From: Hoplostethus atlanticus
Taxonomy: Eukaryota > Chordata > Actinopteri > Trachichthyiformes > Trachichthyidae
DNA: 64,000 nt
Assembly: GCA_034670405.1 (NCBI GenBank)
Contig: JAXDDX010000011.1
Location: forward strand, 1,227,501-1,291,500
Direction of reading: 5' to 3'
Shown here: piece by piece, positions 1 through 64,000 of the stretch
Layout of the letters: each line of letters opens with the position of its first letter
How positions within the stretch are numbered: position 1 is the stretch's first letter
Position numbers and translations under genes: made by a program
The notes under the pieces: generated by a model
Told to the model about the DNA's origin: nothing
Databases searched by the model: none
Seen by the model: the letters and a program-made list of their open reading frames with translations, nothing else

Positions 1-734
1 AGACAATCGAATATTGTGGCCAGTAACAACAGTTGGTAGCGAAAATATATAGGATACAATTTTACATTTTTCTGAAACAACCGAGGAAGCTTTTGAAAGG
101 GAATTGGTTAAAACACCTACAATTAAATAATAAAATACAGGTTGTCATTTCAATGTTATTTTTAAACGGCGTACGTGGCTATCTTGAAAATATTCGCAGA
201 CATATTTTATAAGCGATTATGCCCGGAATTGGTTTTAATCGGCCAATGCACTCTGCAGGCCTGTAATATACACAGGAGAATAATACCCTAGAACAACTAC
301 TGAAAACAATTTTAATGCATTAATTCTGTGTTCACATCGACGAAATGGGACTAAATTGATCAGTGAAATCTATGATTTAAAAAAACAGAACAATGTTCAA
401 AAATGGTAAAATGCAAACATTCGTTTATTTTCCAAGTGTGTAGCCTCAGTTCAGAATGTAGGTACGGGCAATGGTGAAATAGCTATAGCACATAGGGAAA
501 CCTATCGTGAAACCTATAGGCCTAGGTTATAAGAATTAACGTTAACGATAAAATGTTAATGGGTTATAATATAATTAATTAGTGTAGTCGACATCTTTCA
601 AACTGACCCCAAGTTGGATCAAATTCATATTATGCATTAGATAAAAACATCTTTGAGATATTAAATATTGTCAAATACATTTAACAATTTTGTAAGAAAA
701 TTCTTACTTCTGCTGCACACTCACTCGTTTTTGA

Positions 735-780
<46 letters not shown>

Positions 781-1126
781 GTGAGTGAGTGAGAGAGAGA
801 GAGAGAGAGCGAGAGAGCGAGAGAGAGATGATAACATGAGAGCAGGAATCTAGATCACAAGGTATAGTCTCTACCTCTGCTCTCCACTTCTCCACCTCCT
901 CCTCTCGCTAATGTGTCTTCTCTCAGTTTATCCTTAATTTGCTGTGTATTGCAGAATGCTTTGGTTGATTAACAGACAAGCCTCAGGTCAGTGAGGACAG
1001 GAGAGATATTCGGATTGGATTAAACGGTATTTCTTGCGTTAATACACCGCAATCCGAGGTGCTACTGTATCCGTGATTATTACTATCCCGGCTATCCAGA
1101 CGGATGTCCACCCTCAAGGAGAGGAT
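1..1126. other. gata4 5' flank or upstream intron, and 5' UTR
   Basis: No coding exon is visible. A plausible splice acceptor (ttgcag at 949-954) precedes the ATG-bearing exon, so the first coding exon probably starts near 955, with the 5' UTR running to 1126. This suggests a non-coding gata4 first exon to the left of the window. The rest is AT-rich sequence plus one GA repeat. Confidence 0.5.
733..830. repeat. (GT)n/(GA)n microsatellite
   Basis: A short GT run passes into a long GA run with GTGA and GC interruptions. It lies about 300 bp upstream of the gata4 start codon. The small open frame across it is only repeat translation. Confidence 0.9.
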
Positions 1127-8533
<7,407 letters not shown>

Positions 8534-10020
8534 AAGACCTACCATTCGGCATCTCACCCCCAGCTATATATACACATTAATCTCTCCTGAGAGAGTTAAC
8601 CTGAAAACACCCTACTGGTCTGGGTGTGTGAGATTATACCTGCAGCCTCAAACACACAGTACAGCTTCCTTTCAGAGCTCTGGGACTAAGGTGTGGAAAC
8701 TACCACACAACTGAAGATCTTAAACTGCGGCACACAGAAGATCGACAAATCTGTAGAACCAGGGCAAACAAGGACTGAATGGAGTTCATGTTAGAGAACC
8801 ATCATGAGCAGCACTGTGATTAGATACCTATAAACCAGTAAAAAGGGGGAACTTTTGGTTGCTCTCATCCATTCTAGTGTTTGAGAAATACTGTAAAAAT
8901 AATGTTTTTATTTCCCTGAGCCAGGTTATTTTTAATTAAATTGTTTTATCTTTTCTGCATTTGAATGATTTGCATGTTGATATGGACAATTATCTCAAAA
9001 CAATGTTGGCAAATGGCATGGAAACAATCTCAAAGGTAGCGCTGTAGCAATTCTACTAGGACATCATTCAAAACTGCCACATTGCCAGTCAGTACATCAG
9101 CACCGATTACAATCAGGTATAGTCACCTTTGGATATCAGTGAGATTCCACAGTGTATTTAATTCTAGAAAGACAAGCTAAACAGGAGCTTTTCTTTTGCC
9201 AGCTTAAAATGTCGAGAATTACTCTACATCCATCACTCCTCCACACTAGTAGATTGTAAAAAAACACTATCCTGGACTCAGTAGGAACAGCCCCCTGGTG
9301 GCCGATTGTCTCTGGGTCACTTTTACTGTGCCTATAAAAAGATTGGTTATTTTCCCTTTTATTTAAAGTATAACAAATACATTTCAGTATTGACATCTCT
9401 TTGACTGAAAAAAAGACAAACTACCTATACAGCAAGTAAGCTGCACGTTATGAATGTGATGGAATTACTGACACATAGCTCCCTCTGCTGACACAACATT
9501 AGACATGCACCCACGCCTTTTCACAAATCATTTGATTTGTACCTGGAGATGTTTCTCTGACTAATGCTTCGGGCCTTCCTAAAGCGGTTAGGCTAAAACT
9601 GCTAGTATTTATTATCGGCACAAAACCATGCTGTCTTCTTATGTATTAGTTGAAGGCTGTTCCATAATACAGTACATGTATTGCATGAAGCAGTACTGTA
9701 CTGTACCAAGACTGTGTACTCTACTTTTGCAATATTTAATTTGACAAGCATGGGGGAAATATGTGTAAATGTGGGATATTACCACTTGTAATTACCAAAA
9801 TGACAAATTTATGAACATATATGTAAAAACTTCACTCCAGTATAATTGTTTAATACACCACTGTGATATACTGTAAGTAAACACCAATGACACAGTGAGG
9901 GACGGACACATGTATGTGGACAATCTCAATGTGCACTAACACTGTACTACCTGATGCCCTTCCTCTGTGTGCAACTATAGCTCTACTGAGGAGACTAATA
10001 AAGACAAATACGTGATGTAA
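8534..10020 (+). other. gata4: gata4 3' UTR
   Basis: About 1.5 kb of non-coding sequence follows the gata4 stop codon and ends near an AATAAA at 9997-10002. No other gene or clear repeat is seen in it. The extent is inferred from the signal only. Confidence 0.55.
9997..10002 (+). terminator. Polyadenylation signal, gata4
   Basis: Canonical AATAAA, the first one in a sensible position after the gata4 stop codon. Confidence 0.55.
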
Positions 10021-10255
10021 ATGGTATTGTCTTTGGATTGGTGTCATATTCAAGTTAGGAAGCACATTCATTCCACCTGAAAAGAAAAGACATTTAGTTG
10101 ACGTGAGTGCAAATAATAAAAAATTCCTGCTCCTTCCTTTCCTTTGTGCATAGAAAAGATCACCTATCTGGGATGCCTGGAGCATGGGAGAAGCTTTGTA
10201 CCAGTTTAACATCCTACTTAACTTCATTTCCCCACCTCCTCACCAAAGCATTGGG

Positions 10256-12213
10256 TTATAGGGCAACTGGAAGACCTTTTGAATCTCCTTGTGGAAACTG
10301 TATCCTTCCAATCTGTACATATTCGTTTGCGCACCATGCTATATTTTTGGTAAAAAGCTGGACGGTACATTGATTGAAGTCTTCAGTCAGTTTTTCCCTG
10401 ATAAACTCAGCATATTTGTCCTGTACCATGTCTCTCCAACACTGGTGAAATGTGAGTCTCATTTGAATGTGGACTGAGTCACATACTTGTGAGTTGAAAG
10501 TGTAATCAAGTGCAAATATCCTTCCTCTTTCTAAGTATTCCTCAAAACTTTCATTTTCCTCTGAAAGCAGAACTTGCGCAGCTTCAATTATGGTGTTTAT
10601 CTCTTGTGCCACGAGTTCTCTCTTGTCTTGGGATTCGCATTCTAAAATGCTGTACATGTTTTTGAAGCAACTCTTCCAACCCTGCCCTTGCATGTTGGTC
10701 TTCAAAGGGAATTTCAAGTTCACTTGTCCCGATTTCAACAACTGTTTGACAGCAGAATACAGATTTTCACATAATGGATTAAAATGATCCTCAGTGTTTT
10801 CTTGGGCCGTGTTTACATAGCTTCCGTGGTCCTGACTCAGACCTATACATTCTAGTTGGCTATAGCTGATATCCCGGAATAGATTTTCTTTGGTTCCTTT
10901 GAAGCCCCAGCATTTCACGTAACCAATATGAGTCTTCACTCCATAGAGAGTATACCATTCATGAGCTTTCTGAACCAAGTTCAGCATGCATGGATCAGTG
11001 TTTCTAGCCAAACAAGGGCTGTTCAGGGTGAAGACGTATACATTCCAGTCTTCTGAGACATGCTCTGATTCTAGTAGCTCCTGAGTTTGTTTAATGATGA
11101 TATCTTCACTGTGCTCCCCATTGTTATAATTAGGATAGTAGGGTCCGTACATGAAAATCTCCTCCCGTTTCTCAATAACCGCCCATGAGTGTTGTTTATC
11201 TTCAGCACCGCATTCCTCTGTGATGTCATAATGGAATTCCAAAAACTTCTTGTTGATTGATTCTGTGAGGAAAAGGTCATCGATGACTTGCCTGAGCTTG
11301 AGGTGCTCTAGTACTTTCTTCACAGAGTGTTGCGTGTCAGCCCAGGATGATATCTGGTCAAAGAAGCTTTTTGGTTCTCCATTCAAACAATCTCCACATA
11401 TGTACGGGTGACTGCGGGTTGCGCTGTAAAACAAAAACATCTCATGTTAAGGTGTAAAAGTGCCTGCCACACAAGCACACTGACATTCTTATATTTAAGT
11501 GGGACAAATAAATAATGCTAACATACGCTATTTGTTAGACATTTGTTATATAAACAGCCTTAGAGTACCATGAGTATAGAATCCTAGCATGTAGGAATTG
11601 AATCCCTAAGCCTGGGAGTGTCGGTGCCATGCTATTACAGACCACACTAACTGTAAATAATGACGTAGCAATAATACCAGTGCACTCTGAAATTAGGTTT
11701 CATGTTTCAAGTTGCTTTTCACTCAGAAGATCTGAAGTACATTTTTTTTCCCTTTGTAAAGGAACCTTTGCATATTGAAAAACTCACACACAGTTTCCCT
11801 GTTGCAACACAATGTTTAGGAAAACAATTTCACACCCTATGACCTCATAATTCACCTTCAGCCATTTGGTTAAGATGAGTGTACTTACTTTACCATGGCA
11901 TACGGACCGCCCCTCTCTTGTTCTGTGGCTTTGTTGGACCTGTGATCCTGATATCTGTCCAGCAGATCATTCAGACTTTCCAAACATTTCTTTGTGTTCA
12001 ATAGAGGCTCCTCTTCATATCCATCAAACAGAGACAGTTTACGTTTCAACCTAGATAAACTGTCAACATGCAAACAGGTTGAGCGTGGCACCATGAAGTT
12101 AAGACGTTTCAAAACAGCATACAATGTCAAATAAAGTCAGAAAAGATAACAGGATGCAAGGAAAACGTTTCTTTCAATATAAAGACTTAGTTTACTCACA
12201 GTGGAAATTCCAT
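10256..12213 (-). CDS. Deaminase-fold protein, AID/APOBEC-like zinc signature
   Basis: Three exons on the minus strand: 12213-12200 (begins MEFPL), 12059-11889, 11423-10256. All junctions are GT-AG, phase carries through, and the product is 450 residues. A predicted strand-helix region holds His-Ser-Glu at 166-168. A strand ending TLNSPC follows, with Cys199 and Cys207 spaced PC-x7-C. H-x-E followed by PC-x(n)-C is the catalytic zinc signature of the cytidine deaminase superfamily, here with a wider Cys spacing than the usual PCxxC. About 240 residues after the core are unfamiliar. No signal peptide or membrane segment is seen, so it is probably intracellular, unlike the secreted AID/APOBEC-like proteins reported from fish. 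It sits tail-to-tail with gata4. Substrate and role are unknown; the family link is inferred from the motif, not from a search. Confidence 0.75.
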
Positions 12214-13928
12214 CCTGGCGCCTCACCTCAGGCAATTCAGAAAAAACAAAACTAATTGCTTTAATTGCGGTTAACTCTCCTCCCGTTTTCTCCTGCAGCA
12301 TCTGTCATGTACTCATAGCTCATCACTTGTTGTCCATTGAATCTTGAAAATATGAAAATATCTCAGGTAGAACTAGGAGTTTAGGAGACAGTTGAAGTGC
12401 TGCACTCTCAACCTGTTTACAACATGACATCAGCTAGAGAATTTGGCTGTGTCTTTCAACACTGAGCTCCTCCTTTTGGCAGAGCTCCTGACCATTGAGA
12501 TGGTTGCCTAACGAAAGCGACGATGCATTCTATATATCAGCCAATCAATGTGTGCGTCACTAATGTGTCTTCGTCCACTTTATCCAGTCTGGCAAGTTGA
12601 GTGAAACATACAATGTAGATAGGGGAATGTTTGTTTTCTCCTTCAGTATTAGACATGTTATGCTTGCTTCATCAACTGTATGAACTGAAAATAGTATGTG
12701 ATTATTTTCATGGCACCATATGGCAGATAAACCAAAATGTGTGAGACACTCTTTGTTGAAATTATAGGTCAGAACTAATGGGTGCTATAATCCAAAACTA
12801 GTTCTGTGTTGGATCTTGGCTAAGATCTCCTGCTAAGATCTCCTGCTGTTGTGCCCTTGAGCAAAATACATAAAATTACACTCTGGGTTCACACGATTGA
12901 CTGCACCATGCTTCGTTGTGTCCTCCCTATGTGTGTCTTGTATGATTGATACTATGAGGGAGGGTGTATGGCAAGAAGTTGGAAAAATGTTTGCCCTTTT
13001 ACATAGATATCTTACTGGCTTTATGGCTTTATTAATGTTTTATTGTCTGTAGAAGACTTAACTAAAAAGTGCAATACAAATAAAATGTATTATTCATTAC
13101 CATTTTATGTTTAGGTGAGTGAAGTATGAGTCCATTAAAACTACAGTAGTCCATATAAAATATCACACAACATTTGCACGGCCTTTTGATCTGAACATAT
13201 CTCTGGTTTCTTTTCTGTCTATCCAATTTTGCTGGGAAAAAAACAACATAAAACATGACACGTTTCCAACTAAAATATCAGACAGATCAAAGTTATCATC
13301 ATACCATCTGTGGTGCTGCTGATATTTACAGCAACATTTATTTTGCAAGTCATCAAAACAACAGTTACGGAGGTCTGCTGCTTTAGGTGCTTTACTACCA
13401 TCAAAATCAGTAGTTGTGGTGCTTATGTGTGATTGTGTGTGTGTGTGTGTGTGTGTGCAGATGTGCATGCATGTTGGTGTCTTTGAATGTGTGTTTGCAA
13501 TGAGTCATATTGTTGTATTAGTCTATAATAACCGTATAACCTGTAATAACCTGATACTGTAATTAGTGAAACATGTACAAACAGTATCACAAACAGACAT
13601 TCCTCTTGGCCATGCAGAGTAACTTGTTAGACAGGACCTGGGCGTTACTGTCTGTCTTGTTGCAGGTTCTAGTGCTTTTTCAGGGCAGTATCTGTGCATC
13701 TTCGTCATGGCCATTTAATTGAACTGCATCATTACACACATTAAAACACAGTATGTTGATCTTTTATTTAAATTTTCGATTTTACTGGGAGATGAACTGA
13801 CATTGCCCTGCATTTTATTCATTCCCTTTCACATTTATTTAATGTTTATTCAATTGAAACGGGAACTATCATTAATGTGTAACTTCAGCTGCTGATAAAG
13901 AAACCACCTGTATGCATGCATGTGTCTA

Positions 13929-14003
<75 letters not shown>

Positions 14004-14319
14004 CTACAGTATTGATTCTCTGCCCCTCCGCCCTTGGAGAAGTCAAGGCAAATAGAGTAATATTGCTTGGATGGAAACGGGGAACTATCATCAATGTGTA
14101 ACTTCAATCACCAATTGCTGGCTAATATCGAGGCATTGGGGCTGTTAACCTGAACGGACATAAACTATACGTGGGAGAACATTGCAGCATGAGTCATGGT
14201 TTTATTGTTCAATCAGTGTGTCATTATATATTGAGTAGGTGGAGGTGTTGATTGAAACTCCAATCAGTATATTGGCCAGATTTCTTACAGGTGCATTCTT
14301 ATAAATGCATAATGTATGC
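12214..14319. other. Intergenic, promoter side of the deaminase-like gene
   Basis: No gene recognised. It should contain the minus-strand promoter of the deaminase-like gene near 12220-12500. A GT run lies at 13434-13458. The remaining open frames are short and unconvincing. Confidence 0.5.
13926..14003. repeat. (TC)n(TATC)n compound microsatellite
   Basis: TATC units, then about 20 TC units, then about ten TATC units. The open frame rich in Leu and Ser across it is repeat translation. Confidence 0.92.
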
Positions 14320-15147
14320 ATAATGTAATGTGGGTTGCGTCCTCAGCCCCCTACTGTACTCCCTGTACACACATGACTGTGTGGCCAGGTTCAGCTCCAA
14401 CTCCATCATCAAGTTTGCGGATGACACAGTGGTGGTGGGCCTGATCTCCAACAACGACGAGAAGGCCTACCTGGAGGAAGTGGCTGATCTGTCACTCTGG
14501 TGCCAGGACAACAGCCACCTCTTGAATGTCGCCAAAACTAAGGAGCTGATTGTGGACTTTAGGAGGACACAACATCAGAGGACGTACTCACCATTGGGGA
14601 TTAATGGGACTACTGTGGAGAGGGTGAGCAGGTATAAATACCTGGGAGTCCACATCACAGAGGATCTGTCATGGTCCACACACACAGACACTCTGGTGAG
14701 GAAGGCAGCGCCTTTACCACCTCAGGCAGCTGAGGAAATTTAAAGTCTCTCGGAGGATCCTTCAGTCCTTCTACTCTGGAGCTGTAGAGAGCATCCTGAC
14801 AGGAAGCATCACTGCCTGGTTTGGCAACAGCTCCGCTCAGGATAGGAAGGCTCTGCAGAGAGTAGTGCGTTCGGCTGAACGTACTATTGGAACTACACTC
14901 CCCCACCCTGCAGGATTTATACACCAGGAGGTGCAGAACCAGAGCCTGCAGGATCATGAAGGATCCTCACCACCCCAACAACGGACTGTTTCAGCTGCTG
15001 CGGTCAGGCAAGCGCCTCCGTAGTCACACTGCCAAAACAGAGAGACTGAGACGGAGTTTCTTTCCTCAGGCCATCAGGACTGTGAACTCTGACCTCACCA
15101 GGGCCCCCACCAAGACACACGCACTGCCCCTCTTATGCACACACTCA

Positions 15148-15187
<40 letters not shown>

Positions 15188-15462
15188 GGTAAAGACTACA
15201 CATAATTTATATTATACATACATACAATTTCTCTTATTTCTATATTGTTAAGTGCTCTTACTGTAGATATTGTATTTCTTTTATATAGAGCTCTTACTCT
15301 AATACTGTAAATATTGTGTTGGTTTTCTTTATTGTAAATAGTGTGAACTTGTTGCCCTTTGCACATTTCTGTTGAGCACTGCCACTTTTTCATTTCACTG
15401 CACACCCCGTGTATGTATGTGACGAATAAACCTCTTGAACTTGAACTTGAACTTGTATTGGT
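14320..15462 (+). mobile_element. 5'-truncated L2/CR1-type LINE, reverse-transcriptase end
   Basis: The 3' third of a non-LTR retrotransposon. The reverse-transcriptase core reads GCVLSPLLYSLYTHDC, then KFADDTVVVGLI with the catalytic FADD motif, then ELIVDFRR and YKYLGVHI. The frame breaks near 14700, continues as RILQSFYSGAVESILTGSI, breaks again near 14900 and resumes as LQDLYTRRCRTRACRIMKD. The element ends with a CA repeat, an AT-rich tail and three GAACTT units at about 15438-15458, a 3' end typical of fish L2-type LINEs. The upstream endonuclease and most of the polymerase are missing, so the copy is dead. Confidence 0.9.
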
Positions 15463-15580
15463 AGAGGCACTGAGTGAAAAATATCTTCTCATTTTGTGTG
15501 TGAGAGAGAGAAAGACAGAGACTTTTGATGTTCTTTAATGAACCATCTCACTTAAAATTCCAGAGGAAAAATCTCAAACC

Positions 15581-15581
<1 letters not shown>

Positions 15582-15614
<33 letters not shown>
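15582..15614. repeat. (GA)n microsatellite
   Basis: GA run just upstream of the duplicated fdft1 promoter. Confidence 0.9.
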
Positions 15615-15617
<3 letters not shown>

Positions 15618-15660
15618 AGAAGGAAAGCCATTGTCATTGCCATTGCCACCATTGTCACAT

Positions 15661-16158
15661 AACTTCATTCAGCCGGTTACAGTTTCACTTTCCGGTTAGC
15701 GCTGGGAAATGAGGAACCAATCAGAACCCGAGGCGGGTCATCACACCAGACGCTCTGGTTACTCATTGGCCACTGAGCGCTGAGCCCATGGCTCTCCAGC
15801 CAATCAGAAGCGTCAGTCGATCTGACAAGCTTTGTGATTGAAGGGAATGTTTTCTGTACACAGTGCTGCCCCTTTTTCGGTATCTCAGCGACAGACAATC
15901 GGTGTCTGTGACTACAAACTTCATTCAGCCGGTTACAGTTTCACTCTCAAGTCGTCCGGTTACCGCTGGGAAATGAGGAACCAATCAGAACCCGAGGCGG
16001 GTCATCACACCAGACGCTCTGATTACTCATTGGCCACTGAGCGCTGAGCCCATGGCTCTCCAGCCAATCAGAAGCGTCAGTCGATCTGACGAGCTTTGTG
16101 ATTGAAGGGAATGTTTTCTATACACAGTGCTGCCTCTTGTTCGGTATATCAGCGACGT
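15661..16158 (+). promoter_or_regulatory. fdft1 promoter, tandemly duplicated CCAAT-rich unit
   Basis: Two direct copies of about 250 bp, starting at 15661 and 15917, are nearly identical; the second has a roughly 10-base insertion near 15945. Each copy carries three CCAAT boxes: 15717, 15765 (reverse) and 15800 in copy one; 15981, 16029 (reverse) and 16064 in copy two. Each also has ATCACACCAG (15740 and 16004), an 8/10 match to the sterol element ATCACCCCAC. SREBP plus NF-Y control of squalene synthase is well known, so sterol regulation is likely. The fdft1 start codon follows the second copy by less than 100 bp. Confidence 0.75.
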
Positions 16159-16235
16159 AGCGCTTGAATGGGGAAAATATCGCCAGCATAAGGACTACTA
16201 GAGCAGCTAGCACCGTGCAGGCCAAAGAAATCATC

Positions 16236-17668
16236 ATGGACATCCTAAAGTCACTGGGACATCCGGAGGAGATATTCAACCTGGTCAAGTTTAAGATGGG
16301 GGGATGTCGAACTGTCATGCCCAAATTGGACTATGTGAGTATCTTCTCTTGTCGAACATGTCTGCTGAGAAATATGATGCCAAGATGTCGCATAGTTATT
16401 AAATATCAAACCAAACTATAAGCTGTATTGTTGCATTTGCAAATTTGCAGTATGGTTCCAGTAGCACGTCGTGTTCTCGTCACTAATGTTACATCTTTAC
16501 GTTACAGCTTTACGTTACACAACGTTGCATGAGCACAGAAAGGCCAACAGAGACAACGAGACAAAAAACTGTTTTCAATTAGCAAAACAATTATTCAACA
16601 GACATAAAATAACAAACGAATTGGAAAAAAAGATGTGCATGCACACCGAATCCTACTGGACCTACTTGCATTGTAATGGTTTGGTCTAAGCATCTATTGC
16701 TTACTTTTGTACTAATAAGCCCATCAGTTGAAACAACGCCATCTAATTGGCCTGTCTCGAGTTAGATCTATAGTCCTATTACTCCTATGTTGGTCAGTCG
16801 TGGTTGGCTCAGGTTACAGGCACACATAACCATTGACTTGGTAACTGGGATTTGCGTTGCATAATGAGCTTTGAGGGTTCACCCGGGAAAGATGCTCTGC
16901 GCATGTTTGACGGTTTATGTCCCACTGTTTTAATATTGACTTTATCCAACCAGAGACAGTACCTATTTAGCTTTGCCACATTAGTTTGACCAAAGCAAGC
17001 ACTCCAATTGTATATTATGATTTTAAAAGACGGTGCATTTCTGTATGGCCGTAACGAACAAACCCTAAAATAGTCCTATAATATTCCTATATGTATGGAT
17101 AGTATGTCTGTGATACTCAACAGTAGGTTTTTTCTCTTTAATTTGTTATTATAGATAGTAATGGATATTTGTAATGGATATCCCTCTAAAATGTATTTTA
17201 GGATTATAATATTTCTTTTTCGAAAATGGGGATGCTGTCACATAACAATAGAACATCTACAGTAATCCGTATTGGCTTAGAGTGTAAATTATGAATTTGA
17301 TTAGAAGACAAACTGACGAGGGTTGAGAGGGTTTCACAATGCCACATGCAACAACAGCATCTTTATAAAACTGAGGTGAAGGAAGTTGTGCCAGGTACAT
17401 TTTGGTAGACTGTGTGCCAGTCTGCACCCGCCGTTCCCATTGTCTCCCACTAGATGTCAGTAGAATACACTGTAATATACTGTAACGGGTCGCAGCAGAC
17501 TTCCTCCGTCAATTTAGATTGTTAAGAAGTGTTAATAAATGCTAAATATGATATGTATGAGCCAGTGTAGCGCTTATAATGTGATGTAGTGGTAAATAAA
17601 AAGAAGGGTATACTACGATCTCCGTAGGTGATCACCGTATAAATTTATGTTTTAAAAAAAATTATATA

Positions 17669-17723
<55 letters not shown>

Positions 17724-20700
17724 TATAATTTACATCCGCTTGACACTATGGTGTAGCCTGTACTGTGAATCTATCCATAACTATTTCTGTCAGACAGTTT
17801 AGGTGGGTTTACCCTCCACTGCACCAGCAATTTCTTTCCAACAAGTGGGTTAGGAAATGTCCAACTGGTCTTGTGTTTTGGTAGAGGTGGGAGGGGCTCA
17901 GCAAAGTTTTTCATATAAACTGTGCGCGGTGCTGCGTACTATTAGCAGATCTGATAAGCATACGGACAGTCCATGCTCACCTCGAGAGCACTGACTTAGC
18001 CGTGGCGCAACGTTTTAATATCAGCGATATATACTAGCGGCATAACTCCGCTCACCTCAATGTGCTGCTTAAAGTTTTCACCTCCCTCGACTCGCTTGTC
18101 CTCTGTTGGATTGCTTTATTTTTAAGCCGCGGCGTACGACATGGGCAGCGTGGTTTTATAGCTGCGCTGTCGGGCTTTTCATATGGCCGGAGCTTGCTGC
18201 AAATGTCCGGTCTCTCTGTCGATGTTTAAGCGCTCTCTCTCGGTCACCCCGCGGAGCCCCGGGTCCGCTCCTCGGTGCGTTGTGCTGGGCGGAAGGCTGG
18301 GCGAGCGGGGCCTGCAGGAGGGCTGCTGGGCCGCCCGACCCTCCAGCGCTCTCCGGTCCGCAGGCTCCTACCGACACCCTGCTTTTTTCTGTTTCTCTTG
18401 CCAGGAGTCCATGAGTGAAAGCTTGCGGACTTGCTACCTCTATTTAAATCAAACCAGCCGGAGTTTTGCAGCTGTCATTCAAGCACTAGACGGAGAGTTA
18501 AGGTAAGCTTTAACCTGGCAGGCTTCCAGATGGGGGGCGGTGTCTGTCTGCAGGCGTGTTATCTGATGCGGAAAACAAACAGTCAGAACACACTCCCACA
18601 CTTTGTCATGTCAATGAATCCTTAAACGTTTATGTGTTAAGCCTCAGACCCCAATATGGTAAGAGTTTGTCCTGGGAACACACATCTGATGAGATTTCCA
18701 GTTAATTCAAGTTAATCATAAGGCAGCATGCCGTAATAATATGAAAATAGATGCTTTTTACAATAAAAAAAATGAAAATTGAGTACCACTTAAATAATTT
18801 AGTTTTTTTTTTTTTTAAATAAAGGAAAACAGAGTAAGATACATACAAGAATAAGTTAAGATTACGATAATGCAATATCATACGAGTTGTGACAGAATCA
18901 TCATATTAGTTGGTACAAACAGCATGTAGTCTAATACTGCAGGGTGAGATTTGGTACAGAATTGATCCTGTAGGGGAGATAGCAGTGGAGAGGTGAAGGT
19001 CTGCTGTTCTGTTCTGTCATTAGGCTAACTTATAATATAATAATAAAACAATAATATCATTTAACTGTTTCTTACTTTACTTGGGGACCACCGGGAGGCC
19101 TCTCAAGCACCCCCGAGGGTCCCTGCCTCCCACTATGGAAACCGCTGAGTTAGAACATGAAGTAATATGTCATCACTTTCTACTCTTAAAATGAAATTAA
19201 ATGTAAAATGAAATGCCCTAGAACTCGTTTTCCCCCTTTGCTACAATCTGAGGTCAAATTGACTTTGATGTTTAAAACACAGCTTTGGTCACAGTATTGT
19301 CAAGGACTGACCCCCTGACCATCTCATGAAGAAATGACCTAGTATGAAGAATGGATTAGAATTTGCACTCTTCTGATGCAGGCTTAGGTTCCACGTGTCA
19401 GTGCATCTGTAAAATACTGCTACAGTAAGAGACCAGTAACACATGACTTGATGCCAGAATGGTTTTCCTGATGACCTGGGACTGACCTGGAGCAGGAATT
19501 CAAAGGAAACCGCTTATATTCCAGATAGGGGCATCTACTGCTTCAGTCTATTTTAAGCCCACCGTTCAGTTCAGAGATGTCAGTACCAAAATGACAGCTG
19601 TTTGTAAAGACATATCTTGTGGTGTGTGTGTGTGTGTGTAGACACTTTGTATGTCTGCGGTCAAAGGGTATCTACATATAGGCTAACTTGACCTGCCATG
19701 TGCTTGATATGGTTGATATTTTTGACATTTTGTATGATGATATGAATGATAAGGCAACTTCACATTCAACATTCAACATCTAGACTTTTGGATGTCTACC
19801 TGCTAGATATTGTAACTGTATTTATGATGTTACGTTACATTTATATCAAAACACCCAAAATAAAAAAAAAGTTATTGTACATGATTGAAGTGCCCTTGAA
19901 TCAATCAACCATTTTATATCTCACACTAATGCCACATCACTTTTAATTCAGAATTGACTTAATTAATTAATTGGCTTCTATAAACATTTGCAACATTAAA
20001 GGCACGGTACAAAAATAAGCTTATGACAGTCATTCCCCATCTCCTCCATCCAGACATGCAGTCTGCATCTTTTACCTGGTGCTGCGGGCGCTGGACACGG
20101 TGGAGGACGACATGAGCATCCCCCTGGAGAAGAAGGTGCCCATGCTGAACGATTTCCACACCTACCTGTACCAGGCTGAGTGGTGCTTCACCGAGAGCCA
20201 GGAGAAAGACCGGCAGGTTCTGGAGGATTTCCCCACGGTCAGTAGAGACTTCACTGACTGGTGCCATATAGGTTTTGTTTATTTAATAATCAGTTACATG
20301 GCGTTCTCCAGACTAACCTGTTAAATTTCACCTGTAGTCCCTTTACAATGACAGAAAAATGTACAGAAAAAAACAGCGGTGTTGAGTTTAATTTCCTTGT
20401 TCATTTACACTAATGTTCATGGTGAAATGACAAATGCTTTTACTCTGAAGAGCTTTTTTGCCCATTTACATTTACATTATAGGCTGCAATAGATCCTGCA
20501 ACTGTTGTCTTCACTTCTCCCTCCTTTTTAATCCAGATATCCTTGGAATTCAGAAACCTTGGTCAGGAATACAGGGACGTCATCTCGGATATCTGCCACC
20601 GCATGGGAACGGGAATGGCTGAATTCCTGGAGAAAAAAGTGGGCTCCATGAAGGAGTGGGACCAGGTGAATGTTCCCCTGGTGTTACCATGCTTGCACAA

Positions 20701-23700
20701 GGAAACATTAGAGACATAATGACATATTTTCAGTCATAAGGGTTCATCAGGCCTCACAACACTTTAAGCCCTTAACACAGATATGTCTCTATACTGCATG
20801 AAACACCCCTGTCTCGTACAGTCACTGTGTACCGGACCTACAATCATAAGCCAGGGTTTTCGATATTTTCCTGTGGCGTACTCTGACTGTGCGTGCTGAT
20901 GCGATGTTTTTTTCTTTGCAGTACTGCCATTATGTGGCAGGGCTGGTGGGCATTGGCCTGTCTCAGCTGTTTTCTGCGTCCCAGCTGGAGGACCCCGAGG
21001 TGGGCCGGGACACCGAGCTGGCCAACTCGATGGGCCTGTTCCTCCAGAAGACCAACATCATCCGAGACTATCTGGAGGACACGCAGCAGGGACGTGCCTT
21101 CTGGCCACAAGAGGTAGTAGTAGGCTCAGGAACTCAGTCTTTTGTCCTAGTATGTGGGAACTTCCCTCAGCTACGCAGTATGACAATAACAAGAAAATAC
21201 TCCTGAATACTGTGTGTGTTTTACATCATGAATTCTAAATGTACGCCATGAAATGTGTGCGCCTCTTGTTGTTTGTAATGGTCGTTGTTTGCTTCATGGA
21301 GCTCATCGTTCATACTTTACCCAGCTTCTTCATTTACCATTACATCACTGTTGATGAGTGGAAATTAGGGGTGGAACGGTTCACAAAATTCGCGGTTCGG
21401 TTCATATCACGGTTTTGGGGTCACGGTTTTCGGTTCGGTTCGGTATGTTTTTGGTACAGCAGGAAGGGGTCATTGCCAAAAAAGAGAGAGCTACCCGAAG
21501 TCGAAAAAAGAATTAATGCGACAGCATAATATCATATAACCACCCAACGGATTACACTGCAGCCATAGCAGCCCATTTCGCGACTGCCGGCTAAGGCGAT
21601 CTCGCGGGCAATTCCAAAACTTTTTGTACCTATTTTGGGGTATAAATGACGAATATGTCCACAGAAGCGCTTTAGCACCGCTTCAGAAATGATCGCCGTC
21701 CATGCTAATACGCCTGAAAACGTATATCACGTAACCATCCACCTACACTGGGCATGCGCGTGCCGGTGTAAACAGGAAGCAGATTGTCTGCTCTGCTGTT
21801 GCTTAAGAGCAGGTCCTGACAGTTGAGTAGAATTTTTTTGCTCAATGCAGTTCACTCATATGAGCTGACAGAAATACACTGTAGGAATCGTTAAGGAGAT
21901 TCGTCCGTCACCCATACACCCCCCCCCACACAAAAAAAAATCTTTGGATCTGGATGAATCACACAAGTCACCCAAATTGATGTGAAAAACATTCGCCGTA
22001 AAGCGAACCCAATAACTTTATTTGAAGGTTTTTTCTGCGCATGCCTTTTTGACTGAAACCTGTGAAGCTATTCCCCGTTTCTAGTGTGACAATAAATAGA
22101 AACTGTAGCCTAACTCTACATGAAAAAAGCACACAGTAGGCCTCATAGCCTATTTCAAATGAACCGAACAATACACACATGCCCCGAACCGTGACTAGCG
22201 AACCGAACGGTTCGGATTTTTTACTTGAACCGTTCCATCCCTAGTGGAAATACTTACACCGACGTTCAACTGGTATTATGTGTGTCGGCATTTGGATAAT
22301 AAAGGTTGTGTTAACTGTTATGTAAAGTTGCGTGCAAATGCCGTGTCTCCTCTGTCCCTGTGTAGGCGTGGAGCCAGTTTGCAGGCCGCCTGGAGGACCT
22401 GGCTCAGCCCGAGAAGCTGGAATCGGCCCTGTCCTGTCTCAACCTGCTGGTGACCGATGCTCTGCGCCACGTCCCGGATGTTATCGCCTACCTGGCCCGC
22501 CTTCGCAACCAGAGCGTCTTCAATTTCTGTGCCATTCCACAGGTATAAACAATCATAGGCCACTTATTCCTAAGATGTAACGTCAATCACCGTAGAAGAG
22601 CAACTTTCATTTCAATATCGATGTGGTTCTTTCACACAGTTTGTCAGTCGCTAGCAGTCCCCTTTGAGTGTTTGTCTGATGACCCCATTTTCACCATTTC
22701 AAGTGGCCAATCATACTGTCAGCTTTTGATATTCCTCCAGTTCTGTTTCTGATTACTACAGTTCAATGTTCACAGGACTGAGAGGACTGACACAATAGAC
22801 ATTACAAGGATTGATACTTTTCAGTCTTAGTTCTATAAAAATAATGTCGTGCCTTCTCATTCTGTTCATAGTTTACAGCTTTGCCAAGACAGGCAGCGTT
22901 TATTCACTATCTTTTATTCACCCTGTCCACTTGGCTGGTGACCTGACTGTGTGTTATTCCTCTGTTGACCAGGTGATGGCAGTAGCTACCCTGTCAGCGT
23001 GTTACAACAACCCCATGGTGTTCCAGAGAGTCGTGAAGATCAGAAAGGGGCAGGCTGTCACGCTCATGATGGAAGCCACCAATATGAGAGCTGTGCAGAC
23101 CATTATCACCCAGTATAGCCAGGAGGTAAGTGTGTGTGTGTGTGTGTGTTTGTGGCTGCCTGAATGTCTGTCCTACTTCCATCAACGTTTCTGAAGGCTG
23201 GAGACACTCTAGAAGATTTGACCAATTTTGAAAATACAAGGCTAGCAACTTACATTCATTGTAGGACAGGGGTTCCCAAAGTTTTTAATTATTATGATCA
23301 ATATAAATGTTTAATATAACACTGGCTATTGATGGTCTCTGCTCTAGTTAGTCTCTGATCCCCACGCTACAGACTCGTAAATATCAAGGGCTCCTCCAAG
23401 GTGATGAATCAAAAAGAAACAGAATGAAAAAAATCCAGCTACTCTTATGGAACAATATGACACAGCTTTAATTATTAAGTACCAATGTGTTTCGGCTGCA
23501 GTAGCCTTCGTCAGGCTCGTAAATATCAATATCAAGTGTTCCACTAGTTCCTCTAAATATCCTCTAGTGTTTCCCCAGCCTAACACAGTCTCTCTCTCTC
23601 TCCACAGATGCTACAGAAGGTCTCCCTCACAGACCCATCCCGGGACAAGACGCTGCACATCCTGGCACTTATCAGAGAGAAGTCCTCCCTTTCACAGTCC

Positions 23701-23835
23701 ACCCTGCCCTCCAGGACCCACCACCTCTCCCCCATGTACCTGTCTGCAGCCATGCTCCTCGCCGCACTCAGCTGGCAGTACCTCAGCACTACCGCAGCAC
23801 AAGCACAGGGCACCAGCGACATGCAGGGTCACTGA
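16236..23835 (+). CDS. fdft1: Squalene synthase (farnesyl-diphosphate farnesyltransferase 1)
   Basis: Joins two farnesyl diphosphates into squalene via presqualene diphosphate, using NADPH; the first committed step to sterols, at the ER membrane. Exons: 16236-16334, 18405-18502, 20054-20237, 20537-20665, 20922-21113, 22366-22542, 22973-23125, 23608-23835. All are GT-AG, phases close, and the product is 419 residues (human 417). The first Asp-rich Mg-binding motif DTVED is at 80-84 and the second, DYLED, at 219-223, at the same positions as in human. The [20 protein letters not shown] block is intact. The C-terminal hydrophobic segment [15 protein letters not shown] is the ER anchor. The start [17 protein letters not shown] matches the vertebrate N-terminus. 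It lies downstream of gata4 as in mammals. No defect seen. Confidence 0.97.
17662..17730. repeat. (AT)n microsatellite in fdft1 intron 1
   Basis: Nearly pure AT dinucleotides flanked by AT-rich sequence, able to form a cruciform. Confidence 0.9.
18106..18404 (+). promoter_or_regulatory. CpG-rich segment, possible alternative fdft1 first exon
   Basis: A GC- and CpG-rich block directly abuts the acceptor of fdft1 exon 2. An ATG at 18183 opens a frame that runs without a stop across that acceptor and into exon 2 in the correct frame, giving a 74-residue Arg-rich N-terminal extension in place of the exon 1 product. A second promoter in intron 1 could therefore give a longer isoform. Open frame may also be chance, since GC-rich DNA has few stops. 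Confidence 0.35.
21366..22243. mobile_element. Non-autonomous hAT transposon in fdft1 intron 5
   Basis: Terminal inverted repeats: TAGGGGTGGAACGGTTCA at the left and its complement at the right with one mismatch (18 bp). The element is flanked on both sides by an exact 8-bp target duplication GTGGAAAT at 21358-21365 and 22244-22251. Eight-base duplication plus this terminus is the hAT signature. The 878-bp body has subterminal CGGTTCGG repeats and no transposase frame, so it moved with help from another element. Confidence 0.9.
23267..23560. repeat. Transposon fragments in fdft1 intron 7
   Basis: At 23267-23286 there is CAGGGGTTCCCAAAGTTTTT, which resembles a Charlie-type hAT terminus. Further on, GTGTTTCGGCTGCAGTAGCC is a motif seen in dispersed fish repeats, and it is flanked by direct repeats of CTCGTAAATATCAA near 23373 and 23516. 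Boundaries are not clear; the call rests on remembered motifs. Confidence 0.4.
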
Positions 23836-24930
23836 GCCCCTACGCTCACCCTTCTCACCCTCACTCTTCCTGGGGCACACAGACTGGCAAAGCCCCTTTA
23901 CCCCTCACCACTCTGGAGGTCTGGTTCTCCTCTGATGGGGGGCATCTGAAGCACTTTGCCCCTGTTTCAGCCCTCTTTGTTGTGGGCTGTGCAGGCCTAG
24001 ACTATGGGGCTACTGGTAGCAGGCTGGTGTTATTAGTTGTTTGATAGTGGTTTGCAGTAGTTCATCTTGCATCTGGATAAACTATTGACACACATTGTTG
24101 TGTGGTTATAACCTACAGGATATACAGGATATACGGCACATTGCACCAATTCAGGGCGTTTTGTTGTTTGATGTTGATGTTTGTTATGTTGATGTTGATT
24201 TTGTCTTCCTTGTCTGTTTGATTTGTTCTAAACATTTTGACCCATTGTTTAAATTGACTGAAATCAATCGGGATATTATCAATATTTGGAGAAACTGAAA
24301 TTGTTATTTACAGATTCTCAGTTAAAGTATGCTGGGTGGGCTATAATTAAAAAAATTAATAAAATCCAAACATTTTAAACAAAGTTTGAAAACATTTAAA
24401 GAACATTTAAAGACATTGAGGAATACAGTCACCAAACTACTTTCAGTCATTTTCTTTCACGGCTTAGTTTCCTCATTTTTCCAAGTCAAAACCTTTTCCA
24501 GACTGTTCTACTTGTGTGTTTCCATTTAAGATTGAAGAGCTGTTGCGACTCAAACAGCAGTTACACTATATGTTGGCATACATTATGTGGACCGCATCCA
24601 CTACAGTAGAACCATGTTTCCTGTCTTTGTTTCCCTTTCTGTTTGAAAGGAAAAGCAAAGGAGCACAGAAGACAGTTTTGTTTGTCTAGGACTTTTAAAA
24701 TCAAGTGTATTGAAAAAAATGTAATTTCTCTTAAACATTTGATATCAGAAAGAAATTGAGCATATTGAGACTGCTAGCTAAGTGTCCTTAACACAGCTTT
24801 GGTGAGTAGAAAGGCTAGCACAGAGTAACCTTGTACACAACCAAAGGAGAGCTACTACAAACATTGCTATGTAATGTGATATTTTGATTTGTACATAATT
24901 GAACAAGTAATAAAGAGGTGAAATGATCTA
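23836..24930 (+). other. fdft1: fdft1 3' UTR
   Basis: About 1.1 kb after the stop codon with no other gene, ending near AATAAA at 24909-24914. Confidence 0.6.
24909..24914 (+). terminator. Polyadenylation signal, fdft1
   Basis: AATAAA followed by GT-rich sequence, including the long GT run at about 25096-25124. Confidence 0.6.
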
Positions 24931-25093
24931 AAGCGTTGTGAAAGTTGATTCGCACTTCATCTGCGTTTTGGTTGATTTTATAGATTCCCGGCTGTAAAAT
25001 CATGTTGCGTATTTTATGGTACAGCTGCAGTTGAGTCAAGGCCATATTTCAAGGTTCATGTAACGTGCTGTGCTGTGTCCTTTTTGTTTTTTG

Positions 25094-25095
<2 letters not shown>

Positions 25096-25124
<29 letters not shown>
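25096..25124. repeat. (GT)n microsatellite
   Basis: GT run between fdft1 and ctsb. Confidence 0.9.
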
Positions 25125-25125
<1 letters not shown>

Positions 25126-25339
25126 TGGTGGTGGTTTTTAAATGGACACATTAAGAAGACCAGAGTTTCAGTACGCAAAAGGTAAAATTACATACTTTCT
25201 TGCCAGGTCAACCTTAAGAAAGCCTGTCAACCTTTGGAAAGACACTTGGTTTGTCATGTGAGATTCATGCTGATGATGCACGGTACAGCCATGTGATGCC
25301 ATAACTTGTGGCTTGTAAAAAGGACAACAAAATCAGAGG

Positions 25340-25421
25340 CTTGAAGAGAGCTGGTGTTTTGTTCAGTGTGAGAGAAGAATCCCTCTGAACAGGAACGCCG
25401 TCCATCCAAACAGCAACACAG
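25340..25421 (+). other. ctsb: Candidate 5' non-coding exon of ctsb
   Basis: Sequence ending CAACACAG followed by the donor GTAAAAG at 25422. The coding exon of ctsb starts at an acceptor at 26262, only 12 bases before its ATG, so at least one upstream leader exon is expected. The 5' limit is a guess. Confidence 0.45.
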
Positions 25422-26262
25422 GTAAAAGTTCAGGTTTAGATTTGGCCCGTTATTTCTTTCTTGTTGAAAGTTTCTGTGTTAATAAGATTTGTCTTTATGT
25501 TGGTATTTTGATAATGACAGAAGAGTTAAATGTTATGTTGTATGAGTGCATTAGCATTTTGACAGTAAACCATACTAACATATATACTTCAACTAAAGCT
25601 AAACTCATAATTGTTTTTATTACTAAATTGATTTGGTTACTTGATCACCATCTTACTAATTCTACCCGAGAAGTTGCCATCATTTTCAATAGGTGTCAAT
25701 AGGACAACTGGATCAAAATAGATCTCTTATTTTCACTGAAAAGTAGAGACAATTGGCAACCAATTTCAATTACTACAAAATGTATATAAACATACATTTT
25801 CCAACAACTTACAAATGACGTCAGGATCACATTAACTACTAAGTTCAAGGTGCATATCTCCCCTCCACTGAGTTCTACTAGACTAAATATGAAACAGACG
25901 CAGCTCTGTCCAACCTCAAAGTCTATTATCGCTGAGGAGTTCACTTAGCTTATGTTTTTAACTGGATTTACTTATCACAGCTTTTTTCATTTGTATTTTA
26001 CTTATTACATTAGGTTAAATACGCTTATGAGAAAGAAGTAGAACGGTAAATGCATCCAGCAACACACAAGTAAACTGGGGTAAAAATCGATTCAAATGTT
26101 TGAGAACAAGAATCCTGTGTGATTAAAACAGGAACCCTGAGGCAAATTAAGAGTTGCCCAAAAAGTTGCCCGTGGGATGATAATTAATATAGTTGCTCAT
26201 AATGGCTCATATGTCTACCTCTTGTAGCAGTGACTGACACGTTGCTCTCTTAAAAGTTACAG
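25422..26262 (+). other. Probable ctsb leader intron
   Basis: No gene, repeat or motif stands out in this AT-rich stretch between the candidate leader exon and the first coding exon. Confidence 0.4.
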
Positions 26263-26274
26263 AACGTTTGCAGG

Positions 26275-29200
26275 ATGTGTCGCCTGGTCCTCTGTGTACT
26301 CTTGGCCTTGTCCGTCACCTGGGCTCGGCCACACCTCCCCCTCCTCTCCTCAGAGATGGTTGACTTCATTAACAAGGCCAACACCACCTGGACGGTGCGA
26401 CCTGTTATCAACTTTATAACCCATTATAACATTTAGGGTATTTATGGTATGTCTTGCGGACATGAGGAGTGATTTCTCTCCTCCTTCCTAATCGCTTGTT
26501 TCATTAACTCTACCAACTCCTGCTCCAGGCCGGGCACAACTTCCGTAATGTTGATATCAGCTATGTGAAGGGACTGTGCGGCACCTTACTGAATGGACCC
26601 AGGCTGCCAGAGGTGTAAGTTTAATCTACAGTACAGTGCATATGTGTGGGGATGTGGGCCTGTACAGTATGACGGAGTCACCCAAACAGGTGACAGTCAA
26701 CAGGTTGATGTTACCTCAGATGATCAGATGGTCCTGTCCTGTCCAGGGTACATGCTGTTGAAGATGTAAGGCTTCCAGACAGCTTTGACCCACGGCAACA
26801 GTGGCCCAACTGTCCCACTATCCAACAGATCAGAGACCAGGGTTCCTGCGGTTCCTGCTGGGTAAGACAGACCTGAAACAATGGAATAGAATAGAATAGA
26901 ATAGAAACACTGTTCTCTCATTGGGGGGGTGTAAAGGTGAAATGTAGTTAAAGGGGCTGATTTGAGGAAGAAAGAATGGACAAGTCAAGTGAATGTAAGA
27001 CTTATATCTTATCTGCCAACATTGTTTTCCCATAGGCCTTTGGGGCAGTCGAGGCGATATCCGACAGATTATGTATCCAGAGCAATGGCAAGGTCTCTGT
27101 GGAGATCTCCGCTGAAGATCTACTGTCTTGCTGTGATGAATGTGGCATGGGGTGAGTATGAGCGTGAATGAGTGTATGTATGTTTCTTATTACTGACCAC
27201 TTCAGGCACATTGAATAAACGTAATACTGGTGGGTACATGCAGCGTATACGGGTCTGTGTTCGCAGGTGTTTTGGTGGCTATCCCTTCACTGCCTGGGAA
27301 TTCTGGGCAAAGAATGGACTGGTGACAGGAGGGCTGTATGACTCCAAAATAGGTATGCTCATCATAAAGCTATAGGGTTCACTTTATAACACCTCTCAGC
27401 AGGTATTTGAAAATACACACTGCACTGACTGTGTCTGGCCTGTTTTTGGCCTTACCCAATATGTGACAAGAGGATTGGTGTTAAAATTGTCTTTGTGTCT
27501 CCGGTTGATAGCTCTGTCTGGTGCACATGCTAACGCTTTAGCATAAACTATGTTAAGAAATCGCAGGCAGCTAGCATTATCCTAGAAGTGAGAAAATAAC
27601 AACTTGCCGCAGCTCTGAGGCTGGATGGTTAGTTCATTTTAATGGCATATGTCTAAACCTGCCGGGCTTATTTAGGGGATTGGTAAAAAAGACAGAAGAT
27701 TTGGCACTTTGAATGAAATTTGAATGTAATAAAGTTATGTGCCAGCAATCTACTGGAGACACAGATGATTTTGGTGCCAATCCTTAAACTGATGGTGGTT
27801 GTGTGTGTGTGTGTGTGCGTGATAGGCTGCCAGCCCTACACCATCCCTCCCTGTGAGCATCATGTGAATGGAACTCGTCCTCCCTGTCACGGCGAATCGG
27901 AGACTCCTAAGTGTAAGCAGCAGTGCATCGATGGATACTCCCCATCCTATCAGAAAGACAAACACTTCGGTATGCTGTCTCTCTTGTGTGTCCTACTATG
28001 GAAAAACAGTAAACTGTCCAAAATGGTTCAGTCTGTCAGTACAAGTCAATTAATCAGTCATCAAACTATTGTATTGATGTTGGTAGTGCTGTCTTCTATG
28101 TGTCCCTCTTCAGGTAAACGTGCATACAACGTTCCCTCAGAACAGGAGCAGATCATGACTGAGCTGTACAAGAACGGCCCGGTGGAGGCAGCTTTCTCTG
28201 TCTATGCAGATTTTCTGCAATACAAGACTGGTGAGGCTGGTTTTACTTCATTGTCACATATACTGACAGACAGAATATAGTATGTAGCGTGCACACATGC
28301 TCCACCTTACTACACATAGGAACAAAGGAATAGCAAGCTTGTGAATTGTACATTAAAGGGTAAAGCGTACAAAAGGTTTTGGAATTGCTCCGGTAGATCG
28401 CCTCAGTCGGCAGTCGCGAAACAGGCTGCTATGGCTGCAACGTAATCCGCAGGGGCAAGTGCGCCGATCAAAGTACGTCCACTAAAAGTGCTTGTTTTTG
28501 CCACTGACAGGCTCAGATTATTATTGGAAGTGTCTGACAACATTACGGAAAGGATCCCTACAGAGATAGACCTTTATTTAACCAGAAACCTTTGTTTAAC
28601 CTCTTCATGCAACAACTCACCTCATCTTTCAGATTTCAGAGCGAGACTTCTCCTTGAGCAAGACTTTAGTTTTCTGGTTAAATAAAGGTCTATCTCTAGG
28701 GATCCTTTCCGTAATGACACTTCGAATCGCGTGCACTTGCCCCAGGTTTAAAAATACCCCGTATTTTAAGAATTCAAATGTACATCACATCACTGTTTGC
28801 ATAGGAACTGGCAAGCCTCCACTCATTTGAATTAGATCGGTGTTGTGACTGTGAGGACTCATTCAGTTTCGCTAATTCAAATAAACTTTTGACTAAACTA
28901 CATTTATTTGCAAAAACACAAAATCATGAAAACTGAATAACATGGGACCTTCAATGGTGAATGTTCTTATAGGTGTGTACCAGCATGTGACAGGGGAAAT
29001 GCTGGGGGGCCACGCGATTAAGTTCCTGGGCTGGGGGGAGGAGAACGGGACACCCTACTGGCTGGCCGCCAACTCCTGGAACACTGACTGGGGAGACAAA
29101 GGTACACCTCACCCAGGGGCTGGGATGGGACAGCTTGTCTCTGATCGGTCACATAGCCTGTCAAGTACAAAATGTGCCGAGTAGTATTTTCAAATAAAGA

Positions 29201-29429
29201 CATTTAGTACAATGCAACGAGTGCCTGAAAGTCTACACAATTGCAGTTAAGTATTTAAACATGAAATGGACAAAAGTCTGAAAGGCTGTGGCTTTGTATC
29301 AGAGGTAAAAAATGTGTCTTTAAATCATATTGTGGTGCATTTTCTTGTTAAGGGTTCTTCAAGATCAAGCGTGGAAGTGATGAATGCGGTATTGAATCGG
29401 GAGTGGTTGCAGGGATCCCCCTCAACTAG
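26275..29429 (+). CDS. ctsb: Cathepsin B, lysosomal cysteine protease
   Basis: Papain-family endopeptidase and dipeptidyl carboxypeptidase of lysosomes. Coding exons: 26275-26394, 26529-26614, 26747-26861, 27036-27151, 27267-27352, 27826-27969, 28114-28230, 28973-29101, 29353-29429. All are GT-AG and phases close at 329 residues (human 339). Signal peptide 1-17 ends SVTWA, and the short propeptide includes NTTWTAGHNF. The catalytic Cys106 lies in [11 protein letters not shown], His275 in GGHAI and Asn295 in ANSW. The occluding-loop pair His186-His187 in PPCEHHVNG explains exopeptidase action. The C-terminus is short, ending GIPLN. It directly follows fdft1, as in mammals. No defect seen; intron 8 carries an inverted-repeat element. 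Confidence 0.97.
28365..28750. mobile_element. Foldback/MITE-like inverted repeat in ctsb intron 7 of the coding set
   Basis: Arms 28541-28588 and 28671-28716 are near-perfect inverted copies (about 46 bp). A second outer pair around GGGGCAAGTGC (near 28453 and 28732) lengthens the hairpin. The left shoulder, 28370-28445, is a reverse-complement relative of about 80 bases inside the fdft1 hAT element near 21545-21625, with shared words such as GGCAGTCGCGAAA. It is probably a transposon-derived insertion; the class and exact ends are not resolved. Confidence 0.7.
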
Positions 29430-29601
29430 ACGAGACAAAGAATGCAGACAATCTTCAAATCAAGTCAATCAAGGCATTTTAAAAGGAAGATCACATTCTT
29501 TTTAGAAAATGTGTTGATTATTTACATTTAAGGGTAAATATCGATTGATTTCAGATCATAGACAGCTAAGACAAGGATGTGCTTGCTTGATTTTTGTTCT
29601 G

Positions 29602-29607
29602 AATAAA
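29602..29607 (+). terminator. Polyadenylation signal, ctsb
   Basis: AATAAA about 170 bases after the ctsb stop codon, giving a short 3' UTR. Confidence 0.7.
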
Positions 29608-29884
29608 GCTTTATGTTCAGCTCTTGGCTTTTGATTTTCAGTGAAATGTATTATTTGATACTGATGTTTTGTCTTTGACAATTAACGTAATACATATATA
29701 TATATATTATATATATTGGAAAGGAAAGATTAAAGTAAATCAGTATAGTTGTGCTTTGAGGGAGAGTTACCTGAAATGATACTTCATGTGATCATGTGAC
29801 TTTTCGAGTGAGACCATATATGAAACTTCAGTTTAGATGCTTTAGTGTCATCGTGAATATGGACTTGTTGTCACTCAGTGTAGA

Positions 29885-30870
29885 TGGCCTGTTTCACCAT
29901 ATGGCAGATGTGGCAGGAGATAATAAAAATTAAGATTGTCATTGGAGGAAAGAGCGAGAGAATTGTGAAGCAGGGAGAAAAATGTCCACAAAGGATTAAA
30001 CAGTGTGAAGCAGTAGCAAAGCACCAGAGAATAGCAATGGAGGGAACTTTGATGGGTGGAAGTGAGACAAAGTGATGTAGTGATATGTTTTGATTCAGCT
30101 GCAGCTCTGGTGGTCAGGCTAAAGCTGACCTTATTGATGAATCTCAGATGGCACAATATAGGATATAGCTAGATGGATGCAGGGTGGGAATGCCTTGGAT
30201 ATCAGCCCATGTGGGAGTGGAGGGCAATGAAACAGCACGTAAAGCAGCAAAAGCAGATATTTCCAAAGGAAGAGGTGGAAGTAATGTAATTTGGAAAATG
30301 TAATGGTTGCAGCCTTGTCAAAGGTGGTGTCAGTGGCAGAGAGAGAGGAAGAGAAGAAATTACATTCAGCCATCTGTGATAGAAACAGTAATAAATTTGG
30401 GAGGTGATTAGTTAGATGACAAGGTTGATGATAGGTTATTTTTGGATTGGGCAGTGGGTTGGTCTTGTGTGGGAAACATCCACATGGGAAATACGAATAT
30501 GGGGAAATAGAAACTGTGTAATAGAAACAATAAAGGCCTTTATCGACGGGTATAGGCTGGAATCAAATCCTAAAGATCAACATTTAACTTATAGATCGCA
30601 GCATCCAGGCTCCCTGAGAATCAAAAATATGCAAAACAGCTTAGATATGTGAGTTGAAAGGTGGTAAGACCTCTCACTCTGCCTCTATCTCCAGCTACCA
30701 CAAATGTAATCTCAAAGCACGGCGGGCAAATCAGTCTGTTTTGGACAGCTTTCAGTATAGGACAAGTTGTGCGATATGGCCTATTGTTTATTTGGACCAC
30801 ATTAAAGTGTGAAAGTATTATTCAAGATGCTCTAGGCAAGATTTCTATGTAAAAATACATCCGTTTTATC
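29885..30870 (+). mobile_element. Decayed LINE fragment with RNase H-like remnant
   Basis: At 30196-30264 the plus strand reads WISAHVGVEGNETARKAA, which closely resembles the W-I-P-A-H-V-G-x-x-G-N-E block of RNase H domains in some non-LTR retrotransposons. Flanking frames are broken by stops. Boundaries are estimates: the segment between ctsb and the abhd promoter has long purine-rich half-open frames consistent with an old element. Confidence 0.6.
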
Positions 30871-30978
30871 AGTCTGAATAAAGAAAATTGGAACCCCGAC
30901 AGAGAAGAGCATTATACCCGCCCCCTCGTTGAGGCCCCATAGATACAGACTTCTGCCACCTGAGGCAATTGGTGGAGA

Positions 30979-30988
30979 GCGCATGCGC
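30979..30988 (+). promoter_or_regulatory. NRF-1-type site in the probable abhd promoter
   Basis: The palindrome GCGCATGCGC is the core NRF-1 consensus. It lies about 430 bp upstream of the abhd-family start codon in a locally CpG-containing segment (30895-31000). This is a typical position and motif for a TATA-less housekeeping promoter. Confidence 0.6.
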
Positions 30989-31404
30989 GAGGGTTATAGT
31001 TGAGACTGGAAGATGGGTTTTCTAACTATTGAGTGAGTCTTCTTGTTATGAACAATCTTCGGCTAGGGGCTGGCAACCAGGAAGCAAGATTTCCTAGGCA
31101 TCATCGCTAAATTAAAGGTACCGGTCGGTACCGTTGTAGCTCATCATTACGAGGCTGAACAGTCGTGGTGTAGAGGAGTACCCGATAATCACGTCTTTAG
31201 ATGGTGCATATCAAGGCAGGTTTGCGGATGTATATCAGCCTCTCTATAAGTGTTGTCGGTTTTATTAGATAGATAATGTACTAGGTCTAGCTTGTCTCCC
31301 ATCGTACATTGACCTTCTCTGTCACTGTTCTACGAGAAAGTCCAAAAGGACCAAGGTATTCTGTATTGTCAGCCAGTCAACTAGACTTGAAATTAACCGC
31401 TGCC

Positions 31405-34301
31405 ATGCTTTTATCACACATGGAGTTATGGAAAATTGAGTGCTTCTCCAGACCTTGCACGGTGGTCTTCTGCACCTTCAGCGCCGCACTGTACTACCTC
31501 TGGGGCCGCAAGGTCCAGGTCAGTCCGCGGCTCGAGACACCAGCTACTACTGGGTCACGGTTGTATGGAGGTTTCTGCTACAGGACTGGGGACTCCCTTT
31601 CCGTCTACTGGCTGTCCCTGTCCTTATTCCAATTTCTTGTTTTAACATGTCAGCTTTAGTGGCAGCACTTCGTCCGCTGCTTATATCTTTTTTTTTTTTT
31701 TTTGGTGAGCAGGTGCCACTAATTTAACACACTGTCGGCTTGGTAGTTTAAATGGGGTTGTCTATATTTCCCTTCATCATTTTCCCATCTCCTTTGTGTT
31801 TTGTCTCCTGTGCTATTGGGTATCAGTTGTTGTTTTCTTGAACTGTACACTGCTTGTCACGCGTCTACCTACCTGAGCTACATGCCTCGCACTCCTCACA
31901 CTAACCCGTCTGGTTTTTAAAAAAAAATGCGTTCTTCTCTCGGACAGGTACTAATCACTACCTGCGGGCTCATACCTCCTCTTTGTCTGTTGCCCCTCAG
32001 GTGCCGATCCTGGTCTGCGGCGATGGTTTCCGTTCCTTTCTCCTCAAGTACTGTCCGGTGGTGTCTGAGCGCTACCGTCCCACTCCGTGGTGCTGGGGAG
32101 GCCAGCTGCAAACCGTGGTCCACTCCTTCATCAAGTCCAGACCGTCTGTCAACTATCGCAAGTACAATGAACCTTCTGCACAAGATCTGTTGTGTTACAT
32201 TCCTCTTGTCATGAATCATCTCTGTCTCAGTCAAACACTGTCTAGTTCATGTTGTACAAATCCAAATCCAAGTTGTAGTAAAATGTAAGTAGTTCAATAC
32301 TACTTGAGGAGTGGCAGAATGATAGATTTTCTTTCTTTCTTTCTTTCTTTTCCATCCTTTCTCTGTCTCTCTACTTCTCTCCGCCCCCCTCCCTTCGCCC
32401 CCCCAGTGAGTTGATCCGTACTGATGATGGTGGTCAGATATCTCTACACTGGGCGGACAACGGGGCCAGTGTAGCCTACCCAGAATCCTCCACTCGCCCC
32501 ACCGTGCTGATCCTCCCAGGCCTGACGGGGAACTCTCACCAGCCCTATGTGCTCCACACCGTTAGCCAGGCCACCCGGCGAGGCTACAGGTCAGCCGGAC
32601 TCCTCAGTTCCTGTCTTACCTGTACTTTCCACGCACGCACAAAAGGATAGTTACTCGATGCCTGTGGTTTTATACTTAAATCAACATATAACTGTAGATG
32701 AGCTTAAGGAGATGTATGGTGGTGAGGGGCTTTTTTCATAGCCATTTTCTCTCCTAGATGTGTGGTCTTCAACAACAGAGGGTGTGCAGGGGAGGAGTTG
32801 CTGGTAAGTATGATGCCCAGCTCATGTGTCGTTCACGTCAGAGTGTATGCGAGACAGAAGCTGGCACTGCAGCACCACATATAACACCGCCTGCCTCTTC
32901 TTCTGTTGTTCTGCCCACCTCCTGCAGACCCCCCGCACATTCTGTGCAGCCAATACCTCAGATCTTGAACGCGTGGTCCTTCATGTCAAAGAGCTCTTCC
33001 CAGAAGCCCCTCTACTGGGTGCTGGTGTGTCTTTGGGAGGGTAAGTTGGTGTGCTGGTTAATGTTAATAATCATTTTATTGTCTGTGGCCTGTGTGTTGC
33101 ATTCTTATCTGTTTTCTATTTCTTGTCTCATTTCATTATGTTACCTCTTTCTCATATTGCAGCCGCTTGTCACCTTCTAATACTGTTTTCTCTTAACCTT
33201 CTCCACCTCCCTCCCTACTAGCATGTTGCTGGTGAACTACCTGGCCCGCAAGGGCAGCGAGTCAAGGATAGTGGCGGCCATCACCCTGTCTGTCGTCTGG
33301 AAAACGGAGGAGACTACGATCTCTACGGAGAAATTAATCGACTGGCTGCTTTTCAACCGATACCTCACCAGCTGCCTGTGTGATTGTATCAGGAGGTCAG
33401 ATAGAGTGATGGTTTGCCCTGACCGTGTTTTCATTAATGTGTTGGATTTAGTTTAACAAATGAAAATCGTCAACTCAAATTTTCTAAATCTCTTTCTCAC
33501 AGGCACAGGAAGATTCTGGAGAACATATTGGACATTGATTATGCGATGAAGGTCAGGCCTGTTCCTCAGTTCACTGCCCCATGAGGTTGAGACTACTCCC
33601 TTTACTTATGTACCTTGACGTATGTATAATTGTCCCTCCTCTCCATCCTTTTCTCGATCCGTCTGTCCCTCTTAGGCACGTACTGTCCGCGAGTTTGACG
33701 AACGAGTCACCAATGTGATGTTTGGGTACAAATCTACTGTGGAATACTACCAAGATGCCAACCCAGATGTCAGACTCCACAGGGTGACAGTGCCCGTCAT
33801 CTGCCTCAATGCTGCTGATGACCCCCTCTCCCCCAGACATAGTGAGTAGTCAATCTGACTCATATCTATATGCCTAATGTTGGGTATTACGATAGGAACC
33901 TTTCTTTCTTTGTGCTGTGTGCTCAGTATTTTAGTCCTGATGCAAAGGGCGTCTTTTATCAAATGTTTTTGTCTTTGCTTGAATCTTTTGCCTCTCTGTA
34001 TGCTCTCTTTCCTCTCGCTTGCCTGCTTCTCTCTACATCTCACTCCCCTTGTTAACACACTTCCCACCACCCAGCGATCCCACTGGCCCAAGCCCAGCGC
34101 GTGCCTAATGTTGCCCTGTTGGTGACAGCCCATGGTGGACATGTAGCCTTTCTGGAGGGCTTGTTCCCACGCGGCGAGGGCTACATCGACCGCCTGTTTG
34201 GCCAGTTCGTCCAAGCAGCCTTCGAACACCCCGAGGAGCTGAAGAGGTCCTGCAGCATCAAGGAGGAGCCTCTGTCTCCCACGCCGACCGTCGTGCAGTA
34301 A
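31405..34301 (+). CDS. ABHD1/ABHD3-family alpha/beta hydrolase
   Basis: Membrane-anchored serine hydrolase; ABHD3 cleaves phospholipids with medium-chain or oxidised acyl groups. Exons: 31405-31518, 32001-32161, 32407-32589, 32758-32803, 32928-33040, 33222-33395, 33503-33551, 33676-33841, 34075-34301. All are GT-AG and phases close at 410 residues. Near the N-terminus is one hydrophobic segment (TVVFCTFSAALYYLW), a single-pass anchor. Then come RPTVLILPGLTG, VVFNNRGCAGEEL, nucleophile Ser203 in GAGVSLGG, acid Asp328 or Asp329 in NAADDPLSP, and His358 in HGGHVAFLEG. Features are mixed between ABHD1 and ABHD3, so I give no symbol. The frame is open upstream to an ATG at 31309, so the start could be earlier. 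Promoter NRF-1 motif upstream. Confidence 0.9.
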
Positions 34302-34696
34302 ATTGGCATCATTGGCATCATAGGAGTAAAGCGAAGGTAGTATGCCATCAAAAAAACATTGTCTAGCAAGTTTTCACTGCATTTTCATAATTTTACTCCA
34401 AAGTCTCCTGACTGTACTTTCTAATTGTCCTATCCCCTCATCGCCTCAGGTCTCATTGAATTGACACAGTAGAGCACTCTATGTCCATGATGCCTTATGC
34501 ACAGTAAGGAGACATATTTTTAGCATTTGTCTTTAGAAGGTCAGTTGCTCTTAATCAAATGGAGCATCCCACACCATTCTCCAGTCAGAGTGGCCGTCGC
34601 CATTCCAATGAAAGGAGCAATGTGGGAAAACAAAATATGTAGAAAGCAGTGCTGTCTAAATGCCTTTGCAGCAAGTTTTTATTGGTGACGGCAGAA

Positions 34697-35712
34697 TGGG
34701 CCTCATTCATGAAACTTTTCTGAAATCCTTCTGACTTTTGTTCTTCTTCGTCTATGAAAAATCAGTGTGGGATTCATGAAACATGTTTTCACATGTTTCA
34801 TGAATCCCACCCTCGATTTTGTGTGCACCCAGGCGTATCTGATGAACGCCAGTTGTTGTACCCATTGGTGTTGAGACACCCTGGCAGCCCCATAAAAGGT
34901 GCGCTGAAGAGTCGGTTACAAATAGAAAGCGCTAATGCCAAGTGTGAGAAATCACGAGCCAATAAGAAAAACTTGAAATCTGGAATACAAGTGTTGTTAT
35001 CAGGAGCCAGTTAAACAACAAATAAACAATTGAAAAGTCAGTGCTGTAACATCAGAGACACTTGGATGACATTAAAACATAATGGGCTGACTTAAAGTTA
35101 GAATCTAAAAAGCGTAACACTTGAAATAGGTTCAAGTGTTACAATAGCTACAGGTGGAGAACAGGGCACTGTCAAGCTGCAGGATTGGCGGGAAAAAATA
35201 GTAGAGACTGCACTGTTGGCGTCCAGTCATCAGCGTAGTTGGAGCTTTCCACCTGTCGTGTCCAAGCACATCCAGTGGCCTTTCAGCACACCCATGGTGC
35301 GCTCTGTGGCGGAGCGAGTGTGGTGCACGATGAACCTCTGTCACGCGGAGAAACCAGTTCACCCTGAGACCCCGGTTAATTTAACTTCCATTTAGTCAGT
35401 GGAAAAGGTCACTTACAAATGAGCCATGCATCTCCAGCAGCCCCCAGGTCAGACTTCCTGGTTCCCTCCTGACCATTTTATATTATATATGTATATCTAA
35501 TATTTTGTTGTTAATATGTTAATATGGGGGGTCTGGTGCTACTTAAAGTGACTTTACATGAAGAATAAAACATTCTAACTAGAAACCTTTTCACCCATGT
35601 TTCCAAACACACGTAGATTTTGATCGTACCAAAGAACAAATTCAGGTAAGAAAAAAATGATGAAACACTTTAAGATCTAATTTGATCGTATGCACGTTTC
35701 GTGAATGAGGCC
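34697..35712 (-). mobile_element. PIF/Harbinger-type transposon remnant
   Basis: Terminal inverted repeats: GGGCCTCATTCATGAAAC at 34697-34714 and its complement at 35695-35712 with one mismatch. This terminus is of the Harbinger kind. Inside, on the minus strand at about 35240-35330, the translation includes ATERTMGVLKGHWMCLD, closely similar to the C-terminal part of HARBI1-type transposases (pattern ERxxGVLKxRxxCL). The rest of the transposase is lost. A 3-bp target duplication could not be fixed with confidence. Confidence 0.75.
34767..34810. repeat. Perfect 20-bp inverted repeat with 4-base loop
   Basis: GTGGGATTCATGAAACATGT, then TTTC, then the exact reverse complement. It lies just inside the left end of the Harbinger-type element and contains a second copy of the terminal word TTCATGAAAC, so it may be a nested or rearranged end. 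Confidence 0.9.
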
Positions 35713-36953
35713 CAAAGACTTTAAGCAGCTGAAAACAACATCATTGCCTGTCAGAAAACTTGTTTGGACCACAAACACTAGTTGGTCTCAGTTTTGATAG
35801 AACGTTTTATGAATGTGAAAATTGGGATAGTAATGCTGGTGTCCTTTTGGTTTTGAAGTACTCTTTGTACCTCAAATGCTGGGGAATGTATGCACAATAA
35901 TGTGATATTTGCCAGGGTTGTTTAGCTTGAGGTGTAAGATGCCTCAATGTTTTTTAGGTGGTTGTGATTCTGTGATTATTGTATTATTGTATTATTATTG
36001 TTTTTTTGATTTGTTTGTCATTTGCGCACATTTATTTTGAGGAAGTTGGCCATATGTAATGGAGCATCTACCTCGTCTGGTCTGTAAATGGAGCCCTCTG
36101 TATCTGTATCTGTATCACCACCTGCTGTCTGGTGGACCAGGATTCCCATGGACCATTGAGATTAGCAGGCCTCCTATATTATCCATGTCACATTATAACA
36201 AAACATCCCATATGGTTACCAATTTTCGGAGGCATAGCAAAAAATCTCTGACAAACACCTTCTAATAACTAGAAGGTATTTGTCTTGTCACAGAGATTGT
36301 ATTGTTCTGAGATGGAGGATTTAAATTATTTGTGTGTCGATTCCAATCTGATTTCTACCTCTGTATCAACTGCAACCTCTGAATTTATTTAAGAATTGAT
36401 ATCAAACCTGGAGAGAGGTTGCCAAATGTATGTCTCTCAAAGTCATGAGGGAGTAGACAGACCTATTTGCTTTTATTATGTGTTTGTACCACCAGCGGTA
36501 TCCTCTTCTGCCCTCTGCCGACATGTTGTTACTCCTTTTAGCTGAAGTAGTTTGACTGGACTTTTGTAAGGGGAAGCGTCTCTGACTGACCCGTCCATAT
36601 CGATATGGACTGTAGCTAATGGTGCTAAATGTGGAATGTCAAAATGAGGAATTGTTTCTACAGTTTTCTTGATGGTCATTTGTTACTCAAAACACTTCAA
36701 TAACTGAATTACCTCACACGCAAGAACTGAAGTAACTTGTATCTACAGTATTTGATAGTTACTCTTTGAAGTAACAGACACAAATCCTGCCTGTATTTTT
36801 TTTTCCAGTCACTTACACACCAGCTGCAATAATGTTCACAATCAAGTTTGTGACCTTTCAAATGCACCATGTTACAGTCTGAAGACCTTCAAGTGTTATG
36901 GGCTTTCCATTTGTCTGTACAAGCATCTAAGTTATTTACTCTTGATTTGTAAG

Positions 36954-36959
36954 AATAAA
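36954..36959 (+). terminator. Candidate distal polyadenylation signal, abhd gene
   Basis: AATAAA followed by a second AATAAA-like run. It is 2.65 kb after the stop codon, so its assignment is uncertain. Confidence 0.35.
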
Positions 36960-36960
36960 G

Positions 36961-38076
36961 ATAATAAAAAATATTCAACTGGGGATGTCTTTTTTTTTCT
37001 GTATTTGCTCCAGTGATGGTAAGCAGAGGGTAATCTTCAATAAGGATAAATTTGCTTTCTCACCAGCAGTTGCATTTAGGATCAACGGCAACACCTCATT
37101 CACTCCGGGGTGTGTTTTCATGGATATTTGCCACCTTGTTGGTCTTATTGGTGAAATGTCATAACACATGCATTGCCTGTCACCAGGTTCTCTCCACTTC
37201 CACAGCTGAAATCCAAGCTCTTTTATCTCTGAATGGCGTGTCATTAATGCCTTTAGAGATTGATTAACCAGACAGGGTATCAATAATTAACCGGGGACAA
37301 TAAAGGCCCACACCCTCTGTCACAATGCTAACCCTTCAGCCTCATTTAGATTTGTTTAATGATGCCGGGGGTTTGGAAAACATCCAGTTTACCCCGTGTG
37401 GAAAAACAGAGCCTGATAAAGCCATTTTCCACCTCTTGCATTCTACTTGCAGATATGATCATTTAGTTGTCTTAGTTGCCCTCTGGCAGCCAGCCTGGAT
37501 AAATTCCCTTTAATCCAATCAATGCTTAGTGCTTCTGAATGTGGTGCTCGGAGGAAACCTGCTAAGTAACCAGCTGTACCATTCATCATGACTGTATCAT
37601 TTGGAGCTCCCATAGTATCACAATTATGAAGAATAGTGCAGAATTTCTTGTACACTTGTACACTTACACTTGTCAGTGTAAAAGTCCTGCCTGCTGTTAC
37701 ATTGAATTTAGTTCAGTCCTTTATGTATGCCTGCACTACCTCTTCTACCTCATTGAGAAAGAATGCATCATTACAAAATACAGACAAAAAATTGTTAATT
37801 GCTGAAAAACAAATCGTGTTTTCAAATGCTATGAAACTAAACCATATTGCAAAATCTAGGTAAATGCTGCATTTTGTGAGCCGAGCATATTGTTATATCA
37901 TAACCTTAGCTTCTCTCTCCAGTGCATACTCCTCCTTTTCCTCCTCCTCCTCGTCCTCTTCTCTCATTCCTCCTGTATTCCTCTACCTGGTGTGATGGGA
38001 GGAGCCTTGGGGTATGGTTAATGATTCAACACTGGAGCTGCTGAGATTGACACATAGAGAAAGAAGGGGAGAGAGT

Positions 38077-38108
<32 letters not shown>

Positions 38109-40445
38109 AAAGTAAGAATGATAAAGGCGGAGGGAATAGACATTGCAATGTAAGGTGAGAGACTGTGCAGTGGTAAAAGATTCAAGCAATGCTGGCGAAC
38201 CAGTGAGATAGCAGACAGTGACTGCATGTTTGTGTCTGCACAGGTGTGTCAGTCTGTATGGGGTCAAGCAGAATTCAGGTCAAGACAGCCGTGTACAGGA
38301 CGTACAATTCTCTACTGTTGGGAGTGGATCTTCTGAGTGGTTCAAGCTGATTGTTTGGCTCCCAAGATCCATGTGGCCTTTATAGGCTGGACAGAGACTC
38401 ATCCTCTCTCCTCATCCCCACACAGCCTGCAGGTGAGTGTAACTCTGGCTTGTCTCTCTATGTATCGCACATGTCTTTGAGTCCTTTGAAGTCATGAACC
38501 CTGAGCGCCTTTTGGACAGCCACACAATGATGTTTTGACTCCAGATGCTCCAATTATCTCCCAGCTTTAAATCCAGAGTGTTTTAAACCATGTAAACATC
38601 TAGTCCCTTTTCAGCATGGACTCCAACATGAAGTGGTAGATCAAAAGGATATCAAATAAATATAACATTACTCTGTCAAATTACTTCAGGCATGCAACAA
38701 GTGGAGACTATGTAAAAAAGCTTCTTTTTTTTAACCTGTTTATGCAATGTGGCTGAAAATATTCTTGAGTTAAAACTGAAAGTCTGCACTTTATAGCCAT
38801 TATTCCATATCCAGAATAATAACAGCATAGAGCTAAAGCAATCATGTGCTGCTGCAACCTCTTATGAAACACATACTATGTGCAGTTTTAGCTCTCCCAG
38901 GCTGAAACTGTACTGTTGAGAATTTGAGTGACAATCATTAAAGGGTTGACCCTCCGGCACTTAAAGTTATCATCCCAGTCTGCCCCACTTGTCTGTTTCT
39001 AGAGGCGGATTTGACTTCCTAATATGATGCAACATGTAAGGGACACACATTTTGTTTGATACCAAGTCACCAATTTGTTCCCACTCAATTTAAAGCCTCT
39101 CAAGCTTCTTTCTTGACATGTCGGTGTATTAACTCACTGGAAAACACTGGATCGGCAATCTCCATGTTTTCACTTGGACTGAATAAGTACTTTTATAGAC
39201 AGATCAAGTCTCGTGTAGGGCCGAAACCCTTTCAAAAATAAAAAAAACACATATAAAAATATAAAGTATAAATATATACACGGTCGTCAGTCTGAAGAGA
39301 AGGATGTTTTTCTACATTTCTGAGAAGTTGGCTTGTTGAAAATCAGGTTTTAATCCGACAGGATGAATATGTATCACCCTCTACCCAGAACTGAGTTCCC
39401 TTTAATAATGGAGCAGGAGCCATTTTCCATTTCCCTCCCTCAGCTTGTCGGTCTATTGCTCAGTGAAGATTAGCTTTAACATCAGGTCTAATCTCTGAGC
39501 TGTCCAATGTTCAGGGTGAGGGAGAGGTAACCGGGGTCACGTGCAGAAACAGAGCGATTATAGGCAAGCAGCTCGTCCAACCCTGACTTCACAAAGCGGT
39601 TGTGTGTGCTGGGTTAATTGGTAGGGTAACCTGTAGACCTGTGTTTGCATTGATGCTGGTGTTTGGTGTGTCAACAGAAGCATAAATCTGTTTCCACCGA
39701 CTGCAAAATGAAAATGGTGAAGTTCCCTCACAGTCAGGGCCATTGTAAACAGATCAATGGAAACATCATTTGGATAGATGGGAGATACAGTCCGGGGTGT
39801 GTGTGTGTGTCTGCATGAGTGCCCTTAAACAAGCCCCTGCAGTTGCGTCACTGACTTTGTGTGCATGCATATATTAGACATGAACCCACACTCCCAGAGA
39901 GTGTTGCGTGTGCGTTTTTTAGACGGTTCTCAGCTTTCCACACAGCGGGCAAACACAATTTCACACATTACTGAAATGGCATTCCCGCAGAAGAAATACA
40001 CACACATACACAGCATGCAACAAGCGGCCCACTAATGAAGGTTTTATTCTATTTTGACAGGTTCGGTGCCAATATCTATCTTACATGAAAGACATCTTTT
40101 GCAAAAACTGGCAGGGTGTGACAGCGTTCAGAAAGCTCCCTGTTGACCGTCCATCATTAGTCTGCATTATTCAGCGGAGCTCTTGCTGTGTGCAGGCGGT
40201 AGACTGGAGTTCAGAGCCCAGTGAAAGAGGATGGGATGCTGATGTCCCACAGAGAAGCACAGTTACTTACAGTTTATGAAATGACGCTAGCATGTATCTG
40301 ATGCCTTGTGTGTGTGAATATGTGGACTCATGTATGCATGCTTGGCATTTAGTGTGTGTGTGTGTGTGTGTCCAGGTGCTTATCCATACCTTCCTAGTTT
40401 ACACCTCCTCCATCCCTGTGATTCCTTGTCATTTCTTCCCTGTAG
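36961..40445 (+). other. Intergenic, upstream of the cGMP kinase gene
   Basis: No coding gene recognised. A GA repeat sits at 38070-38109. A strong donor (CTGCAG followed by GTGAGTGT) at 38432/38433 could end a non-coding first exon of the kinase gene, since the coding exon begins at an acceptor (tgtag at 40445) two bases before its ATG. Confidence 0.4.
38070..38109. repeat. (GA)n microsatellite
   Basis: GA run with a GTGA interruption. Confidence 0.9.
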
Positions 40446-40447
40446 TC

Positions 40448-43400
40448 ATGGAGAAGCAACTGGAGGAGTTCAGACAGCAGCTGGAGAAACAATGTCTGAT
40501 CAACCAGGAGCTGCAGAGACAAAACAAAGACCTGGGTGGGTACAACCCCAACCACCATCACCTTTATGTCTATTACCATCACCATCACCGTATTACCATG
40601 ACTATAACGTTGGCCATTGACTTGAAAAACATGTTTGAGACTATATAAGTGATAGTTCAATGCAACATAACATGGTGTGAGTTTGTTTCTCTGCCTTTAT
40701 TCTTGCAGAACAACGACTCCAGGAGAAAGAAAAACTGCTGCAGGAGCTACAGAGTCAATATCATGACCTAGGTAGGAGGCCAACATGGGCACAAAGGAGC
40801 TTTGGCACAGACACACATACACACACACAAGTTAGAGATCTGATGGAGTTGTTCTCTGGCACAACCTTCAACTGAAACATGGTAGCCATTTTTCTAAAAA
40901 TTGCTAACCGTCCCATTCTGTGTTTGTCTACCTCAGAGTTTCCTTCCCAGGGCGGTAATGAGATTGATCCGGAGGTCAGGAAGAGCCGCGCTGCCGTCAT
41001 GGCCCCAGAGCCAATCCCTGAAAACCTGGAGATCACTCGCAGGGTGAAGAAAAATGCCAGGTTAGTGATCAGTGCTACTGACAAGATAACAATCGCACCT
41101 TGTGTCATTGGATGGAAGTTACATCCGCGTTACGTGTGATAAGCGCAGTTGATATGAATCAGAGGCTACAAAACCAAACACAACAAAATCAATATTACGT
41201 AACCATATCAAAGAGTGTAAAAGACGATTTCAGCCTTGTCATCATGACTTTTCGGAAGCAAATGCCCCTGAAGGTCACGCCTCACACCCAAACTATCGGG
41301 TTACATGTGCCCAAGCTCCTAACGCTCCTAACCTACCCAATATTTCCAATGAACCTGAGATCAAGATGTTTGACTTCTTTCACCTTCCAATCTCCAGTGA
41401 GACGGGTCTGATTGTCAAGGCTATCCAGAAGAATGACTTCTTGAGTCGCCTCGATGATGAGCAGACAGCCATGATGGTGGATCTCTTAGTGCCGTGTGAC
41501 TTCAGGCCCGGCAAAGACGTCATTAAAGAGGGCTCCGAAGGGGACAGCATGTACATAGTGGCAGGTAGGGATGTGTGTGACTGTGCTGTCAACATTGAAC
41601 CTAGATTTGTATTAAACACCAAAGGGGGTCTCTGTTGTGATAGCAAAAGTTAAAACCCTTTCTACATTGGCAATCTAAAAGGTTAAAACTGACTGATGGG
41701 TTTCAGCTCGGAGGAGCCTTTGTCAGGGTTTCGTCAGGGAAAGACATCGTCAGTTTTAACTTGTAATATAAAGACTTTTAACATTTGCTATCAAAAATGT
41801 GCCTCAGCCCCGCTTTGGTTTTCAAAACATTCTTGTAGTACCACTTCCGAAGAGCACCTCATTAATTTCTTTCTGCCATGGACATTTGTGGCACCAAGAA
41901 GCTCTCCACAATCCTTGGTCCTTTTCTAATTTGTCGATCATCACTGGTCTAAGTCCTTTCTAACCTGTGCAACACTCTCTGGTTCTCCCTCTCGTAGCTG
42001 GCGAGCTCCTTGTGACCCAGGCAGGCCGTGACCTCCGAACTCTAACTAGTGGCGATGTGTTTGGGGAGCTGGCCATCCTGTACAACTGCAAACGCACAGC
42101 AACAGTCAAAGGTCAGCCCCCTGTCTTGATGACTCCTGATGATATAGGCAGATATGTTCCTCTTCATACTGTAGGTGTAAATAGCAAGCTACTGTGAAGA
42201 GAGTGGATTTATTGTGCCGTGGAGTCTTTTGCGTGTGCAATATTCTTTATGGCCCTTCAACCAAACTATATAGTCTCGACTTCACCTTTCATCTCTCTGG
42301 TTAATGTTGCAGCAAAGAATGTGGTGCGTCTGTGGTGCATAGAGAGACAAACCTACAGGACCATCATAACCAACAAGTCCAAGAAGAAGCGAGAGGAGCT
42401 CATGGGCTTCTTGAAGACGTGAGTAAATGGACTGAGCTGTGCCGCTTGAATTCATTTTATTATTATTATTGCGTCGCGCAAAACCTCATAAGGAATGCGG
42501 TGATGAACAGAATCTCTGTCATACCAAAGGGCATTTTGACGCAGTATACTTTCTGTTGGAGAGGATTATTTTGTGTGATGAGCACTGAGCTATAGGGCCT
42601 TACTGTCAAGAGACATTTTGGGCAAACCCCTGTATTTGCGTCACTTAGCCAAATGCAGCCCACTGCTATCAGCTCTTTACCAGAAGTGACTGGCTTTTCC
42701 TGCGCCACGACCTACAATCTGATGCTCATTTACACTGAAGAAAAAAATACTGAAGAAACAGGAAATAGGCCTAGTGTCATAGAGAGGGAAAATTCACCTT
42801 CCCGTTTATCAAGTGAGACGATGAAAACAAAACCACAAAATATGTGTCATTTCTAACTTTGTGTTAATGTGCTGTCTCAGGTCTCGTACTCTAAAGGATC
42901 TGAACGATGTCCAGTTGTCCAAAATCATTGACTCCATGGAGGAGGTGTGTACTTAGATGTCCCATTGTGTACTTTGAGTGTGTCCCATTCCCTCTTACAA
43001 TTTGCTGTTGTCATGTGAAATCCTTGCAACTCTCATTTTGGAGATTTGTGTTGATGTTTTAACTTACATGGTCCTCTACGGGTTGAGAAAAATCTACCTC
43101 ACACTTTCAAAATCCATTAGATCCATCTGTAGCTTCACTTCTTCTTGTAAATCACAGATCCTATTTTCAATACAAATATATGAGGTGATTTTGTGTCAGT
43201 ATGTGAAATTGCTATCCAATATCTGATCACTTTGTCTTTTCGGTCCCAGGTGAAGTACCAGAACAAGGATGTTATAGTTCGAGAAGGAGCTGAAGCAAAC
43301 ACATTCTACATCATCCTCAAAGGAGAGGTACAAACATCATGTTGTGTTGTTTACAAAGTACATTCTATACGTATTCAGTGTATTATTTGATAAATACGAT

Positions 43401-44793
43401 ACCGACCTGTGTGTGCACTCATTCTCACCCTCTCCCTTCCTCTCTCGATCTTTATTTGCCTCTTGTGCGTATGCCCTCAGGTCCTGGTGACTAAGAACGT
43501 GAATGGTCATCAGAAGCAGATTCGCAGGATGGGAAAAGGGGAGCATTTCGGGGAACAGGCCCTCATACGGTAACCATGGCAACGCCAATGCCCGAGGACA
43601 TTCGTGGGAACATTGTGCAGCATCCCCCGTGCTCAGTGCACATTCCTTGGCTGCTGTCACGTTTGACGTTCTGGCTGTTTAACCCGCTGGTTATCTTCCT
43701 GTCCGTGAGCAGTCGCGGGCCGTCAACGAAGACAATGAAATCACTCTACAGTATTGAATAGGGCCGTGAAGTAGCGCTACCTGTCGGACATTTGGACAGT
43801 AGATACACAGATCAGACACTTTGGAGTAGATACCTGCACATTGGCACACTTGACCTCAACCTTACCTTCAGCAAGATCTTCTATGGTGATCTTCTACGTA
43901 GTCGGCCATTGTCGGTGTCTGTAGCACTGTTTTTGTGGAAGGTTTTAGTGTCCGATGGTCTAAATGCTGCTGTAGAGGCTTCTCTGTCCTGCCAAGAATG
44001 ACATTGTTAGAGGAAATACTGAATACTTGTTATTTTGGCCATTGTTTGCATGAAAATGGTCAAATTTAAAGATGCTGAATATCGACAGGGGTGCATGTCT
44101 TTCACTAGTATGTTATTTTTCCCACTTGCAGGGAGGTCCTGAGAACTGCCACCTGCACTGCTGACGGCCCTGTTACTTGTTTTTCCATTGACAAGGAGTG
44201 AGTCTTCATTAAATCCACAGTGTGAATGAAGTTCATCTTCCTGCTCAGTCAGGATTTGGAGTGATTGTTGTAGTTTGTGGAGGAAGGAATTCTTCCAAAC
44301 AAGACTTGGTGATTGATTGTTTGATTAATCGATTGATTGGTTTATTGATTGATTGACCATGCCTTATCTTCATATTCCAGGGTATTTGAAGAGACGATTC
44401 CCATTGAACACCTGGAGCTTTTTGATGAGTATGTACTGCAACCCACTTTTAATTTCTGATCCATTCCCCCCTTCCCCCCCTCGTGGTCTTGATGTAGTGG
44501 TCTCATCCTAACTCTCATTCGTCTTTCTCCACCAGCTCCAAGGTGCTGCAGGAGGCGGCAGAGGCTCCAGAAAAGTCGAGGTGAGGTGTACCAGCCCACC
44601 ATCTCATGATTGGAGATGGGCTGATACTGTATGATGGATAGAGTATGATAGGTTGAAAGACATAACTAATACCACAGTTATGAATCACACAAATGAGTGG
44701 ATTGTAAATGAAAGAGTCAGCTTTAGTTAAAAGAGCTGTCTCTTGAGGTGACTGTGTGCAATCCATTTTCCCCCAGTTTAAAAGCATTGTGTT

Positions 44794-44829
<36 letters not shown>

Positions 44830-46449
44830 TCTCTCAGTCCCAGCTCCTCTCTGAAGTTTAAGGATCTTGTCCCTGTGCTGTACCAGGAGGGTCGCTATCA
44901 GGGAGAGCCTGTGACCCTTGGAGTGGGAGGCTTTGGCCGTGTTGAGCTGGTGTGTGTGTGAAAAATAAAAACTGTGGATCTTTGGCTCCGCCCACTGAGA
45001 TTTAGCTCAACCAATAAGATTATGTCTGCCTCCAAATCAGCTCTGCCCTGAGAAATGTTTGAATAACTCCAATCTGCTGTCCAAACAACCACAAAAGAGA
45101 TCCAACTGCTACGACAATAATACAACGATAAGACAATACAAATTTTGACAGACATATTCCTTTTAGATCTATAAACCCAGGACATACAGGATTGATAGTT
45201 TGTGATTCACAATCATGACCTTTATTTTATGGTTGATTATTCTAAGGTGACCACATTGCACCATGGGAAATACTATGCCATGAAGCGGGTCAGTAAGAAG
45301 CACATTGTTGCCAAGAGGCAGGAGGAGCATGTCCTGTTTGAGAAGAAGATCCTTAAAGCCATCCAGAGTGACTTCATCGTCAGGTATCTGTGACTGAGGC
45401 CCTTTAACTTCTGATCTCACCCCCTTCAGTCTTCTACCACAGTGAACAACCTGCTCTTTTTTGCACTGTAATTATTAAAAGATTGACTGCAAAAATCCAA
45501 TTTAGTAGATGCTAACAAATGCTTTAGTGCAAGGAGAACTTGGAAAAGACTTTGAGACTGAATACCTGCTTTTATCTTATTTTGTCTTTCGTCTCTGTCT
45601 CCCTCTCTCTGTCTGTCTTGGTCTAGGCTTCATGCGGGCTTCAAAGACACACGATACATCTACATGGTCATGGAGTTCTGTGGTGGTGGGGAGGTCTGGA
45701 CCAAACTCAAAGAAGTGTGAGAAAACTTTTAAAAACTATTCATACAAAAAACATTTCGGTTTTACATTTACAATTGAGGAAATTAGCTGACATTCTTATC
45801 TAGAGAAATTTACAATGAGTGCACCAGTAGAATACTATCAGTACTAACCAACAGTAAGGAGTACAAAGGCCAGAGCCGTAGTGCCCTGACAGCGTTTCCT
45901 GTAACACAAGTGTTAGAAATAGATATGAAAATAAGAGCTAAGCAAGCTGTAGAAGGCAAGTTTATTTTGAGATTTGAGATTATTCAGCCTGTTATGTTTC
46001 TCTGTTCGCCAGAGGGCGTTTTGACGAGCCCATCGCTGTGTTCTGCACTGCCTGCGTGGTGGAGGCTTATGCCTACCTGCATAAGAAGAGCATCATGTAC
46101 CGAGACCTGAAACCTGAGAACCTGATGCTGGATGCTAGGGGCTACGTCAAACTGGTGTGTCCCCGTGGGTGCATGTGAGGGTTTGTGTTGTGTGTGTAGC
46201 GAAAAACAGAGAGAGAACGAGAGAAAGCATTTTCATCTATAATATTTAAGCTCTGTTTTACAAGCACAAACTGGAAGGGAAAGAGTGTGCATCTATTTGA
46301 GTGTGTGTGGTTGTATGTGTGTGTGTTTCTGTGTTTCCATGGACGGGGGACTTTGGCTTTGCCACTAGGATTCCCATTTCTTTGTTATATGGAGCCTGCA
46401 TGTAGCTGCCAGCAAGTGTGTATCGCCTGCATATGTTCATGTACTTCCA

Positions 46450-46497
<48 letters not shown>

Positions 46498-49400
46498 GTT
46501 TATGTGTGTGTGTCTCCGTGCAGGTGGATTTCGGCTTTGCCAAGGAGTTGGTGCATGGTGAGAAGACCTACTCATTTGTTGGTACTCCTGAGTACATGGC
46601 CCCAGAGATCATCAAGAACCAGGGACATGACTTTGCAGTTGACTTCTGGTCCCTTGGTATCTTGGTCTTTGAGCTACTGGTGGGGAGGTAATAATAATAA
46701 CAGTATCAATAATAATGATAGAAAAGTGGATGAATAAAGGATCGCAGCTTTAACCTGGCCAGTCTTCACATGTTGAGACAGTTCAAAAGTGTCCAAAATT
46801 GTAAAGACGTCTTTAGTATCATTGTCGTTGAAATGATCAATGTGATTGTTAAAGTCACCAGTTATAACTAGACAGTCAAAGTCAGTGGAAACATTGGACA
46901 AAAGTTCACTGAAGTTGTCAAAGAAGGATGAATATTTTGGTGGCCTGTAAATAATTAATAGTAAAACTCGGGGAGAAACTTTCAATACAGCGGAAAGGTG
47001 TTCAAAAGATGGAAAATCTCCAAATGTCTGCTTGCACTGGAATGCATTATTAAATAAAAGAGCAACTCCTCCACCTCTTTTTCCAGTTCTACACACATCC
47101 AAAAAATGAAAGTTTGCGGGGGCTGACTCAATAAGTATAGCTGCACTGTTGCTACTGTTTAACCATATTTCAGTTAAAAGCATAAAATCAAGTGCACAGG
47201 TAATAATAATAATAACAATAGTAACATTGATTAAAAATGATTTGTTTGCTAGCGATCTAACATTAAACAGAGCTAGTTTTATGGTGTCGGTGACAGGCCC
47301 CAAGGCCGGTTGTCGGCCTGTGAGATTTCAGTTATCTTTGTTGGTCTTCGAGTCAGCACTGCTGGTGGAACACACCGGCGGTGGGGGACGAGGAAGTGGG
47401 GGGGGGAGCGTAGCGTCGAGTCCTAGGAAGGCACAGACGCAGATGCAGAAGATGCGGGTGAGGGGGGTTGGTGTCGTGGCGGGGCTTGGAGAGATGGAGA
47501 GGAGGGGTGATGTCGAGGCGCTGTGCCTGGCGTGAGACAGAGGGGGCACATGGACGGGGTGGGGGAGGGTTGATGGGTGTAGTCTTGGAGGTGGCGAAGG
47601 CCATCGACCAGCCACAACTTAAAGGGGAAGAGATTTGGGGGTGAGTTTAATGCCAGCATTTACCAAGTGTTCCATCTTGTTCGTAAACTCAAGATGGGGG
47701 GAGGTGGGGGAGAGACCTCGGGTGGAGGGTGAACTGATGATATAGAGGGGGGGAGAGTGGCCTTGAGGACTGTGGTAAATCCAAGGGCTGAGGATGTTTG
47801 GTCTGGTGGATGTTTGGCTGTTTGGTCTGGTGTGTGGCAGAGTGAGGTGCAGCGTCCTGGGGAGGTGAGTAACGAAGGGCAAAGAGAAAATTGTTGATCA
47901 ATACTTTGACTCCAGACCTGTTTGGGAGAAGCCCATTTGCTTTGAAAAGATGTTAAAGATGTTAAAATTATTAATAAAGTTCTGTCCCATTGCGTTGCAG
48001 GCTGCAGGTAAGCCATGCATTCAGTCCAAGTAGCCGGCTGAAGCTATTTGTTTCCTCTACCAACAGTTGGTAGGGGTCCACTGATGGATGATCAATTTTT
48101 AATTCGCCCAATGTGTTTAAAAGTTCAATAAAATCCTGCTTCAGCACGTCTGATTGCTCTCTGCGGATGTCATTATAGCCTACATGCAGAATGATTTATT
48201 TGTCCATAATATTGATTCATACTACTCTTGAATAAGCCAAACCTTGACACTAACCAGTAGATGGCAGCATGGCAGTATGACTGACATTACACCTGAAGCT
48301 GCAAAACACATTCAATGGTAATTATTAGTCGGTACAGGTTAACCAACAACCACGGCCTGGTTTCTTTATGAGGTTTTTCTGTGTCAGAGGGTCAAAGGTC
48401 TACATGCTGATGATAAAATAACAACTCTTCTCTCTTTCCAACTTTTCAGCCCTCCCTTCTCAAGTTCAGAGCCCCAGAAGATCTACGCCAAGATTTTGGA
48501 TGGGGTACTCAAGTATCCACCCTACTTGAGTGAGGCAGCTAAGTCCATCATTAGTAAATTGTGCAGGTGAGAGGAGAACACGGACGTCGCAGATGAGTAA
48601 CGAATGATGTGCTTTGATTAAAGTTGTATACAATGATAATGATGCATAATGATAATGATAATGATGCTTCAAGAAGACTGTGCTGCATGACTAACCAATG
48701 AAATCATGTAATGAGTAAAAAATGATCTAGAGGCTTGGATATTTCACATTCTCAATATATAGAATAATCTGCAATACATTTTGAAAGGAAATAAGATGTG
48801 AATCTCCCGTGTCTTTATGTTGACATCAGAGTATGTTGTGTTCTGGGTTGCAGGCCTCGGCCAGGTCAGAGGTTAGGGAACACCAAGAATGGAATTACAG
48901 ATGTCCGGAACCACAGGTAACACATCACTTTGTGTGTGTGTGTGTGCACGTGTGTCTGTGTGTGTTTCTTGTAGTTCAATGGACAGAATATAGCAGCAGC
49001 AAAGCCAGGGGTTTGATGTCGACTAGCCACTCATGATAAAAATGGAAAATTCTCTTAGTATTCTGACAAAAGCAGTAAATGTGTTCACCAAGTCACATAT
49101 TGTATGTTCTTATTATTGTTGTCAAAGCTCCACCGCTGGCCTCAACTGGGGACTTAGAGTATAACGTGACACTTTCTCAAGCTGACTCTGCTGGACATTT
49201 GACTTTTTTTTCTTGTTTCCCTCAGGTGGTTCGGCAACATGAATTGGCACAAGCTGCGCGTGAGCCAGGTCGACGCTCCCACAATCCGGCTCATTCGCAA
49301 GGCAAGTCAGACCACCCCCTCAGTGTTTCTGCTATGTATGTGAGGGGTGGCATATCAGGACATCAAAGAGCAGGAACATAGCGGGTTCACAGAGTTGATT

Positions 49401-49612
49401 TTGTGGCTAGAACTTTATCGTGGTTAAGATTGTAGTCTGTTTTCAGAATCCTAGTTAAAAAACAACAGCATCCATTTCAGTATGTGTCATCCTCAATCAT
49501 CAGTAACTTCTTTGTTTTCCTGTAGGGCCCCTGCTACATCAACTTTGATCGTTTCACTTATGACCAGGCCAAGGCCGAGGAGGAGTTCTCCGGTTGGGAC
49601 CGTGACTTCTGA
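40448..49612 (+). CDS. prkg3: cGMP-dependent protein kinase, prkg3-like
   Basis: Ser/Thr kinase activated by cGMP. Coding exons: 40448-40535, 40709-40771, 40937-41060, 41398-41564, 41998-42111, 42313-42418, 42881-42944, 43250-43327, 43481-43569, 44132-44197, 44381-44428, 44536-44580, 44838-44949, 45247-45383, 45627-45716, 46013-46154, 46524-46687, 48450-48566, 48854-48916, 49226-49301, 49526-49612. Phases close at 679 residues. The last intron is GC-AG. Leucine zipper 1-51, then a pseudosubstrate-like [12 protein letters not shown]. Two cyclic-nucleotide domains carry [17 protein letters not shown] and [16 protein letters not shown]. Kinase: glycine loop 379-386, Lys401, Asp495 in [11 protein letters not shown] 513-515. 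The activation loop reads [10 protein letters not shown], with Ser and Val where PRKG1 has Thr and Cys. Ends SGWDRDF. Sequence differs from PRKG1 and PRKG2 throughout, so the fish prkg3 type is my best name. Confidence 0.9.
41660..41770. repeat. Short dispersed repeat in kinase intron 4
   Basis: GGTTAAAACTGACTGATG is matched by an inverted partner CATCGTCAGTTTTAAC about 50 bases on, around a CTTTGTCAGGGTTTCGTCAG core similar in style to the fdft1 intron 7 repeat. Class unknown. Confidence 0.35.
44791..44837. repeat. (CT)n run forming the acceptor tract of exon 13
   Basis: A CT microsatellite ends directly at the cag of the exon 13 acceptor at 44837, so repeat length sets the polypyrimidine tract. 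A similar CT run at 46453-46493 precedes exon 17. Confidence 0.85.
45748..45870. repeat. Degenerate fish interspersed repeat in kinase intron 15
   Basis: TTTACAATTGAGGAAATTAG, then GCTGACATTCTTATCTAGAG, is a worn copy of a word common in fish genomes (pattern AGCTGACGCTCTTATCCAGAG). Identified from memory of the pattern only. Confidence 0.4.
46745..48190 (-). mobile_element. 5' part of a LINE: SGNH-like and endonuclease domains, antisense in kinase intron 17
   Basis: On the minus strand, about 48185-47870 reads [20 protein letters not shown] and [10 protein letters not shown], resembling the SGNH/GDSL esterase-like domain found upstream of the endonuclease in some fish LINEs. A Pro-rich stretch follows. 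From 47303 down comes an apurinic-type endonuclease: [45 protein letters not shown], and [11 protein letters not shown] with the catalytic DxN motif. The match stops near 46745, so reverse transcriptase is absent. LINE copies usually lose the 5' end; this one lost the 3' end. Frameshifts show it is inactive. Confidence 0.85.
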
Positions 49613-50590
49613 CTCCAGCCACCCACCGAACCCGAGGTTCAGGGGTCAAAGGCCACAGGGGACACCCACATCACCCAAATATGGGTCCAAATCAGATTAA
49701 TTCTAGGTGACCTTGGTTTGCCCATCAATTTATAACACCTTCAACTGGAGCCAACAGGGCTTTAGGCCACGTGATGGTGAAAAATGCATTACCTGCCTCG
49801 GGACCTTAAGAGATGATATGTTTTTTAGAGATGTGATGGGGATGTGTAAATTCTCTATGGACATTAACTCCCTCATACACACCTCTGGATTCCTCTGGAA
49901 AATAATCTGCTCGGAAACATCTGATGGATTTGATCATTATATTAAGAAAACGTCTCACTTCATAGTTAGAACTGTGATTTAATTATTAACTTGGCGTTGC
50001 ATGGTGACACTGACTTCCCAGATATCCATAGAAAGTCGCTCTGGTGATGAAGGTGGAAAACATGCAGAGGTGTTACGACTTGATGTCAGGACATTCTGTT
50101 CCCAGTACAGGGAGATTCGGTGCCCTATGAAACAGTGTTAATAACGTCAAACATAACACCTGTCTGAGTTGCTTGTTAGTGGAGAATCAATTCTTTACTC
50201 ATTTTATTCACTTTTCGGTTATCAAACCCTGAAAACAAATACAAATCGATACCTGATATTGTCACTGTTATGTACTTTCAAGTGCATTGTTGTCTTTTGG
50301 ATTGCAATGCTCCCTTTAAAGATAAGTATGCTTGTCTGCTTCAAGGACTTGCACTGTTATAGCGGATATTGACCGATGATTTCTTCTTGATGAGCCGTCA
50401 TTAACAGCCTCTGGCATAGACGTCTTGAAATGTTTTTTTTCGATCTCTGAAATCTCTCCCCTTGTTGTGTGTATCCTATTGTTTTGCACCTTGATTGTTT
50501 TTGAAAAGTCTATTAATCACCACAGAACATCCTGATGAAGTATTCCTTTGTGACTTGAGCTTGTTAAATTAAAGGGCTCTCATATGCTTG
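49613..50590 (+). other. prkg3: 3' UTR of the cGMP kinase gene
   Basis: Non-coding sequence to an ATTAAA at 50568-50573; no other gene seen. Confidence 0.5.
50568..50573 (+). terminator. Candidate polyadenylation signal (ATTAAA), cGMP kinase gene
   Basis: Common variant signal, about 960 bases after the stop codon. Confidence 0.45.
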
Positions 50591-51110
50591 AGTAGCTGTC
50601 TTTGTTTCCCCCCTGTCAATGCCTGTAGTTCCCCAACCATGTGTTCTGTTGCAGGCAAATCACACATGAATAAGCAATCTCTGTATTTGGATTTAAGATG
50701 TCATATAGTGGCTAATGAATAACGGAAAAAACATTGTCCTTACAGATGGTAATCAGTGAGAAATGGCTTGGGGAGGTTTAATCTGATCAAGTTCAATTTG
50801 CCTGCAGGTGAATGTTAGGCTCTGAGGCGTAGCGATATCATGGCAGAAGGTTTCCTGGCAGAAGGAAGGAGTCCTCTTTCTGTAAAAAGTGACTTTCCTT
50901 CTGAGTCTAGTTTGAAAGATCATAAGAAATCACTCAAAAGCAATAAATCAAGTCTTACATGAAAGAAGGGGAAAGGATACTGCTGCAGGAAAATAGGGAT
51001 TTGCTAGTCACTTTGCAGCAAAAGACCAAGGCCCGGTTTTAAACAGAGTAAACATATGTATTTTCTATTACACATTGGTAGGTACAGTATGAAGCCCCCT
51101 AGATTCTTAA

Positions 51111-51478
51111 GATCGTATCGCATGGCATGGCATGGCATGGCATGGCATGGCATCGTATCGTATCGTATCGCATCGCATCGTATCGTACCGTACCGTACCG
51201 TATCGCACCGTATCGCACCGCACGGCATGGCATCGTATCGTATCGTATCGTACCGTATCGTACCGTACCGTACCGCACCGTATCGCACCGCATGGCACCG
51301 CATCGCACCGCATCGCACCGCACCGCATCTTATCGCATCGTACCGTACCGTACCGTACCGTACCGCACGGTATCGCACCGTATCGCACCGTATCGCATCG
51401 CATCGCATCGCATCGCATCGCATCGCATCGCATCGCATCGCATCGTATCGCATCGCATCGTATCGTATCGTATCGTAT
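51111..51478. repeat. Pentanucleotide variant array, about 73 units of YAYSG
   Basis: An unbroken tandem array of five-base units: CATGG, CATCG, TATCG, TACCG, CACCG, CACGG. Unit length is strict; only positions 1, 3 and 4 vary, each between two bases. Blocks of like units occur: five CATGG at the start, a long CATCG run at about 51396-51440, and TATCG at the end. Because no unit phase gives a stop, all six frames are open, so the long open frames on both strands are artefacts of the repeat. Confidence 0.95.
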
Positions 51479-54400
51479 ACCTTATTCCTTTTCTTCATTG
51501 GTTACGCCTTCCACCTTCTGTGAATTCAGGGGTGCACTTTGAGATTTCCTTCATGATGTTTTTCCCTTACTTATCACAGGCTTCTCTGTGAGTGTGTGTG
51601 GTGTGAATGAGCTGTTGAAGCCTCAAAAATTGGCCAGCAAAAATGTTTAAAAAAATCATGAAAAATACCCTGCATTATACATCCACTTTGCTACCTGAAA
51701 TTTAAGACCCTATCTTCAATGGTATTGTGCTTTACTGTCATGCTAACCGGCATTTTGTAAGAGTAGGATATCTCATTTTTGATTGAATGGGCTTCTCTCT
51801 TATATGAAAGCCTCATGCCCATTACAAATGAGGGGACGTGATATCTAACACCTTTCAGATATAAAATGAATGGGGATGTTTGTTTGATTTGATTTGTAAT
51901 ATTTAGTGATGATGATTCTAATTGTCTAGATAATAACTTGGTTATCTTAGCTGACCCCCTACCAGAGATTAAAGAAAAAAAGATATACTATTTAAATTTG
52001 AGAACTGTGCCCTTGTATGCACAACGCTGGTGTTTTCTCAAATTTCCCAACAGGCCAAGAGTTTTCTCGAATTTCCCAATGGGCCAAAGCTTTTCCCACA
52101 CCCTTCAAAGTAGCAAGGCTTTGGTCCTGTAGGAATCCTCTGGTGTGTATGGTTTTGAACTCTAAAGCTCCTTCCCCGGTCTCAGCACAGTGATGGGGTT
52201 TCTCTTGTGGATGAATGCACTTGTATCCCATTGAAACAGTTGACTAATGAAAAATCTCTCTGTGTAAATTTGCTGTTCTCTGGCCACACTACTACTGTGT
52301 ACAGTATTGGTCGGTAGCTGTAATCGCTACATCTTATTTACTTCAATAGATACATGGAAGTGCACTTACAACTACCTACCTATTCTCATCCCTTTTCTAC
52401 AGGACCAAAAAGCCAGTTAGGTATCAGTGGAACACTTTTTGAGAGTTTTAGTAGGTGTCTATGTTTGGCTTCTCTGAATCATGACATTATATGTTTGAGC
52501 GACATGCAATTACTTTGAAGCAACAGAGAATAGTGTAGATCTTTTTGGGCTAACTAGCTTTATGACGTGTTGACGGTTTCTGTCTGAAGAATAGCAGCAC
52601 TTTGACAAGTGGTGTGAAAAGCCTTTTCATGCTTAACTACAGTCAACCATGGGTAGCAAAATCGTTATTACAGAGCTAGAAGTAACTTTCTAAGCTGACA
52701 ACATTCAGCATAGAGAATATAAAATGGAAAAAATGATGTTTGCCAACTCAAAATGAAACTTATCTCAAAAGTAAAAACTAAATGAGTACTTTCATTACAT
52801 ACAGTAATTTTTCAGTAATATTGGGTGTGTATTTTGTGCAATCAGACAGTAGAGAGTAACATATGAAAGAGAGAGTCAGAGGAGATGACATGCGATGTAG
52901 GGCATGAGCTTAACTCACAATGTTGAACGAACATGGCGTGTGCAGTGTGCCAGTCTGCTCATCCTTTCCCCCAGGATGTGTGTTGATGTGACGGTCTTCT
53001 CTCCTGGCGTTTTCTTAGCTGACTCTTTGAAGAAAAACTATTCCCTCACTGATCATGCTGGCGCTCACAGTCATTGCACAATATTCATTTTGACAATTTA
53101 ATGATTTTCAGTTCAGTTATAATCCATCCGTGAATGAATTAATCAATGAATGTCTGTTTTGTGATGCTCATTCTGTGTTCTCCAGTCTAAATCATCTCAC
53201 TGGTCTCACAGTAGAAATAATGATAATACCTCAATGGCAGCATTTTCCGAGGATATTTTCTCTGCATAAAGAACTGATTTTCTCACATAGAATGGAGCAG
53301 AAAACAACTTTCAGCTTTCATGTATTTTGCTTCTTGTAGGGATCTTGGGAAAATGCTGTGCAGTTGCATGAGAAAATTCAGTATTGAAAGCAAATGAGGT
53401 AAATTATACCCAAAATGATCATAATAACATGCAAGATGGAGAATCACCTTTTCCCTGGACAAATTCTCTCACAATGTTCAGATGTGTATGGAGATGGGTC
53501 TATTCCTGATGCATGATAAATCACATATACGTGCATATCTAATACATTTCTTTTTATTTTTTTCTCCTTGCTCTCTATGTTGAGGGATGATGTGGTGATG
53601 ACCCTGTAGCAGGAAATATGCAGGCTAGAGGCAGAAATAGACGCACAGAGAGATTAAAGGTCTATTCTCAGACAGAGAACGTCAGGCATTAATACCTTCA
53701 AGAAAAAGGACATCTGGTCTACTGTGTTGCAGGTGTTGGGAGGCTGATATGAATAGGTGAATGGGGAGACTGACAACTGTCTCCAGTGGCTCACCTTCCA
53801 CCAAGTCAACCTTGACAGCAATCTCTGCTGAGGTCAGCCTGGTCTCATGGAATTTGGTGAAAAGAGCATGCTGTCGTAAAAAAAGGCCAATAATGTGCTC
53901 CATGCGGCTCCATGAATGAAAGGAAAGGAAAATGTTTCCCCACCACGACAGGATTAGATGGAAGAGACACGACTAGAAACAGGCAGTGGTTTGACATTGA
54001 ACTAGTAGTGGAAAATCAGGGTGTGGAGGTCAGGGTGGTGGCTACCTGGGTTCAACTCCCAACTCATGTAAGTCAGTGAAATGTTTGTTTTTCAGCAAAA
54101 GGTTTTCTTATTCAACCATGAGCAAAACCTTGTTGTTTGGATCATCTAACCTTTGTCTAACCTGTCCATCTAACCTGTGTAGAAAGACCCGGGAGATGAG
54201 ACATCCTTAAAGGACAATTCTGTGAGACATCACTCTCCAACCCATTTAAGATGAGACAGAACAACAGCTATTTAAAAGTTCCACACATTTCAATGTCACT
54301 GTATCTGGCGGACTATGAGACCAGCCAGAGCCGAGTCGGTAAAGTCAACTGTAATGGCTCGTGGGGTGTAGGGATGCCCTGAGAAAGAAGATAACGTCTT

Positions 54401-55128
54401 GGTGTCTTGATACTTGATACTTGACTCTCTCTCGTTATAATCTGAACACTATCTGGACTCAGACCCATGAGCCACTTTGCAATGAAAGGTAGTGCAAGAT
54501 GAAGGAAAACCTGAGGAGTCAGCTACCTGGTAGCTTATATGGAGTAGCTATTGCTGCTATATAATAGTAGTATTTAGTATCTATAATTACAAATCAAACT
54601 GAAGAACATTTGACTCAAATTTCTATTTCATTTGGATCGCTGTAAAGCTTTCGACTGTTTTCTGACATGAAGAATAATTATTTTAACCTTTATGGCCTCA
54701 AGTGCTTCATTAAAAATAGCCATATCAGTGGGTATCTGACGTTACTATTTATAGAGGATCCCTATTCTAACTATATCTATTCATGCTCCATAGGGAGTGT
54801 TGAAGTAAAGGTCAGGATGTCATTCATCCTCTCAGCATGAGAAGATATCCTATCTGCACCCTGCGCACACCAGGAAAATGCAGTTAGACTCAGGGAAAGG
54901 TCAAACATAAAATCACCCCCTTCTGTACCTAAAAACATTTGTCTTTGTTGTCTGGTTACCTCTTAGGTGTCATAATTAACTGATTTAAGGTCAATCCAAG
55001 TAAAGAGGTAATAACCAGTTCATTACAGCATTCATTACTTTAACTGAATCATCTGAAAATGCCTTTAATCATAGCAATATATAGAACAGAGCTACATTTC
55101 CAAATGATTTCTCATCCAGAATTGAAAG

Positions 55129-55163
55129 CTGAGATGGATTAGTTTCATACTAATCCATCTCAG
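55129..55163. repeat. Perfect 15-bp hairpin with 5-base loop
   Basis: CTGAGATGGATTAGT, TTCAT, then the exact reverse complement. No nearby T-run or known element. Confidence 0.85.
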
Positions 55164-55857
55164 GGGCTTTAGTAAAATGCGCGCTCGTTTTAGTAAAAAA
55201 AATATGATGTGACCATTCAGGGGCTCCGTAGGATTTAGAGCAGTTAACCTTTTCACTAAAAATCAAACCACGCTTTCCCTGCCACTCCAGTGAATCTAAC
55301 GCTTTATTGACTAGACAGGACGGATGCTGGGAGGCAGTAAGTGTTTTCTCAGAATCAAAAATGCTCTCCCCTTTTAAATGTCTACAATGGTTTTAGTGAC
55401 AAATCCTACTCAGCCGACGGGTATTGATACAGTAGATGGAGGCACCACATTTGCCTCACAATTAGAGTGGTTTGTGAACAGCCACAGCAAAAATTGATTG
55501 ATAGATTGAAGAATCCAAAACCAATATTCTCCAGTTTTTTCTAATAGCGTGCTTAGTAATGGGACACTGTACTGGCTACAGGGAGATTGAGTGGGGTTAT
55601 TGTATGTCTTTCCTATGCTGTAGATCTATTATAAAAGATCTAATAAAAAAAAAAAAATATTATTAAAGCAAATTGGTATCAATTTCATGGGCTGAATGCT
55701 GAACAACGGGACCTTCACAAGTAGCACAGATACAATTTACTGTCCTAATTCTGAGAAAAGGTGGAATCAAAGCAGAATGTTCTTTAATGAGTGCAAAGAT
55801 AATAAAATCCAACATGCAGACGAGGAAAGAAAAAGGAAAATACGTGTATGTGAGGCC

Positions 55858-55901
55858 AGTCCTTCGCAGACTGTCTAAAAATAGACAGTCTGCAAAGGAC
55901 C
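55858..55901. repeat. Hairpin with arms of about 19 bp
   Basis: AGTCCTTCGCAGACTGTCTA and, after a short A-rich loop, its reverse complement with one internal mismatch. Confidence 0.85.
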
Positions 55902-55917
55902 GGTCAAGTGAAGTCAC

Positions 55918-55992
55918 TCTCTCTCTCTCTCTCTCTCTCTAAAAAACACAAACACAGCTCACCCACACACACACACACACACACATACACAC
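55918..55992. repeat. (CT)n and (CA)n microsatellite
   Basis: A CT run followed by a CA run. Confidence 0.9.
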
Positions 55993-58900
55993 AATTCCAG
56001 CTGCCTCTTGATGTGTGAGGTAACGTCGGTAACAATCTTGGTTGGTGGCTGAGTCACCATTAGTCCTGTTCTCTGCTCTGGCGTCAGAACGACAGACTCA
56101 CTAATCAAGCAACCGATCTTCAACCAGCCTGTCTGTCCGTCCGTCCGTCCAGAGGCTACAAAATACTCTCTAGGGTTATGTATATTTTGAAGCTGCAGTT
56201 TGACAATGTGTGTGAGTGCCTGTGTGCGTGTGTGGTGTGTGTATGGCTGGGTTTTCAGGAACAAAAAATCTGACCTTTGTGATATTTTCTTTGCTGTCTA
56301 AACATGATTCAGATTCAAAATGTTTCGACAGCCAAAAAAAGTGATCATATCTGAGCAATCAAACGGTTATAATCTGATATATTTTTGTGTCTGCACTAAC
56401 CTGGTTTACAACATACAGAGGTGAGGGGGGAATCAGCCCAGCTCTCAATTGAAGGGCATACAGTGAGGGTCGTGTCCTCTCAGCGTAACGCAGCATTTGA
56501 GAGTCTGCTCATGATTCTGCCCGTCTCTGTTGACAGGTCAGAGGCTGGGAGGGGTTGTGCAGTGTCACCCTCTATCTTTGGAGTCTTAAAAAACCTGTCA
56601 GATCGCATTAAGGAAAACCGCGACAGAGTCTGGTCATAGCGAGTGTAACGTTGACCAGACCGCCATGGTTTTGGCCTTTCAAAACATTGGATTTTGCAGG
56701 TTGCGTGGTTCAGCGTTGCGTGGATGTAAATAATCAACACGCCTACACTGACCGGCCTGTTGAGGTTCACAGCGCCCGACCGGCGATTGAAAAGTGTAGA
56801 AAGTAGGCCTATTGTGCAAACAGTGAAAAGAAAAAAACGATGAGGAGAGGTAGAAATGAGTTGAAGCTGTCAAAAGAGTAATTCATGAGTGGCAGCCCTC
56901 TCTGTCCATGCTGTGCTTGTGAGCCATGAAGAACATTTTGTAACTTGTGACTCAGATCAGTGTCTGTCACCGCTTTTGTGTGATTATAACACCATTGCGT
57001 CCCTTATTATCGAGATGTACAGAAAAGCCCGGCCACAACTTGCTTCTCGGGGATCGATGCTGTAAAACGCAGTACAGTATATAAAGAAATAAGGTATGAA
57101 GTGTTACATAATTTATGGGTCATGATAATAATTATTTGAAACATTGTCGTAAAGGAACATTATATACTAAGACACAAAACAAAACATGAATCGTATTAAC
57201 AAGCATTTATCTGGATGTATACTCCAGGGTCGGGCCTAGTTTATAAGAATTACTCAAATAGAAAATAAAAACAAATGTGTTTTTTTGCAGCACAGGAACA
57301 AAACAGGTTTTTTTTTCATATAAAATACTTTATTATAAATCTTCTGAAAAGTTTGTCATGATTTGAATTGACATACTGACATTAACACATTAGCCACTCA
57401 ATGAAAAATCATTGGCTGATAGTCTTTGATTTGAAGCAAAGCACAGCTTGGAAATATAGACAGGTCTGATCTACGAACATTGGAAGTAATACATAAAGTA
57501 ACATGCAACACTTGTTGAAATCATGTCGTTGATTTTCTTTATTGACGCTCACGCTGTAATATATCGGCTATTCTTTTACAGATGATTTTATTAGAAATAT
57601 AAAAATGACAGAATAAACAGTTCATTTCTCTCAATCTGCCTCGATGAGCCTCACATATAAAAGGTTCTCATGCGTACGGTGAGCGGATGAACACAAACTA
57701 GATTTGTGATTCATGAAAAAATGGACCTTGATGGCAAAATCAGCAGGTTATATTGATTTTGACTCAAATACTCTGTGATATCAAACGTCCAAGGTATGAA
57801 TGTAATGTTATATGATCATCCATTGTTTTTTCTCATATTTCTTGTAATGATCGTTTTTATAAATGAGGGCCAGTATCGTCATGAAGCGGTAGTTGTCTTC
57901 ACGACCTAACCACTGAGATCGTTAGATTTCCTTTGCATACATACATCACAACGTCAGATCATGATCATGCTTACATTCATCGTGAGCCTCGTCCATACGC
58001 CAGTCAACTCGAAAGGCTGTGAGATACATTCAAGATGCTTAAGCTGGGATTTTGATGTGAACAAGGATGCAACGCGAGGATCCTTCTGAGGGTGGATTTG
58101 AGATGAGTTCAAATGCCCCGTCTCTATCCCACATGACACACACACACACTCGCGCGCACACACACACACCTTCATGTGGGCTGTAGATGTGCTTACATAT
58201 GATCACTTCCCAAACGCTTGACTTGAAGCATTGACAGCTTGCTGTCAATTACTGAAGCTGTAGTCGGACTGATTACCCATGGGCCTTTGCTCTGAGCGCA
58301 CGCACTAGCGGTTGGGTTTGTTTCCTCCAGGCCACTTAGCTTTAAATCAATCTTTCTTCCAGTGCATTGCAAGTCAGTATGACAGAAATGTTTTTTTTTT
58401 TAATGACTGATTGCTTTTGAGAACCCCAACCCTGTTCGAAAAGCCTCATAACCTTGTCTCGTCTTCTTCACTAGCTCTCTGGGATTCCTCTTTGACGTTA
58501 TTAGACATGGCAGATAAAGGCCTCACAGTACAGTCAGTCAGGCAACGCACAAATCGGAGGTCGTGCTCAAGGTAGCAGACGAGGACTGATAGCCATTCAA
58601 GAATATCAAAAGACCTACTATTACAATCCTCCTTGATAACAAAGCCTGTGTAGTTAAGACATAAAACAGAAGACAGAATGTCGAGGTGCTCAGAAAACAA
58701 AAAGGAATCTACTTGATTTTGAACACAAGATCAAACCTGACCGTTAATTACTCTCTCCATAAATTACAGACATTTAGTATAACAGACAGCTGTGTGAAGA
58801 GTAAACTTGCTTTACCACAAGACAGACTGTATCGTAAGACACATTGTATTGTAAATTTCTGTTGTAATGCCACAAACTGTAAATAGCGATATCAGATGTT

Positions 58901-60489
58901 GTTTTTAGCGATAGTACATCCTCCTGGATTAAAGCACTGAAATATAATAACACCACAAGACACATTCAGGATGCAATCCAAATCATCTCTGTGTTGTGAT
59001 GCGCCACCTGAAATAACCTTACATAAATATCCTGTTTGGAAATATCCTAAATCGAACGAAAGGTAATGTGAGAAATTGGGTCTCTCTAATAGGATGAAAT
59101 GTGCAATCAAAATATATACCCGGCATCAATAATGATGCAGAGAGCGGCACTCCTGACGTCTCCCTCGTCTTTCATCAATACCCAACGACCCGTGGAGAGG
59201 GATTCATCTAAATTAATTTGTCTATTTCAATCTGACATAAACTCCAGGCATCCAAGGCCTGGATAATTGAATCACAGTAGCGATATAAATAGAGGTTTCT
59301 GATGGTTTACATTCAATATTGGCAAGACATGAATGAAAAAGCAGTGATGGTTTTCCCTGTGACAGCCCTGGAGCTTTCATTGCTACAGTACCACCCATGC
59401 CATAGTTTATTAAGTGGGAAAAGTGTTGATGCACTAAGCTCCAATAAACAGTTTTATGAAGAAACCATGAAAAGGATTTTGAAAACAACAACACTCATGA
59501 TCCTTTTGATCAGATTCTGTGTGCGACAGAACGTTTTTTTCGTTGGCCTGCAAATGCACCCAGGACTTCTCTCTGTGATTTTTTCTATCTGAAAACGAGG
59601 ATCATTACTTTGGTCTGAGTAGGCGGTGTGCAGGAGCATTGTATGGCTGATGTGACTACGAGGCTATCTGGGTACAAAATGCCTAACACACAACTGACAG
59701 AAAAGAAAGATGAAATTTTTCCCAATTGTCAATCCATTGTACCAGGAAACACTTTCTCCATTCGCTTGCCATATATACTGTAAATTCACCCTTGACTATC
59801 TAAAAACAGCCAAAGTTCACTGAGAATGTGTCCGTGTCCTTTCCTTCCGTGTTACCGTTGGGTTCCTAACATGAGAATTGACACGTGGGGAGAAGACTTT
59901 AGACAGACAAGGCCTTGCTCAGTCTGACATGCATCGTCATCGTACAAACGTTCAGTGTGTTTTTTCCATAAGGCACAAGCGGATTATTCCTTAGGGCGAA
60001 AAGCTGAATGTCCTCCGTGAAGGAACGAGAACGTGAGCATTCGTCTTTTTCAGTGAGGGCAGACGGATCGGTGAATGCAAGGCATACAAAGAATTTGATT
60101 TATTCTGAAAGTGTGAAAGTGTAAACTAAAAACAAAAAAAGATCCACAATCCATTGAAATACTTCTCGTCGGGGGTAAAAGGGGTTCATCGTGGATGATA
60201 CAGTGTTTTCAGCAGAGAGGAGCCTCTTTTTTCTGATGCAGATTTCAGGGCCTCTGGAGATGGCATGGATACGTCTCTTGCATTCGAAGTTCGATGAATG
60301 CGTGTATTTGTGTGTATTGAAGTTGGTTAAACTCACACCTCTGATATAATCCTTTGTCCTGATCAGGTGCGTGCGTCTAATGCGGCTCCATCAGTAGCAC
60401 TCAGTAGCTGTTTGTTATGTCTGCAAGCACAGGACGAGAGGAAGGACGAGAGGAAAAGTCCTTGATAGAATGAATGAATCCTGTAAGTG

Positions 60490-60513
60490 AATGTGTGTGT
60501 GTGTGTGTGTGTG
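60490..60513. repeat. (GT)n microsatellite
   Basis: GT run in the probable 3' UTR of the channel gene. Confidence 0.85.
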
Positions 60514-60759
60514 AGAATAAGGCGTGAAGTATGCAGCTCTATGATTGATCTCTGCTTGAGTCTCTCTTAAGGTTCTCCATCAATGATTGCAGCAAAGTCA
60601 ATCCACTTAACGAATGTGCACCTGTACCTCGTCTCAGAAGCTCAATCAATAAGCATAAGAGTGTGTGTGTCTGTGTGTGTCTAATGACTAGTAAATCCAC
60701 CTTCAGCCACAGGTGTCCCACTCAGCTCCCGCAATCCCATTTCCCGTCCCCTCTCCTCC

Positions 60760-63700
60760 TCACTTGACATTTTCGATGATGGCAATCTCCCTCCGATCGG
60801 CGTAATCTGGGCTGAGGCCGTTCAGGTAGAGGCTGCCGTTCCTGGCCAGGGTGCCCGGGATGGGGGAGAGGGAAAGAGTCATGTTGGAGTAGGCCTCCTT
60901 CTCCTCCCCCAGGTTGACCGACAGCGTCCTTTTGCCCGGCGTCATTTCCTGGTTGATGGATGCGTTAATGCCCAGCTCGGACGACAGCTTGCGCTTGATG
61001 GATGCGGCACGCTGGAACTTGTCGTAAATATCCACGCTGAGCCGCCGCCGGGTCTCTTTGAACTCGGCCGACACGTTGGCTGTCCACTCCGCTGCGTGAG
61101 CCCGGAACTCCCCAACCTGCAGGGGGGAGAGCGAAGATTGATGCAACACGACATACTGTGTATCCCATTCCCATATTGATTTATGAGCACATACTGCTGA
61201 TGCTGCAGTTATCCCTGTTGCTGGGCTGGGTTGAGGTTCTTTTCATATAATAGTGGGTGGGTAGCACGCCATATGCTATAAAGTCATATATCATATATCA
61301 ATCCATTTCTCAGTTCATTTATGGGTTTCAGACTGTAACACAAAAGCTGACCACCTTAATGGATCTTAATGGAGCAAAGTGATCTGTAATTGTTAATTGA
61401 TTGCACTCGTCTGAACATAAAAGCCTTTGTCCATCCATCTGTTCAGACTATTGTATAACAGCTACTGTCTGTGTTTGTGTCCCAACTCAGCCTCTGTGAA
61501 TGCAACGTTACGGCTTTCATTTGCCTAACACTCATCCATCTTATGCCTCATCCTTCCTTCTTGAAGTCCAGCTGTCAAGATGGCGAATTCAAAATGAAGG
61601 GAATGAATTAATAAAAATGAGCAGAATTTGTTTAGAACAGATTCGATGAGGTTGTTGGATGAAGATGATGGTGGAATTTTGTAAAGCCACAAGGAGGGAC
61701 TTCCACTTTTCCAATTGCTTTTAGCAAGCCGTTATTGCAGTATGTGCTGACATGAGAAGCCTAGGGTAGGTGATGTTGATGGATGGGAAAAAGCACATTG
61801 GATGTTTTTCTTTAATTCTATGTGATTTAGAGCTAGGGTTAGGGTGACTTTCACTTTGTCCTGCATAATTGGAGCAGTTGCTGATAGGGTGCAGACGTCC
61901 TTGGTGTGTGAACAGAGTCTAAAGCAGAGGTCCGGATATCTGGAGACTATATCTACATCTGCTTGGCATAGTGTCTCAATGTTATGTCCACTACACAGAC
62001 GGTCCTTGAACTGAGGAGAGAACAGATGATTGATCACACCTTCATAATACATTAAGTCGTATTGTTATTATGCTCTACATGAGGCAGATTTCAGACTGTG
62101 TGTGTATGTACATGTGTGCATGCTTTCAACTTCTTCTCCTCACTTCCTCTGCCTGCTCCCCTCCCCCAATACCCCCCCCTCCCCCTCTCTCAGTAATACA
62201 ATTCTCTTAGAGCTCACAGCCTTCACAGTTGTACTCTTAATGATGCTTATGCAAGGGTTGCCACTGCAGAGGGAACAGACCTCCCCTGTCATGTGAGTTG
62301 TATGGAATAAGAAATGAAAACATCGAGCTGGTTCATGCATGAGAGAGCCTGCTTGCTCATACCACTGTGTGTATGTGCAGTGTGTGTGTGTGTGTGTATG
62401 TATGTGTGGTTCTCCTCATCCATTTATGAGTAACTAATGAACCTGACATAACAGCAAGGTGCCTTATTACTCACCAGCATCCTCTGTAAACACACCAAAT
62501 ATCTAATCCAACACTTTTACGAGACATGATTTACTCCACCAGGAGGGAGATTCATCTCTTTAGATTCATGGCTTGAAGGGTAAACTGGGAAACGGTGTGT
62601 GGTAACACTCCCTGATTGCTAGGGGCAACTGGTGTAATGGTTTTCAGGCAGTAAAATTTCCCTCCACTGAAATCTATTGCTGTTTATTCTCGCGAAGAGG
62701 TGTGCAGAGTTCAACACTGAGCAGCTGGAACATAGTGTTTCGGCTAATGCACTACTGTGGATTGATGTTTGATGTAATAGTAAAAATGAAAAAAAAAAGT
62801 TTTCCCCTGAAGCTGATGTGGAGCACATTGATATTTCAAGCGAGCCTTGTTTTGTTTTCCTAAAAAACATGCATCATTCAAAATCTCCTTTTTTTGAAAG
62901 CCCAGGGCGAATTTCTGTTTTTGCTTGCCAGCCTCCGCAGGGATGCGGGGTGCCCTCCTTCACCTCTAGTGTGACATTACATGCAGCACAGCACCATGTA
63001 CCTCCTCCTTGGTTTTCTTGGAGATGACGCGGAACCAGTCTCCGATCATACTGAGCACGGCAGCGAAGTAAGCCAGGCCCACCAGGATCCAGAACCAGAC
63101 CACAGGCTTGTAGTAGTCCAGATACACTGGACTCTCTGATCCCCCTGCAGAAGCAACACATCAAGGTCGGTTACACAACTCTGGGTTACGTAATGCCTTG
63201 TGTTGCTTGCCATCATGCATCATTCTGAGAGGAAGCAAGAAAACAAGCACGAAATGTTGCAAGTGTGAGAGGGTACTTGGTTGTGCATCTTTACACATCA
63301 GTATAGATATATATATATAGATATAGGTATAGATATACAGTAGATATTAGTAGAGGTAAAGGTGCAGGTTAAGATATCGATATAAGTATAGGTATAGGTA
63401 TTGGTATTGATTTATCAGCTGTGTGTGAGTATCACAGCCAGCCCGCTCAGACTTCAGCGACCCCCTTTTGCACCGAGCCAGTTGAGCTAACAACAGTTCT
63501 GGCTGATTAGTTTAACTAGGACTGGCACACATGGGGTAATCAAATCTATAATCATTAGGCCTGCACAGGGCAATTTCATCTAGTGGCTAAGTGTCTATGA
63601 TTTTTACCACCCGCCTCTCCCTCCTCATCTGTTAAAGCAGGTCAAATCAAGCTAAAAACCTCCTACACAGGAGGGAGAAGAGACAAGCATTCGTTTATTA

Positions 63701-64000
63701 TTGTTTTAAAATATTTTGTTCTATTTAACAATACTGATTATTGCTTCAAGTTTTGTGACTAAAAAGTTCCTATTTGTATTGTTTTTCCTGGCAGCTGAGG
63801 GATGGTTCAACTATGAATAAACTCTCAAAGATGAAGACCCTCTATGAATGCAAAAGAAAATCAATTGACCTTTTTCACCAGCTACAAAGTCTCCAAAGCC
63901 TATAGTGGTGAGGGTGATGACCACAAAGTAGATGGACTCAAGCGTGCTCCAGCCCTCAATGTGCTTGAAGATGATGGCCGGCAGGGCCACAAAGATGAGG
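60760..64000 (-). CDS. kcnk2: Two-pore potassium channel TREK-1 type, last three exons (partial)
   Basis: Background K+ channel of the plasma membrane gated by stretch, lipids, heat and pH. The window shows the 3' end on the minus strand: 64000-63879 (continues off the edge), 63144-63002, 61116-60760. The first piece has [12 protein letters not shown] and the second pore loop with selectivity filter TIGFGD. The second has the last membrane helix, [20 protein letters not shown], then [14 protein letters not shown]. The last exon gives 118 residues of cytosolic tail: [50 protein letters not shown], ending EIAIIENVK. The tail matches KCNK2, not the much longer KCNK10 tail. Fish often have two kcnk2 copies (a and b), and I cannot tell which this is. 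Confidence 0.93.
63301..63411. repeat. Degenerate TATAGR/GATATA repeat in a kcnk2 intron
   Basis: Imperfect six-base units such as TATAGG and GATATA over about 110 bases, in the intron between the two rightmost exons. Confidence 0.8.

Follow-up and report, generated by a model that had tools for sequence, protein, structure and literature searches.

A putative SNAD3 deaminase gene between gata4 and fdft1 in Hoplostethus atlanticus

The window considered here, meaning the whole 64,000-nucleotide stretch of Hoplostethus atlanticus DNA that was analysed, carries on its minus strand a gene of three phase-consistent exons over 12213-10256, with two GT-AG introns and a 447-residue product. The coding part of exon 1 (12200..12213, minus strand) begins with ATG, supplies the residues MEFP and two bases of codon 5, and ends at a GT donor whose phase matches that of exon 2; exon 2 (11889..12050, minus strand), bounded by an AG acceptor and a GTAAGT donor, encodes residues 5-59, its last codon being split; and exon 3 (10256..11423, minus strand) follows an AG acceptor and lies in a 396-codon open frame, running from the remainder of codon 59 through residue 447 to the stop. 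The coordinates and three-exon phase given in a preliminary description of this DNA were exact, whereas the product, put there at 450 residues, has 447. Exon 1, with just 14 coding bases, is the least certain part of the gene model, and an in-frame ATG near 12094, 5' of exon 2, could provide an alternative start if intron 1 were retained (frame 11885-12136). When the whole window was simulated 30 times with a first-order Markov model, the longest frames reached no more than 246 codons (mean 162); because the frame around exon 3 exceeds that maximum, and its product scores 484.5 bits against a curated domain family (PF18749, SNAD3), the gene and the motif discussed below are beyond chance, and judged by its sequence the gene is real. 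The brevity of exon 1 might favor a different explanation, in which the frame belongs to a copy that is decaying or not transcribed; yet the length of the frame relative to these simulations, the GT-AG introns and a domain match free of net gaps make that barely credible.

The neighbouring GATA-N and squalene-synthase sequences fit a vertebrate, and agree with the initial placement of the gene between gata4 and fdft1. On one side lies a GATA-N domain exon (1043..1654, plus strand; PF05349, 200.7 bits), consistent with the name gata4 that it had been given, and on the other are exons of fdft1, the squalene synthase gene (20019..21203, plus strand), where PF00494 matched the frames 20019-20321 (27.8 bits) and 20850-21203 (60.6 bits). 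The SNAD3 gene is thus on the opposite strand to both. Beyond the fdft1 exons, a papain-family exon occurs at 27717-28277, scoring 23 bits where the cut-off is 20.7. In mammals this interval contains NEIL2; no NEIL2-type domain appeared here in a Pfam scan that covered 10 of the 74 frames of at least 50 residues starting at 14000-22500 and, within 1655-14000, the SNAD3 gene alone. A reverse-transcriptase fragment between the SNAD3 gene and fdft1 (14324-14740, plus strand; RVT_1, 36.1 bits) and an endonuclease fragment farther along the window (46677-47327, minus strand; Exo_endo_phos, 29 bits) are both probably remnants of retroelements. Long open frames on both strands at 51007-51588, having a repetitive peptide pattern, look like a tandem repeat and not a gene.

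Residues 76-430 of the product, all encoded within exon 3, align with positions 25-379 of the 379-position PF18749 profile, for which the curated Pfam cut-off is 27 bits, and for the full protein Pfam lists SNAD3 alone up to E 10. Taken by themselves, residues 100-260 score 274 bits and residues 261-447 score 167.8 bits against the same profile, so that the long C-terminal region formerly reported as unrecognised is part of SNAD3. The proposal of a divergent AID/APOBEC-like deaminase is thereby borne out by sequence, and the accompanying notion of an unrecognised or little-described system gives way to a match with SNAD3 over nearly the whole profile. The gene looks to be the fish's SNAD3, a member of a described family and ordinary for that family; its product is most likely a deaminase that depends on zinc.

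SNAD3 was reportedly described by Krishnan et al. 2018. In Pfam and citing papers, the name denotes AID/APOBEC-like enzymes reported only from ray-finned fishes. Residues 130-198 showed a weak, sub-threshold match to NAD1, another AID/APOBEC clade (E 0.073), and a paralogue considered below showed a similarly weak, sub-threshold match to Inv-AAD (E 0.12); residues 60-447 returned nothing up to E 1 from NCBIfam and PADLOC. The sole match in a sequence search of the PDB, to a chitinase at E 0.96, was attributed to chance, leaving no related solved structure by sequence. Peptide-pattern searches found no relatives in viral contigs or contigs of prokaryote genomes. In the literature searched, which lay outside Krishnan et al. 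2018, nothing was found that linked such deaminases with gata4 and fdft1, and occurrences of "SNAD3" in PMC13402138 were merely gene names such as snad_318.

The zinc motif of the window protein reads H-x-E-x29-P-C-x7-C, 29 residues separating E165 from P195. Its first part, HSE (163-165; 11105..11113, minus strand), contains the presumed zinc ligand His163 and the presumed proton shuttle Glu165, and its second, PC-x7-C (195-204; 10988..11017, minus strand), contains the presumed ligands Cys196 and Cys204. The presence of HSE and two cysteines had been recognised earlier, albeit with residue numbers three too high (166-168, Cys199 and Cys207). According to the excerpt of PMC11004436, classic AID/APOBECs have the form HxEx25-30PC followed by PC-x(2-4)-C, and the corresponding cysteine motif is given as PCxxC in that of PMC8201067. 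The window protein shares with them the succession of HxE, PC and a further cysteine, and its HxE-x29-PC falls inside their range of distances; the spacing PC-x(2-4)-C is absent, however, and on account of its x7 the protein is placed outside the classic AID/APOBECs, a family that is likewise missing from the Pfam result. SNAD1, another SNAD clade, from fish and sharks, also has a conserved zinc motif but carries CVxxC in place of PC-x7-C (PMC11004436, excerpt).

Alignment to the SNAD3 profile bears on this spacing. Residues 130-198 align with positions 79-147, residues 202-258 with 151-207, and residues 161-220 with 110-169 end to end; the offset is 51 in every fragment alignment, on either side of PC-x7-C, with no net gap between Cys196 and Cys204, and therefore the profile has as many inter-cysteine positions as the window protein. 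The likeness to SNAD3 extends in this way to the inter-cysteine stretch as well as to the C-terminal region, and the spacing, which had been singled out as unusual, is very probably the family's own, the x7 of its members being presumed from the number of profile positions. There is also precedent in the riboflavin deaminase RibD, whose cysteine loop in E. coli is PC-x8-C. The RibD zinc motif is given as PCXHXG(R/K)TPPC, with His54, Cys79 and Cys88 on zinc in the A. baumannii enzyme (PMC3668577, excerpt). RibD is like the window protein in this long loop but belongs to another family with another substrate, and serves as a precedent for spacing alone. It nevertheless raises the question of whether a SNAD3 by descent might act on a free nucleotide or other small molecule, as the small-molecule deaminase RibD does with its similarly long loop, the x7 spacing being unlike the PCxxC of AID/APOBECs (PMC8201067, excerpt). 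Such a substrate seems unlikely, given that the clade matched is an AID/APOBEC-like one, with no other Pfam family up to E 10, and that the loop varies (x7, x9) among paralogues of this one genome, so that little can be read about the substrate from the spacing.

These paralogues were sought in the whole genome (633 Mb in 1161 contigs; locus counts are lower bounds). PF18749 exceeded its cut-off at four places, namely the window gene, a site near 239 kb on contig C76, and, on contig C21, a single locus near 4.656 Mb matched in two overlapping pieces; protein searches brought to light another C76 locus, near 1.038 Mb, absent from the profile-search listing. The genome accordingly holds at least four SNAD3-like loci, the window gene included, and the family was found in none of 14 control genomes. 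The first C76 copy is an open frame of 422 codons (L003, 1066-2331, plus strand) and the second one of 359 codons (L007, 955-2034, minus strand). Situated about 0.8 Mb apart, they are 83% identical over residues 70-404, and because they are so alike, conservation across the pair is, by their sequences, close to one independent comparison. Their identities to the window protein in alignment are 30% and 29%, respectively (for the first, 78/344 or 23% by BLASTP). HSE, NSPC, the second cysteine and CWG-x-x-G are common to the window protein and both copies, HSE being identical in all three, whereas nine residues separate the cysteines in both C76 copies (PC-x9-C) as against seven in the window protein. 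The C21 copy (L004, 1034-2148) has HCE instead of HSE, with NSPC in the same frame and the rest, including FWG-x-x-G, in another; since its motif is split over two frames, with the break inside the cysteine loop, this locus has probably decayed.

The broken frame at C21 favours the idea that the window protein is a catalytically dead relative, kept for nucleic-acid binding or some other role, as does the statement, in the excerpt of PMC11004436, that as of 2024 none of the SNADs had a known catalytic activity. We regard this as quite improbable in view of the retention of HSE, PC and the second cysteine both in the window protein and in two paralogues that have diverged from it. An exon-3 boundary in common with the paralogues was considered and set aside, because the aligned TRS residues of both C76 copies lie at or before the acceptor sites of those copies themselves. 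In the stretches analysed around the paralogues, nothing recognisable corresponded to exons 1-2, matches being weak (E >1), nor did any 5' exon of theirs look convincing, and the hydrophobic starts listed within 4 kb upstream were all at one paralogue, as copies of one repeated segment. In C76 1034000-1043900 (L010), the frame start of the second copy and the segment preceding it occur twice, about 1.1-1.25 kb apart, reflecting a local duplication.

Structure models were built with AlphaFold from the single sequence, with no alignment, and were of low confidence (mean pLDDT 34.8 for residues 60-447 and 42.2 for residues 100-260). Around the motif, the model of residues 100-260 predicts two strands, a helix from S164, a strand to residue 193 before PC, a helix from residue 201 and a strand, with one more helix and strand ahead of these elements; in the larger model the order agrees as far as the helix that follows PC. 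This succession, predicted at low confidence, matches the order of a deaminase core. In a Foldseek search of the PDB with the low-confidence model of residues 100-260, no deaminase was among the best 50 of 326 matches, all with E >=0.27. These low-confidence models and the fold search neither support nor refute a deaminase fold. The idea that the C-terminal half holds another deaminase domain, now decayed, found no support (hhalign probability 0.3%; two short BLASTP matches, E 1.3 and 9.1).

The family is named as secreted, and in this respect the window gene, as modelled, may differ from it. SNADs are defined by a signal peptide, which was predicted in 26 of 38 SNAD1 proteins (PMC11004436, excerpt). 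By hydropathy, no signal peptide is seen in the gene model, whose 5' end is uncertain: the 11-residue mean peaks at 0.55 in the first 60 residues. The preliminary description likewise reported no secretion signal. Among upstream minus-strand ATGs to 20800, two combine a hydrophobic start with a phase-matched donor, one being a CA repeat and the other a 12-residue stretch. Another candidate, a 90-residue stretch (14957-14686), has a hydropathy of 2.32, lies beyond the length limit of the ATG and donor filter, and is antisense to a region beside, and partly within, the reverse-transcriptase frame. None of the three is convincing as a signal peptide. A missed signal-peptide exon is possible; because the gene model is without one, the modelled protein may act inside the cell.

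Overall, the gene structure, the family membership by sequence and the conservation of catalytic residues in divergent paralogues are directly supported. The product, a SNAD3 by descent, is probably an enzyme of innate immunity that uses zinc to deaminate cytosine in nucleic acids, an assignment in which we infer the binding of zinc, the fold, the substrate, the immune role and where the protein acts. The active site of such an enzyme would contain one zinc ion, held with a water molecule by His163, Cys196 and Cys204, and a proton shuttle in Glu165; cytosine would be converted to uracil, the target most likely being foreign DNA or RNA in single-stranded form, in a role of innate defence. Single-stranded nucleic acids are the proposed targets of SNADs (PMC11004436, excerpt). 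SNAD1 has been found in nurse shark plasma, with antiviral action suggested (PMC9207270, excerpt), and the immune reading offered for SNAD3 follows that suggestion. The window protein also has its WG-x-x-G motif just past the strand that comes after the zinc loop. This position presumably corresponds to the site at which AID/APOBECs read their substrate (loop 7). A more tentative possibility, which we think doubtful, is that SNAD3 is misnamed: it would be a deaminase that works inside the cells of ray-finned fishes, has a longer zinc loop peculiar to itself (x7 to x9) as well as WG-x-x-G, and edits a substrate unlike those of AID and SNAD1.

SNADs are AID/APOBEC relatives that have been lost in birds and mammals (PMC11004436, excerpt), and their distribution, like the activity status mentioned above, is given likewise in the excerpt of PMC8201067. 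Both features of the window gene that had been flagged as unusual would be traits of the SNAD3 family, the C-terminal region by its match to the profile and the cysteine spacing very probably. A complete SNAD3 gene model, together with same-genome paralogues that mark its fixed residues, offers a clean starting point for testing activity for the first time.
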